A DNA stretch of 51,252 nucleotides. It comes from Sorangiineae bacterium NIC37A_2 (lineage in GTDB: Bacteria > Myxococcota_A > Polyangia > Polyangiales > Polyangiaceae). Positions 1 to 51,252 of the stretch are shown one piece after another. The notes below the pieces were generated by a model. The model worked only from the letters and a program-made list of their open reading frames with translations, was not told the DNA's origin and made no database searches. The DNA is taken from the NCBI GenBank assembly GCA_002085155.1, contig NASX01000034.1:1-51252 (forward strand), read 5' to 3'. Numbering within the stretch: the stretch's first letter is position 1; every line of letters begins with the position of its first letter. Both the position numbers and the translations under genes were made by a program.

Positions 1-39
1 CTTGAAGTCGTCGTTGTAGTTCTTTCTCTTCTTCGCCAT
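1..39 (-). CDS. IS3-family transposase OrfA, N-terminal fragment
   Basis: Only the first 13 codons are in the window, reading MAKKRKNYNDDFK. A short Lys/Arg-rich start followed by N-Y-x-x-x-F-K is typical of the IS3-family OrfA helix-turn-helix protein, which binds the element's ends and is joined to OrfB by programmed frameshifting to make the transposase. The gene runs off the left edge. The match rests on 13 residues, so the family call is likely but not certain. Confidence 0.6.
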   Translation of the reverse strand, partial: MAKKRKNYNDDFK

Positions 40-99
40 GGTCCATTCTCCCGGAGCATTGTTGCTCCATTTTGTCTCCGGGAAATCGGATCAGGTCCA
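1..99 (-). mobile_element. End of an IS3-family insertion sequence (partial)
   Basis: The first 39 bases, read on the minus strand, start a protein that looks like an IS3-family OrfA. Upstream of that start codon, the minus strand has a short leader with nested inverted repeats (50-56 with 76-82, and 53-58 with 63-68). It then reaches a likely terminal inverted repeat beginning 5'-TGGACCTGATCC at base 99. IS3-family ends usually begin with TG and lie 50-100 bases before orfA, which fits. The rest of the element is outside the window, so the opposite repeat and the target duplication cannot be seen. The exact terminus at 99 is inferred. Confidence 0.6.
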
Positions 100-150
100 G
101 GTTGTACCCCTACAGAAGGTTCTGGCAATTGCTTCGCTCGCGTCGGGCAG

Positions 151-939
151 GTGGAGAACATTACGGGAACATCGCTGAGCCTCGTCTCGACATTTGCTGT
201 GGGGGCCGAGGGCAGCTGGCGTTCCCTTTCGGTCCGGGAGTTTGGGTCGGATACACCCCTCTCCACGAACGCGGGGGATCTCGGTGTGTTTCGAGCGTGG
301 GGACCTGACAGTGCGGAGCGATGTTTTCCGGGTGTGGTGTCGAACAAGATCTGGGTCTATTGCGCGAAAGGCGAGGAAGGGGTTCAAATCGAGCGATTCG
401 AGGTGAACTCGAAGAGCATACGTTCGGTAGAAGTGACGGCCTTAGCACCTGCTGGGCTCAGGTTCCGATCTCCCTCTCTGGTGGGTAACAAAATCTTCGC
501 TCAGGAGCTGGGCGAAGGCGACGAGTATCCTGAGGCTTGGAAGGCGCTCGATCTGCGAAGTGATCGAGTCGACTGGGAGCCCGTCGATGCGAGAGGCGAG
601 CTGATCATGTCTTTGGGGGAGCGCGGCGCGATCTTCATTGATACGCCAGGGGACCCGGAGGACCTCTCGCTTCCATGCGCTCCCTGCTCCTTCACGGCCA
701 TCCAAGACGTGCGCGATCCTTCGAGCCCGGTTCTCACAGGGACTTTCGATGCGCCCCACGCTCCCAGCTATCCAGAGCGCCAAAGAACGTTTTGGCCAGC
801 CCCCGACGGCAGCGGAGTCCTGACGCTCGAAGATGGAGTGTTGTTCTATGAGAACTTCTCCGCGCCCGGCGTACGTTTTCCTCTGACGGAGGTCGCCGAG
901 GGGTCCTCGATCTACCTGCCACCGACCTGGGGGAACTAG
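151..939 (+). CDS. Hypothetical protein, probably 5'-truncated by the adjacent IS
   Basis: I do not recognise a family. The 262 residues from GTG 151 contain short blocks resembling beta-propeller blades or WD/kelch-like strands (for example DVRDPSSPVLTGTFDAP, also seen in the LVIVD-type repeats of the downstream propeller protein). The reading frame has no stop all the way back to base 1, through the presumed IS end, and no good ribosome-binding site precedes GTG 151. I infer that the original gene was longer, probably exported, and lost its 5' part to the insertion. Its stop codon TAG overlaps the GTG start of the next gene (TAGTG), so the two were translationally coupled. It may now be a non-expressed remnant. 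Confidence 0.6.
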   Translation: MENITGTSLSLVSTFAVGAEGSWRSLSVREFGSDTPLSTNAGDLGVFRAWGPDSAERCFPGVVSNKIWVYCAKGEEGVQIERFEVNSKSIRSVEVTALAPAGLRFRSPSLVGNKIFAQELGEGDEYPEAWKALDLRSDRVDWEPVDARGELIMSLGERGAIFIDTPGDPEDLSLPCAPCSFTAIQDVRDPSSPVLTGTFDAPHAPSYPERQRTFWPAPDGSGVLTLEDGVLFYENFSAPGVRFPLTEVAEGSSIYLPPTWGN

Positions 940-1634
940 TGGCAAGGAAGAGGGCAGTGCGACTCTTCATCCAGATCTCGACTGCCCTAGCTCTGATGGG
1001 CTTGCTTCTTATCTATCTCCGCTCCGACAACAAGCCCGCTTCTCTGAACCTTCCGCCCTTCGAAGAAGAGGTCTACCTCAGCGTGACTGCGAAGTGGGCA
1101 CCGGATGATTGCGTGGACGTGACGGTCGTTACCAATCTGCCTCCGGGAACTTGGTATGAGGTGATTGCTCAACGAAAGCGGAGACCTGGCGCGCTCAAGC
1201 GATATGAGGTTCCAGACCAGATTTACTATCCAGAGTCGAGGGCGCTGTTCGAGAAAATTTCCGCGCGAATGGACCATCGACAAATGTTCTGCGGCCTCAC
1301 GCGTGCTCGCAAACATGGCGGGAAGCAAGAGACCTATGGCCTTCTGATCGCCGTATCGCTGGGCCCGACCGCGTACTTTCTCCCGAACGTTCCGTATGAG
1401 CAGGCCTTCGAGGAGCAAGCACGTCGAATTGGTTATTACGGAATGAAGCTCCGAGGTCCGCTGGCTCGACCCCACGTGATCGTGGGTCGACAACGAGCCG
1501 CCGCCCGATCCAAAACCTTCATCCTAGAACCTCTGCCGATGCTTCCGGAGGAAGACGCGAGCGAGGACGAGGCAGGCGAGGAAGACGCGAGCGAGGATGA
1601 GGCAGGCGAAGCTGGTGAGGCGGATGAGAAGTGA
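939..1634 (+). CDS. Membrane-anchored hypothetical protein with acidic repeat tail
   Basis: 231 residues from a GTG that overlaps the previous stop. Residues about 8-26 form a single hydrophobic segment (IQISTALALMGLLLIYL) after a basic start, so this is probably a signal anchor with the rest outside the membrane. The middle has no motif I can place. The C-terminus is strongly acidic and carries two perfect copies of EEDASEDEAG followed by a degenerate third. The tail could bind cations or be a disordered spacer. It is co-directional and coupled with the truncated gene before it, so both probably belong to one operon whose promoter may have been displaced by the IS. Function unknown. Confidence 0.7.
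   Translation: MARKRAVRLFIQISTALALMGLLLIYLRSDNKPASLNLPPFEEEVYLSVTAKWAPDDCVDVTVVTNLPPGTWYEVIAQRKRRPGALKRYEVPDQIYYPESRALFEKISARMDHRQMFCGLTRARKHGGKQETYGLLIAVSLGPTAYFLPNVPYEQAFEEQARRIGYYGMKLRGPLARPHVIVGRQRAAARSKTFILEPLPMLPEEDASEDEAGEEDASEDEAGEAGEADEK
1548..1607 (+). repeat. 30-bp in-frame tandem duplication
   Basis: Two adjacent 30-bp units (1548-1577 and 1578-1607) differ by one synonymous base (GAC/GAT) and encode EEDASEDEAG twice. This is a recent in-frame duplication that lengthens the acidic tail of the 939-1634 gene. Confidence 0.9.
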
Positions 1635-1703
1635 TCTTTCGCTGGGCGGTTCTGCGGCTCCGTCCGACTCGGCCCCGGCCCGCCTGACACGCCGGTCCTC
1701 GTT

Positions 1704-1732
1704 TGTGCCAAGTGTGCCGCGACAGTGTGCCA
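1704..1732 (+). promoter_or_regulatory. Cluster of TGTGCC(A/G) elements upstream of the beta-propeller gene
   Basis: Three copies of TGTGCC(A/G) lie at 1704-1710, 1713-1719 and 1726-1732 in the 190-base gap before the beta-propeller lipoprotein gene. On the other strand each reads (T/C)GGCACA. The same TGGCACA core is clustered upstream of the lipoprotein gene that starts at 15649. A repressor or activator site is possible, but no known regulator is assigned. Confidence 0.3.
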
Positions 1733-1824
1733 TGGGGGCGGCGCTTCGGGGCCCTGAATCCGCGGAATCTATGGATTTTTACCTCCGCCGAAGTGGGCAT
1801 GACTCTTGCGAAAGGAGGAATGCC

Positions 1825-4800
1825 ATGTTCCAGATTTCTCGGCTCGCGCGTCACGGTTTCTCTGCGTCGTTGGTGCTCGTCTCGGTGCTCGCCTCTGCTT
1901 GTGGGCGGGACGTGGAAGGGCCACCTGGGAAGGACCCGAGCGACCCCAGCGATCCGAAGATCGGTTCGACCTCCTTCATTTCGTCCCCGCCGGGGTCGGC
2001 GGGACGCGGAGGGGTGCAGGGTGACGACGGCGACCTCAGCGCTGGCGCTGGAGGATCGACCAGCGCGCCGAACGATGGCGGCGCTGAAGGGCCTGGCGCG
2101 GATCCGGCCCGCGCCATCGCAGAAGCGGACATCATCAAGCTCGACGGCTCGAAACTCTACGCCCTCTCCCGCTACTCTGGTCTTACCATCATCGATATCA
2201 AAAATCCGGCAAAACTTGCCCTTCTGGGGAACTATAAGGCGAGCGGGACGCCCTTTGAAATGTACGTCGAAGGGGAGCGCGTCTATGTGATGTACAATGG
2301 CTACGGCTCGTACCTGTACGACGAAGAGACGGAGAGCTACAGCTACGAAGTCGTGAGCCGCATTGAGGCGCTCGACCTGTCGAACGCTGGCTCCCCGCGC
2401 CTCCTCGGCGCTCATGACGTGCCCGGCGAGCTCTCCGACTCGCGGAAGGTGGGCGACGTGCTTTATCTCGTGGCCTACGAGAACGGATATTGCTGGGGCT
2501 GCCTCGCCAACACTCCGAACACGAACGTTGTGTCCTTCAACGTGAGCAATCCGGACGAGTTCGCGCTCATTGACCAGCTCCGCATCGGCGCCGAGGAAGG
2601 CGCCTATTACGGCAAGAGGAGCATCGCGGTGACCGAGAAGCGCATCTACATCTCAGGTCAGGACTGGGGCGGTGAGGATCACGGCGTCGCCGACGTGGTG
2701 GATATCTCGGACCCCGATGGCGATCTGAAGCTCGGAGCGCGCTTCCGCTTGGCGGGACCTGTGCAGAGCCGCTGGCAGATGGACGAGCATGGCGGCATCT
2801 TCCGAACGGTCACTCAGCCGGGATCTGCTTGGGGTTCGACAGAAGCGCCACCGGTCATCGAGACCTTTGAGGTCGTCTCTTCGAACGAGGTGAACAAACT
2901 CGGGTCCCTGGAGGTGACGCTGCCGCGTCCGGAAGCGCTCCGTTCAGCGCGCTTCGACGGGGATCGCGCTTTCGCGATCACCTTCGAGAGAACTGACCCT
3001 CTCTTCACCTTCGACTTGAGCGATCCGTCAGCTCCCCGTCAGCTCGGTGAGCTCGAGATCCCCGGCTGGGTCTATCACATGGAGCCCCGCGGCGATCGCA
3101 TCTACGCGCTCGGCTTCGAGGACGGTAACGAAGGCGGCGCGCTGCATGTCTCGCTTTTTGATGTCTCCGAGCTCAGCGAGCCCAAACAGCTCGCTCGCGT
3201 GAACTTCGGGGGACGCTGGGCGAATTTCGCCGAGGACCAGGACCGCATCCACAAAGCCTTCAACATCATGTCGGACGAAGGTCTGATCCTCGTGCCGTAC
3301 GCGGGATGGGATTACGATGAAGGACAGAGCGAGTGCTCTTACGGGAGATACGAGAGCGGGATCCAGCTCGTCGACATGACGGAAGACAGTCTCGAGCTGC
3401 GCGGCGTCGCGCCTCAGGTCGGCGAAGCGCGCCGAGGCTTCATGGCGGAAGGAGCGCTGTTTGCGGTCTCGGACAACGCCGTGCAGACCTTCGACATCTC
3501 AGATCGCGATGAACCACAGGCGCTCGACATGCTCGAGACCGCGCGCAACATCGCGACCACGCGCGTCATGGGCGACACGATGCTCCGCTTCGGGTCGGAC
3601 TGGTGGACCGGACGCACTGTCCTCGACTTCGTTTCTCTCACCGACGTCGACGTCGCTGAGCCGCTCGGAGAGCTCGATCTCTCGGCCGTCGCTCCCACGG
3701 GCGATACCTGCGAAAGGCAGTCCTATTGGGAGGGGAGCGTCTACGTTCACGGCGACTACGCTTACGTCCCGCAGCGCATCTACAGCTCAGTCGCGAGTCC
3801 CGACGGGAAGAGCTACCGGCAGTATCTGCGGTTTTACGTCGTGGATCTGAGCGACCGGAGTGCCCCGCAGGTGGTGCGAGCGTTCTCGGTCGCAGCGGAT
3901 GACGGCGGCGAGGGGATTCTTGGTATCACGCTGACGGACAGCGCTTTGCTCGTCGGGCGTACGAAGGGTTACTACCGATACGACGATCAAGGAAATCCGG
4001 CCGAGACGCCGACATTTAGCTACGACGTCTTCTCTCTCTCGGATCCTGCTCGTCCGAAGCTGGTCTCTACGCTTGAGGTGCCGCATGCGCTCTCAGGCGG
4101 AGGGTTCGGATACAACATCTCCGGGTGTGTGGTCGACGTCGGATTCGGCTTCTGGCGCGGGTATGGTTACGGCGGTCAGGTGCTTGTCTCCGGCGATATC
4201 GTCGCGAGCCAACACGCCGTGCCTCTCGAAGACGGGTCGGGTCGCGTTCGCTACTATCTCGACCGCATCGACGTGAGTGACCCGGAAAATCCAAAGCTCC
4301 TCCCCGAGGTGAATATCCCGGGGAATGTGGTGGACTTTGACGCTGGCGCGGGGCGCATCGTCACGATCGACCATGACATTCGTTCGACGCAGCCGGGGCC
4401 TCGCGGTTGCGACTATGGGTGGCTCGAGAGCGGAGTGTGCACGCGTTACATTCGGAGCCTGAACACTCTCGAGCTCTCCGGCGACGTGGCGACGCTCCGG
4501 AGCCGCCTTGAGATCGACGGTGAAGACGAACGCGGCCATTTTGGTGCGGGCCAGATCGCGGTCGGAGGCGACCGTATCTTCGTCCAACGGACGACCCAGA
4601 CGGGCGACGGCTACGATCAAGAAATGCAGATCTTCGCCCTGAGCGGGAGCGCTAGGCTCAGCGATTTGGGTTCAGTCGAGCTAGAACGGAACGGCTGGGG
4701 GAGCCTGTACGCGCGCGGAGGACGGGGCTTCTTCCACACGAGCGGCCGCATGCTCGAAATCGACGCGCGAGACCCGGACGAGCTCAAGACCAAGACCCAC

Positions 4801-4902
4801 GACACGGGCAGCTACTATTGCAATAGCTTCGAGGTCACGGACACCCACGCTTATTGCGCGAGGGGCTACGAGGGCGTGTGGCAGATGGAGCTGCGGCCCT
4901 AA
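1825..4902 (+). CDS. Large beta-propeller domain lipoprotein
   Basis: 1025 residues. ATG 1825 is chosen because AAGGAGG at 1812-1818 sits six bases before it and the product then begins with a clean lipoprotein signal: a basic start, a hydrophobic stretch to about residue 25, and LASAC with Cys26 as the lipidated residue. A Gly/Ser/Pro-rich linker (about 30-95) leads to repeated blades of the type ADIIKLDGSKLYALSRY, DLSNAGSPRLLG and DVSDPENPKLLPEV. These match the secreted Beta_propel family (PF09826-like), whose biochemical role is poorly known; many members are cell-surface proteins. The blades continue to the C-terminus, and several Cys pairs (for example CWGC and the C-terminal YYC and YC) may form disulfides. 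It is probably surface or periplasmic. It converges on an ABC ATPase gene. Confidence 0.88.
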   Translation: MFQISRLARHGFSASLVLVSVLASACGRDVEGPPGKDPSDPSDPKIGSTSFISSPPGSAGRGGVQGDDGDLSAGAGGSTSAPNDGGAEGPGADPARAIAEADIIKLDGSKLYALSRYSGLTIIDIKNPAKLALLGNYKASGTPFEMYVEGERVYVMYNGYGSYLYDEETESYSYEVVSRIEALDLSNAGSPRLLGAHDVPGELSDSRKVGDVLYLVAYENGYCWGCLANTPNTNVVSFNVSNPDEFALIDQLRIGAEEGAYYGKRSIAVTEKRIYISGQDWGGEDHGVADVVDISDPDGDLKLGARFRLAGPVQSRWQMDEHGGIFRTVTQPGSAWGSTEAPPVIETFEVVSSNEVNKLGSLEVTLPRPEALRSARFDGDRAFAITFERTDPLFTFDLSDPSAPRQLGELEIPGWVYHMEPRGDRIYALGFEDGNEGGALHVSLFDVSELSEPKQLARVNFGGRWANFAEDQDRIHKAFNIMSDEGLILVPYAGWDYDEGQSECSYGRYESGIQLVDMTEDSLELRGVAPQVGEARRGFMAEGALFAVSDNAVQTFDISDRDEPQALDMLETARNIATTRVMGDTMLRFGSDWWTGRTVLDFVSLTDVDVAEPLGELDLSAVAPTGDTCERQSYWEGSVYVHGDYAYVPQRIYSSVASPDGKSYRQYLRFYVVDLSDRSAPQVVRAFSVAADDGGEGILGITLTDSALLVGRTKGYYRYDDQGNPAETPTFSYDVFSLSDPARPKLVSTLEVPHALSGGGFGYNISGCVVDVGFGFWRGYGYGGQVLVSGDIVASQHAVPLEDGSGRVRYYLDRIDVSDPENPKLLPEVNIPGNVVDFDAGAGRIVTIDHDIRSTQPGPRGCDYGWLESGVCTRYIRSLNTLELSGDVATLRSRLEIDGEDERGHFGAGQIAVGGDRIFVQRTTQTGDGYDQEMQIFALSGSARLSDLGSVELERNGWGSLYARGGRGFFHTSGRMLEIDARDPDELKTKTHDTGSYYCNSFEVTDTHAYCARGYEGVWQMELRP

Positions 4903-4931
4903 TCACGTCGCAAGAGACCTTAGGCTTCGCT

Positions 4932-4960
4932 CTCGCCTGCTGCGATGGAGCGCAGGCGAG
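4932..4960. terminator. Hairpin between convergent genes, likely bidirectional terminator
   Basis: CTCGCCTGC (4932-4940) and GCAGGCGAG (4952-4960) form a perfect 9-bp stem with an 11-base loop, between the stop of the propeller gene and the stop of the convergent ABC ATPase gene. There is no clear T-run on either side, so its action as an intrinsic terminator is inferred from position. Confidence 0.5.
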
Positions 4961-4970
4961 GGCTCCCGCT

Positions 4971-5618
4971 TTAGCTTGTGGGTTCGAGCTTGCCCCCTCG
5001 GAGCACGAGCTCGCGCGCGCCGAGTCTTTCGGCCGTGCCGGGCTCGTGGCTCACGATCAGCAAGATACATCCGGCTCGCACGCTCTCGTCGGCGATGCGT
5101 TCGACGAGTTTCTGAGAGTCTTGGTCAAGGCCCGTCCAAGGTTCATCGAGGAGTAGGAGGCGCGGGTTGTTACAGATGGCGCGCCCGAGGGCGACGCGCT
5201 GTTTCTGACCGCGGCTCATGGTTCCGAGGGGCCTCTCGGCGAACTTTCCGAGCCCAACCCTCTCGGCGATACGCTCGTAGTGGGAAGCGTCGAGGCCATG
5301 GAGGCGAAGGGTAAGCTCGATGTTAGCGCGGCCCGAGAGCTCGAGGTACGCGAAGGGCTCATGGGACAACCAGCCAAGCTGGGCTCGGACCTGGTGCTTG
5401 TCGAGAGGGTCCGAACCGGCCAGGAAGTGAACCTGTCCGCGGGTGGGCGAGAGGCGCGTTCCGAGGATGCTGAGCAGGGTGCTCTTGCCCGCTCCGTTGG
5501 GCCCCATGAGCACTGTCGTCTCGCCGCTCGAAAAGCGGGCATTGATGCCGCGCAGGACGGGCACTCCGCCGAAAGAGCGGCTGACGCTTTTGAACTCAAC
5601 GTGTGTGAGGTCGCTCAC
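4971..5618 (-). CDS. ABC transporter ATP-binding protein, CcmA-like
   Basis: 215 residues, the length of a single nucleotide-binding domain. Walker A is GPNGAGKST (about residues 39-47), the signature is the variant MSRGQKQRVALGR (SRGQ instead of SGGQ), Walker B is LLLLDEP, and the switch His is in VSHE. The short form and the order of motifs resemble CcmA, the ATPase of the cytochrome c haem-export complex. No ccmB, ccmC or other permease gene is next to it; upstream is a divergent moxR operon. It therefore either serves a permease encoded elsewhere or is another type of ABC ATPase. The start is GTG 5618. A perfect 10-bp palindrome GTCTATAGAC (5625-5634) lies just before it and includes a -10-like TATAGA. 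Confidence 0.8.
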   Translation of the reverse strand: MSDLTHVEFKSVSRSFGGVPVLRGINARFSSGETTVLMGPNGAGKSTLLSILGTRLSPTRGQVHFLAGSDPLDKHQVRAQLGWLSHEPFAYLELSGRANIELTLRLHGLDASHYERIAERVGLGKFAERPLGTMSRGQKQRVALGRAICNNPRLLLLDEPWTGLDQDSQKLVERIADESVRAGCILLIVSHEPGTAERLGARELVLRGGKLEPTS

Positions 5619-5624
5619 TTATCT

Positions 5625-5634
5625 GTCTATAGAC
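5625..5634. promoter_or_regulatory. 10-bp perfect palindrome before the ABC ATPase start
   Basis: GTCTATAGAC is a perfect palindrome ending six bases before the GTG start of the minus-strand ABC ATPase gene. TATAGA within it could be a -10 box giving an almost leaderless transcript, with the palindrome acting as an operator. A chance occurrence cannot be excluded. Confidence 0.25.
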
Positions 5635-5716
5635 GGCGGATAGGCGAGCTGAAAGGACATTCCCCTGGGGCCGCAGCTCATGCGCCAATCGGGTTATGGT
5701 AGCCGTTGCACCGACA

Positions 5717-5742
5717 CACCTCGGGCCCCCCGGCCCGGGGTG
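5717..5742 (+). promoter_or_regulatory. Strong hairpin in the leader of the moxR operon
   Basis: CACC-T-CGGGCC (5717-5727) pairs with GGCCCG-G-GGTG (5732-5742) around a CCCC loop, giving an 11-bp stem with one U-G wobble. It lies 40 bases before the ATG of the moxR gene in the 164-base divergent gap. It could be an attenuator-like or protein-binding RNA element, or a terminator-like block. No T-run follows it. Confidence 0.35.
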
Positions 5743-5782
5743 CTTGGGCGGGAGGGGTGATGGGTGCTACGCTCCCTTTTCG

Positions 5783-6748
5783 ATGAACGCTCCGGCTCTG
5801 GCCCAAAGGCCCGCTCAGCTCGAGACCCTGCGCACCCTTCGGCGGGCCGTCGAGAAGGCGCTTGATGGAAAGCCGGCCGTCGTCGAGCTGGCGCTGACCG
5901 CGCTCCTCGCCCGCGGGCACATTCTTCTCGAAGACGTGCCCGGTGTCGGCAAGACGACGCTCGCGCGTGCCCTCGCTCAGGCCGTCGGCGGCGAGATGCG
6001 CCGGGTTCAGTTCACGAGCGACATGCTCCCGAGCGACGTGCTTGGCGTGAGCGTCTTTGACCAGGGCACGGGCCAGTTTGTTCTCCGGCGTGGACCCGTC
6101 TTCGCGAACATCCTCCTCGCGGACGAGATCAATCGCGCGAGCCCCCGGACCCAGTCGGCGCTCCTCGAGGCCATGAACGAGGGACAGGTCTCGATCGACG
6201 GAAAGAGCGAGCCATTGCCGGTTCCGTTCTTTGTCGTCGCGACCCAAAACCCCCAGGACTTCGCCGGGACCTTCCCGCTTCCCGAGTCTCAGCTCGATCG
6301 CTTCATGATGCGCATCGAGATCGGCTATCCGCCGCCGCACGTCGAGACGCGCTTGATGCTCGAACCCCAGACCGATCGCGTCGTGCAGGTCCCGCGCATT
6401 CTGGGACCCGAGGGGCTGCTCGAGCTTCAAGAGGCTGTCGAGGCTGTGCGCATCGAGGCGACCCTGGGGAACTATCTGCAGGGTCTGATCTCTGCGACGC
6501 GTTCGAGTCCGGCCCTTTCGATCGGTGCGTCGACGCGCGCGGGCATGAGCCTTTCGCGGGCGGCGCGAGCCCGCGCGCTGCTCGAGGGCCGCGACTACTG
6601 CATCCCCGACGACATCCACACGCTGGCCGTGCCGCTGCTCGCGCACCGAGTCCGTCTCGCTGCCCACGCGGAGGGTTACGTTCCGACCCGCGACGAGGCC
6701 GAAGCCGTCATCAAGGACATCGTCGGGCGCGTGCCGGTCCCGCTCTGA
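5783..6748 (+). CDS. MoxR-family AAA+ ATPase
   Basis: 321 residues. The ATG at 5783 gives the usual MoxR start, about 20 residues before the first conserved helix; the frame is open further upstream but reads as low-complexity. Walker A is GVGKTT with Lys57, Walker B is LLADEINRASPR with Asp114-Glu115, and sensor-1 is VATQNPQ with the family's conserved FPLPESQLDRF box after it. MoxR ATPases act as chaperones that activate or assemble neighbouring partner proteins. It begins a three-gene operon with a DUF58 protein (25-base gap) and a transglutaminase-like membrane protein, a combination found in many bacteria. The natural client is not known for this arrangement. No strong ribosome-binding site is seen at the expected distance. 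Confidence 0.92.
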   Translation: MNAPALAQRPAQLETLRTLRRAVEKALDGKPAVVELALTALLARGHILLEDVPGVGKTTLARALAQAVGGEMRRVQFTSDMLPSDVLGVSVFDQGTGQFVLRRGPVFANILLADEINRASPRTQSALLEAMNEGQVSIDGKSEPLPVPFFVVATQNPQDFAGTFPLPESQLDRFMMRIEIGYPPPHVETRLMLEPQTDRVVQVPRILGPEGLLELQEAVEAVRIEATLGNYLQGLISATRSSPALSIGASTRAGMSLSRAARARALLEGRDYCIPDDIHTLAVPLLAHRVRLAAHAEGYVPTRDEAEAVIKDIVGRVPVPL

Positions 6749-6773
6749 TCGCCGGGAGCCGCCTCGAGGATCC

Positions 6774-8042
6774 ATGGCGCGCGGTCCGGTACAGAAGGAG
6801 TACAGGTCGGACTCAGATCCCGGGTTCACCGAGGTCGTGCCGCGTTCGGTGCGCCCGAGCCCGAGCCCTTTGCGCCCGAAACTTCCCGCTGAAAGGGCCG
6901 CCCCGTCTCCCGCCTCCCCGGTTTGGGCGCTTCTTTCTCGGGTGGGCAGGCTCCTTCGCCCGCCCCGTCGCCTGCGTCTGACCCGCGAAGGGCGCTTTTA
7001 TATTCTCATCACCTTCGGCGTCGGTTTCGTCGGCATCCTGACCGCGAACAACCTCCTTTACCTCCTGCTCGGGATGTTGCTCTCGCTCATCATCGTCTCA
7101 GGCGTGCTCAGCGAGGCGAGCCTGCGCGACATCCGCGTGACGCGCCGATTGCCTCAGCGCGCTCAAGTGGGAAGGCCACATCTCGTTGAGGTGCAGGTCT
7201 GGAACGACAAGAAGCGGATGCCCTCTTACGCGATCGAAGTCGAAGACTTGCGCGCGGGGCAGCCCGCCGACAAGCGCTGCTTCTTCTTGAAGGTGAGTCC
7301 GGGCTCGTCCCAGGTCGCGGCCTACCGTCGAGTCCCCGCTCGGCGCGGCATCGATCGCCACGTTGGCTTTCGCGTCGCGACCCGCTTCCCCTTCGGATTC
7401 TTCGAGAAATCCCGTACTTTTACCGAAGAAGGGGACCTCATCATCTACCCTGCGGTCGATACGGTTCGTCAGAGCGCTGGCACTGGTTCGGATCAAGGGG
7501 ACGGTAGCTCCATTTCCCGGCGAGGTGGTGGCGACGACATCCTTGGCCTGCGCACGATGCGCGAAGGAGACGATCCCCGCGACATCTATTGGCGGCGCTC
7601 GGTGGGCATTGGACCGCCGGTGGTCATGGAGCGCGCGCGAGACGTCAGGCGTTTGGTTCGGATGCGCCTCGATAACCTGTACGACGGGGACAAACCTTCC
7701 GAGCAGTCGCTCAACCTCTTCGAGAAGCGCGTGCGCGACGTCGCCTCTCAGGCCGTGTTTCATCTGCGCCGCGGGGAGAGGGTGACGATCGACGCGAGCT
7801 CGGGCGTGTCCGCGCTCGCGACACCGACGACGGGTGCGGACCCGATCTTGCGGTTTTTGGCCCTGATCGACCTCGCGCCGGTCGGCGCGGAAAAGACGGC
7901 CCTCGGTCACCGCGCCTCGGTCACGGATTCGCCCGAACCGGCGCCGTTCGACCGACGTCAGTCGAGCGTCGTCGCGGCGATTCCGAACCTCTCACAGCCG
8001 GCGCGGCCCGGCCGCGGTTCGAGCGAGGAGGAGGTCGAATGA
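6774..8042 (+). CDS. DUF58 domain membrane protein
   Basis: 422 residues. A Pro/Ser-rich, basic cytoplasmic tail (about 1-70) leads to two closely spaced transmembrane segments (about 72-112, FYILITFGVGFVGILTANNLL and LLLGMLLSLIIVSGVL). A beta-rich region follows, then the DUF58 signature LRTMREGDDPRDIYWRRS near residue 260. The family travels with MoxR and transglutaminase-like proteins and is thought to work in a membrane complex, but no reaction is established. A GAGG sequence lies just before the ATG. The stop overlaps the next start (ATGA at 8039-8042), so translation is coupled. The last 40 residues are low-complexity and probably disordered. Confidence 0.9.
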   Translation: MARGPVQKEYRSDSDPGFTEVVPRSVRPSPSPLRPKLPAERAAPSPASPVWALLSRVGRLLRPPRRLRLTREGRFYILITFGVGFVGILTANNLLYLLLGMLLSLIIVSGVLSEASLRDIRVTRRLPQRAQVGRPHLVEVQVWNDKKRMPSYAIEVEDLRAGQPADKRCFFLKVSPGSSQVAAYRRVPARRGIDRHVGFRVATRFPFGFFEKSRTFTEEGDLIIYPAVDTVRQSAGTGSDQGDGSSISRRGGGDDILGLRTMREGDDPRDIYWRRSVGIGPPVVMERARDVRRLVRMRLDNLYDGDKPSEQSLNLFEKRVRDVASQAVFHLRRGERVTIDASSGVSALATPTTGADPILRFLALIDLAPVGAEKTALGHRASVTDSPEPAPFDRRQSSVVAAIPNLSQPARPGRGSSEEEVE

Positions 8043-10201
8043 GGTTCGGCCTGGTGCACCGTCTGATGACGGACGCCCTCGCTTTGCTCGGGCTCTTCGC
8101 GCTCGTGGCGAGCGGTAAGCTGCACCCGGTCGCCACGGGGCTTGTGATCGTAGGTTTGATCGGAGGTTTCTTGCTCTCCGAGACGGCGAAACAGGGCCGC
8201 GTGATGAGGGCGGTGGGAGCGTTTTTGCCGCCTATCTTCCTCGCCGTGCAGTTGCTCCGACTTTTCCTGGGAGCGTCGCCGATTCCGATCGTCGTCGAGT
8301 TCGCGGCCTTGCTTCAGGTGGTCCGACTCGCGACCCGCCGCGGCGCAGCCCACGACCATCAGGTCATCCTGCTCGCCTTGTTGCACCTCATCGCGGGCAC
8401 GGTGCTCGGCGGCGGGCTCACCTACGCGGCGGCTCTCGTCGGGTTCTTGATGCTCACGCCTGGCGCCCTCGTCCTGTCGCACCTGCGGCGTGAAGTCGAA
8501 GGAAACTATCGCCAAGGCGCGCGCGACCGAACGGGCATGCCCGTCGATGTGCCGCGCATCTTGCGCAGCCGCCGCGTCATCGATTCGCGCTTTCTGCTCT
8601 TTACCTGCTCCCTCGCGCTCCCGGTGTTTCTGACGACGGCGCTCTTGTTCCTCGCCTTTCCGCGGGTGGGCTTCGCCTGGCTTGTCGTCTCGCCGATCGA
8701 ACCGTCGCGCGTTGTGGGCTTCTCTGATCGCGTCGATCTCGGCGGGGTCGGGACGATTCGCACCGACCCGACGCTCGTGATGCGAGTGTTGCCGGGGCCG
8801 CTGCCCGAAAATCCCCCGCATCGGAAGAATCTTTACCTCCGGGGAGCGGCGTTCGATCGCTACGACGGTCGCGCTTGGGAGCGCTCGGTGCGTGTACCTC
8901 ATCAGAGGGAGATGGGCTCGCCTTTGATCCCGCTCACGCGTTATCCGCGCGCCTCCGACGAAATCTGGCGCATCGAGCTCGAGCCGATCCAGCCTGCGGT
9001 GGTCTTCCTCCCGGGCGAGGCGGTCGCCTTCGAGGTCGTCGAGGAGAATCGACGGCCCGGACGAGCGCGTCCGCTCATTCAAATCGGCCTGCACGGAGAG
9101 ATCGAATACTCAGCCTCGGGCACCAGCGGGCTCGCTTATCAGGTCTTTTTGCCTGCGAAGGGGAGCCGACCGGGCGGCGGGGCTGAGCTGAGTCAGGCGC
9201 TCGCGGAGGCCTACCTTCAGCTGCCGTCGAACCTGAGCGGGCGAGTGCTCGACTTGGCTCATCAATGGGTGGAGGGCGAGCGGGACCCCGCGGCGATCGC
9301 CTTCAAGATCCAGGAGCGCTTGCGCGCGGAGTATCGGTACGACCTGAGCTCTCCTTCCGGGGGCACACCCGATCCGATCGATCACTTCCTCTTCGAATCG
9401 AAGGCAGGGCACTGTGAGTTCTATTCGACCGCGATGGTGCTTCTGCTCCGCACCCTCGGCATTCCGGCGCGCAATGTGACCGGCTTCGTTGGCGGGACGT
9501 ACAACCGCTTCGGGAACTTCTACGCAGTGCGCCAAGGCGACGCGCACTCTTGGGTCGAGGTGTTCCTCCCAGACGTCGGCTGGCGCCGTTTCGATCCGAC
9601 CCCCCCTTCCCTCTCTCAGGCTCTCGAGCGGCGTGATTCGACCTGGCTCACGATGCGGGAGCTCATGGAGGCCCTGGCCCAAGGCTGGGATCGGCACGTC
9701 GTGGGCTTCGACTTGAATCAGCAGATGGGTCTGCTCGGCAAGGTGCGCCAGGAGATCTCACGCGGTCGCTCTCTAGCCCGTGACCTGGCGCCGAGTCAGG
9801 CGAAGCTGAAGATGATCGTGGGGGTGATTGTGGGCATTGTTGCGCTCGGCGGGGTCATCTTCCTGATCCGGCGCAAGCGCCGGGCTCAGGGCGGCGAGAA
9901 GCCTGAGGTCATCAGCCTCCGCACGATCGATCTCTACAAGCGCCTCGAGCGGGTGCTCGACAGCCTCGGCCTCTCACGCCCCCTCACGACGCCTCCACTC
10001 CGGCACGCGCAGGCGATCGTGGGCGCGGGACATCCGCTTGGGGAAGAGATCCTCGCCCTCACGAACCTCTACGTGCGCACTCGCTTCGGCGGCGAACCCC
10101 TTACCAAGCGGGAGGAGCAGGACTTTCTGGCCCGGGTGACCGCGCTCAAGGCGAAAAATGCCGTCGAGCGGGCACAAGCCGAGCGCGCCGCGAGCGCGTG
10201 A
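8039..10201 (+). CDS. Transglutaminase-like membrane protein, TgpA family
   Basis: 720 residues. The N-terminal part has about six transmembrane segments (to about residue 220), as in the TgpA N-terminal domain (DUF3488). An extracytoplasmic region with a transglutaminase-like fold follows. The papain-like triad is visible: Cys459 in AGHCEFYST, His503 in DAHSWVEVF and Asp519 in RFDPTP. A further membrane helix (about 597-615, MIVGVIVGIVALGGVIFLI) precedes a C-terminal cytoplasmic domain resembling DUF4129. In Pseudomonas the homologue TgpA is essential, but its substrate is unclear; the domain may also be a protease or peptide-modifying enzyme. Last gene of the moxR operon, coupled to the DUF58 gene. 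Confidence 0.92.
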   Translation: MRFGLVHRLMTDALALLGLFALVASGKLHPVATGLVIVGLIGGFLLSETAKQGRVMRAVGAFLPPIFLAVQLLRLFLGASPIPIVVEFAALLQVVRLATRRGAAHDHQVILLALLHLIAGTVLGGGLTYAAALVGFLMLTPGALVLSHLRREVEGNYRQGARDRTGMPVDVPRILRSRRVIDSRFLLFTCSLALPVFLTTALLFLAFPRVGFAWLVVSPIEPSRVVGFSDRVDLGGVGTIRTDPTLVMRVLPGPLPENPPHRKNLYLRGAAFDRYDGRAWERSVRVPHQREMGSPLIPLTRYPRASDEIWRIELEPIQPAVVFLPGEAVAFEVVEENRRPGRARPLIQIGLHGEIEYSASGTSGLAYQVFLPAKGSRPGGGAELSQALAEAYLQLPSNLSGRVLDLAHQWVEGERDPAAIAFKIQERLRAEYRYDLSSPSGGTPDPIDHFLFESKAGHCEFYSTAMVLLLRTLGIPARNVTGFVGGTYNRFGNFYAVRQGDAHSWVEVFLPDVGWRRFDPTPPSLSQALERRDSTWLTMRELMEALAQGWDRHVVGFDLNQQMGLLGKVRQEISRGRSLARDLAPSQAKLKMIVGVIVGIVALGGVIFLIRRKRRAQGGEKPEVISLRTIDLYKRLERVLDSLGLSRPLTTPPLRHAQAIVGAGHPLGEEILALTNLYVRTRFGGEPLTKREEQDFLARVTALKAKNAVERAQAERAASA

Positions 10202-10334
10202 AGTGCGGGACGGGGCGCCGTGGCTACATCCGGTCTCGCGTGACTCTTCCTCGCGTCCTCTTCGCTCAGCCGACCTTCGCGGCCGCCGCGCCGCTTGAGA
10301 ACGAGCAACGGCCGCGCCGGGGCCTCACGAGTCT

Positions 10335-10751
10335 TTACGCCGCGTGACCGTGCCGCGCCGCAATGAGGTCGAGGTCGAGGCGCGTGACGGAGCGCGCGAG
10401 GCGCGTGCCCGGAGCGCCGCTCGGATCGCGGAGGAGCTCTGGCTCGAGCAGGCCGTCAGTGTCGTCGTAGAAGGCCACCGCGCGCGCGTCGCGTGCGTCG
10501 TCCTCCGAGATCCAGGCGCCGACATCCATGAGGACTCCCTCTTGGAGATCTTCGGCGGCACCGGTCCAGCGTTCAGCGCCGAGGACCCTTCCGTCGTGAG
10601 CGACAATTTGAACGATGACGCTCAGCGGGCCATGACCGTGACCCGTGAGCTCAACGCGCGCGACGTGAGAACTGACGGAGTCCGAGGTCTCCGCGATCAG
10701 AGAAAGCCAGCTTCGGCTCGCTCGCCTGGGCGCTGTGTGTTGAGCTTCCAT
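10335..10751 (-). CDS. Small hypothetical protein
   Basis: 138 residues, no family recognised. It has a predicted beta-rich middle (VARVELTGHGHGPLSVIVQIVAHDGRVLG) and an acidic stretch (EDDARDARAVAFYDDTDG), no signal peptide and no membrane segment. A reading frame of similar length exists on the opposite strand (10344-10775), but its product is an irregular charged sequence. The minus-strand product has a more normal protein composition, so I favour it. The gene stands alone, converging on the moxR operon. Confidence 0.5.
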   Translation of the reverse strand: MEAQHTAPRRASRSWLSLIAETSDSVSSHVARVELTGHGHGPLSVIVQIVAHDGRVLGAERWTGAAEDLQEGVLMDVGAWISEDDARDARAVAFYDDTDGLLEPELLRDPSGAPGTRLARSVTRLDLDLIAARHGHAA

Positions 10752-10952
10752 CTGTTGTCTCCGAAGGTGTCTTAAGCACCCTCCGTGCCAATCGCTTTTG
10801 ACCTGCCTTTCATAGGGGCCAACCCCTCACGAGCGCTCGGCATTCCCGCCGAAACACCTAAAGCGGCGCCGCGGAGCAAGTGCTTTTTGAGCGGCGCATT
10901 CGCCCCACTGTGCTGCCCTGAGCGATCGGACAGGGCGCCCGTGTCGTGGTCG

Positions 10953-10974
10953 CTCCGTGAAGTGTGTCACGGAG
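10953..10974 (-). terminator. 8-bp hairpin overlapping the metallopeptidase stop codon
   Basis: CTCCGTGA (10953-10960) and TCACGGAG (10967-10974) form a perfect 8-bp stem with a 6-base loop. The TGA stop of the minus-strand metallopeptidase gene is part of the stem. There is no T-run, so a terminator or mRNA-stability role is inferred. Confidence 0.35.
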
Positions 10975-12283
10975 TGGCACGCACGAGGGCCTGAGCCCAG
11001 CGGCGCGAGGCTTCACAGTTCGCGGTCTCGCTCTGGGTACGCTCGTAAGGGCCCGCGGCGGCGACGACTTTTGCGCCCGAGGAGGCGACGGCGAACGGGA
11101 GCTGATTTTTCCCGACCAGACAGAAACTGGTCTCACCCTTGGCGAGGGTTTTCCCCGGCCCGCGACGGGCGCTCAGGGCAGTGACGAGCTCGTTCGCGTC
11201 CTTCGCCGTATCCATCACCCAGACGCCGGCCACAGCGCGCTCAGAGCCCCGGGAGAAGGCCGCGACGCGATCGCCGCCCCAGCCTGCGGCTGCGGCGGCT
11301 GCGGTCTTCCGGTCGACCCACTCTTCGAGCAGGAGTCGGAGCGATTGCTCGCCCCAGGTGTCGTGCAACGTGAGCTCGAAGCCGCTCTCTGGAGGAGCCG
11401 GCAGCGGGACACTCACGGGTCGCTCATCGGCGTCATACTTGTCGAGGTGTAGAATCTGCTCCGTCGAGCGCGGGAGATGGTTCCAGACGCGATCGACCTC
11501 GGCGAATCCGCCGCGCGCCCGGAGCGCGTGGACGAAGGCGATGCCGTCGACGTAGGGCGCGATCATGGAGCGGATGATGAGCTCCGGAACGGTCTTGGGT
11601 GCACCGGCGCCGCTCAGGGCGAGCTGGGTCTCGATGATGCCCGGCGGAATGTCGAGGGCGGTCTTGCCCTCCGGGCGGAGCAGCGAGTCGAACATGACGC
11701 TCGTGGCATCGCCCTCAGCGAGCGCCGAAATCGCGCTCTTCTCGTCACCGCGGTCGTCGCCGGCGGCCGTCAGTCGATCGAGATCGAAGCGCTGATCTTG
11801 CAGGGCGTGGACAAGCTCGTGGAGCAAGGTGGCCCGATCGAGGGTCTGCTCGAGACCGTCGACGACGAAGAGAACGTCTTGTTTCGGATCGTAGAGGCCC
11901 GCGAGCTCACTCTGCATGAGCGAGAGCCAGGTCTCCTTGAAGTGGAAGTCGCGGGGCAAGTCCGCGAGAGCCACGAGCATCTCCTCGGTCCCGGATTGCT
12001 CCCTTTCGGGGATGTTCTGCTCGAAGGTTTGTTCGAGGTGCTCTCGGAGCGCATCCCGCGAGACACGACGACCGGTGACGGGACGCGCTGGGGCGAGGCC
12101 ACGCAGGGCGCTGATTTCTTCGAGCTCGGCTTTGAACTGCTCGGGAGCGTCCGCTGGCGTCTTGTCGTCGCTGGCAGGCTGGTCCTCGGCGGGCTCTTTC
12201 GGGGAGCCTTCGGCACGCGGCGCGGGCGCGGGGCTGGTCGCGCAGGCGCACGCGAGGAGCAGAGCAAAGGGAGAAACTCTCAC
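10967..12283 (-). CDS. Putative zinc-metallopeptidase lipoprotein
   Basis: 438 residues from GTG 12283. The start reads MRVSPFALLLACACATS, a short lipoprotein signal with Cys13 or Cys15 as the lipidated residue. An acidic/Pro-rich linker (about 18-50) follows. The core has ELAGLYDPKQDVLFVVDG and then LHELVHALQDQ: HELVH is an HExxH zinc-binding motif, and ALQDQ after it is common in poorly characterised metallopeptidase-like lipoproteins. A possible third ligand is Glu in ALAEGDATSVMF. It is probably anchored facing the periplasm. The start codon overlaps the stop of rpe (GTGA), so expression is tied to that gene. Proteolytic activity is inferred from the motif only. Confidence 0.8.
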   Translation of the reverse strand: MRVSPFALLLACACATSPAPAPRAEGSPKEPAEDQPASDDKTPADAPEQFKAELEEISALRGLAPARPVTGRRVSRDALREHLEQTFEQNIPEREQSGTEEMLVALADLPRDFHFKETWLSLMQSELAGLYDPKQDVLFVVDGLEQTLDRATLLHELVHALQDQRFDLDRLTAAGDDRGDEKSAISALAEGDATSVMFDSLLRPEGKTALDIPPGIIETQLALSGAGAPKTVPELIIRSMIAPYVDGIAFVHALRARGGFAEVDRVWNHLPRSTEQILHLDKYDADERPVSVPLPAPPESGFELTLHDTWGEQSLRLLLEEWVDRKTAAAAAAGWGGDRVAAFSRGSERAVAGVWVMDTAKDANELVTALSARRGPGKTLAKGETSFCLVGKNQLPFAVASSGAKVVAAAGPYERTQSETANCEASRRWAQALVRATP

Positions 12284-12939
12284 GAACCGTCGCCCCTCAG
12301 CATGCGGATCGCCTTGGCTCGATCGGCTGAGCCGAAGACCGTCTGTCCGCTCACGAGAATGTTCGCGCCTGCCTCGATGAGCTGGGGCGCCGTTATATCG
12401 TCCACGCCCCCGTCCACTTCGATGTCGATGGCGAGCCCGAGCCGATCGATGCGTTCGCGCAAGGCTCGCACCTTCGGGAGCACCGACGGCAAGAATTTCT
12501 GACCGCTGAACCCCGGGTTCACGCTCATGAGCAAGACCTGGTCGACGAACTCCAGCAAGTAGTCGAGGGACTCGAGACCCGTCTGGGGGTTCAGGGTGAT
12601 GGATGACTTCTTCCCGAAACTTCGGATGCGGGTGAGAGTTCGGGGCGCATGTAGGTCCGCCTCTACATGGATACCGATGACGTCGGCTCCCGCTTCGGCG
12701 AAACCTTCGATGTGCCGATCGGGTTCCACGATCATGAGGTGCACATCGAGGGGAAGCTTCGTGACGCCGCGCGCGGCGCGCACGAGCGGCTGGCCCCAGG
12801 TGATGTTGGGCGCGAAGCGGCCGTCAATGACGTCGAGGTGGATGATGTCGGCTCCGCCGCTCTCGACGTCGCGGATCTCGTCGCCGAGGCGCGCAAGGTC
12901 TGCACTCAGGACGGAAGGAGCGATGCGTACTCGGTTCAT
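12280..12939 (-). CDS. rpe: Ribulose-phosphate 3-epimerase
   Basis: 219 residues, the standard length. Interconverts D-ribulose 5-phosphate and D-xylulose 5-phosphate in the pentose phosphate pathway, in the cytoplasm. The TIM-barrel motifs are complete: PSVLSADLARLG (Ser9 region), HLDVIDGRFAPN with the metal-binding His and catalytic Asp, LDVHLMI with the next His, SVNPGFSGQKF (phosphate and closing loop) and DIEVDGG with the second catalytic Asp. The frame is open far upstream, but ATG 12939 gives the conserved N-terminus. First gene of a two-gene unit with the metallopeptidase lipoprotein (4-base overlap); divergent from the acetyltransferase gene. Confidence 0.96.
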   Translation of the reverse strand: MNRVRIAPSVLSADLARLGDEIRDVESGGADIIHLDVIDGRFAPNITWGQPLVRAARGVTKLPLDVHLMIVEPDRHIEGFAEAGADVIGIHVEADLHAPRTLTRIRSFGKKSSITLNPQTGLESLDYLLEFVDQVLLMSVNPGFSGQKFLPSVLPKVRALRERIDRLGLAIDIEVDGGVDDITAPQLIEAGANILVSGQTVFGSADRAKAIRMLRGDGS

Positions 12940-13059
12940 GGTCGGCCTCGGCCGGGAGATACACGAGCTGCCCTCGGTTGTCCTGTTCGGTCGCTTCGGG
13001 CTTGCCGTTTTTTGGGCGGGACCTACTCTCCCTGAAAAGGCGGACAGGCTCTCAGGATC

Positions 13060-13497
13060 ATGATCACACGACCCCTCGGGAAACAGGATTTTCAGAACAT
13101 CGTTCAGGTCATCGATCGTTGGTGGGGCGGCCCCACGACAACCCTCGCGCACCCGATCTTCTTCTACGAGCTTGGGTCTTTGGCGCGGGTCGTCGAACAC
13201 GACGGGATCATGGTGGGCTTTCTGTTCGGCTTTGTGGCCCCCGGGCCGCCGAAGACCGGCTACGTCCATCTCATCGGGATCCACCCGGACTACCGCCGTC
13301 GCGGGGTAGGTAAGGTTCTCTACCAGAGCTTCGAGGAAGAGGCGCGGGCGGCGGGCTGTCGCCGGCTCAAGGCGATCACCACCCCGGGCAACGAGGTCTC
13401 TGTCGCGTTCCACAAGGCCCTCGGCTGGGATGCGCTCGAGGTTGAGGACTACGCGGGCCCGGCTCGGCCGCGGATCGTGTTCAGCAAGACGCTGTAA
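13060..13497 (+). CDS. GNAT-family N-acetyltransferase
   Basis: 145 residues, one GNAT domain. Motif A, which holds the acetyl-CoA pyrophosphate, is clear: VHLIGIHPDYRRRGVGKVLYQ with R-R-R-G-V-G near residue 84. The later NEVSVAFHKALGW is the usual motif B. Substrate unknown: it could acetylate a small metabolite or a protein N-terminus. AGGA lies just before ATG 13060, and a weak -35/-10 pair (TTGCCG at 13002-13007, TACTCT at 13024-13029, 16-base spacing) lies in the divergent gap with rpe. It is followed 76 bases later by a cyclic-nucleotide-binding gene on the same strand. Confidence 0.9.
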   Translation: MITRPLGKQDFQNIVQVIDRWWGGPTTTLAHPIFFYELGSLARVVEHDGIMVGFLFGFVAPGPPKTGYVHLIGIHPDYRRRGVGKVLYQSFEEEARAAGCRRLKAITTPGNEVSVAFHKALGWDALEVEDYAGPARPRIVFSKTL

Positions 13498-13573
13498 GGC
13501 GCGGCCCCGGGGTCGAAATTGGGGAGCGAGGCCACTCGGTAGGGAGATACAAAGGGCGACCATGGAGGAGCGA

Positions 13574-14095
13574 ATGACGCACGGACACGTCTCTTCGGAG
13601 CCGGGTTCAAAAAAGCGGGTGACCGCGGCAGAGCTGCGGGAAATCGGCCTCTTTGGAGCGCTGTCGGAGCCGGTGCTCGAGGATCTGGCGGGCTCGCTCG
13701 AGGTGATCGAAGTGCCTCCCGGGACCTATCTCTTCCGCGAAGGTGACCTCGGAGACGCGATGTACGTCGTGCTCCAGGGCGACATCGAGATCGAGAAGCA
13801 GAGCAAGAACGGGAGCGAGGTGCGCGTGGCTGTGCTCGGACCTCGCGACTGGTTCGGTGAGATGAGCATCATCGACGTACAGAAGCGCTCGGCGACGGTG
13901 CTCGCCGCCTCCCCCGCCACTCTCATTCGCATCACACCGCGGGATCTCGATCGGCTCTATCGAACCGATGTGAAGACCTACGCGCTGATCATTTTGAACA
14001 TGGCGCGCGAGATGAGCCGGCGACTGCGCGTGGCAGACGGCATGATGGCCGACATGGTCGCAAATCCCGACTCGTGGATTTGGCGCCGACCCTGA
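13574..14095 (+). CDS. Cyclic-nucleotide-binding domain protein
   Basis: 173 residues. I choose ATG 13574 because GGAGGAG at 13564-13570 is a good ribosome-binding site for it; an in-frame ATG at 13562 would add four residues. Residues about 25-140 form one cNMP-binding beta-roll: PPGTYLFREGDLGDAMYVVLQG, then the phosphate-binding cassette FGEMSIIDVQKRSATV with the Glu and Arg that contact cyclic nucleotides. There is no DNA-binding HTH domain; the C-terminus is only a helix (NMAREMSRRLRVADGMM). It may be a stand-alone sensor or regulatory subunit acting on a partner protein. Confidence 0.88.
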   Translation: MTHGHVSSEPGSKKRVTAAELREIGLFGALSEPVLEDLAGSLEVIEVPPGTYLFREGDLGDAMYVVLQGDIEIEKQSKNGSEVRVAVLGPRDWFGEMSIIDVQKRSATVLAASPATLIRITPRDLDRLYRTDVKTYALIILNMAREMSRRLRVADGMMADMVANPDSWIWRRP

Positions 14096-14119
14096 GCGGT
14101 CAGGCTTCCGCGCTCAGGG
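14090..14119. terminator. Inverted repeat between convergent genes
   Basis: CCCTGAGCG (14090-14098) and CGCTCAGGG (14111-14119) form a perfect 9-bp stem with a 12-base loop. It spans the stop of the cNMP-binding gene and the stop of the convergent lipoprotein gene, so it is a likely bidirectional terminator without a T-run. Confidence 0.55.
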
Positions 14120-14629
14120 GAAGAGCCAGGGGGGCGCTTCCCCCGCGTCCTGATCGTCCTCACCCGAGGCGCCCCCCATGTCCCCGGCGCCACCCGTAGA
14201 GGTCCAGCCTCCTGACCCATCCGAGCCGCCGGACGCTGGGTAACCGCCGCTGCCCGCGGGGCTTCCTCCCCATCCAAGCCAACCACCCGAGCCCCAAAAG
14301 CCGCCCGAACCGGGCGCTGCGCCGGCGCCGCCTCCGCCAACACTCGCCTCGCCTGCGAGCCCGAGAGATCCTCCCGAGCCCGGACCACCGTTGGTTCCCC
14401 CTACTCCAGCCTTGGCACCACCGGATCCGGGCCGCCAAGGCGTAAGTGCGCCTCCTGCGCCGGGTACGAGGCCATCGTCATTCGACGGAGCGGAGTCGTC
14501 TCCTCCGGTGATCGGCGGGGGCTTCTTATCGTTCGTGGGGAGGTCGGCGATCGGATTCAAGCCACAGGAGAGGGCGATGCCGCCCGTCAGGCTCATCATC
14601 GTCCAGGCCCGAATCCTTCTCGCCTTCAC
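14114..14629 (-). CDS. Gly/Ser-rich lipoprotein, member 1 of a three-gene cluster
   Basis: 171 residues. GTG 14629 is favoured over the in-frame GTG 14644 because a purine-rich GAGGGGG lies at the right distance before it. The signal is basic then hydrophobic, ending in ALSC with Cys22 as lipidation site. Directly after the Cys comes GLNPIADLP, matching CALSPIPELP and CALSPIQDLP in the two genes upstream. The rest is low-complexity Gly/Ser/Ala/Pro with scattered Trp and Thr, presumably a flexible surface or periplasmic tail, ending in an acidic EDDQDAGEAPP. Function unknown. Transcribed in the same direction as its two relatives, 18 bases after the second. Confidence 0.75.
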   Translation of the reverse strand: MKARRIRAWTMMSLTGGIALSCGLNPIADLPTNDKKPPPITGGDDSAPSNDDGLVPGAGGALTPWRPGSGGAKAGVGGTNGGPGSGGSLGLAGEASVGGGGAGAAPGSGGFWGSGGWLGWGGSPAGSGGYPASGGSDGSGGWTSTGGAGDMGGASGEDDQDAGEAPPWLFP

Positions 14630-14647
14630 TGCGCTCCCCCTCACTGT

Positions 14648-14935
14648 TTAACGGTCGGCCTCTCCGCCTTGTCCTCCGAGAAGCGGAGCCTCTCCGCCTC
14701 CTCCGAGAGAGTCAGGACCTCCGCCCGACGCAGGTGTACCATCTGACCCTGCTGCGCCCGCCTCAGAAACGCCGCCTGCCCCCGGGGCGCTACCGCCGGC
14801 CGACGAGCCGCCGCCAATGCCCCCGTCGTCGTGCGGAAGCTCGGGAATCGGCGAGAGCGCGCAGCCGACCGCCCACAGGCAGCCACCTGCTGCCACGAGG
14901 AGACCGAGGCCCCGCGCATTTTGCCTTCGCACCAT
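14648..14935 (-). CDS. Gly/Ser-rich lipoprotein, member 2 of a three-gene cluster
   Basis: 95 residues from ATG 14935; an upstream in-frame start at 14971 would add 12 residues before the basic region and is less likely. The signal ends in AVGC (Cys25), followed at once by ALSPIPELP and then a Gly/Ser/Ala-rich tail of about 60 residues with almost no secondary-structure-forming residues. It shares the C-x-L-x-P-I-x-(D/E)-L-P head with its neighbours. Function unknown; probably a surface-exposed or periplasmic disordered lipoprotein. Between it and member 3 lies the hairpin repeat array at 15125-15365. Confidence 0.72.
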   Translation of the reverse strand: MVRRQNARGLGLLVAAGGCLWAVGCALSPIPELPHDDGGIGGGSSAGGSAPGAGGVSEAGAAGSDGTPASGGGPDSLGGGGEAPLLGGQGGEADR

Positions 14936-15124
14936 CTTGCAAAAAACTCCCGCCCCCACTCGAAGGCGCATTCAGCGTAGCAAGAACATGGCCAATTCGC
15001 TCGCCTGAGTCCGCCCGTACAGCATCTTCGCCTGCAGCCCGTCCTTTTGGCCCCGGTCCATCACTTCCAGCTGAGCCCTCCCGAGCCTTCGCCTGAACGC
15101 ACCCCCCACACATGAGCCCGACGT

Positions 15125-15365
15125 AGCCCCCCCGCGCGCTCCGCGCGCCGCCGGCGCTTCGCGCCTCCAGGCCCCCCGCGCGCTCCGCGCGCCTACGGCG
15201 CTTCGCGCCTCCAGCCCCCCCGCGCGCTCCGCGCGCCTACGGCGCTTCGCGCCTCCCAGCCCCCCCGCGCGCTCCGCGCGCCTACGGCGCTTCGCGCCTA
15301 CGGCGCTTCGCGCCTCCCAGCCCCCCCGCGCGCTCCGCGCGCCTACGGCGCTTCGCGCCTACGGC
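15125..15365. repeat. Array of five GC-rich units, each with two nested hairpins
   Basis: Five units: 15125-15168, 15169-15212, 15213-15257, 15258-15318 and 15319-15365. Each has a run of six or seven C, then GCGCGCTCCGCGCGC (6-bp stem, 3-base loop), a short spacer (TACG in four units, CGCC-like in the first), then GGCGCTTCGCGCC (5-bp stem, TTC loop), usually closed by TCC or TCCC. Unit 4 carries a second copy of the GGCGC hairpin. The array lies just downstream of the minus-strand lipoprotein gene ending at 15359 and supplies that gene's stop codon. It contains no gene. The units abut without spacers, unlike CRISPR. Confidence 0.9.
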
Positions 15366-15649
15366 TTGGCCCCGCCGCCTCCGAGCAGAACCTCGACCGG
15401 TCGCGTATCCTGGCCCCCGGCAGCCTCCTGGCCTCCGGTGGCGCTCCCGCCGCTCCCAGAGGGGGGATTGTCGCCGATCAGGCCGTCGTCGTCACTGCCC
15501 GACCCCGGGCCCGGCACGTCGAGTCCCCCGTTCCCGCCCTTCCCGGAATCGCCCTCGCCCCGCGTTGGAAGGTCCTGGATCGGCGAGAGGGCACAGCCGA
15601 CAGCAGTCGCGCCTGCGAGAACTGCGATCCAAGGGAGACGCCGCGCCAC
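15359..15649 (-). CDS. Gly/Ser-rich lipoprotein, member 3 of a three-gene cluster
   Basis: 96 residues from GTG 15649. The signal MARRLPWIAVLAGATAVGC puts the lipidated Cys at 19, followed by ALSPIQDLP and an acidic, Gly/Ser-rich tail. The last codons (GGGGAKP, then TAG) run into the hairpin repeat array, whose CTA supplies the stop. It is the most upstream of the three related genes and would be transcribed first. A 22-base inverted repeat GTGCCAG-N8-CTGGCAC (15651-15672) touches the start codon. Function unknown; the shared head suggests the family was made by tandem duplication. Confidence 0.72.
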   Translation of the reverse strand: MARRLPWIAVLAGATAVGCALSPIQDLPTRGEGDSGKGGNGGLDVPGPGSGSDDDGLIGDNPPSGSGGSATGGQEAAGGQDTRPVEVLLGGGGAKP

Positions 15650-15650
15650 C

Positions 15651-15672
15651 GTGCCAGTTTAACGCCTGGCAC
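15651..15672. promoter_or_regulatory. Inverted repeat GTGCCAG-N8-CTGGCAC at the lipoprotein start
   Basis: The two 7-base arms (15651-15657 and 15666-15672) are perfect complements and end one base from the GTG start of the minus-strand lipoprotein gene. As RNA it would form a hairpin over the ribosome-binding region; as DNA it has the size of an operator. The TGGCACAA half also recurs at 15796-15803 and 15806-15813. Confidence 0.4.
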
Positions 15673-15794
15673 AAGGAGATTCCCACCGGTCACCTCAATT
15701 TTGCGGAAATGGACGAGAGCGGAGGAAGGACATCAAAGAAATCTCGTACAGAAAGATTTGGGCATCGAGCGAGCGGCCGGAATCGGAGCTCTCC

Positions 15795-15814
15795 GTGGCA
15801 CAACGTGGCACAAC
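15795..15814. repeat. Tandem 10-bp repeat GTGGCACAAC
   Basis: Two exact head-to-tail copies (15795-15804 and 15805-15814), in the 274-base gap between tyrA and the lipoprotein gene. They share the TGGCACA core with the inverted repeat at 15651-15672, so both may be sites for the same protein. The 10-base period would place them on the same face of the helix. No coding sequence is supported in this gap. Confidence 0.4.
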
Positions 15815-15883
15815 TTCGGATCCGCTTGTCACACCGCCGCACCTCGAGCTCGTCCGAGCGGCGGTTCGATGAGCCGTGGCTCC

Positions 15884-15961
15884 GGGACTCTGAGAGCTCA
15901 CCGCGAAGGGGGACTCTGAGAGCTCACCGCGAAGGGGGACTCTGAGAGCTCACCGCGAAGG
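15884..15961. repeat. Three tandem copies of a 26-bp unit at the 3' end of tyrA
   Basis: Units at 15884-15909, 15910-15935 and 15936-15961, each beginning GGGACTCTGAGAGCTCACCG, are essentially identical. The most upstream copy in the sense of tyrA (15936-15961) is coding. Because 26 is not a multiple of three, the second copy is read in another frame and supplies the stop codon. Changes in copy number here would alter the C-terminus only slightly. Confidence 0.92.
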
Positions 15962-16829
15962 CGCGCAGAAGCTCGTCTTGCGGCAGGCTTTGCTCAGAGC
16001 CTCGCTTGGTGCGCCGCGCGCGCTCGAGGAGCTTGAGGGCTTCCTCGGCGTCTCCTCTGCGCAAGGCCGCGGCCACCGCGTCGAGCTCCGCCGAGAGCAA
16101 CCCGAGCACTTCGGCGATGGCGCTGCCGTTGGTCTCGAAGATATCTCGCCAGATCCCCTCGGCTCCTCCCGCGACGCGGGTCGCGGAGGCAAAACCGGGC
16201 CCGGCCGCGGCCGTCGCGTCGCGCTCAGCAGCGAGCGCCGCGAGGGCGCTCGCGTAGAGCTGGGGAACGTGGCTCGTGAGCGCGACGCTCTGGTCGTGAG
16301 CGCTCGCGTCGAGCTCAACAATGATCGCGCCGAGGCCTCGAGCGAGCTCGATGACCTTTGCTTGGGCACTTTTCGCAGCGTCGGGAGAGCAAAGGAGCCA
16401 GCGCTTATCGACGAAGAGGTCCGGTGAGGCATGGATAAGACCTCCCGCGGGGTGCCCGGCCATGGGATGCCCCGCGACGAACCGCTCGGCTCCGGGGTGC
16501 TTCTCCGCCGCGCGAACGATGAGCTCTTTCGTGGAGCCCGCGTCAGTAACAACAGCTCCACTGGAAAGGGCACGGGGCAGCTCGGCGATGATGGAGTGAA
16601 CCGGGCAGGCCAGGACGATGAGCTCCGAAGCCTCGTAAGCGCGCGAAACAGCGCGCTCGTCGGACGCCGCGAGCCACTCGTCAGCGACGCGGTCTCGCTC
16701 AGAAGGCGTGTATTTTTGGCCTCCGTTCCGGTCGATCGCGACCACCCGCCGCGCGAGTCCGCGGGCTTTGGCTCCAAGAGCAATGGAGCCGCCGATCAAA
16801 CCCGGACCGAAGATGGTGAGCTGTTCCAC
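15924..16829 (-). CDS. tyrA: Prephenate dehydrogenase
   Basis: 301 residues from GTG 16829. Oxidatively decarboxylates prephenate to 4-hydroxyphenylpyruvate in tyrosine synthesis, in the cytoplasm; arogenate could be an alternative substrate. The dinucleotide-binding loop is FGPGLIGGSIALG (residues about 7-19), followed by the acidic strand end AIDR. VTDAGSTKELIV, AGHPMAGH and the catalytic His in LTSHVPQL are all present. No chorismate mutase or ACT domain is fused. The last dozen residues (FAVSSQSPPSR) are encoded by a 26-bp tandem repeat, so the C-terminus has been rewritten by the duplication. Divergent from the kinase gene. Confidence 0.92.
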   Translation of the reverse strand: MEQLTIFGPGLIGGSIALGAKARGLARRVVAIDRNGGQKYTPSERDRVADEWLAASDERAVSRAYEASELIVLACPVHSIIAELPRALSSGAVVTDAGSTKELIVRAAEKHPGAERFVAGHPMAGHPAGGLIHASPDLFVDKRWLLCSPDAAKSAQAKVIELARGLGAIIVELDASAHDQSVALTSHVPQLYASALAALAAERDATAAAGPGFASATRVAGGAEGIWRDIFETNGSAIAEVLGLLSAELDAVAAALRRGDAEEALKLLERARRTKRGSEQSLPQDELLRAFAVSSQSPPSR

Positions 16830-17236
16830 GCCGCTCGGGCATTTCCCACGAGGGGGCTCTTGTCCGCAAGCGCGCGGCAGGGAGCGGCCTGGCTCGCCTG
16901 GCCTCGCGGGAACGCAGCTTCGTTACGTCCCGGGAGAGGCGCCGCCCGAGGGGCGTCGGGTCGAGGGTTTTCGGGATGTTGGGTGAAGGGGCTGGCGAAA
17001 TGAGAGGGTTTTTTGTGACCGCGTCCGGCCGAAACGTGAAGGGCGAAGCCGAGGTGGTGCGCGGGTTCACAGGGGCCCCACGGGCTCACATGGGCGTCGA
17101 GACGAAGGGGCCAAGGAGGGGCCCGAGGGCAAAAGGCAATGGAAAGAATTGCGCGAAGCCGACTCTCGGCGGTAGCCTGCCGAATAGGCGCTTGGTGCCG
17201 CCGCTCTGCGAGGGCAGAGCCTTTTCTTCGAACTCG
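16830..17236. other. 407-base divergent intergenic region (tyrA / kinase)
   Basis: No gene is supported here. The kinase frame is open upstream to 16976, but the extra sequence is Gly/Arg-rich and lacks any kinase feature, so I treat it as leader. It should hold the promoters for tyrA and the kinase operon. A TTGCGC (17149-17154) and TAGCCT (17173-17178) pair with 18-base spacing is the only candidate I see and it is weak. Confidence 0.4.
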
Positions 17237-18784
17237 ATGGCCACTCTACCCGTAGGTCTCGGCGAGACGTTCGCCGACAAATACCGAATCGATCGCGTCA
17301 TCGGTGAGGGTGGCATGGGTGTGGTCGTGCTTGCACATCACCTCGAGCTCGATCAGCCCGTCGCTATCAAATTTCTCCACGACTCGATGACCGACAGCGC
17401 CGAAGGCGCGGAGCGCTTTCGGCGCGAGGCGCGCGCGGCCGCTCGCATTCAGAGCGATCACGTGGCGCGCGTCTTCGATGTCGGAGTGCTCGACAATGGA
17501 ACGCGCTTCATGGTCATGGAGTATCTCCATGGCCGCGACCTCGCGCGCGAGATTGCGAACATGGGTGTGCTCCCTGTCGCCTATGCGACTCGGATCATGC
17601 TCGAGACGCTCGAGGCGATCGTCGAAGCGCACCTCGCGGGAATCATCCATCGCGATCTGAAGCCCGCGAATATCTTCCTGACCCAGCGTCAGGACGGCCG
17701 TATTCGCGTGAAGGTCCTCGATTTCGGCATCTCGAAGTCGGTGGGCGTCTCCTCGGTCGCGGAGCTTTCACTGACGAAGACCTCCGCGTGGATTGGCTCT
17801 CCGCTCTACATGGCGCCCGAGCAGATGCAGTCGGCGCGCGACGTCGATCATCGCGCGGACATCTGGTCCCTTGGCGCCATCTTCTACGAAATCCTGACGG
17901 GGGCTCCGCCCTTCCAAGCCGAATCCCTACCTCAGCTCTGCACCATGCTCATGTCGAGCGACGCGGAGCCCGTTTCGCGTAAGCGCGTCGAGATCCCGCC
18001 TGCCCTCGAGGCGATCGTGATGCGTTGCTTATCGCGCGATCCGTCCGCTCGTTATCAATCGGCGAGGGCCGTCTTGGAAGACTTGCACGCCTTTGCGGCG
18101 ACGATCTCCGGCGCGAGCGCGGGTGCGTTCTCCTTGGCGCCGCTGCCGAGCCAAAGGTCCGTCGAACCTCTCTCGGTGGACGTCGTGGTGAGTGTCCCCG
18201 GCCAGACCCAGATCCCCGCCACGAAGCCTTCGGCCGCTCCCCTCCCCTCTGCCGAGCGGATTTCCACAGGGACCGCGGTCTCCTGGGCAGACGCGCCGAA
18301 AGGCAGCCAAGCCAAGGGCCGAAGTTGGACAAAGCCCGCAGCGCTCGGGGCCGTTTTTGGCCTTTTGGCGGTGATCGGCGGCGGCGTCTACGCCCTATCC
18401 AGTCGCTCGGTGTCGGATGCGTCGGCGGAGGAGGCATTGGCCCCTGGTGCGCCCGCTTCGGCGCCGCTCGCTGACGCGAATGCTGAAGCGCTCCCGCCGC
18501 CCGAGGAGCCGAAAAGCGCTCCTGAGCCGGCACCCGAAAAGGGAGAACCTGCGTCCGAGGCCGCGGCCCCGAGCGAAGCGAGCCCGGCCTCCGAGGAGGA
18601 GAAGGCGGAACCGAAGAAAACGACCACGAAGCGGGCGACACGCGCGTCCGTGGCGGTCTCGCCCTCCCCGTCCCCGTCCGCTCCCGAGCCCGTGCCGAGT
18701 CCGGCGAGTACCGCGCCAGAGGAACCGAAGAAGGCGGCACCGCGAGCGGCCGACGACCTGTCGCAGTTCGGCGGCCGGCGCTAA
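17237..18784 (+). CDS. Eukaryotic-type Ser/Thr protein kinase, transmembrane
   Basis: 515 residues; ATG 17237 gives the usual start some 20 residues before the kinase fold. The kinase domain (about 17-280) is complete: Gly loop GEGGMGVV (from Gly23), Lys45 in AIKFL, catalytic Asp140 in HRDLKPAN, Asp162 in DFGISKS and the APE motif at 193-195. After a linker there is one membrane helix (about 367-388, AALGAVFGLLAVIGGGVYAL). The exterior is about 125 residues rich in Ala, Pro, Glu, Ser and Lys, without a PASTA or other sensor domain. It phosphorylates Ser/Thr of unknown targets. It is followed on the same strand by an exported TPR/PEGA-like protein and a Cys-rich lipoprotein, likely one functional unit. 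Confidence 0.94.
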   Translation: MATLPVGLGETFADKYRIDRVIGEGGMGVVVLAHHLELDQPVAIKFLHDSMTDSAEGAERFRREARAAARIQSDHVARVFDVGVLDNGTRFMVMEYLHGRDLAREIANMGVLPVAYATRIMLETLEAIVEAHLAGIIHRDLKPANIFLTQRQDGRIRVKVLDFGISKSVGVSSVAELSLTKTSAWIGSPLYMAPEQMQSARDVDHRADIWSLGAIFYEILTGAPPFQAESLPQLCTMLMSSDAEPVSRKRVEIPPALEAIVMRCLSRDPSARYQSARAVLEDLHAFAATISGASAGAFSLAPLPSQRSVEPLSVDVVVSVPGQTQIPATKPSAAPLPSAERISTGTAVSWADAPKGSQAKGRSWTKPAALGAVFGLLAVIGGGVYALSSRSVSDASAEEALAPGAPASAPLADANAEALPPPEEPKSAPEPAPEKGEPASEAAAPSEASPASEEEKAEPKKTTTKRATRASVAVSPSPSPSAPEPVPSPASTAPEEPKKAAPRAADDLSQFGGRR

Positions 18785-18840
18785 CGGCGCGCGCGGATCC
18801 TGCGAGACATCGCGAGCCTTTCGTGACTAGACTCGCCGCC

Positions 18841-19839
18841 ATGTTGCGACCGAGGAGATGGCTGGTGTGCGGCGTCGTGGCTTCTATGTATTTCGGGGTG
18901 CCCCGAGCAGCCTCTGCCGCAGATGCGAGCGAGAAGGCGGCGGCGGAGGCGCTCTTTGACGAGGGTGTCGAGCTCCTGAAGCAGGGTGAGCTCGAGAAGG
19001 CCTGTCAGAAGCTCGAGTCGAGCCAGAAGATCGATCCGGGGGTCGGTACGCTGCTCTACCTCGCGGATTGTTATGAAAAGAGGAACCTGACAGCGAGCGC
19101 CTGGGCGACCTTCCGCGAAGCAGCGAGCACGGCGGAGGCCCGCGGAGACGACCGCGCGGATATCGCGAAAGAGCGGGCCGACCGGCTGAATCCCCGCCTG
19201 TCTCGGCTGAGCATCGTCATGGAAGTGGGCGAGGACGCGAAGACGCCGGGCCTCGAGATCTTTCGCGATGGCTTGTCGGTGCCGAAGGCGCTTTGGGGGA
19301 CGGCGACGCCCGTCGATCCGGGAGAACACGTGATCCTGGTGCGTGCTCCGGGATACGAAGACGAAGAGGTGCGCGTGACGGTTCAAGGCGAGGCGGCCAC
19401 CGCGACCTTGATTGTGCCGCGGCTGCGCAAGGCTCAGGCGACGGAAGAGGAGCTGGTGGAGCCCGAACGGGCGAGCGGAGGCACGGGCGTCGGCAATACC
19501 CAGCGTGCGCTCGGCATCGGACTCGGCGCCGCCGGAATCGTCGGTCTCGGAGTGGGGGCGGTGTTCGGAGGTCTCGCCATCGCGAAGAACAACGAGGCGC
19601 TCGATCCGAACGGCCTCGGCTGTACGGCCACCGCTTGTCCCACTGCGGCGGGCGTCGATGCGACCAACAGCGCGCTCACCTTTGCGACGGTCTCGGATGT
19701 CGGCTTCATCGCCGGCGGCGTGCTGGTGGCCGCAGGCGTGACGCTCTACCTGACGGCGCCGCGGGCAAGAGAGACGGTACGGCTGACGCCGATGGTCGGG
19801 GCGAACGGCGCTTCTTTCCAGCTCCAGGGGGTCTTCTAA
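18841..19839 (+). CDS. Exported TPR/PEGA-like protein with C-terminal membrane helices
   Basis: 332 residues from ATG 18841 (an in-frame GTG at 18823 lies just upstream). A signal peptide ends at AASA-ADAS (about residue 24). Residues about 27-110 are TPR-like (ALFDEGVELLKQGELEKACQKL, LLYLADCYEKRN). About 120-195 is a beta-rich segment ending HVILVRAPGYEDEEVRV, which resembles PEGA surface modules. Two hydrophobic Gly/Ala-rich segments follow (GLGAAGIVGLGVGAVFGGLAI and FIAGGVLVAAGVTLYL). Proteins of this architecture often sit beside Ser/Thr kinases in Polyangia; the role is unknown. It follows the kinase by 56 bases and directly abuts the lipoprotein gene (stop at 19839, ATG at 19840). Confidence 0.85.
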   Translation: MLRPRRWLVCGVVASMYFGVPRAASAADASEKAAAEALFDEGVELLKQGELEKACQKLESSQKIDPGVGTLLYLADCYEKRNLTASAWATFREAASTAEARGDDRADIAKERADRLNPRLSRLSIVMEVGEDAKTPGLEIFRDGLSVPKALWGTATPVDPGEHVILVRAPGYEDEEVRVTVQGEAATATLIVPRLRKAQATEEELVEPERASGGTGVGNTQRALGIGLGAAGIVGLGVGAVFGGLAIAKNNEALDPNGLGCTATACPTAAGVDATNSALTFATVSDVGFIAGGVLVAAGVTLYLTAPRARETVRLTPMVGANGASFQLQGVF

Positions 19840-21018
19840 ATGCGATCTTTGGTTTGGCTCGGGACGGTGGGTCTTGTGGTAGCGGCGGTCGGCTGCGCCC
19901 AGATCATTGGGCTTGAAAAGCGCGACGACGGGAGCGGCTCGGACGGCTTCGGCGGAGAAGGGACGGGCGGCGGCCCGAGTGGGCCCGTGGATGAGAAAAC
20001 GGGCAAGGTCACGAGCGACGAGTGCATCGAATATTGCGATGCGATGGAGACAAACTGCCCGGAAGGTACGGAGTTTCAGCAGTATATCGACCGCGACACC
20101 TGCATCAATAGCTGTAACGCGTTCGAACCGGGCGATCGAAAGGATCCGACCGGGAACACGCTGGCCTGCCGTTTGCGGTTAGCCAAGGCCGCCGCAAGCA
20201 GCAGCGGAGAGTTCTGCGGCAACGCTGGAGCGCTCGGTGGCGGCGAATGCGGAACGAATTGTGAGGCGTGGTGTTCACTGCTCGCCGCGGCCTGCCCCGA
20301 CGAATACGAGGTGCTCTTGGACTGTGAAGCGGCGTGCAGCGGCTTGAAGGACTCGGGCAACCGGAGTTTCCCGAAGAGTTATCCGAGCGGGGCCGACCTA
20401 CAATGCCGCGTGTACCACGTGGGCGCGGCCTTCGATAACCCCAAGGTGCACTGCGCTCACGCGAAATATCAGCCTACGTCGACCTGCATCGAAGAGGAGC
20501 GAACGCCGACGTGTGATGAATATTGTAGCACGGTGATGGCGAACTGCTCTGGGGATCGACGCGTCTACGATAGCCGGCGTGAGTGTCTGGCGGCCTGTGA
20601 GGCGTTCCCGATCGGAAAGAGCAGCGACTTGACCGAAAACACCGTAGGTTGCCGCATTTATCACTCGGGTGCCGCCGCCACCGCGCTCAACCATTGTTTC
20701 CACGCGAGCGCCGCAGGCGATGGTCATTGTGGGCTCGATGACGAGGGACCGGCGACCGGAAACTGCACCTCCTATTGCTTGCTCTATCGCAAGGGCTGCG
20801 GGGAGGATTTCGAAGCGGAGTTCAAGGATCTTGAGGAGTGCGCTCTCGAGTGCACCTCGGAATTCGCGGACCGGGGCGCGAAGAAGGACCAGGGCTATAG
20901 CGTGAGCACGGCGCGCGACGACGACAACCTAAAGTGCCGTGTGTACTACGCGGTCAAGGCGATCGCGGGAGACGCAGACGCTTGTGAAAAAGCTGCACCC
21001 AGCGGGACCTGCGACTAA
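19840..21018 (+). CDS. Lipoprotein with four Cys-rich repeats
   Basis: 392 residues. The signal ends in AVGC (Cys19), followed by AQIIGLEKRDDGSG and a Gly/Ser linker to about residue 55. Four repeats of about 75-90 residues then fill the protein (about 58-131, 133-219, 220-303, 305-392). Each has the pattern C-x3-C-x6-C-x(9-14)-C-x3-C and, about 20 residues later, a CR-x-Y/L-like motif and another Cys; the second has one extra Cys. The even spacing suggests disulfide-stabilised modules outside the cytoplasm. I know no biochemical role. It is immediately downstream of the TPR/PEGA-like gene and probably co-transcribed with it and the kinase. Confidence 0.85.
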   Translation: MRSLVWLGTVGLVVAAVGCAQIIGLEKRDDGSGSDGFGGEGTGGGPSGPVDEKTGKVTSDECIEYCDAMETNCPEGTEFQQYIDRDTCINSCNAFEPGDRKDPTGNTLACRLRLAKAAASSSGEFCGNAGALGGGECGTNCEAWCSLLAAACPDEYEVLLDCEAACSGLKDSGNRSFPKSYPSGADLQCRVYHVGAAFDNPKVHCAHAKYQPTSTCIEEERTPTCDEYCSTVMANCSGDRRVYDSRRECLAACEAFPIGKSSDLTENTVGCRIYHSGAAATALNHCFHASAAGDGHCGLDDEGPATGNCTSYCLLYRKGCGEDFEAEFKDLEECALECTSEFADRGAKKDQGYSVSTARDDDNLKCRVYYAVKAIAGDADACEKAAPSGTCD

Positions 21019-21033
21019 CGAACCGAGTCTTGT

Positions 21034-21055
21034 CGGGCGCCCTTTCGGGCGCCCG
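21034..21055 (+). terminator. GC-rich terminator-like hairpin
   Basis: CGGGCGCCC (21034-21042) and GGGCGCCCG (21047-21055) form a perfect 9-bp stem with a TTTC loop, 16 bases after the lipoprotein stop. No T-run follows, so it may need Rho or act on mRNA stability. It separates the kinase operon from the glycan island. Confidence 0.65.
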
Positions 21056-21092
21056 GTAGGAATCCCGGCTCGTCAAAGATGAAACCTCAAGC

Positions 21093-22193
21093 ATGGGTGA
21101 GCGAAAGCTAACGGTCCTGTGCGCCGCCAAGCTGCATGAAAACCAGCTCGAGCGGCACCTCGAATTGCTCGAGCGCTCAGAGCGCGTCGGAAAGATCCTC
21201 GTCGTACGACACAAGCCGCTCCCAGAGCGCCTCTCGAAGCTCGAGAACTTGAGCTTCGGCTCGGGACCATTGCCGAGGCGCGCCTACAGGATGGCGGAGA
21301 CGGTGCGCGACGCAGTGGTGCGCGAGCGGGTCGACTGGGTGCTCGGGTTCAATCCCGTTCCGTGGGGCTCTCTCGCGCTCTTAGGCGCCGCGGGTACCCA
21401 GGCGAGGGTGGCGCTCAGCATGATCGGACGCGACGCCCTCCAGGTGCAGAAGCTCTGGGCCGCCCCGTTTCGTGAGGCGCTGCGCAGGGCGGACGCCGTG
21501 ACGGTCACAGGCGAGAAGATGGGACGGGAGGTTGAAAGGTTCGGCGTGCGTCCCGAGCGGTTGCATGTTCTGCCGCATTCCGTGGACCTCCGGCGCTTTC
21601 GTCCGACCGCGGCGAGCGATCCAGCGCCCGTCTTTGACGTGATTTCTGTGGGACAGCTCATTCGCCGCAAGCGGATGGATATCCTGATCTCGGCGGTGGC
21701 GCTGGCGCGCGATCAAGGCGCGCCGGTGCGCCTTGCGATCTTGGGGCGCGGTCCCGACAAGGAGGCATTGGAGCGGCTGGCTCGTAAGCTCGGCGTCGAG
21801 AGTCTGGTGACGTTTCTGGACTATCGAGACGACGTTGAGGTGGCGCTGCGGGGCGCGCGAGCGTTTGCGCTTGTGAGTGAATGGGAGGGAGTTCCTTTTG
21901 CGCTCATGGAAGCGATGGCGACGGGCCTCGTCCCGATTGTGACGGATGTCGGTACAGTCAGTGACTGGGTCCGCCCGGGGCAGAACGGAGTCATCGTGCC
22001 GGTCCGCAACGCGCCAGCCGTGGCGCGAGCTTTCATCCGTCTCTTCCACGAAAACCTGGAAGACCGCGCGAGGATGGAGCGCTGCCTGCTCGCGGAGAGG
22101 GAACGACTGTCGATCGAGAGCGGCGTGCGAGTCTGGGAGAAGATCTTCGAGGACGCGGAGACTCAGGGGCGCTTGGAGTCGGCGCGTACGTAG
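21093..22193 (+). CDS. GT4-family glycosyltransferase
   Basis: 366 residues with the GT-B fold. The N-terminal half binds the acceptor. The C-terminal half has VISVGQLIRRKRMDILISA, AILGRGPD and the retaining-enzyme motif E-x7-E (Glu265 in WEGVPFALMEAMATG to Glu273), which contacts the nucleotide-sugar donor. It probably adds a hexose to a lipid-linked or cell-surface glycan on the cytoplasmic side; donor and acceptor are unknown. There is no signal peptide. It begins the glycan island, after the hairpin at 21034-21055, and its 3' end overlaps the convergent membrane glycosyltransferase gene by 31 bases. Confidence 0.9.
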   Translation: MGERKLTVLCAAKLHENQLERHLELLERSERVGKILVVRHKPLPERLSKLENLSFGSGPLPRRAYRMAETVRDAVVRERVDWVLGFNPVPWGSLALLGAAGTQARVALSMIGRDALQVQKLWAAPFREALRRADAVTVTGEKMGREVERFGVRPERLHVLPHSVDLRRFRPTAASDPAPVFDVISVGQLIRRKRMDILISAVALARDQGAPVRLAILGRGPDKEALERLARKLGVESLVTFLDYRDDVEVALRGARAFALVSEWEGVPFALMEAMATGLVPIVTDVGTVSDWVRPGQNGVIVPVRNAPAVARAFIRLFHENLEDRARMERCLLAERERLSIESGVRVWEKIFEDAETQGRLESART

Positions 22194-23662
22194 ACCTCGA
22201 GGTCACGCGCTCCGCGGTTTTGATAAACGGGACGGTAGGAACGAAGCTCTCGTTTGGCGAGAGTGCGTCGCAGCTTCTTGTCCCAGCGATTGGTCAAGAT
22301 CACGACCTCAGGTTCGTAGGTGCGGAGGGCGTCCGTCACGTCCGCGTTCTTCAAGTGGCCCGTTTGCCAGCGCTTCGATGAAGTGACGGCGAGGTTCGGT
22401 GGCACCGGGATTCCGAGGCGATAGGCGTACGTCTGATTCGACGTGACGGCCCATTTCGCGTGGGGTGCGTGCTCGAGGACGGCCCTCTCGGTGGCGAGGA
22501 AGGCCGCGGGGAGCTGATAGTCGCGGAGGGCGGGAGCGATGCGGGCGGCGCCGCTTTGGGCGCCCCAGGCGACGAAGGTGAGGGCAGCGGAGGCGAGCGC
22601 GGCGCGGCTAGCTCTGAGGAGCTCGGGCGAAGGAGCAGAGAACGAAGAGCCTGTGAGCTTGCCGATTCCGAGACCGGCGAGCACGGCAAGAGGTACTGTG
22701 ATGATAAGGCGGTGGTGCTCCCAGATCGGCGCGTGGCTGGTGAGCGCCAGCGTGGAAAGAACTAGCCAAGCGAGGGCGAAATGTGCCGTCCGGGACCGGA
22801 AATGGAGCGCAGCGCCCAGCGCGCCCAGGGCGAGGAGAAATGCGTCTTGTCCGTAGAAGCTCCAAACAGACGAATAACGCATCTCGCGCGCGCCCTCGAT
22901 ATGCGCTCCAATCAGGCTCTCGAACAGGCCCTGTCCAAGAAATGGTCCAAACCAGAGAAGAAGGGCGGCGCTGCCGCCGAGGATGAACGGGAGAAGGGCG
23001 CGAGCCAGCGCCATTAGCTTTTCGCCGCGTCGCCAGAAGAGGAGCAGAAATGCCGGCAAGATCGGCAAAATGATCAGCTTCACGGCGAGACCGAAGCCGA
23101 GCACGAAGCCGGCCAGGGCCCTCTTGGCTCGGCGCGGAGCACGATTTCGAGCGAGGAGGAACCACGCCAAGACGGCGAACGCGACGCTCGGCAGGGTGAC
23201 CATGACCGGCACGCTGAAACGGACGAACCCCGCGCTCATGACGAGCGCCAAAGCACCCGAGAGGCCCGCGAGGTGCCCTGCGAGATTGCCGCGCGCCGCG
23301 CGACAGAGCTCATAAACAGACGCGAGAGTCAGGCTGGCGAGGAAGATGGAGATGAGCCGCGCGACCTCTGGGGTTTCTCCGCAGAGGCGTGTGAAGCCGG
23401 CAATGAGATACGTGTACCCGGGGGGCTGATCGCTCCAGATCTCGCTGTAAAGCGAGCGCCCTCGATTCACGAGCATCGCTTTCATAAGCGAAAAGCCTTC
23501 GTCGCGATCGAATTCGATAGCGGCGCGCGGGCCGCCCGGCCGGGCCAGCACGGCCGCGTAGGAGAGGGCGATGAGTCCTGCGACGAGCGGAGAGTTCCAC
23601 AAGCGAGCGGCGGCCGTGCGCGTTGGACCGGGCGAGAGAAACGGCGCGCTCGGCAGACTCAT
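22163..23662 (-). CDS. GT39/ArnT-like membrane glycosyltransferase
   Basis: 499 residues from ATG 23662; an in-frame ATG at 23716 would add 18 non-hydrophobic residues. About ten transmembrane segments. The first extracytoplasmic loop has the family's acidic pair, EFDRDEGFSLMKAML, followed by GRSLYSEIWSDQPPGYTYLIAG: D-x-PPGY and LY are hallmarks of the PMT/ArnT group, which use polyprenyl-phosphate sugars as donors at the outer face of the membrane. The C-terminal domain (about 390-499) is soluble and probably periplasmic. It likely transfers a sugar to a glycan, lipid or protein during envelope assembly. Convergent with the GT4 gene, divergent from the next GT39-like gene. Confidence 0.85.
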   Translation of the reverse strand: MSLPSAPFLSPGPTRTAAARLWNSPLVAGLIALSYAAVLARPGGPRAAIEFDRDEGFSLMKAMLVNRGRSLYSEIWSDQPPGYTYLIAGFTRLCGETPEVARLISIFLASLTLASVYELCRAARGNLAGHLAGLSGALALVMSAGFVRFSVPVMVTLPSVAFAVLAWFLLARNRAPRRAKRALAGFVLGFGLAVKLIILPILPAFLLLFWRRGEKLMALARALLPFILGGSAALLLWFGPFLGQGLFESLIGAHIEGAREMRYSSVWSFYGQDAFLLALGALGAALHFRSRTAHFALAWLVLSTLALTSHAPIWEHHRLIITVPLAVLAGLGIGKLTGSSFSAPSPELLRASRAALASAALTFVAWGAQSGAARIAPALRDYQLPAAFLATERAVLEHAPHAKWAVTSNQTYAYRLGIPVPPNLAVTSSKRWQTGHLKNADVTDALRTYEPEVVILTNRWDKKLRRTLAKRELRSYRPVYQNRGARDLEVYVRADSKRP

Positions 23663-23780
23663 GGGCAGTGAATTAGTCTGGGCAACGCCTATTGGAAAGA
23701 ACACGCTGGTGCCCAAGGCACAAGCGCCTTTGCGCAGAAAGAGTTGACCTCAAAGCTGCTTCGGCTAGGCGGGGAGAAGT

Positions 23781-25445
23781 ATGCGGAGTGGTTGGGTCAG
23801 CGCGTTCGCATCGCGCGCGCGTTCTCTGGGACTTGTGCCTCTTGTGCTCGCGTTCGGGATGATCGCCTTCGGGTATCAGGCGCGTATGGGGCTTGCTGAT
23901 CAGGCGGGGCCCTATTGTCGCCACCTCGACGAGCACCTCTGGACGAAACAAGCCATCCGCATTTTGAAGACGGGGGACCTGAATCCTCACCGCTTCACGA
24001 AGCCGTCGGTGATGGTTTACTTGGACACGGCGAGCTTCGCTCTTGGCTACCTGAAGATCGGTATGAGCGGAGAGAACTTGCCGCCGCTCAAGGAGCTCCA
24101 TGAAGGAGGCTATCCTTACTATACCAATCCCAAGGTAGTGCGGATGGCGCGCCAAGTGTACGCGCTCCTTTCCCTCGGGGCGCTGGCGATGGCGGCGCTG
24201 CTCGCGCGCCATCTCATGAAGAAACTGGATGAAGCGGCCCCGCCTCGGAGCGAAGCGCAAGCGGCCCGAGGCGAAGCATGGGTATCGCGCCCCGACGCCG
24301 TCGGCCTTTCCGCGTTCGGCGTGGGGCTCCTCTCGGAGTTCTATCTCCGCTATTCGCACCTCTATCTCGGCGTCGACATCCTCGGGTGCTTCTTCGCGCT
24401 GCTCGCGATTTCCTATTTCGTAATGGCGCCGGCCACCACGAGGCCCCCGACCTTCGCCATCGTAGCCGGGATACTCGGTGGCCTCTGTCTCGGCACGAAG
24501 TACAACCTCTACCCGATCGTCGCGCCCGCACTCTTGGCGATCGCGTTCCGACATCGTGATCGCCTGCTCTCCTCTTCTGTCCTCTTCTTTCTGGCCCTCG
24601 GGGTGACTTTTCTGGTCACGACACCTTACGCGCTCCTCGATTTGCCGAGCTTTGTAAGCTCGGCTGCGGCCGAAGCGCGTCACTATGCGCGTGGACACTC
24701 CGGCCATGACACGACGCCCGGCCTATCGACCTTCCTCGACTATGGCAAACCCGTCTTAGTGTCCTACGGCTTAGGCTTCGTGCTGCTCGCCCTCGGGGGC
24801 CTTTGGGGCTTGTTCCGAAAAGTTCCCAAGGAAACGGCGCTCATCGTGCTCTATCCCCTGCTGCTTTGGATTTACATGTCAGGGCAGCGCGTGATCTTCA
24901 CGCGCAATTTGCTGATTCTCCAGCTAATGCTTCCCATCTTCGCGGTGCTCGGCGTGCTTGTGGCGGCGGCTCTCCTGCGTGACCTCGCCCAGAAGAGGGG
25001 TCTCGAGGAACGCTTTCAAGGGTTCGCTCTCCCGCTGGTGCTCAGCTTGGCGCTCCTGGTCGTGCCCTGGTCAAAGGTGATCGAAGGTTATGAGGGGCCT
25101 GGTGAGTCACGGGTGGAGCTCGCGGATTGGCTCTCACAGCGATCGGAGAGGGTGATCTTGATGCCGACTGAAGCGGAGTTCGATCCGCGCACCGTCGAGG
25201 ACAAGGAGCTCGTCTCGTATGATGCGCGCGGGACTCGGATCTCTGACCTCCGAGGTAGAAACGGCGACGTGTTGATCGTGGCTCCAGTCTTCGAAAAGGG
25301 CCACAAGACGCTCAAGGGAGATCTGGGAGAACTGCTTTGGAGCGGGGGCAAGAACAGGGTCCGCTTGGACGTCGAGTATTTCTCCGGCAGCCGCGTCTCG
25401 AGCGGAAACCCGAAGCTCGTCGTCTATGGGGCTCGGGAGAAGTGA
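23781..25445 (+). CDS. GT39/PMT-like membrane glycosyltransferase, tandem paralogue A
   Basis: 554 residues with about ten transmembrane segments. The first loop contains HLDEHLWTKQAIRILKTG, an acidic D-E pair like the catalytic region of PMT/GT39 enzymes, then NPHRFTKPSVMVYLDTA. A GGxCLGTKYNLYPI motif and TTPYALLDLP lie in the middle. The C-terminal soluble part (about 450-554) looks like a periplasmic domain. It closely resembles the gene at 25937-27613 along its full length, with several identical blocks of 15-20 residues, so the two arose by duplication. Donor is probably a polyprenyl-phosphate sugar; substrate unknown. GGGGAG just before the ATG supports the start. Confidence 0.82.
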   Translation: MRSGWVSAFASRARSLGLVPLVLAFGMIAFGYQARMGLADQAGPYCRHLDEHLWTKQAIRILKTGDLNPHRFTKPSVMVYLDTASFALGYLKIGMSGENLPPLKELHEGGYPYYTNPKVVRMARQVYALLSLGALAMAALLARHLMKKLDEAAPPRSEAQAARGEAWVSRPDAVGLSAFGVGLLSEFYLRYSHLYLGVDILGCFFALLAISYFVMAPATTRPPTFAIVAGILGGLCLGTKYNLYPIVAPALLAIAFRHRDRLLSSSVLFFLALGVTFLVTTPYALLDLPSFVSSAAAEARHYARGHSGHDTTPGLSTFLDYGKPVLVSYGLGFVLLALGGLWGLFRKVPKETALIVLYPLLLWIYMSGQRVIFTRNLLILQLMLPIFAVLGVLVAAALLRDLAQKRGLEERFQGFALPLVLSLALLVVPWSKVIEGYEGPGESRVELADWLSQRSERVILMPTEAEFDPRTVEDKELVSYDARGTRISDLRGRNGDVLIVAPVFEKGHKTLKGDLGELLWSGGKNRVRLDVEYFSGSRVSSGNPKLVVYGAREK

Positions 25446-25936
25446 GCGAGAAGGCACCAACCTTTCTCAGTAGACGGCGCTCAAGGCCCTCCCCTTCGCG
25501 CACGCGGCTGCTCTGACGATGGGCGCTCTTCGCGACACGTGGGAGCTCGCGAGCGAGCTGCGGTTTTCGGATGAGGGAGTGTGTCCCAGCAAGGCGAGGC
25601 GGACCAGGAGCTCGGCGCCGGAGCGGCATCGCGGGGACCTAGGCCATGGTGACCCACCGTAGGCTCGCTGACCTGGAAGAAGGGTGTCACCACGGTGGCC
25701 GGGCGAAACTGGCGAGGCCAACGTGGGAGGCAAATGCCCCATGATTGAGGCTGGGCACCTCTTCTCTAGGCGTTCCCAACCCCACTGGGGCAGGCGGACG
25801 CTGAAGCTTTTGCGGCAAGACCGGAGGTGGGCGCCTTGAGGCGGTGACCCTCGACGGACATGAACAGGACCAACATGAAGGAATCTTCATGATATATGCC
25901 GTTGAGATGGGATCGTTGTTCCGTTAGTGCTCGGCC
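25446..25936. other. 491-base spacer between tandem paralogues; no gene supported
   Basis: Several short minus-strand frames are open here, but none has a normal protein composition or a recognisable motif. The spacer has a small inverted repeat (CCCC-ACT-GGGG near 25791-25801). It is long for this gene-dense island and separates two duplicated genes, so it may hold a degenerate mobile element or duplication scar, but I cannot identify one. Confidence 0.4.
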
Positions 25937-27613
25937 ATGTTTCGAGAATTGGAAGGGTGGTGGCGAGCGGCTCGGTGGGTGCGCATCCTGCCACTGGTCC
26001 TTGCGGGGGCTCTTCTGGTCTTCGGCTACCAAGCGCGGATGCGCTTGGTCGATCAGGCGCTGCCTTATTGCCAACACATCGATGAGCACACCTGGACGCA
26101 GATCGCGATCCGGATGATGAAGACGGGGGACCTGAACCCGCACCGCTTCACCAAGCCTTCGGTGATGGTCTATCTCGACACGGCCGCGTTCTCGCTCGGC
26201 ATGCTGAAGGCGGGTATGAGTGGAGCGAAGCTCCCCGCGCTCGAGACGCTCCACGAAGGTGGGTACCCCTACTATTCGTCTCCGGCGATGATTCGGACCG
26301 CGCGGCAGGTATACGCCATTCTGTCCATAATTCCTATGGCGCTAGCCGCGCTCATTGCCCGTCGAATTGCGGCCGATCTCCTCGGAAGATTCTCGCAGGA
26401 CAGCGGTTCAGGGGATCAGCGCGCTCCTTTAGTCTCGGCGCCTGATCTCGTGGGGCTCACGACACTGGGTCTGGTGCTCCTGTCAGAGACTTATTTGAGA
26501 TACTCGCACTGGTACCTTGGGGTTGATCTGATCGGGTGCGTCGGAGCTATGGCCACGATCGCCTATCTCCTGCTTCACCCTCCAGCTACGCGACCCATGA
26601 CGTTCGCGGTGGTCGCAGGGATCTTGAGCGGGGTGTGTATCGGAACGAAGTACAACCTTTATCCGATCGCGGTGCCTGTAGCTGTGACGATCTTCTTCCG
26701 TTACAAAAGAGCTTGGTTCTCCACGTTTGTTGTTTTCGCGGCGGTGACCGTTCTGACCTTCCTCGTCACGACGCCCTACGCCCTCTTGGACTTACCAGCG
26801 TTCGTTAGGTCCGCGGCGGGTGAGGCGTATCATTACGCCACGGGACACGGAAAATACTCACGGGACCCGGGCCTTCCCGCTTTCCTCGCCTACGGGGCCT
26901 CTCTTCCGCAGAACTATGGCTGGGGTCTGGCTTTGGCCGCTCTCGTCGGAGTGGCGACCACGGCTCGATATCTGCCACGGAGCGCGGGAGTCGTCCTGAG
27001 CTATCCGCTCCTCTTGTGGATCTACATGGCAGGACAGCGCGCGTTTTTCTCACGAAACCTGCTCGTTCTTCAGCTCATTCTACCGATCTTCGCGGGCGTC
27101 GGCCTCTTGGTGCTCGTGACGCTGCTCCGTCGTCAGATTCTCGCCCGTGCGCCCGAGCGATGGCTGCCCCATAGCCGATCGCTCGCCCTCGGTATCCTCA
27201 CCTTCTGTGTGATGCTGACGTGTCCCTGGTCTTCCGTGGCGAAGGGGTACAAGGGCCAGGGTGAATCTCGGAACGAAGCGGCGTCTTGGGTTCGGCAGCG
27301 GCCCGAGAAGGTGGTGCTTGTCGCCGAAGAGCTTGAGATGGACGTGCGGACGTTGGGGAAGTCGAAACGGGTCGTTTCCTTCTCGATGTTGGGAGCAACC
27401 TTCGGGTCCTTGAAGAAGGAATACCCGGGGGCTCTCGTGCTTGCGCCGGTGATCGTCCCTAAGGGTAAGTTTCAGGTTCCTGAGGCAGGCCGACTGAAGG
27501 TACTGGGGCAAAACGCCGTCAAGAAACGGAAACGCGGCGCGACCCGTATCCGAGCGGGCAATCCGAGGCTCATCATCGGCCGCCTTGGGCCGTCGGGTAA
27601 CGAGGAAGAGTGA
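25937..27613 (+). CDS. GT39/PMT-like membrane glycosyltransferase, tandem paralogue B
   Basis: 558 residues, about ten transmembrane segments. It has the same motifs in the same places as paralogue A: HIDEHTWTQIAIRMMKTG with the D-E pair in the first loop, NPHRFTKPSVMVYLDTA, GTKYNLYPIAVP and TTPYALLDLP. Differences concentrate in the loop near residues 145-170 and the C-terminal soluble domain (about 445-558), which suggests changed acceptor specificity rather than loss of function. All key acidic residues are kept, so it is likely active. Convergent with the GT2 gene, with a 52-base gap. Confidence 0.82.
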   Translation: MFRELEGWWRAARWVRILPLVLAGALLVFGYQARMRLVDQALPYCQHIDEHTWTQIAIRMMKTGDLNPHRFTKPSVMVYLDTAAFSLGMLKAGMSGAKLPALETLHEGGYPYYSSPAMIRTARQVYAILSIIPMALAALIARRIAADLLGRFSQDSGSGDQRAPLVSAPDLVGLTTLGLVLLSETYLRYSHWYLGVDLIGCVGAMATIAYLLLHPPATRPMTFAVVAGILSGVCIGTKYNLYPIAVPVAVTIFFRYKRAWFSTFVVFAAVTVLTFLVTTPYALLDLPAFVRSAAGEAYHYATGHGKYSRDPGLPAFLAYGASLPQNYGWGLALAALVGVATTARYLPRSAGVVLSYPLLLWIYMAGQRAFFSRNLLVLQLILPIFAGVGLLVLVTLLRRQILARAPERWLPHSRSLALGILTFCVMLTCPWSSVAKGYKGQGESRNEAASWVRQRPEKVVLVAEELEMDVRTLGKSKRVVSFSMLGATFGSLKKEYPGALVLAPVIVPKGKFQVPEAGRLKVLGQNAVKKRKRGATRIRAGNPRLIIGRLGPSGNEEE

Positions 27614-27665
27614 ATCATCAGCATCCCTGAGACGAAGGACCTCGAGGCGCTCTGACGCGGCCCGG

Positions 27666-28535
27666 TCAGCGGAGAGGACGCCTCATGCGGAGTACGAGCC
27701 GTCGCAATCGGGGAAAGTGGTCGGCGACAAAAGCGGTCGCCGCCCTTCGAGGCAGACCAGCGCGGACGAAGCGGATCAGCTGCGCGAGGGAGATAGCCTC
27801 GTGGGCTGTGGCGAAGGTGAGCAGCTCAAGGGAAGCGAGGTGCTTCTCACGGAGGAGAGAGGAGTGCTTGCGGGCGAACGCCTTATGAGCCAAGAAGATG
27901 CGATTCCGTGAGCTGATCCGCTCGAGGTCATGCTCTTGGTGTTGCAGGTAGGTACGAGCGTCGATCTTGTAACCGGGGCCGAAGCGCTCTGTGAGGCGAA
28001 CCCAGAGGTCATAATCTTGCCAAGCAGGCATGTTCGGGTCGAAGCCGCCTAGGGTTCGCAAATGGGCTGTGTAGGTAAGAACTTGGTTCCCAATCACGTT
28101 CTCGGACAAGAGGCGGTCGAGAAGGATCGGTCCCTCAAAGGCGTGGCGGACAAGGGGACCGTGTTGGCGGAGGAGAACGGAGGTCGTGGCGACGAAGGGA
28201 GCGTTTGAGCTCTGAAGCGCTTGCACGAGCGTCGTGACGTGGTCCGGAAGGAGCTCGTCGTCATCGTCAAGGCCGGCGATGAGTTCTCCCTGCGCACTTT
28301 CGATCGCATCGTTGCGCGCTCGGCATGCGCCACCCTGAGTTGGCCTTTGAAGGACTCGAAGCTGGTGGTGGTCCAAGTATGGACGGAGCGCCCCAACGGT
28401 CTCTGGGTCAGGTCCGTCGATTACGACCAGGATCTCGAGGTGAGGATAGTTCTGGGCAAGGGCGCTCTTGAGCGCGCGAGTGAGAAGCTCGGGACGACGG
28501 CGAGTCGGAATGAAAAGAGAGACGAGCGGCCCCAT
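27666..28535 (-). CDS. GT2-family glycosyltransferase
   Basis: 289 residues. The GT-A domain begins at once: VSLFIPTRRRPELLTRALKSAL, then EILVVIDGPDPETV, and the nucleotide-sugar/metal motif in IAGLDDDDELLPDHV. A later DYDLWVRLTERFG resembles the acceptor-binding ED-type motif of the family. An inverting enzyme using a nucleotide sugar in the cytoplasm; sugar unknown. The C-terminus is strongly basic (RRLVLRMRRPLR), which could hold it at the membrane. It lies 20 bases downstream of the first acyltransferase gene on the same strand, so the two probably share a transcript. Confidence 0.9.
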   Translation of the reverse strand: MGPLVSLFIPTRRRPELLTRALKSALAQNYPHLEILVVIDGPDPETVGALRPYLDHHQLRVLQRPTQGGACRARNDAIESAQGELIAGLDDDDELLPDHVTTLVQALQSSNAPFVATTSVLLRQHGPLVRHAFEGPILLDRLLSENVIGNQVLTYTAHLRTLGGFDPNMPAWQDYDLWVRLTERFGPGYKIDARTYLQHQEHDLERISSRNRIFLAHKAFARKHSSLLREKHLASLELLTFATAHEAISLAQLIRFVRAGLPRRAATAFVADHFPRLRRLVLRMRRPLR

Positions 28536-28555
28536 GCCTTACAGAGTGCCTCCCA

Positions 28556-30592
28556 CTAAAGGCCCAGCTTGTCGAGTTTCTCGGCAATGATGGGCGCGAG
28601 CGACTTCGCGTAGGAGTTCGTGATGTGGGAACCCTGGCGAAACACGAGAACATTGCCGATAACTGGGGCGCAACGCTTCTTGGGACAAATGTAGTCCGTG
28701 AGGTCAATCACGTGGGCGCCCGTCAATTTTGCGGCGGCGGCCTTCTGCGCGGAGAGAGCGCTCCGTTCTAAGCCTTCCTGCCGCGAGAAGGCGCACTTCG
28801 TATAGTCCGTCTTATTTTTGAGGAGGCATTGGTAAACGGACTGCTTCGTAGGTGGCCTGGGGTTTGCGCCGATGGCGACCACCTTGATGCCGAGCTGGGT
28901 TAGCTCCGTCCAATAGGGAAGAATGTACTCAGGAGTTGAGGTGCCGTGTTGATTTGTGAAGACAACTTCCGGTGGCCTCTCGCGAAGTGCTGCCAAGACG
29001 TTCTCGTTGAACTGCTTGCAGTCCTTCGTCTGTTCGGGGTCCACGGAGAACGTGCAGGACGATTTCGTGGCAGTTTCGATCAGCCAGCCGCGGGCCTGTC
29101 CGATAGCGTCAAACGCATCGGCGTATTGAAGAATGAGAGAGTCACCGGCGAGGACGACGCGGCGTGAGCTTTGCGTGTCCCCGTACTTGCACCAGGTGAT
29201 CTTGCTGCTCCCGTCCTTCGTTTGACATCGTCTGCCGTAGCTACTGGGGACATCGCGTCGAGCGTTCGCGGGGAGCGGGAGAAAAGGCGGGTATGCACGT
29301 TGAGGTTCTCCCGCCGGTGCTCGAGTTGGATGTTTGCCCAGCGCGAGCGCGCCTGCGTTTTCGGGCAGCACCATGATTTTCGCACCGCGAACCGAGACGG
29401 ATACAGGTTCTGCCTGCGCGTGCCCTGGGGACGAGGTGCCACTGAGCGTCAATGTCAATCCGGCGACCACGGCGCTCAAGGACAGACTCGCCCCGATAGC
29501 TAAGGTGTATGGGGGGTGGGCAGCGAGAGCTTTCGCGAAGCGGACCGGCTGCTCGACGAGCCTGTAGCTCAGCGTGGCGGGAATGATGCTGAGGGCACAA
29601 AGCGCGAAACCCCAAGCGGGACCCTTCAGCTCGAGCCAGTCCTGGCCGACTACGATGAACGGCCAGTGCCAAAGGTAGGCGGAATAGGAGATTGCGCCGA
29701 GAAATTGGGCAGGGCGTAGCGCGAGACCTTTGGAGATGATGGAAGAGGGGCTTGTCTGTCCGCCGATGAGGGTCAGGGCTGCCCCAAGGGTCGGGAGAAG
29801 GGCATAAACGGAGGGCCAGGGGGTCTTCGCGTTGTAGAGGACGGCCGCCGAGAGGATCATGGCGAGACCTACCGCGGAGATGGCTGCTCCAAACCGCGCG
29901 GGAATGCGGCTCAAGGTGGTTCGCCCTAGAGCCACGTAAGCGCCGAGCGCGAGTTCCCAGAGGCGTGTGGTGGTCACGAAGAAGGACTTCGGATCGGTAT
30001 CTTCGAGCGCCGAGTGAATGAGGCTGGGGGCGAAGACCGTGAGCAGAACTACGCCCAGGGTAAGTTTGAGCGGTCTCTTGAACCGAGTCGAAACCAAAAG
30101 ACCGATCGCGATGAGCGCGGGCCAGATGAAGTAGAACTGCTCCTCGACAGACAGGGACCAAAAGTGCAGGAAGGGGGAGCGCCCCACGTCCTCGGCGAGG
30201 TAGTCGACGGAGCGCTCCGCGAAGCGCCAATTCACGAGGTATGCGGCCGCAAACACCGCGTCCAGGCCGAATTCGGTGAGCTCTCCGCTGGGCCCCCAGA
30301 GCGCGGTCGCGATCGTTGTGGCGACCAGCACGAGGGCCGCGGCAGGGAAGAGACGCTTGGCTCGTTTGGCGTAGAAGGAGAGGAAGTCGATGCGACCGGT
30401 CATTTCGCCCTCTCGAACCAAGAGCCCGGTGATCAAGAAGCCGGAGAGAACGAAGAAGACGTCAACACCCACGTAGCCGCCGTCGAGAGCGAGGTCGGCA
30501 TGGAAGGCGAGGACGAGCAGTACTGCGATCGCTCGGAGACCCTGAATGTCAGGGCGAAAATCAGGAACGTGAGCGATAGGAGTGTCAGACAT
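28556..30592 (-). CDS. Acyltransferase-3/SGNH membrane O-acetylase, tandem paralogue A
   Basis: 678 residues. The N-terminal half (about 1-375) is the ten-helix acyltransferase-3 domain (OafA type): FRPDIQGLRAIAVLLVLAFH with the conserved R-x-x-x-V-x-x-V-x-x-F-H-like box, then FFVLSGFLI and FWSLSVEEQFYFIWP. The C-terminal half is an extracytoplasmic SGNH-hydrolase-like domain with the Ser in LAGDSLILQYADA (about residue 483) and the distal His in GSHITNSYAKS (about residue 655). Such proteins move an acyl group, usually acetyl, across the membrane and place it on a surface sugar. Same length as, and clearly homologous along its length to, the gene at 30805-32841. Confidence 0.92.
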   Translation of the reverse strand: MSDTPIAHVPDFRPDIQGLRAIAVLLVLAFHADLALDGGYVGVDVFFVLSGFLITGLLVREGEMTGRIDFLSFYAKRAKRLFPAAALVLVATTIATALWGPSGELTEFGLDAVFAAAYLVNWRFAERSVDYLAEDVGRSPFLHFWSLSVEEQFYFIWPALIAIGLLVSTRFKRPLKLTLGVVLLTVFAPSLIHSALEDTDPKSFFVTTTRLWELALGAYVALGRTTLSRIPARFGAAISAVGLAMILSAAVLYNAKTPWPSVYALLPTLGAALTLIGGQTSPSSIISKGLALRPAQFLGAISYSAYLWHWPFIVVGQDWLELKGPAWGFALCALSIIPATLSYRLVEQPVRFAKALAAHPPYTLAIGASLSLSAVVAGLTLTLSGTSSPGHAQAEPVSVSVRGAKIMVLPENAGALALGKHPTRAPAGEPQRAYPPFLPLPANARRDVPSSYGRRCQTKDGSSKITWCKYGDTQSSRRVVLAGDSLILQYADAFDAIGQARGWLIETATKSSCTFSVDPEQTKDCKQFNENVLAALRERPPEVVFTNQHGTSTPEYILPYWTELTQLGIKVVAIGANPRPPTKQSVYQCLLKNKTDYTKCAFSRQEGLERSALSAQKAAAAKLTGAHVIDLTDYICPKKRCAPVIGNVLVFRQGSHITNSYAKSLAPIIAEKLDKLGL

Positions 30593-30688
30593 GGATGCTG
30601 CCGAGCCGCGCTCCAGAGGGGTGGCGGAGGTTCCCTAACGATACCCGCTCAGCCGATCCGCTTTCAAGGGCGCGCCTGGGGACGGGAA

Positions 30689-30721
30689 CGCTCCTTTCGT
30701 GCAGAAAGCGCTTGCGGAGCG
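30689..30721. terminator. Imperfect hairpin between the two acyltransferase genes
   Basis: CGCTCC (30689-30694) pairs with GGAGCG (30716-30721), and TTTC with GAAA inside, giving a bulged stem in the 212-base gap between the tandem acyltransferase genes. It could terminate the upstream gene (minus strand). Weak evidence. Nothing else is recognisable in the gap. Confidence 0.25.
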
Positions 30722-30804
30722 GGGTGAGTCTCCGGGCGAGCGCCGGTCGGCATGAAAGGGCAATCGCGCCGCCCTCGTCAGCTACATACTCGCGGCGGCC
30801 ATGA

Positions 30805-32841
30805 TCAAAGCCCCAGCTCTTCGAGCTTTTCAGAAATAATAGGCGCTAGCGACTGAGCGTAAGAGTTTGTGATGTGGGCTCCCTGCCTCAGGACGAGTAC
30901 GTTCCCTATGACCGGTGGGCACAAGTCGCGAGGGCAGAAGTAGTCCGTCAAATCGATGAGATGCACGCCGGCTACCTCAGCCGCCGCTTTCTTCTGAGCG
31001 GGGAGCGCGCTGAGCTCGATTCCTTCTGCGCGCGGGAATGCACACGGCAGATAGTCCGATTGGTTCCTTAAAAGGCACTGATAAATGGATTGGTTCGCCG
31101 GAGGGTGAGGGTTGGCGCCGATGACAATGACCTTGAGCCCAAGGTTTACGAGCTCAGACCAATAGGGGCGAAGTGTCTCTGCGGTTGCGACCCCGTATTG
31201 GGTTGTGAAAATGCCTTCAGGGGGATTTTCGCGAAAGGCGCGCAGAATGTTCTCGTTGAACGCTCGGCAGTCGTCCGGCTTCGACGGGTCTTTCGAGAAG
31301 GGGCAGGACGATTTGGTAGCTGTTTCCACGCGCCAGCCACGGGCTTTCCCAATCGCGCCGAGTGCGTCAGCGTATTGGATCATGAGAGAGTCGCCGACAA
31401 GCACAAAGCGCCGCCGACTTTTCACATCACCGAACTCGCACCAATTCACGTGGCTGCTGCCGCGCCTGGTCTGGCAATCTCGCTCGTAAGCGCTGGGGAC
31501 GTCTCTGCGCGCATTCTCCGGAGCGGGGTAGATGACGTCGTACTTGCTCTGCGGGATCCCATGTTCGGAGAGCTTCGGGCTCTTTCCGAGCGCGGGCGCA
31601 CCAGCCTTGCGCGGCGTCACGATCAAGTTGCGCCCTCGGGCCGTCAGCTCAACAGCGCCGATAGTCGACGCTTTTTGCCCTGAGGCGCCTTCGTAAGCGA
31701 GGGCGAGTCCCGAGCTGACAGCGAGAAGGGAGAGCGTTGAGCAGAGTGAGACCGCAAATGCGGGTTGACTGGAAAGTGATTTCGCGGTGCGGAGGGGCTG
31801 CTCGACAAACAGATAGCTGAGCGTGGCGGGGAGAGCAGAGAGCGCGCAGAGACAAGCGCCCCAGGCCGGACCCTTGAGGCCAAACCAATCCTGGCCAACG
31901 ACCAAAAGCGGCCAATGCCAGAGGTAGAGGGAATAGGAGACGTCTCCGACGAGGCGAAAGGGGCGGGCTCCCAGGATCTTGGAAATAGGTGAGGCGGGAG
32001 CTGCCTGGCCGCCTATCAGGGCCAGAGCCGTGCCCACCGTGGGCAGGAGGGTGAACGCGGAAGGCCAAGGGGTTTTTGCGTCGTAAACTGCGGCGGCGGA
32101 GACGACCATGCCTACGCCCAAGAGAGAGAAGGCTGGACCGAGCTTACGGGATAGCCCACCCATGGGGCGCTCCGCGAGCGCGAGATAAGCGCCGATCGAC
32201 AGCTCCCAAAGTCTTGTCGTTGTGACGAAAAAGGACTCGGCCCCGGAGCTTACGAAGGCAGCGTAGACAAAGCTCGACGCTGCCACGAGGGAGAGGATGG
32301 CGGCGAGGGTAGAGACGCGTAGGAACTGGAAGCGGCGACTGACGCTGAGTCCCAGCGCGACCAAGAGCGGCCACGCAAAGTAGAATTGTTCTTCGACAGA
32401 GAGCGACCAGTAGTGGAGAACAGGTGAACGCCCGACGTCTTCTGCGAGATAGTCGACGGCGCGCTCAGCAAAACGCCAGTTGACGGCGTATGCGGCAGCA
32501 AAGGCGGCGTCGAGGCCGAATTCGGAGAGCTCGCTTCTTGGACACCATAGCGCGGTCGCGATCGTTGTCGCGACGAGTACGAGCACGGCGGCCGGGAGGA
32601 GGCGCCGGGAGCGTCTTGCGTAGAACGAGAGGAAATTGATCCGTCCAGTCTTCTCGCCCTCCCGGACCAAGAGCCTCGTGATCAGAAATCCAGAGAGGAC
32701 GAAAAAGACGTCAACACCTACGTAACCACCGTCGAGCCCCAGGCCCGCGTGAAACACCAGAACGAGCAGCACCGCGAGAGCTCGAAGTCCCTGAATATCC
32801 GGGCGAAATCCATGAGCATGAGCGGCGTGGGTGTCAGACAT
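30805..32841 (-). CDS. Acyltransferase-3/SGNH membrane O-acetylase, tandem paralogue B
   Basis: 678 residues, exactly the length of paralogue A. The acyltransferase-3 part has FRPDIQGLRALAVLLVLVFH, FFVLSGFLIT and WSLSVEEQFYFAWP. The SGNH part has LVGDSLMIQYADA (about residue 484) and GAHITNSYAQS near the C-terminus. All the residues I would expect for acetyl transfer are present. Both copies also start with MSDT and end with a similar EKL-x-x-LGL. The middle region joining the two domains (about 375-440) is the least similar. Two active copies suggest O-acetylation of two positions or two sugars. It is 38 bases downstream of the dual glycosyltransferase gene on the same strand. Confidence 0.92.
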   Translation of the reverse strand: MSDTHAAHAHGFRPDIQGLRALAVLLVLVFHAGLGLDGGYVGVDVFFVLSGFLITRLLVREGEKTGRINFLSFYARRSRRLLPAAVLVLVATTIATALWCPRSELSEFGLDAAFAAAYAVNWRFAERAVDYLAEDVGRSPVLHYWSLSVEEQFYFAWPLLVALGLSVSRRFQFLRVSTLAAILSLVAASSFVYAAFVSSGAESFFVTTTRLWELSIGAYLALAERPMGGLSRKLGPAFSLLGVGMVVSAAAVYDAKTPWPSAFTLLPTVGTALALIGGQAAPASPISKILGARPFRLVGDVSYSLYLWHWPLLVVGQDWFGLKGPAWGACLCALSALPATLSYLFVEQPLRTAKSLSSQPAFAVSLCSTLSLLAVSSGLALAYEGASGQKASTIGAVELTARGRNLIVTPRKAGAPALGKSPKLSEHGIPQSKYDVIYPAPENARRDVPSAYERDCQTRRGSSHVNWCEFGDVKSRRRFVLVGDSLMIQYADALGAIGKARGWRVETATKSSCPFSKDPSKPDDCRAFNENILRAFRENPPEGIFTTQYGVATAETLRPYWSELVNLGLKVIVIGANPHPPANQSIYQCLLRNQSDYLPCAFPRAEGIELSALPAQKKAAAEVAGVHLIDLTDYFCPRDLCPPVIGNVLVLRQGAHITNSYAQSLAPIISEKLEELGL

Positions 32842-32879
32842 GGCTGCTCTTGGGCGCTCTCTCGGGCCAATGACAGCGG

Positions 32880-35318
32880 CTATGGCTCTCGCGTTGCCAG
32901 TTCATTTTCAAGTGAGCTCAGCCGAGACGGGAGAACCGACCAGCCGTGCTCAAGCGCGAAATCTCGGCCCGCCTGAGCGTGGGCGCGCCACGCGACCTCA
33001 TCGGTCCAAAGTGCCTCGACGAGCGGCCAAACCCCATTAGGTTCACAGTAGAGCGCAGCTTGGCCGAACGTTGACTCGAACGATGGCGGAAGGATGACCG
33101 GCACGCCGACTGCCATGGCTTCGAGGACGCCGCGCTCGAACTCGTCACTGGATCCTTCGTGAGGAAAGTGAACGTAGAAGTCGAGATCTGAGAGGAAGTC
33201 CTGACGAGGAAGTGAATGAGCGGGAAGAATGCGCCAATTGGCCGGGGACCGGCCGAGCTGGCGAACGGCCACGGTTGCAGCGCCCATGATTCGGACCTCA
33301 CAAGGCAAGTCTGCACAGTAGGCGAGCCGCGTCACCTCGGGAGTAAGAGGCCACTGGCGCTGATTGTCGCGCGCCCCACGACCAATGACGGGTTGGGCGC
33401 GCTCCCCACCGCGAAAATGAATCGGACGAGTGCACCATGTTTCGGTGTCGATGAGGGGAGACCAGATCGCAGAACAAACGGGATCGTAGCGACGGTCCTT
33501 GGTCATGAGCTCGCGGACGATTCCCGAGACTGCGAGCCAGACGGGATGACACCCAAACATCGAGCGAACATTCTCGCCAACGATGGTCGGGTCGCAGAGG
33601 GCCTCTTCGGCGCTCGGCGGAGCGCTTGCCGGGCTCGCAGCGACGACGAAGTGACCGCACTTGATCAGGGGCGGTAGATCGAAGACGTGCTGAAGAGGGA
33701 CTGCGTCAAGCGCGAGCACGATACGAGCAGAGACCTCTTCGCCAGGTGCGATGCGGACGAGCTTCCCGGTCTCGGCTAGCTCCAAGATGGCGTCGGACAC
33801 GTGTGTCGTTACCGAGAGGTGATATCGTCGATAGTGGAAGACACCGACGCGCAGGCCCGACCGAAGCGCGGCGTGAATGAGGTCCATCGTGAATGAGCGG
33901 ACGTCGCTGTCGAAATTGAAATCAGCGATAAAGATCAGATCCAACGGCGGATGGGTCGCTTGCTGGGGGAGCATTTGCGGCGGAGCTGGGAATGGCCGCG
34001 GTGTATGTGTCAGCCGCAGCGGCTGGCCAGAGATCGCCGCGCGGCGATGCCAATAGGACGCGGCGGCGTGATACTCCCTACGAATGCCGCGATGGCGCGT
34101 TCGTGACGAAGTCGATGAACTTTGCGTCAAGGACGTTGCTTGGACGAGCCCGAACGAGAGCGGCACATTGGGAAGAATCGTTTCGACCTTGAGTCGACAC
34201 GCCTTCAAGCGATCCAGTAGCTCGCTGTCAGCGCCTACCCGCACAGAATCCCAGCCTCCCAGTTGTTCGAGCAGCTGGCGCCTGAGCATGAGCGATGATG
34301 CGTTTAGGTATACCCAGCGCGTCCGAAGGCGTGGCAGAGGCACAAAGAAGAGATCCTCACGACTGCGAACCCATTCGGAGACGGTCCCAGCGACGCCCGA
34401 GTGTTTCTCGAGGTACGTCACCTGAAGCTCTATCTTCTTCGGATGCGACCAATCATCAGCGTCGTGCACCGTGACATACTGTCCCTGTGCGTGACTGAGC
34501 CCGAGATTCCGTGCGACGTACGCTCCGGAGTTTCGTTCGGTGCGAAAGACTCGAACGCGTGGAGCTCGTCGGGCAAAGTCCATCGCGAGCTCGAAGGTTC
34601 GGTCTCTGCTTTGATCGTCGACGACGATGATCTCGATGTTCGCCCATGTCTGCTCAGTGATGGACAAAAGGGCGCGCTCAATCGTTTCTTCGGCGTTGAA
34701 GGCAGGAACGATGACGGAGACGAGCGGACCGTCGTTGACTCTCCCCGCTTTGGCCACGAGATTCCAGATCGTGAGCGGCGCGTCCGTTCGCTTCTCGATC
34801 GGGGGGAGCGAGGCGGCGCGGAGGGGCCGATTGATCCAATCGAGCCGCGACTGGTCAGCGCTCGCGCCCTCCGCGGCCAAGGTGTTCGCCATTGCGAGGC
34901 AGAGCGCGGCGTGATCAGGCTGTCCTTCGAGGCCTCGGGTCAGGATCTGACGGGCTTCTTCTGATCGTCCAAGGTGGACCAGACAGTCAGCCTCGAGAAG
35001 AAAATGCTCATTTGACTCGGCGCCTCCGGGCGCGGCTACGCGGGCGATGGCGGCGTTCGTTTGTGCCTTCGCCCAGTCTCCGGTCATTCGGTAGTAACGA
35101 GCGAGCTCGCGGGCGGCCCGTGCAACCGTGTCTCGATGTACCGAGGGATCGTCACGGAGCGCATGAAGGTCGACGAGCGCCTGAGGAGAAAAGCCTTCCC
35201 AAAGTTTGTCACCAAGAGAGAGGACTCGATCGTCGTATTGAGAAGGACGTATCGGCGGTCGTTTCGTCGCTGGGCGTAAACGACGCACCATAGACTTGAC
35301 AAGTTTGAAGCTCTTCAT
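32880..35318 (-). CDS. Multidomain TPR / GT2 / GT-B-like glycosyltransferase, paralogue A
   Basis: 812 residues. About 30-180 are helical TPR-like repeats (ELARYYRMTGDWAKAQTN, CLVHLGRSEEARQIL). A GT2 domain follows from about 200 (VSVIVPAFNAEETIERAL), with IIVVDDQSRDRT and the VHDADDW metal motif near residue 284. After about 450 a second unit begins with DLIFIADFNF and ends with EFERGVLEAMAVGVPVILPP (about 732-752), the E-x-x-x-x-x-x-E-like donor loop of GT-B enzymes. The protein may therefore add two sugars in sequence. Catalysis by the second unit is inferred. It is paralogous to the 870-residue protein at 36388-39000, encoded in the opposite direction across a short promoter region. Confidence 0.85.
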   Translation of the reverse strand: MKSFKLVKSMVRRLRPATKRPPIRPSQYDDRVLSLGDKLWEGFSPQALVDLHALRDDPSVHRDTVARAARELARYYRMTGDWAKAQTNAAIARVAAPGGAESNEHFLLEADCLVHLGRSEEARQILTRGLEGQPDHAALCLAMANTLAAEGASADQSRLDWINRPLRAASLPPIEKRTDAPLTIWNLVAKAGRVNDGPLVSVIVPAFNAEETIERALLSITEQTWANIEIIVVDDQSRDRTFELAMDFARRAPRVRVFRTERNSGAYVARNLGLSHAQGQYVTVHDADDWSHPKKIELQVTYLEKHSGVAGTVSEWVRSREDLFFVPLPRLRTRWVYLNASSLMLRRQLLEQLGGWDSVRVGADSELLDRLKACRLKVETILPNVPLSFGLVQATSLTQSSSTSSRTRHRGIRREYHAAASYWHRRAAISGQPLRLTHTPRPFPAPPQMLPQQATHPPLDLIFIADFNFDSDVRSFTMDLIHAALRSGLRVGVFHYRRYHLSVTTHVSDAILELAETGKLVRIAPGEEVSARIVLALDAVPLQHVFDLPPLIKCGHFVVAASPASAPPSAEEALCDPTIVGENVRSMFGCHPVWLAVSGIVRELMTKDRRYDPVCSAIWSPLIDTETWCTRPIHFRGGERAQPVIGRGARDNQRQWPLTPEVTRLAYCADLPCEVRIMGAATVAVRQLGRSPANWRILPAHSLPRQDFLSDLDFYVHFPHEGSSDEFERGVLEAMAVGVPVILPPSFESTFGQAALYCEPNGVWPLVEALWTDEVAWRAHAQAGRDFALEHGWSVLPSRLSSLENELATREP

Positions 35319-35433
35319 CGCGTTCCCCGAAGGATGAGTCCTTCTGAAATTTTGGCTCGAAGGAGCGGGATGGCCGCGGTCACTTGGAGCTCAGATATCC
35401 TTGTTTCTTCTCGAGCGAAGTATGTGCTGATCT

Positions 35434-35461
35434 TTGCTTTCCTAAGTCGCTGCCGTACACT
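35434..35461 (+). promoter_or_regulatory. Candidate promoter for the methyltransferase-like gene
   Basis: TTGCTT (35434-35439) and TACACT (35456-35461) with a 16-base spacer lie in the AT-richer 152-base divergent gap. They match the sigma-70 consensus at three and four of six positions. A start near 35468 would leave almost no leader before GTG 35471. Confidence 0.3.
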
Positions 35462-35470
35462 TAGACTGCC

Positions 35471-36391
35471 GTGAACGCAATATTTCCAACCCTAGCGGTG
35501 GCGGGGTCGTTCGCTACGTTAGGCGTCACGCTTTATCTTGGCTTTCATGTTCGCAGACGGTTCCGAGAAATGGAGCGGGGGATCGCGACGGTCCGCTCGC
35601 TGGTCGACGACCGCGCGAAGAAGATCGACGCGCTGCGTGAGGCAATTGCGGAAGTCAAGAAGCGCGTGGACGAGGACGGGCGGGCAACTCGGAAGACCCT
35701 GCGGGAACATCGACGAGGTTTCCACCGTCGTTTTCGGGAGCTCCAAGAGGGGCAGGCCGAACCGGTGGCTGCGAGTAGCCTGGTCGCGTTGAACCTGCCC
35801 TATCCCGTGGCTTACGGGAACTGGGCTATCGATCCCCTCATGGGGGCAGAGCTGGTGGAGGCCATCGAAAAGCGGCGGCCTCGGGTCATCATCGAACTTG
35901 GTTCTGGTGTTTCGAGCGTGCTCATTGCGGCTGCTCTCAAGAAATTGAAGCTGTCCGATGTGCGACACATCATTGTCGACCACGAAGCACGGTTTCTAGA
36001 GGAGACACGGCGGCGCGTGGAGATGATCGAACCCGTCGCACGAACTGAGTTTTGGCATTCCCCGCTGGCGAACGACGCGAAGTTCGGGACCCCCTGGTAC
36101 ACAGGCGTCACGGAGAGGCTCGGCGATACGCAAATCGACCTCATGTTTGTGGATGGCCCACCGGGAAGTGTGGCGAAAAAGAGCCGAGCGCCGGCGCTAT
36201 GGAATCTCAAGGGCTCCTTGGGAAAGGATGCTGTGATCTTACTGGATGATACGAACCGGGCAGATGAGAAAGGGTTCGTGGCGGCCTTCTGTGCCGAGTA
36301 TCCAGATGTCCGCGTGCGGATTCGGGAGGCCGGCAAGGGGTCAACGCAGTTGATCGTGGATGGTGACGTGAAGGAGGTCGCAGCACGATGA
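35471..36391 (+). CDS. Membrane-anchored class I SAM methyltransferase-like protein
   Basis: 306 residues from GTG 35471. One membrane helix at the N-terminus (about 7-25, LAVAGSFATLGVTLYLGF) is followed by a charged coiled-coil stretch (about 28-95). The catalytic-type domain begins near 110: VIIELGSGVSSVLIAAAL is the SAM-binding motif I, HIIVDHEARFLEETRRRVE is the acidic strand, and IDLMFVDGPPG the motif-IV-like strand. It likely methylates a sugar or another part of the surface glycan near the membrane; the substrate is unknown. The stop overlaps the next ATG (ATGA), so it is translationally coupled to the large glycosyltransferase downstream and may work in a complex with it. Confidence 0.8.
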   Translation: MNAIFPTLAVAGSFATLGVTLYLGFHVRRRFREMERGIATVRSLVDDRAKKIDALREAIAEVKKRVDEDGRATRKTLREHRRGFHRRFRELQEGQAEPVAASSLVALNLPYPVAYGNWAIDPLMGAELVEAIEKRRPRVIIELGSGVSSVLIAAALKKLKLSDVRHIIVDHEARFLEETRRRVEMIEPVARTEFWHSPLANDAKFGTPWYTGVTERLGDTQIDLMFVDGPPGSVAKKSRAPALWNLKGSLGKDAVILLDDTNRADEKGFVAAFCAEYPDVRVRIREAGKGSTQLIVDGDVKEVAAR

Positions 36392-39000
36392 GACCGATCA
36401 CGAAGGCTCTTCGGAAGAAGCTCGTTGGCTTGAGCGTGCGTGTGCTGCGAGACTCGCGTACAAGAAGGGTCGCGCGCGCCGTCTTGCCGCGCGCTGTCCT
36501 GCGTATGATTCGTGAGCGCAGGGTCGGACGTGGAGTTATCGCGGCGTTTGACAAGGACTCCGCGGTGGGAGTGGCGGCAGACGCGCTTTGGCGTGGGTTC
36601 TCGGAGCGCTCACTTGCCGCGCTCGAAAGCGCGAAGACCAGCCCGCTTTCCTCGCAGCCAACGATCGCATTCGCGGCGCGGGAGTTGGCCATCTGGTATT
36701 CGAGTCACGGTGACTTTGAACGCGCGCTCGAGAACCTGATTCTGCTTCGCTACTTGGAGACGAAGAGCTCCTGCGCAGTTTATGAGGCGCTTCTCGAGTC
36801 GGAGTGTCACATGTGTCTTGGGGCTCCGGAGCGCGCGAAAGCGGTCTTGGAACCTTTGATGCGGCGCCTCCCGAACAGCGTCGATTTGCGGCTCGCGTAT
36901 TGCAATACGCTGACAAGCGTGTCCGGCGAAGCGCAGCGAGATGGCGAAAGATTAGAGATGATCAATCGCATCTTTGAAGAGCAGGAGCTGGCGCCGCTTG
37001 CGCGATGGGACGCTACGAAACCCCTTCTCCTCGACAACCTCACTACGAAGGCCGTGCCTGGCTCAAAGGTAGGCGGACCCAAGGTAACGGTCATCGTACC
37101 TGCGTTTAACGCGGAGAAGCGCCTGGGCAAGACGCTCGAATGTTTGCTGCAGCAAACATGGGCTGAGCTCGAGGTGATCGTCGTCGACGACGACAGCACG
37201 GACCGCACCCTAGAGGTTGCTGAGGAATTCGCGCGAAGGGACTCGCGAGTATCGGTTCTGCGCCAGAGCCCGAATTCGGGCACCTATTGTGGACGAAATC
37301 TCGCGCTCACCCGTGCGACGGGCGAGTATGTGACGGTCCATGACGACGATGACTGGTCCCATCCGGAGCGGATTGCACTACAGGCCGAGCATCTTCGGGA
37401 TAACCCGGCTGAGCCCGCGAATATTACGGACTGGGTTCGAGCGCTGAACCACCTGTACTTTCGACCGACAGCGCGCCGCGGGCGAAAGCTCGTTACGCAG
37501 AACTATTCATCGCTGATGGTTCGACGTGATCTACTCGAGAATATCGGGGGCTGGGATCGGGTGCGTGTCTCTGCTGACTCGGAGCTGATCGCGCGGCTCG
37601 AACACTACACTGGGAAACAGGTCGTGCGTCTCATGAAGGGCGTGCCTCTCTCGTTTGCCTTGGATTCGGGAGACTCACTGACCCGACAAGGTCTGACGCA
37701 CATCTTCACCATCTACTATGGGGTGCGGCGCTCGTACCAAGACATGGCGGCCTTCTGGCGCGCTCAGCACGAGAGGAACGCGGCTGTGCTTCGGCCGGGT
37801 TCGGACCGAGCCTTCCCTGCGCCCCTCGCGATCCTGCCAAAGCGGGGCGCGATCCACGAGGTGGATGTCCTGATCGCCTCGAACTTTGCGATGATCGGTG
37901 GGGCCTTCATCTCCACAAAGAACTACGTCGATGCGGCCGTGCAGAGCGGGCTCCGAACGGCCGTTTTTCATTACCCTCGATACGGCGCCAGGGTCGCCAA
38001 GCCCCCTCACGACTCCATTCGTCGTATGGTGCACGAGGGGCAGGTCTCGTTCGCTTCGCCCGGAGAGGCCGTGCGGGCGCGCGTGGCACTCGTGGGTTTT
38101 CCAGTAGTTCTCTCAGACTTTCTGGATCGGGCGCCCGCGATCGAGTGTGACAAGTTCGGCATCATCACAAATCAGATGTCGAGGCGACTCTACTCGGGAG
38201 GTGACATTCAATACGACCCCACGAGCGTCGAGGAGAACGTCGCGAGGATGTTCGAGGTGGCAGATCCGACGTGGATCCCGATTTCTGATCTCGTAAGGGG
38301 CTTGATGGCATCGGACCCCCGCTACCGAACGGTGAATCCGGAGACTTGGAACCCGCTCATCGACAGCAAGACCTGGTGCAGTAGCGAGCGACCTTTTCGA
38401 GGCCGGACAAGGAAAGTTCCAGTTGTGGGCCGTCACGGGCGTGATCACTACACGAAATGGCCCACGTCGAAAGCTGCGCTTGAGGCCGCCTATTGCGTCG
38501 GAAAGAAGTGCGACGTGCAGTTTCTGGGGGGCGTCGACCGTGCGCGCGACGTCGTCGGCAAAATGCCCTCGAACTGGACGAACTTTCGATTCGGGTCCCG
38601 CGATGTGTGGGAATTTTTGAGCGAGCTCGACTTTTTCGTCCACTACCCGCACGAGGACTATATCGAAGAATTTGGCCGCGCCGTGCTCGAGGCGCTGGCC
38701 GCGGGTGTGCCGGCGATTCTTCCGCCTGTTTTTGAGTCGACGTTCGGCCCCGCGGCCCTCTATGCGAGACCTGAGGAGGTCTGGGATGTGATCGAGTCGC
38801 TCTGGGCCTCTGAGGTCAAGTGGCTTGAGCGAGTGGAGATCGGGCGGACTTTCGTGCGAGAAAAGTGCGACTGGTCGCTGCTGCCGGGCCGTCTCGAGCG
38901 ACTCAATGCTCTCGCGAGGCCGGAGACCGAATCGGGCGCTCCTGCCTTGCTGCCACTTGTGGTCGGCGGCGGGTCAAGCGCCCCGGGGTCCCTCGTTTGA
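36388..39000 (+). CDS. Multidomain TPR / GT2 / GT-B-like glycosyltransferase, paralogue B
   Basis: 870 residues. TPR-like repeats occupy about 60-200 (FAARELAIWYSSHGDFERAL). The GT2 domain starts near 232 (VTVIVPAFNAEKRLGKTLE) with VIVVDDDSTDRT and the VHDDDDW metal motif near 319. The C-terminal unit begins DVLIASNFAM and ends with EFGRAVLEALAAGVPAILPP (about 755-775), followed by ESTFGPAALYARP; the same ESTFG-x-AALY block is found in paralogue A. Both GT2 metal sites are intact. The similarity runs through the whole length, so an ancestral gene was duplicated and inverted. Its 3' end overlaps the convergent ABC exporter gene by 27 bases. Confidence 0.85.
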   Translation: MRPITKALRKKLVGLSVRVLRDSRTRRVARAVLPRAVLRMIRERRVGRGVIAAFDKDSAVGVAADALWRGFSERSLAALESAKTSPLSSQPTIAFAARELAIWYSSHGDFERALENLILLRYLETKSSCAVYEALLESECHMCLGAPERAKAVLEPLMRRLPNSVDLRLAYCNTLTSVSGEAQRDGERLEMINRIFEEQELAPLARWDATKPLLLDNLTTKAVPGSKVGGPKVTVIVPAFNAEKRLGKTLECLLQQTWAELEVIVVDDDSTDRTLEVAEEFARRDSRVSVLRQSPNSGTYCGRNLALTRATGEYVTVHDDDDWSHPERIALQAEHLRDNPAEPANITDWVRALNHLYFRPTARRGRKLVTQNYSSLMVRRDLLENIGGWDRVRVSADSELIARLEHYTGKQVVRLMKGVPLSFALDSGDSLTRQGLTHIFTIYYGVRRSYQDMAAFWRAQHERNAAVLRPGSDRAFPAPLAILPKRGAIHEVDVLIASNFAMIGGAFISTKNYVDAAVQSGLRTAVFHYPRYGARVAKPPHDSIRRMVHEGQVSFASPGEAVRARVALVGFPVVLSDFLDRAPAIECDKFGIITNQMSRRLYSGGDIQYDPTSVEENVARMFEVADPTWIPISDLVRGLMASDPRYRTVNPETWNPLIDSKTWCSSERPFRGRTRKVPVVGRHGRDHYTKWPTSKAALEAAYCVGKKCDVQFLGGVDRARDVVGKMPSNWTNFRFGSRDVWEFLSELDFFVHYPHEDYIEEFGRAVLEALAAGVPAILPPVFESTFGPAALYARPEEVWDVIESLWASEVKWLERVEIGRTFVREKCDWSLLPGRLERLNALARPETESGAPALLPLVVGGGSSAPGSLV

Positions 39001-40851
39001 GGTTTCTCTCTCGACGTGAGCCCCTTTGACGCGAGCCAGTCGTTGGAACTGTTCACTTTCCTCGAGGAGGGAGGCGTACGTCCCGCTGGCGACGATGCGA
39101 CCTTTTTCTACGAGGTGAATGACGTCACTTTGCTCAATCGTAGAGAGACGGTGAGCGATGCAGATCACGGTCTTCTGCTTGCGAAGACGCAGGGCCGCTT
39201 CGGTAATCTCCTGCTCTGTGATGTTATCTAGGGCGGCGGTCGCCTCATCGAAGACGATGATTTCTGGATCGTGGTAGAGCGCTCGCGCGATGACGATGCG
39301 CTGGCGTTGACCGCCTGAGAGTCGTCCTGTTCGGGACAGAGGCGCGTCCAGCTTTCCTGGGAGCTCCTCTACGAAGGACCGCGCCGAAGCCATTTCCAGA
39401 GCTGCCCAGACGCGCTCATCAGAGATCTCACTCGGGTCGACGCCGAAGGCGACGTTCTCTCGCACCGTGGCGCGCGCGATGTACGGAACTTGGCCTACGT
39501 AGCCGATATTTCGCTGCCAGGCGCGAATGTGCTCGAACACGCTCCAGTCGTCGCAGAGCACTGCCCCGGTTTGGGGACGAAGTAGACCCATGATGAGCAA
39601 GGCGATTGTGGACTTGCCTCCACCGGACTCGCCGCAGAACGAAACGAACGAGCCCTTTTCAATGGTGATACTGATTGAGCGCACCGCGGGGCGCTTTGAC
39701 TGAGGGTAGCGGAAGGTGACCTTGCGAAGGCTGATCTCGCGCTCGAGGCGGCCGCTTCGACCAGGGGGCAGAGGCTTTTCTTCAGAGAGGTAGCTCGGCA
39801 CTTCGACGTCAGCGCTCCCGAGCACGCGGGGAGTGAGTCGCCGCAGCTGCTCGAGACGCTTGTTGAAGCGCTCGTTCTTCTGTTTCAGCCTTTGATAGGA
39901 TCGGTTGATGCGAGACATCGCGCCGTTGGCGCGCATCCCCGCAAAGCCAAATATGCCGAGCGTGTGCAGTGCGTCTCCGAGTGGCTTCTCAGCGACCACC
40001 AGATAGAAGACGGAGGAGACGATCGCGAGGGTCAGGATAAGCTCATTCGCTGACGACGGTATCCTCGAAAGTGCTTGCTCCTTGCGCTCGACGCGATTCA
40101 GTTCACCGAGCGCTCGGGAATAGCGACGCTGAAAGAGTCGGACGGCATCGCGAATTCGAACCTCGGCTAGCCCGCCGAAAGTGTCCGAGAGAGCGGCGTG
40201 CACGGTTTTCCCAGCCTCATGCTCGATTCGTCCCATCTTGCGGAGCTGTGTCCGGAGGAGCTGGTAGATGGAGAAGCCGACAACTCCAAAGAGGAACAGT
40301 CCTATCATCGTGAGTTGAACGTCGACGAACAAGAGTAGACACAGGATCATGAGAACGATCGCTGTGTCAGCGAGAATGCGGGTCGCCAGATCGAAGGACG
40401 TGCGGAGCACCTCCAGGGTGCTCGAAAGGAAGTCCTGAAGACTTCCGAAGCGCAGGATGTCCTCGAAAGGCATGGCTGCTAGGGAGCCGAAGAGCTGCTG
40501 TGCGATGCGGTGGTGCAAGTTCGACAGGAGTCTCGTGAGTTGGTACCGAACGAGGAGGCCCTGCGTGTGTTTGATGACCATCACCAGGATGATGAGCGCG
40601 CCGCCCAGGAGCGTGTAATCGAGGGTGCCCAGAGGCTCACCGAAGGCGAATCGGAGAAGGGCCGCGATGGGACCCCGTCGGTGCCCCGCCTCGTTCACGT
40701 CCAGACCCCGAATGAACCCGAAGAGGACCAGCATGCCGAGCATTTCGAGGACCCCCGCGACCACCAAGAGGCATGCCAGCACTACAAAGTAGACGCGCCG
40801 CCGGCGTTCGAGCATTTTCCAGAGTGCATTGAGTACTGAAAAGAGGATCAT
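38974..40851 (-). CDS. ABC exporter, fused membrane and ATPase domains (MsbA/PglK-like)
   Basis: 625 residues. The N-terminal half (about 1-330) has six transmembrane helices with the intracellular coupling helices of a type-IV exporter. The ATPase half has Walker A GESGGGKST (about residue 405), the signature LSGGQRQRIVIAR (about 514), Walker B IIVFDEATAALD (about 532) and the switch His in IAHRLST. One such chain works as a homodimer. In this setting it is the best candidate for flipping the lipid-linked glycan across the inner membrane, in the manner of PglK; no Wzx-type flippase or Wzy polymerase is seen nearby. Lipid or peptide export cannot be excluded. Confidence 0.9.
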   Translation of the reverse strand: MILFSVLNALWKMLERRRRVYFVVLACLLVVAGVLEMLGMLVLFGFIRGLDVNEAGHRRGPIAALLRFAFGEPLGTLDYTLLGGALIILVMVIKHTQGLLVRYQLTRLLSNLHHRIAQQLFGSLAAMPFEDILRFGSLQDFLSSTLEVLRTSFDLATRILADTAIVLMILCLLLFVDVQLTMIGLFLFGVVGFSIYQLLRTQLRKMGRIEHEAGKTVHAALSDTFGGLAEVRIRDAVRLFQRRYSRALGELNRVERKEQALSRIPSSANELILTLAIVSSVFYLVVAEKPLGDALHTLGIFGFAGMRANGAMSRINRSYQRLKQKNERFNKRLEQLRRLTPRVLGSADVEVPSYLSEEKPLPPGRSGRLEREISLRKVTFRYPQSKRPAVRSISITIEKGSFVSFCGESGGGKSTIALLIMGLLRPQTGAVLCDDWSVFEHIRAWQRNIGYVGQVPYIARATVRENVAFGVDPSEISDERVWAALEMASARSFVEELPGKLDAPLSRTGRLSGGQRQRIVIARALYHDPEIIVFDEATAALDNITEQEITEAALRLRKQKTVICIAHRLSTIEQSDVIHLVEKGRIVASGTYASLLEESEQFQRLARVKGAHVERETSNEGPRGA

Positions 40852-41000
40852 GCGCTGGGCTCGAGCTTCCTGCCCGACAATAGTCTTGAAGACGGGTTTA
40901 ATGCGAGTGTGCGTGTCAGCAAATGTGGCCGAGGATCAGCCGAAAGGGCGCGGGGCCGCTCTGAGTGTTGGGGAGCAGCTTGGTGTGAGGGATTCCTGCC

Positions 41001-42839
41001 ATGATTGAGGAGAACGGGCCGGACGGGGGGGAACAGGACGGTCTTGACGAGGAGAGCTTGAGGACTGAGCTCAAGCGCGCCCAGGAGACGATTCGGCTTC
41101 AGGCTGAGCTCTTGACCGCTATCCTTGAGGAAGCCCAGCAAGCGTGCGGGTCTGAGGGTTTGGGGCTGACGATGGCCCAGGTCCTTCAGCAAGGGCACGA
41201 CCCTAGTGACCTTCGTGACCGAATCGCGCAAGCGCTTTCGCGGGCGACGCGGCGGACGTTGGGCCCCCATTGGGCGTTCAAGGTCGAACGCGCGATCGAC
41301 AGAGTGCTCTTTCGTCAGGCGAAGGAGGCGCCGTCGGTCGATGGTGGATTTGTGGCTTGGCGGAGCAAGAAGGGAGCGAGAAAACACGAAATCGTGGCGC
41401 CCGCCGTCGACCCTACGCGCGTGTCCTGGGAGCGCTGGTCGAGCCAAGGGAACTTGGGTGCGCGGGCTCCACGGCGCGCAGCGCTCGTCGATTGTCCGGA
41501 TTTGGCGATCTTGTTCGAAGGCTGGCAGCTGGTCACGGGGAGCAGCCTCGGGGAGGTTCTGGATGAGCTGGATTCGGGCGTCGAGCTCTTGATAGCTTCT
41601 GAGGAGACGGCCTTGGGATCGATGCAACCTCTCAAGGAACTCACCGAACGCGGTATCAGAGTCGCGCTGTTTGCGCGGTCGGGGTGTGCGCCCGAGGCAG
41701 CGAGCTCCGGGTTGCCGGTGCTCGGGGCGCGTCTAGGTGTGCCTCTGCCCGAAAATGCTGCTCATTACATTGAGCTTGGCTTGGCGGAACTTGTGAAGGA
41801 GCAGGGCGGGACGGCTGGCCAGGTGCGCGTCGTTCCGCCGAACGACCAGGCGCACGCGGGTACGGCCGAAATCATGTCACCGCTCTCTCAGACCAGTCCG
41901 GCGGCAGTTCGCCAGCTCGTGGAGGCGATGCTCGCGCGCCACGCGCTTCGCCTGGCCCCGACTGCGCTCGGTTGGCAAGACTCCATCTTGCGGGGCTTGT
42001 CACATTGCTTTCTTGAGTCACCCGAGGGGATTCAAGGTGGGAGTTTGGCAGAAGGCCACGAGGCATGGAGGTTTGCTCGAGAGCGCTTCAGTGTTCCAGC
42101 GGCGCGCGCTCGTCTGAGCGCTGGGCTTGGAATTGCTCCCGTGGGGCCGGGAGAGCCGCTTGTGAGCGTTCTCTGTGTCTCGCGGCGCCCGGGCCTCCTG
42201 AAATCCTGCATCGAAACGTTTCGTCGACAGTCCTACGAAAGGAAGGAGCTGATCCTCGTCGCCAACTTAGACACGGTCGATCAGGACCTTGTGGACCAAT
42301 GCCAGAGGGACGCGAGCATCCTCCTTTTGAGGACTCAAAGCGATATGAGCCTCGGTCAGAGCTTAAACCGTGCCCGGGCTGTTGCGAGGGGCGACCTGTG
42401 GGCGAAGATGGATGACGACGACTATTATGGAGCGCATTACTTGCGCGACGCGGTCCTCGCCATGCAAGAGTCCCGTGCCGCGGTCGTAGGCAAGGGGACC
42501 TACTTTCGGTTTGTCGAGCAGACTGGTCGGCTCTATCTGACCTCGGAGGCTCCGGAGAACGCGCCATCTGAGCGTTTTGTACACGGCGGGACCATCGTTG
42601 CGGATCGCACGCGGACGCACCACATCGATTTTCTGCCCGTGAAGAAGGGGACTGACACCCTCTTTCTGCAACAATGCAAGCTTGCAGGCCTTCCGATCTA
42701 TTCGGCAGATCGCTTCAACTTCGCCTACATACGGTACGCGCAACCTGGGCACCACACCTTCGACGTAGCTCACACAGCGTATCTAAGACATTCATTGGAA
42801 GTGGCGAGCTCACTGGATCGCGGAGTCATAGACGCCTGA
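41001..42839 (+). CDS. GT2-type glycosyltransferase with long N-terminal region
   Basis: 612 residues. Residues about 5-45 look like a coiled coil (RTELKRAQETIRLQAELLTAILEE). The region to about 380 has no family I can name, although it includes Rossmann-like strands. The GT2 domain follows from about 388: VSVLCVSRRPGLLKSCIETFRRQSYERKELILV, the metal motif in WAKMDDDDYYGAHYL (about 468-476), and a probable acceptor segment KKGTDTLFLQQC. The order suggests a transferase acting on a growing surface glycan. Divergent from the ABC exporter (149-base gap) and followed on the same strand by the ATP-grasp gene. Confidence 0.8.
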   Translation: MIEENGPDGGEQDGLDEESLRTELKRAQETIRLQAELLTAILEEAQQACGSEGLGLTMAQVLQQGHDPSDLRDRIAQALSRATRRTLGPHWAFKVERAIDRVLFRQAKEAPSVDGGFVAWRSKKGARKHEIVAPAVDPTRVSWERWSSQGNLGARAPRRAALVDCPDLAILFEGWQLVTGSSLGEVLDELDSGVELLIASEETALGSMQPLKELTERGIRVALFARSGCAPEAASSGLPVLGARLGVPLPENAAHYIELGLAELVKEQGGTAGQVRVVPPNDQAHAGTAEIMSPLSQTSPAAVRQLVEAMLARHALRLAPTALGWQDSILRGLSHCFLESPEGIQGGSLAEGHEAWRFARERFSVPAARARLSAGLGIAPVGPGEPLVSVLCVSRRPGLLKSCIETFRRQSYERKELILVANLDTVDQDLVDQCQRDASILLLRTQSDMSLGQSLNRARAVARGDLWAKMDDDDYYGAHYLRDAVLAMQESRAAVVGKGTYFRFVEQTGRLYLTSEAPENAPSERFVHGGTIVADRTRTHHIDFLPVKKGTDTLFLQQCKLAGLPIYSADRFNFAYIRYAQPGHHTFDVAHTAYLRHSLEVASSLDRGVIDA

Positions 42840-42923
42840 GACAAAGGATATTGAGCTTGGCATGTCTTTATCCTACGAGCTGCCTTAGCGGCCCTTTTGG
42901 CCGGGGACTTTGGGCAGGAGGTT

Positions 42924-43976
42924 ATGGAGGGAAAACAGGACACCTGGGCGATGGCTGCTGTCGCCATCGTGGAGAGTTGCGTCGCGGCGCAGCAAGAGCG
43001 CAAAGCCGTTCTTCGGAATGAGGTCAACGGCGTATCGAAGCGCCTGAAGAAGCTTCCTACGGAGGTCCAGGCTGAGCTGTCGAACCAGCTCAGGAAGGTT
43101 CTTTCTTGGGACGACCTCACGGAAAGCCTGGTTCGAAAGAGCGGCGGTCGGGTCGTGCGCCCGTCTTTTCGAGCGGTCCTCTCTGGCAAGAGTGTCTTGA
43201 GGGGTGGCGCACCGAGCGACGGACCGGAGTGGCTCCTCAACGACAAGGTGGGCTGTCTTCGTTTTGTAGACGAGAAGGGGCTCGTTCGTCCAAAGCTCTT
43301 GGCGCAAGGTCTTGAGCTTGAGAAGCTTCCTCGCTCAAGCGGCGTGGTGGTGAAGCCCGAGAGTGGCGCCAGCTCGCGGGGAGTGTTTCTCGTACCGAAC
43401 AATCACGAGATCTTTCAGGTTGCCGAGAAGGCGACGCTGGGGTCGTGGGACGAATTGATCGGGGCTGGGAAGAGCCTGCTTGCGTCGAACAAAGTACAGC
43501 GCGACAAGTGGCTCGTGGAGGAGTTGGTTCTTCCGACGCCGGGCGAGCTCACCTCCGGGCGCGATCTGAAGTTTTACGCGTTCTACGGTCGAGTCGAACT
43601 TGTCCTGGAAGTGAAGCGGTACCCCACCACAAGTTACGCCTGGTGGACGCGCGACGGGGCGCGGTGTGACACGGGGAAGTATGTTCAAGAGCTGATGGAG
43701 GGTACGGGGCTCAAGGCCGGGGAGGTTGAGTTTGTCGAGCGGCTGAGCCAGGCGATTCCTCTGCCGTTCATCCGGATCGACTTCCTGCGCTCGCAAAGTG
43801 GCCTGGTCTTCGGGGAATTTACGCCACGTCCCGGCGGCTACGAGCAGTTCAACGATGAGACCGACGAGCGGCTCGGGCTGGCATACGCCGAAGCCGAAAG
43901 GCGGCTGCTCTCGGATCTTCTCGATGGGAAGCGCTTCAGTGATATCTTTCGATCCGCGCGTGCCTCTCATGGGTGA
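42924..43976 (+). CDS. TupA-like ATP-grasp ligase
   Basis: 350 residues from ATG 42924, which has AGGAGG immediately before it but unusually close (2 bases); ATG 42951 or TTG 42897 are alternatives. About 130-350 match the ATP-grasp family found with teichuronopeptide TupA proteins: GVVVKPESGASSRGVFLV (nucleotide-binding strand and Gly-rich loop), KWLVEELVLPTPGE, DLKFYAFYGRVELVLEVKRY and PLPFIRIDFLRSQSGLVFGEFTPRPGGYEQF. ATP-grasp enzymes make an amide or similar bond through an acyl-phosphate. Here it may attach an amino acid or amine to a sugar acid of the glycan. Convergent with the synthase gene at 43996-44868 (19-base gap). Confidence 0.78.
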   Translation: MEGKQDTWAMAAVAIVESCVAAQQERKAVLRNEVNGVSKRLKKLPTEVQAELSNQLRKVLSWDDLTESLVRKSGGRVVRPSFRAVLSGKSVLRGGAPSDGPEWLLNDKVGCLRFVDEKGLVRPKLLAQGLELEKLPRSSGVVVKPESGASSRGVFLVPNNHEIFQVAEKATLGSWDELIGAGKSLLASNKVQRDKWLVEELVLPTPGELTSGRDLKFYAFYGRVELVLEVKRYPTTSYAWWTRDGARCDTGKYVQELMEGTGLKAGEVEFVERLSQAIPLPFIRIDFLRSQSGLVFGEFTPRPGGYEQFNDETDERLGLAYAEAERRLLSDLLDGKRFSDIFRSARASHG

Positions 43977-43995
43977 GGACCGGCTCCCCTCGGGC

Positions 43996-44868
43996 TCACC
44001 CCACTCGCCGCAGTTTCGCGCGGATCGGCAGCTCGGATTCGTAGACGCGCTTCTTGCCGTCACCGAGGGCTTGCTCGATGACGCGCACGTCGCGCACGAG
44101 CCGCTGGAGACCTGAAGGTTCGACGGACGCCGCTTGGTCGGTGCCCCACATGGCCCGGTCGAGCGTGATGTGTCGCTCAATGGCCACCGCGCCGAGAGCC
44201 GCGGCAGCGATTGAAATCTGAAGTCCGGTCTCGTGCCCTGAGTAGCCGACTGGGACGTCGAACTTGTCCCGGAGGGTCTTCAGCATCCTGAGGTTGATCT
44301 CCGCTGGCTTACAGGGATAGGTGCTCGTTGCGTGAAGGAGGATCAGGCGCTCCTTGGGAAGGGAGGCCACAGCGCGCTCGATTTCGGCCATCGTCGACAT
44401 GCCCGTGGACAGGATCAAGGGCTTGCCTGTTCTCACTTTGCGCGCGAGGAGCTTTTCGTCGGTGAGCGATGCAGAGGCGATCTTGTAGCAAGGGGGATCG
44501 AAGCGCTCCATGAAGTCGACCGAGGGCTCATCCCAGCAGGAGGCGAACCAGTGGATCCCCTTCTGGCGGCAGTGGGCATCGATCTGTTCGTACTCGGCGG
44601 CGCCGAACTCGATGCGGTGACGGTACTCGATATACGTCATCCTGCCCCAAGGGGTGTCGCGCTCCTTGTCCCACTGGTCCCGGGGAACACAAAGCTCAGG
44701 AGTTCGCTTCTGAAACTTGACCGCGTCACACCCAAAGAGAGCGGCCACGTCGATGAGCTGTTTGGCGAGCTTCAGATCCCCGTTATGATTGAGCCCAATC
44801 TCAGCGATGATGTAAGTGGGATGACCTTCGCCAACGAGGCGGCCGGCCAGAGAGACTTCGTGGGGCAT
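43996..44868 (-). CDS. NeuB-family nonulosonate synthase, lacking the SAF domain
   Basis: 290 residues. Condenses an N-acylmannosamine or related hexose (or its 6-phosphate) with phosphoenolpyruvate to make a nine-carbon acid of the sialic type. Landmarks are IIAEIGLNHNGDLKLAKQLI, FGCDAVKFQKRTPELC (PEP-binding Lys), FASCWDEPSVDFM, LSTGMSTMAEIERAV and GYSGHETGLQISIAAAALGAVAIERHITLDR (metal and substrate His/Glu). Typical NeuB proteins are about 340-350 residues and end with a SAF (antifreeze-like) domain that helps cover the partner active site; this one ends after the barrel. GGAG before the ATG supports the start. Divergent from the CMP-sugar synthetase gene. Confidence 0.88.
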   Translation of the reverse strand: MPHEVSLAGRLVGEGHPTYIIAEIGLNHNGDLKLAKQLIDVAALFGCDAVKFQKRTPELCVPRDQWDKERDTPWGRMTYIEYRHRIEFGAAEYEQIDAHCRQKGIHWFASCWDEPSVDFMERFDPPCYKIASASLTDEKLLARKVRTGKPLILSTGMSTMAEIERAVASLPKERLILLHATSTYPCKPAEINLRMLKTLRDKFDVPVGYSGHETGLQISIAAAALGAVAIERHITLDRAMWGTDQAASVEPSGLQRLVRDVRVIEQALGDGKKRVYESELPIRAKLRRVG

Positions 44869-44974
44869 AGAGACTCCGATCGTGATACGGCTACGAGACC
44901 GCGCCGCTTAAGAGTCGCTCCACGCTCGATCAGCAGAGTGCGACAGCTCCCAGACCGTGCGAAGATAGGGCGTT

Positions 44975-46123
44975 TTGAAGACCCTAGCCCTCATCCCGGC
45001 TCGAGGCGGCTCGAAGTCCATCCCCGGTAAGAATATCAAGCCACTCGCCGGCAAACCGCTCCTTCACTACGCGCTGGAGGCGGCCCTCGGGACGAGGGGG
45101 ATCGAAGAGGTGTGGGTCTCGAGTGACAGTGACGAGATTCTGTCCGTTGCCCGCGAGCTCGGAAGCCAGCGTGTTCGCGCTTTGCGGCGGCCGGCGGGGC
45201 TCGCGACGGATACTGCTTCTACGGAGTCTGTGATGCTTCACTTCGCCGCCGAGCGCCCCTTCGACCGCCTCGTCCTCATCCAAGCCACGAGCCCACTCGT
45301 GGGCGCTCGGGATCTCGAAGGAGCGCTGGCGCTGATGGACCAAACCGGTGCGGACTCAGTTGTCTCGGTGACCCGGCAACATCGGTTCCTTTGGCGCCCG
45401 GAGCCAGGTGGCTTCGTGAGAGCTCTGAACTATCGCCCCGAGGCGCGCCCTCGGCGCCAAGATTGGGACGGAGAGCTCTTCGAGAATGGAGCATTTTATA
45501 TCAGCTCGCGAGAGCTGCTGCTCACGACGGGCTGTCGCCTTCATGGCAGGGTTGCCCCTTTTATCATGGCGCCCGAAACGGCAGTCGAGCTGGACGCTCC
45601 AGAAGACTGGGACACAATTGAGGCGCTCCTGCACGCGAAACGAAAGAAGGAAGTTCTCCGAGGGCTCCCGAAGATCGACGTGATCGTGAGCGACGTCGAT
45701 GGAGTGTTGACGGACGGCGGCATGTATTATGGCCCCGACGGGGAGGCGCTGAAAAAGTTCAACACGAAGGACGGCATGGGCATGCGCCTCTGGCGCGAAT
45801 CCGGTCGGATATTCGCGGTTGTCACGGGGGAGAATTCCGGGGCCGTCGCCGCGAGGATGAGAAAGCTTGGAGTTGACGAGTACCATCCAGGAATCGCGGA
45901 TAAGCTTCCGGTGGTGAAGGAAATATCGGCGAAACACAATGTGCCCCTTGAGCGGATCGCATACATCGGGGACGACGTGAACGATCTCGAGGCGATGTCG
46001 GCTGTTGGTCTTGCTGCATGTCCACGAGACGCTCACGGATCGATCCGCGCGCGGGCTGCCTACGTGTGTCAGGCCAGAGGAGGAGATGGCTGCGTCCGAG
46101 AGCTCGTGGACCGTCTCATCTGA
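44975..46123 (+). CDS. CMP-nonulosonate synthetase fused to a KdsC-like HAD phosphatase
   Basis: 382 residues from TTG 44975 (AGGG just before it). About 1-225 is a NeuA-type cytidylyltransferase: LIPARGGSKSIPGKNIKPLAGKPLL binds CTP, with ATDTASTESVMLHF and LIQATSPLVGARDLEGAL after it. From about 232 an HAD phosphatase of the KdsC / Neu-9-P type follows: VSDVDGVLTDGG (Asp240, Asp242), VVTGENSGAVAARM, and IGDDVNDLEAM. The same fusion order is found in animal CMP-sialic acid synthetase. It can both remove a phosphate from a nonulosonate 9-phosphate and activate the sugar with CMP. Located next to the NeuB-type synthase gene across a 106-base divergent gap. Confidence 0.9.
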   Translation: MKTLALIPARGGSKSIPGKNIKPLAGKPLLHYALEAALGTRGIEEVWVSSDSDEILSVARELGSQRVRALRRPAGLATDTASTESVMLHFAAERPFDRLVLIQATSPLVGARDLEGALALMDQTGADSVVSVTRQHRFLWRPEPGGFVRALNYRPEARPRRQDWDGELFENGAFYISSRELLLTTGCRLHGRVAPFIMAPETAVELDAPEDWDTIEALLHAKRKKEVLRGLPKIDVIVSDVDGVLTDGGMYYGPDGEALKKFNTKDGMGMRLWRESGRIFAVVTGENSGAVAARMRKLGVDEYHPGIADKLPVVKEISAKHNVPLERIAYIGDDVNDLEAMSAVGLAACPRDAHGSIRARAAYVCQARGGDGCVRELVDRLI

Positions 46124-46188
46124 CTCATGGATATCGAACGGTTTTCATCGGAACGGACAGCTTCCAGAGCGTGTCGACAACTTGCGTA

Positions 46189-46216
46189 TTGAAAGGCTTA
46201 CTCCGAAGCGTACCTT
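46189..46216 (+). promoter_or_regulatory. Candidate sigma-70-like promoter
   Basis: TTGAAA (46189-46194, five of six matches to the -35 consensus) and TACCTT (46211-46216, three of six) with a 16-base spacer. A start near 46223 would give a leader of about 25 bases to the TTG start at 46248, which has GAGGG before it. Moderate evidence only. Confidence 0.35.
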
Positions 46217-46247
46217 CTAGTGTTCGTTAGGACCCAAGAGGGAAGCA

Positions 46248-47549
46248 TTGTTGAGGCCAAATTCTGTCGACTCGCGAAGCTCTCGCGACGCGGGGCTCGC
46301 GTTGGGAGCGGCTCTTCTCCTGAGCGCCTTGGTGGCGCTGTTTATCTCAACGCCAGGCACTTCGGACGTGCGGATCTGGATGCGCTGGATGCGGGCTATG
46401 GATCGCCTCGGTGTGGTCGACGGGTTCGCAGCGGCGCGCGGCGACTATCCTCCGCTGACTTTCTGTGCGCTTTGGGTGTTCGACGAGCTCGCTGAAGCCC
46501 TCCGATGGGGACGCCAATCTGCCATCAAGCTGCTTACGGTGCTCTTCCTCGTGGGCAGTTGCCTTGTGTATTGGAGGACGGCTTTGGGCCCGGCCGGGAT
46601 GAAGCGGCTGGCTTTGGGCGGGGCGCTCGGGTGGTCGCTCGGGCTCGCGGGCGTAGGCCTGGGCTACCTTGATATTCTTTACACTCCGCTTCTGCTCCTG
46701 CTCATGCACTATCTCCAGAGTGGCCGCATGGGGTGGCCGGTGGCCGTCCTGTTCTGGTCTTGCGCGCTCATCAAGTGGCAGCCGCTCATCCTCGCGCCGT
46801 TTTTCTTGCTCTTCTTCGCGCGAAAGTTTGTGGCGGGGCAGCGAGTTTTTGCGCTCCAGTTCTTGGGCGTCGGCGCTCTGGGAGTCTTGGTCTGCTGGAG
46901 CATTTTTGGCAACGCCCTCGTCATCGCGTTTCAGCGGGCCATGAGTCATCAGTTTCTCAGCGGCAACGCCATCAACTTTCCCTGGCTGATGACGCACGTA
47001 TTGCACCTCACGGATCCGGGGAGATTTGGACCGCTCGACGACGGGCTCTGCAACTACATCAAAGTATCCGCCTGGCAATTCAGGATCGTCCCCCGGATTC
47101 TCTTCGTCGGCTTCTACGGATGGGCTCTGTGGCGAGTGCTGGAGCCGGGGTTGACCTTTGAGCGATGGCTTCGTTTGGCGGTCGCCGGCTACTTGGCGTA
47201 CTTCACCTTTAACGTTGGGGTCCACGAAAATCACCTGTTTGTGGCCGCGATCCTGGTTCTCTACGGGGCGAGTCGGAAGATTTTCTCGGCGCGGGAGGTG
47301 CTCATGATCGTCGGTGCCTTGAACATGAACTTGCTGCTCTTCTACGGTTTCTCTGGAAACAGGGTCGAAGATGCTCGTGTCCTGGGCGACGTGGACTTGG
47401 CAACGGTCGCGGCCCTTCTATGGGTCGACTGGTTTGTTGTATGGTGCGTAAAAGAGCTCTTCTCGCCGAAGGCGTTCGGTGCACGGGCGGGACACAACGA
47501 GCGAGCGAATGAGAAGAGCACCGAGCCTGTCCTTGAAATAGCGAAATGA
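46248..47549 (+). CDS. Polytopic membrane protein, probable GT-C-type glycosyltransferase
   Basis: 433 residues from TTG 46248 (TTG 46251 is next). About ten hydrophobic segments cover the protein, starting with LALGAALLLSALVALFI. The first periplasmic loop has RIWMRWMRAMDRLGVVDGFAAARGDYPPLTF; an acidic residue there followed by D-Y-P-P is typical of GT-C mannosyltransferases (GT87/DUF2029-like). Later blocks (LDILYTPLLLLLMHYLQSGR, CALIKWQPLILAPFF, NVGVHENHLF) match that group. It could add a sugar from a polyprenyl-phosphate donor outside the membrane. Its stop overlaps the ATG of pxpA (ATGA), an odd coupling to a housekeeping gene. Confidence 0.72.
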   Translation: MLRPNSVDSRSSRDAGLALGAALLLSALVALFISTPGTSDVRIWMRWMRAMDRLGVVDGFAAARGDYPPLTFCALWVFDELAEALRWGRQSAIKLLTVLFLVGSCLVYWRTALGPAGMKRLALGGALGWSLGLAGVGLGYLDILYTPLLLLLMHYLQSGRMGWPVAVLFWSCALIKWQPLILAPFFLLFFARKFVAGQRVFALQFLGVGALGVLVCWSIFGNALVIAFQRAMSHQFLSGNAINFPWLMTHVLHLTDPGRFGPLDDGLCNYIKVSAWQFRIVPRILFVGFYGWALWRVLEPGLTFERWLRLAVAGYLAYFTFNVGVHENHLFVAAILVLYGASRKIFSAREVLMIVGALNMNLLLFYGFSGNRVEDARVLGDVDLATVAALLWVDWFVVWCVKELFSPKAFGARAGHNERANEKSTEPVLEIAK

Positions 47550-48292
47550 CATTTCGTGATTCGGGCGCGCGGCGCGTCTCTCTCAACATCGATCTCGGCG
47601 AGCTTCCGGGCGAGCCTCGGGAGCTCTACGAGCTCGCGACGGTCGTGAATATCGCTTGCGGGGGGCACGCCGGGGACGAGGCGACGATGCGGCGGGCTCT
47701 CGAACTCGCCGAGAGTTCCGGAGCGCGTGTCAGCGCGCATCCATCCTATCCGGACCGGGAGAACTTCGGGCGGCGCTCCATCGAGCTCCCGGTGGATGAG
47801 CTCAAGGCCTCCGTCGCGCGTCAGGTGCGCACACTCCGAGAGCTCGGGGCAGAGCGAAAGATGAAAGTCCTAGGTCTGAAGCCCCACGGCGCCCTCTACC
47901 ATGACGTGAGTGTTCGCGAAGAGCTCGCCCGGATGATTGTCGAGATCTTCATGGAAGAGCTCGCGGCGAAAGAACCCGAAGCCGTTTTGATCGGTCCTGG
48001 GACCGGAGCGCTCTGTGCGCTCGCGCGAGATCAGAAGCTCCCGTACCTTCGCGAGGGGTTCGCCGATCGAGGCGTTGATGCGAGCGGGTGCTTGATTCCC
48101 CGTGGAACAAAGGGCGCGCTGATCGAAGATCCGGCGAGGGCCGTGGCGCGAGCGGTTCAGCTCGCGGAGAGCGGAGAGGTCGAGACGATCTGCGTCCACG
48201 GCGACACGCGCGGCGCCGTCGAGATTGCGCGCGCCGTGCGGCGCGCCCTCGAAGAGAGAGGTCTGCTCCGCTCGAGCGGGACGCGAAGATGA
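47546..48292 (+). CDS. pxpA: 5-oxoprolinase subunit A (LamB/YcsF family)
   Basis: 248 residues, the standard length. Works with PxpB and PxpC to open 5-oxo-L-proline (pyroglutamate) to L-glutamate with ATP, in the cytoplasm. Family motifs: SLNIDLGELPG, ATVVNIACGGHAGDEATM (usual form ANIACGFHAGD), VSAHPSYPDRENFGRR, LKPHGALYH and REGFADRGVDASGCLIPRG, then ICVHGDTRGAVEIA. The start overlaps the stop of the membrane protein gene and the stop overlaps the next start (ATGA at 48289-48292), so the whole string is coupled. Confidence 0.95.
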   Translation: MTFRDSGARRVSLNIDLGELPGEPRELYELATVVNIACGGHAGDEATMRRALELAESSGARVSAHPSYPDRENFGRRSIELPVDELKASVARQVRTLRELGAERKMKVLGLKPHGALYHDVSVREELARMIVEIFMEELAAKEPEAVLIGPGTGALCALARDQKLPYLREGFADRGVDASGCLIPRGTKGALIEDPARAVARAVQLAESGEVETICVHGDTRGAVEIARAVRRALEERGLLRSSGTRR

Positions 48293-49827
48293 TCCCGGTG
48301 GGCTCCGCGCGCGTGATTCCTTACGGCCTCTCGGGGGTGCTGGTGGATCTCGGGATAGCGGAGCATCCAGCGCGGGCGAATCTGACGCAAGCTGCCGTGC
48401 GGGCGCTCATGCGCGCGCTTCCGGAAAAGGAGATCGTTTCAGGCGCCGGAACGATCGGGGTGTTTGGTGGCGCCGCGGGAGGCACCACACTCGACGCCTC
48501 GGCCCTCGAGGCAGCTCTCGCGAGCGACCTCGCAGAGCCCGCGCCCGGACGACTCCATGAAATACCGGTCGTCTACGACGGACCCGACCTCGAGCCTCTC
48601 GCGGAGCAGCTTCGGCTGTCGGCGCGGGAGCTCATCGAGCTCCACACGAGCCAGGAGCTCACCTGTGAGCTGGTCGGGTTCATGCCCGGGTTCGGGTACT
48701 TGGGGCCCAATGTCGAGCGCCTGGAGGTCCCGCGGCGCGCCTCTCCGCGCCCTCGCGTCCCGGCGGGAAGTGTTGCGCTCGCCGGAGCGTACACCGGGAT
48801 TTACCCTTTCGAGTCGCCAGGCGGGTGGCACCTTCTCGGGCGCTCCTTGGGGCCGCCGCTCTTCGACGTGAAGCGCGCCGAGCCGAACCTGTTTGCTCCG
48901 GGAGACCGGGTGCGGTTTGTGAGCGTGCAGAGCGGGACCCCGCGCACGGGTCGCATTCTCGACCTTCGTTTTTCCCTGAGGGGCCCGCGTCGCGCGGGGC
49001 TCTCGGTCGTTTCGGGTCCGGCGCTCATGACCCTTCAGGACGGAGGGCGCCCTGGGAACCTCGCGCGGGGGCTACCGAGCTCCGGGCCCCTCTCGCCGTT
49101 GGGCTACCAGAGAGCGGTCGCCCCTTTCTCGGGAGCGTCAGGGAGCGCGGCGGCCCTCGAGATCGTCGGCGGGCCCGCGAGGTTCCAGGCGCGGGGTACC
49201 CTCTGGGTTGCGCTTGATGGGGAAGGGCCGCGAAGGCTCGCGGACGGAGAGACGCTCGAAGTCCCGACGGGAGCGGGATGGGCGCGGTACCTCGCGATCG
49301 AAGGCGGATTCGAGGCAGATCTGGTGCTGGGGTCTTCGTCGACGCTGCTTTTAGCGGGGCTCGGCGGATACAGCGGGCGGACGCTTCGGCGAGGGGACTT
49401 TGTCGCGCAACGAAATCTCGCCGCCGCCCGTGAGTTGAGCCAAGGTCGCCTTCTGGAGGGGGGCCGCGACGAACAGATCTTCATCGAACCGGGCCCCCAC
49501 ATCGACCTCTTCGCAGAGGGCGCTTTCGAGCGGCTCGTCGAGAGTGAGTATCGCGTGAGTGAGCTCTCGAACCGGGTCGGCAAGAGACTTGAGGGACCAA
49601 AGGTCGAGCGCCGTTTCCGTGATACGCTGCTCCCGACGCCGATGATCCGAGGAGCGATCGAAGTTCCCGCGAGCGGTGAGCCCATCGTGCTCGGCCCCGA
49701 CCATCCGACCACCGGCGGCTATCCGGTGCTCGCTGTCGTCCGCCCGGAGTCCTGGGATCGCTTCGGAGCTCTACGGCCGGGCGAGAACGTGCGGTTCGGG
49801 ACGCTCGGGAGGCGCGCGAGAGCTTAG
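48289..49827 (+). CDS. 5-oxoprolinase subunits B and C, fused
   Basis: 512 residues in a single frame. About 1-215 is PxpB (allophanate hydrolase subunit 1-like): LHTSQELTCELVGFMPGFGYLG, PRPRVPAGSVALAGAYTGIYPFESPGGWHLLG. About 225-512 is PxpC (subunit 2-like, biotin-dependent-carboxylase family fold): VVSGPALMTLQDGGRPG, LPSSGPLSPLGYQRAV, SNRVGKRLEGPKV and the final DHPTTGGYPVLAVV. In most bacteria these are two genes; fusions occur in other lineages. With PxpA it forms the complete ATP-dependent 5-oxoprolinase. The frame is open upstream, but ATG 48289 gives the conserved N-terminus and overlaps pxpA. Its stop overlaps the convergent small gene by 4 bases. Confidence 0.93.
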   Translation: MIPVGSARVIPYGLSGVLVDLGIAEHPARANLTQAAVRALMRALPEKEIVSGAGTIGVFGGAAGGTTLDASALEAALASDLAEPAPGRLHEIPVVYDGPDLEPLAEQLRLSARELIELHTSQELTCELVGFMPGFGYLGPNVERLEVPRRASPRPRVPAGSVALAGAYTGIYPFESPGGWHLLGRSLGPPLFDVKRAEPNLFAPGDRVRFVSVQSGTPRTGRILDLRFSLRGPRRAGLSVVSGPALMTLQDGGRPGNLARGLPSSGPLSPLGYQRAVAPFSGASGSAAALEIVGGPARFQARGTLWVALDGEGPRRLADGETLEVPTGAGWARYLAIEGGFEADLVLGSSSTLLLAGLGGYSGRTLRRGDFVAQRNLAAARELSQGRLLEGGRDEQIFIEPGPHIDLFAEGAFERLVESEYRVSELSNRVGKRLEGPKVERRFRDTLLPTPMIRGAIEVPASGEPIVLGPDHPTTGGYPVLAVVRPESWDRFGALRPGENVRFGTLGRRARA

Positions 49828-50081
49828 CCGCCCAAGGGGGGCTTTTCTGGCTCCTCCACCAAGGTGGCCCGCCGCGGACGGAGCACCCTTCCGACCTTTT
49901 CCGCGAGCTCCTTCGGCAGATCTAAGTAGACGCTCACGCGGGCTTCGTCGTGTTCGAGCTCGGGCCGACCGTCAACGGAGTTCTTCGTCAGAAACTCGGT
50001 AAGGTGTCTCTGATGATGTCGGGCGGTCGGCTCCGCTTCGGGCCCGAAGAAGTCCCAGAACAGTCGCAGGCGATGAGACAT
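49824..50081 (-). CDS. Small conserved-looking hypothetical protein
   Basis: 85 residues: MSHRLRLFWDFFGPEAEP at the start, a His-rich helix ARHHQRHLTEFL, an acidic-basic middle (DGRPELEHDEARVSVYLDLPKELAEKVGRVLRP) and a short tail. The alternation and lack of low complexity argue for a real protein, possibly with a beta-alpha fold and a metal-binding His cluster. No family recognised. It converges with the pxpBC gene, with a 4-base overlap at their stops, and is 215 bases downstream of the methionine aminopeptidase gene on the same strand. Confidence 0.68.
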   Translation of the reverse strand: MSHRLRLFWDFFGPEAEPTARHHQRHLTEFLTKNSVDGRPELEHDEARVSVYLDLPKELAEKVGRVLRPRRATLVEEPEKPPLGG

Positions 50082-50250
50082 GGGGAGAGCGGACGTTACA
50101 GCGCTCCGTCGCTCGGGACCAACCGAGAGCTTTCCACGCGGACCGCCGACGCGGACGAAGGGGACGTCGTGAAGCGCTTTTTTTAGGGCCCCGGTCCATC
50201 ACCTCCATCTTCGACCGACCGAGCCTTTGTGGGGGCGCGCCGCCTCGGGA

Positions 50251-50276
50251 GGCGAGCGCCGCACGCGGCGCTCGCC
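50251..50276 (-). terminator. 12-bp perfect GC hairpin after the map gene
   Basis: GGCGAGCGCCGC (50251-50262) and GCGGCGCTCGCC (50265-50276) are perfect complements with a 2-base centre (an 11-bp stem with a tetraloop in practice). It lies 20 bases after the stop of the minus-strand map gene. No T-run follows, so termination would not be classical intrinsic. A second small stem (50241-50246 with 50249-50254) overlaps it. Nothing else is recognisable in 50082-50296. Confidence 0.65.
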
Positions 50277-50296
50277 CGCACCCTGCGTGCCACGAT

Positions 50297-51049
50297 TCAG
50301 TCCACCAGCGTCATGATTTCGTAACCCGTCTTCGTGACGAGCAGCGTGTGCTCAAACTGAGCGGATAGGCTCCGATCGACGGTCGTCACGGTCCAGCCGT
50401 CGTCATGGAAGACGACGCCTGGACCGCCCAGGTTGATCATGGGCTCGACCGTGATCGCCATGCCCGCTCTCAGGCGTAGGCCGTGCCCCGCTTTGCCGAC
50501 GTGAGGGACTTGGGGATCGGTGTGCATGCGGCGGCCAATGCCGTGGCCGCAGAGTTCACGGACGACCGAGCAGCGGTTGCGTGTGGCGTGCTCGAGGATG
50601 GCCGCGCCGATGTCGCCGAGGCGCGCGCCTTCGCGCACGACAGAGATCCCCGCCCACATGCATTGTTCCGCAACGCGCAGCAAGCGTTCAGCTTCGGCGG
50701 AGACGGGACCGAGCGCGATGGTGCGCGAAGTGTCGCCATGGAAGCCGTTGAGCTCGGTGGTGCAGTCGATGTTCAGGATGTCGCCGGGAGCGAGACGCTC
50801 AGTAGGACTCGGGATGCCGTGACAGACGACATGGTTTCGGCTGGTGCAGACCGCGGCGGGAAAGCCGTGGAAGCCGAGCTGACTCGGTCTCCCGCCGCGC
50901 GCCCGGGTGTCCTCGCGGACGAAGCGATCGATGTCGGCGGTGGTCCTGCCTGGTTGAGCGAAGCGACAAGCGGACTCGAGGGTGCGGGCGGCCGCGCGCC
51001 CGGCGGCGCGCAGTCGCTCGACGTCGGGCCCCGAGAAAACCTCAATCAT
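50297..51049 (-). CDS. map: Type I methionine aminopeptidase
   Basis: 250 residues from ATG 51049, which gives MIEVFSGPDVERLRAAGR, aligned with the start of well-known MetAP-I proteins; ATG 51091 would add 14 residues. Removes the initiator Met from nascent proteins with a two-metal site. All five metal ligands are in place: Asp in LNIDCTTELNGFHGD and its second Asp, His in CGHGIGRRMH, Glu in ITVEPMI and Glu in FEHTLLV. The substrate-binding His is in GFHGFPAAVC, and NHVVCHGIP follows. No zinc-finger N-terminal extension is present. Monocistronic as far as can be seen, with a tandem repeat upstream at 51152-51252. Confidence 0.95.
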   Translation of the reverse strand: MIEVFSGPDVERLRAAGRAAARTLESACRFAQPGRTTADIDRFVREDTRARGGRPSQLGFHGFPAAVCTSRNHVVCHGIPSPTERLAPGDILNIDCTTELNGFHGDTSRTIALGPVSAEAERLLRVAEQCMWAGISVVREGARLGDIGAAILEHATRNRCSVVRELCGHGIGRRMHTDPQVPHVGKAGHGLRLRAGMAITVEPMINLGGPGVVFHDDGWTVTTVDRSLSAQFEHTLLVTKTGYEIMTLVD

Positions 51050-51151
51050 GAGCCGAGGGTGCGCGGCCGCGCGGCGCGCGTCGAATACCATTTTTGTATC
51101 GGAGGACGCGGCTTGGTTCTTTGGGTTCGGGCAAGGCGCGCGGGGGGTGGC

Positions 51152-51252
51152 GGATTCGAGCAGAGCGCGCGCGGTGGGCGCGGAGGCCGGGGGGTAGGGT
51201 GGATTCGAGCAGAGCGCGCGCGGTGGGCGCGGAGGCCGGGGGGTAGGGTGGA
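51152..51252. repeat. 49-bp tandem repeat, running off the right edge
   Basis: Two identical 49-bp units (51152-51200 and 51201-51249), each beginning GGATTCGAGCAGAGCGCG, and the start of a third (51250-51252). The unit is rich in G and C with purine-rich strings. It lies about 100 bases upstream of the map start. The array probably extends beyond the window, so its length is unknown. Confidence 0.9.

Follow-up and report, generated by a model that had tools for sequence, protein, structure and literature searches.

The tandem array at positions 15125-15365 of the 51,252-nucleotide stretch of DNA analysed here (the window) is probably a minisatellite of GC-rich hairpins that grew locally in the tail belonging to a single copy of a dispersed repeat, which so far is known from one genome. 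Taken alone, the array is an ordinary kind of thing, and the wider interest lies in the dispersed repeat that adjoins it. The conserved part of this repeat, hereafter the head, lies at 15049-15108, beyond the limits of the original prediction, which had described the array from the letters alone; the array trails it, and some other copies of the repeat possess hairpin tails of their own, different from this one. The host genome (5.0 Mb in 150 contigs, 98% complete) is the single genome analysed for its species.

The array, to which no strand is assigned, is composed of five head-to-tail units, located at 15125-15168, 15169-15212, 15213-15257, 15258-15318 (in which the second hairpin is doubled) and 15319-15365 (cut off at the edge), with lengths of 44, 44, 45 and 61 bases plus the cut-off 47. 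All its hairpins are perfect: GCGCGCTCCGCGCGC is found five times (exact matches at 15134, 15178, 15222, 15267 and 15328) and GGCGCTTCGCGCC six times (15153, 15197, 15241, 15286, 15302 and 15347), with no exact match of either outside the array in the 51,252-nt window; genome-wide, GGCGCTTCGCGCC has 11 occurrences, six of which are these. Tandem Repeats Finder describes the region as a 44 bp x 4.0 repeat with 96% matches and a score of 320 (15125-15299) and as a 61 bp x 2.2 repeat with 100% matches (15232-15365). The predicted series of five units with two hairpins is thus borne out in coordinates and in content, and the array is not a chance product. The extra second hairpin that had been noticed in unit 4 is present as well, together with the partial sub-duplication, with the correction that the doubled stretch recurs into unit 5, where the extra hairpin restarts with a 61-bp period at 100% identity, so that the doubled unit 4 itself was apparently duplicated. 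Near-identical tandem units of about 10-100 bp, as in minisatellites, are what the array consists of. Compared with dinucleotide shuffles, its single-strand fold lies lower by about 2 sd (z -1.96 and -2.03), a weak departure because comparably GC-rich DNA generally folds well; the unusual property of the array is its regularity, not its fold energy. Two terminator-like sites (a GC hairpin followed by a T-run) occur in 14000-16500, neither of them inside the array.

The original prediction had also called for a search of the genome and its relatives, and the array unit appears private among the matches scored. In particular, no near-copy of the whole array was found in its own genome among the best 40 of 65 candidates, where the next matches, three in number and located on contigs C98 and C21, are 66-70% identical and correspond to different GC-rich sequences with different units; likewise, none was found in 96 relatives among the best 8 candidates scored per genome. 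The array as a query gives matches at E<=0.001 in 40 of 97 genomes (its own plus the 96 relatives, best 8 candidates per genome), those outside its own genome being short or low-identity GC-rich stretches with a best E of 7e-9. The original prediction had known of no named repeat family for this pair of hairpins; Rfam covariance models over 14000-17000 returned 0 matches at E<=1, and a plasmid sequence search returned no match.

As had been proposed, the array is placed between two lipoprotein-like ORFs of the ORF list, both on the minus strand: 15359-15649 (96 aa, motif VGCALSPIQDLP) and 14648-14971 (107 aa, VGCALSPIPELP), the head starting 77 bases beyond the listed start of the latter. A third lipoprotein-like ORF of this tandem (14114-14644, minus strand, 176 aa, LSCGLNPIADLP) is also listed, and none of the three has a match in Pfam or NCBIfam. 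The array does provide the stop codon of the 15359-15649 gene, a TAG at 15359-15361 on the minus strand, in the last spacer of the array. On the other hand, the idea that changes in copy number could alter the end of this gene is mostly not borne out: in-silico deletion of any single unit from 1 to 4, or of 15319-15359, leaves an ORF of 96 aa with the same end, and only the loss of the last 47 bases (15319-15365) changes it, to 106 aa. The stop is unaffected by the loss of a single one of units 1-4 because the last spacer is the edge of the array closest to the gene; consequently, the number of units would change the 3' untranslated region and not the protein. At 15884-15961, a perfect 26-bp x 3.0 tandem repeat extends into the 3' end of a prephenate-dehydrogenase-like ORF (15924-16829, minus strand), so that a second nearby array also provides the last codons of a gene.

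The head is a dispersed non-palindromic repeat made of a T-rich tract, GGCCCCGGYCCATCAC, a variable spacer, CCGAGCCTTC and a C-rich end, CTGAGCYCACCGCCTC. Two copies lie in the window, both on the plus strand. The first, TTTT followed by GGCCCCGGTCCATCAC and, further on, CCGAGCCTTC, spans 15045-15108 (15049-15108 without the TTTT), scores 56.3 bits to the family model and is followed 16 bp later by the array; the second, a T-rich tract plus head at 50178-50248, scores 51.4 bits and has a 26-base perfect hairpin in its tail at 50251-50276. The first block, GGCCCCGGTCCATCAC, is found at 84 places of the genome with at most two mismatches, as compared to 3 for a reversed control pattern. From these, 79 distinct places were examined (the other 5 all have 2 mismatches) and 75 were aligned, the 4 left out being those without GAGCCTT or GAGCC[TC]T; the invariance of the GAGCC letters in the alignment of 75 heads is due to this inclusion filter, and that of the first block, which was used for finding the copies, comes partly from selection. 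In an unfiltered test, exact GGCCCCGGYCCATCAC occurs at 71 places and the second block is in position in all 71, with 10 of 10 letters of CCGAGCCTTC matching in 44, 9 of 10 in 22 and 8 of 10 in 5, while at control offsets 100 bases further the match is mostly of 4 to 6 letters. No 14-mer is more widespread in a 451-kb sample of the genome than one from the first block; in this sample, 6 more, degenerate heads are detected at E<1e-4.

The 5' edge of the head is sharp, with unrelated upstream flanks, and its 3' edge fades after about 65 bases: pairwise head alignments have a median end at +60, and 277 of 2503 extend past +110. Conservation is block-wise and not uniform. At least six T are present in the 12 bases preceding the first block in 56 of 75 heads, as against 1.25% of background 12-mers. 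Considered as a structured RNA, the 75 heads give only 3 consensus pairs for the sense strand and 5 for the antisense strand with RNAalifold (energies of -1.1 and -6.3), and the predicted structure of the sense strand is weak. A protein-coding function of the head is disfavoured by single-base indels among copies. On contig C81 (2613-2983), two heads in inverted orientation enclose a long hairpin, the whole spanning 371 bp and looking REPIN-like.

With regard to the tails, perfect GC hairpins occur at 6.9/kb in the interval from +65 to +165 and at 5.1/kb from +165 to +265 (3.4 and 2.7 in composition-shuffled sequences), against 2.4-3.2/kb upstream of the heads; when the window copy, whose tail is the richest in hairpins among the 75, is left out, the two values are 6.4 and 4.7/kb. 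Similarly, arrays whose unit contains a GC hairpin are found in 8 of 68 tails, compared with 1 of 73 upstream, 0 of 65 far downstream and 1 of 73 far upstream (Fisher 0.015; pooled 0.0003), and in 7 of 67 tails without the window copy (0.028; pooled 0.0009), such arrays being missing from 60 of the 68 tails. When tandem arrays of any kind are counted, the difference is weak: they are present in 18 of 68 tails, in 12 of 73 flanks on the upstream side and in 6 of 65 regions far downstream. For some GC-rich arrays, the nearest perfect head is kilobases away. For the most part, different tails carry different array units. Local matches between tails number 26, many of them plain GC-rich sequence, and include one 51-base stretch, 88% identical, common to two tails of contig C98. 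These enrichments suggest that the array at 15125-15365 belongs to a set of hairpin arrays that have grown in place behind several of the heads. For 11 heads a contig end is encountered within 1.3 kb on the downstream side, and for 2 on the upstream side (p 0.011; two pairs among these have an end in common), which would be the outcome if the assembly broke in tail arrays. At the end of the window itself, 3' of its second head, there is a GC-rich tandem array with a 49-bp unit (51141-51252, no strand assigned), within which positions 51181-51252 coincide with positions 1-72 of contig C98. Because of this exact 72-base overlap, contigs C26 and C98 are probably chromosomal neighbours, and since the head at position 600 of C98 points back, heads point to the array at their junction from both sides. 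Downstream of another head, on contig C148 (locus L255, 4596-4971), a 185-bp x 2.0 duplication was observed, the first unit of which starts within the terminal 3' part of a tRNA-Ser gene (4528-4615).

The heads tend to follow genes. Specifically, 49 of 69 left neighbours are oriented toward the head, that is, they have it in sense orientation at their 3' side (p 6e-4), at a median of 75 bp past the gene end. For right neighbours a bias is not evident, 37 of 62 being oriented toward the head (p 0.16). Overlap with a called ORF is seen for 3 of 75 heads. The genes for this count came from a simple codon-score ORF caller by which the small lipoprotein ORFs of the window were missed, so that the first window copy was wrongly scored as sense; the corrected count is 48 of 69 (p 0.0016). 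This copy, in fact, is on the plus strand and both adjoining lipoprotein genes are on the minus strand, which places it outside the usual sense arrangement of the family.

So far, the head repeat looks confined to one species among those searched. The exact two-block pattern matches 64 times in its own genome; the 107 other genomes of the family, two congeneric ones among them, contain no match. The head profile gives weak and mostly partial matches in 17 of the 107, at no more than 24.5 bits versus 49-61.6 in its own genome (best 49 candidates per genome, under stricter filters). In a collection of 84,980 species, three unrelated stretches carry the two blocks (two in records of Mycolicibacterium iranicum, the third in a planctomycete), all without the T-tract, and among IMG/VR viral contigs the first block, as a 16-mer, has 15 matches, in none of which the second block is in place. 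Other dialects of the head were looked for in samples of the relatives G001 (465 kb), G055 (240 kb) and G006 (160 kb) and rejected: their commonest 12-mers are GC-rich words, which we take to be coding bias, spread over up to 15 bins in G001 (the head word occupies 14 bins in its own 451 kb). In the same samples, no 8-mer occurs more than twice after T-rich ends, against 9 times for GGCCCCGG in the own-genome sample, and the head profile on 194 kb of G001 has no match above 12.3 bits. A narrow literature search of open-licence papers returned, among titles and abstracts, no description of the head element or of Rho loss in this family.

The position of the heads raises the matter of how transcripts end in this bacterium. 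The Rho model TIGR00767 has no match above its cut-off in the genome (98% complete), the two weak matches being, by reading of the ORFs, a FliI-like ATPase and the ATP synthase beta subunit, and the independent model of the Rho RNA-binding domain, PF07497, has none. In the family, the two models detect Rho in the same 15 of 60 genomes, and both are negative in the genome under study, in both genus mates and in two single-contig genomes (G021 and G059). Presence or absence is uniform within each of the 11 genera sampled at least twice. It looks like Rho was lost across a large part of the family, a count on which draft assemblies and the reach of the models bear. In the 451-kb sample, 6 of 197 gene ends have an intrinsic-terminator-like site (0 in shuffled sequence). 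The T-run of the heads does not behave as the U-tract of such terminators: a hairpin precedes it in 8 of 75 heads versus a shuffled mean of 8.2, and this lack of excess means that the heads are not ordinary intrinsic terminators. It is scarcely credible, in addition, that the heads are Rho-utilisation cassettes, in which a C-rich unstructured head would load Rho after genes and the tail hairpins would protect the released end. The sense-strand C/G ratio over the head (2.07 and 1.92, dropping to 1.04 far downstream) and the weakly structured sense strand would suit this function; besides the two negative Rho models, however, no C excess is seen when the regions are anchored at gene ends, the ratio being 0.95-1.07 in 19 head-bearing intergenic regions and 0.93-1.04 in 116 headless ones.

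Several other explanations of the array have to be weighed against local growth behind a head. The one that deserves most attention is that the array is neutral junk, namely GC-rich intergenic slippage without effect, whose proximity to a head is incidental. It is quite possible, if short of probable: the unit is private among the matches scored, GC-rich arrays also occur away from heads and the fold z-scores are weak, but against it stands the enrichment of hairpins and hairpin arrays on the downstream side of the heads and not on the upstream side. We regard it as rather unlikely that the head serves a non-autonomous transposon as its recognised end, the repeat then being a selfish miniature mobile element whose copies are due to spread and not to function, with the array as a by-product. 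Such an origin would agree with the restriction to one species among those searched, with the sharp 5' edge and with the REPIN-like inverted pair on C81. It is opposed by the lack of a conserved second end, by the conservation of the head in blocks rather than uniformly, by the absence of any target-site duplication signal (mean longest shared word of 6.50 versus 6.52 in swapped flanks, 68 copies) and by the failure of a search limited to the Y1 family to find a transposase of that kind in the genome; moreover, between the heads of the other convergent pair examined, on C121, visual inspection showed a lipoprotein-like ORF and no transposase. Neither terminal inverted repeats nor two defined ends, as in a MITE, were found for the head, the 3' edge of which fades and few tails of which share sequence, and the comparison of ends and tails, the target-site duplication test and the inspection of C121 and C81 speak against the head as a MITE or as a two-ended or autonomous transposon.

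That the array is instead a REP-type repeat, a GTAG-tagged palindrome moved by RAYT, is very improbable. GTAG tags are a mark of REPs (PMC3733652), and on the minus strand a GTAG does stand immediately before the GCGCGCGGAGCGCGC hairpin in units 2-5. The two other defining features, dispersal and a transposase, fail: among the best 40 of 65 candidates the hairpin unit has no dispersed copies, the next matches in the genome being the 66-70% identical ones with a different unit, and PF01797 (Y1, IS200-like transposase) has 0 matches in the genome, 98% complete, while it is found in 5 of 14 control genomes. The REP-type element, which the original prediction had named as the case that would speak against it, is rejected on these grounds. 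An assembly artefact in the copy number of the array, finally, seems improbable. The number of units is that of a 150-contig draft assembly, whose contigs break within similar arrays, and the 241 bp of the array may exceed the read length; nevertheless, the units can be told apart (unit 1 by GCCGCCGG, unit 2 by AGGCC, unit 4 by its doubling) and the flanks are unique and on one contig.

Among known kinds of repeats, bacterial minisatellites or VNTRs with hairpin units resemble the array in their near-identical head-to-tail units, sub-unit duplication and intergenic location at a gene end. The difference is that the array lies beside a dispersed head whose other copies bear different arrays, and that it is known from one genome. 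With GTAG-REPs and BIMEs (RAYT/TnpA-REP), it has in common short intergenic GC hairpins, a GTAG at the hairpin and the proximity to gene ends, but its palindrome is not dispersed, RAYT was not found in the genome and the dispersed part is here non-palindromic. MITEs, including one of Porphyromonas gingivalis that reportedly contains an internal minisatellite, offer the likeness of a dispersed non-coding element tied to a minisatellite, from which the head differs in that a second end and a target-site duplication were not found for it.

According to the favoured explanation, a locally grown minisatellite in the tail of a dispersed repeat, tails would lengthen via replication slippage or unequal recombination, assisted by the hairpins, and by this growth in place each locus would build its own array. 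In the case of the lipoprotein gene on the minus strand (15359-15649), the array would be a 3' untranslated region with 11 hairpins directly after the stop, the most plausible effect of which would be to slow down the 3'-to-5' decay of the lipoprotein mRNA; variation in the number of units would alter the RNA rather than the protein. The weakest step of this proposal, which we advance tentatively and hold to be doubtful, is that the head could be a cis-acting site making or guarding transcript 3' ends.

A bolder and improbable possibility is that the species-specific combination of the T-tract, GGCCCCGGYCCATCAC, CCGAGCCTTC and the C-rich end, spread to the 3' ends of genes, might act there as a signal that works by its sequence and needs no hairpin, either halting RNA polymerase or fixing the 3' end of the transcript via a putative protein reader, in a lineage where Rho has apparently been lost and intrinsic terminators at gene ends are few; GC-hairpin tails, this array included, might then guard the RNA end or block opposing transcription. 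The interest of such a 3'-end signal stems from Rho being undetected and intrinsic terminators being few. The two genus mates are without Rho matches and without heads. Rho-less cyanobacteria have noncanonical transcript 3' ends and few gene ends with canonical terminators, transcript ending being an open question there (PMC13289151). The likeness to the present case is that of a lineage without Rho and with few canonical terminators at gene ends; no dispersed sequence element is mentioned in the abstract of that source, and the case described here is known from DNA alone. The 75 head loci would represent concrete and testable sites for transcript ending in a bacterium in which no Rho is detected and intrinsic terminators are few. 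Their density along the genome is uneven (contigs C9, C30 and C78 as against C98, C105 and C148), in that heads are few on certain large contigs and abundant on certain smaller ones.
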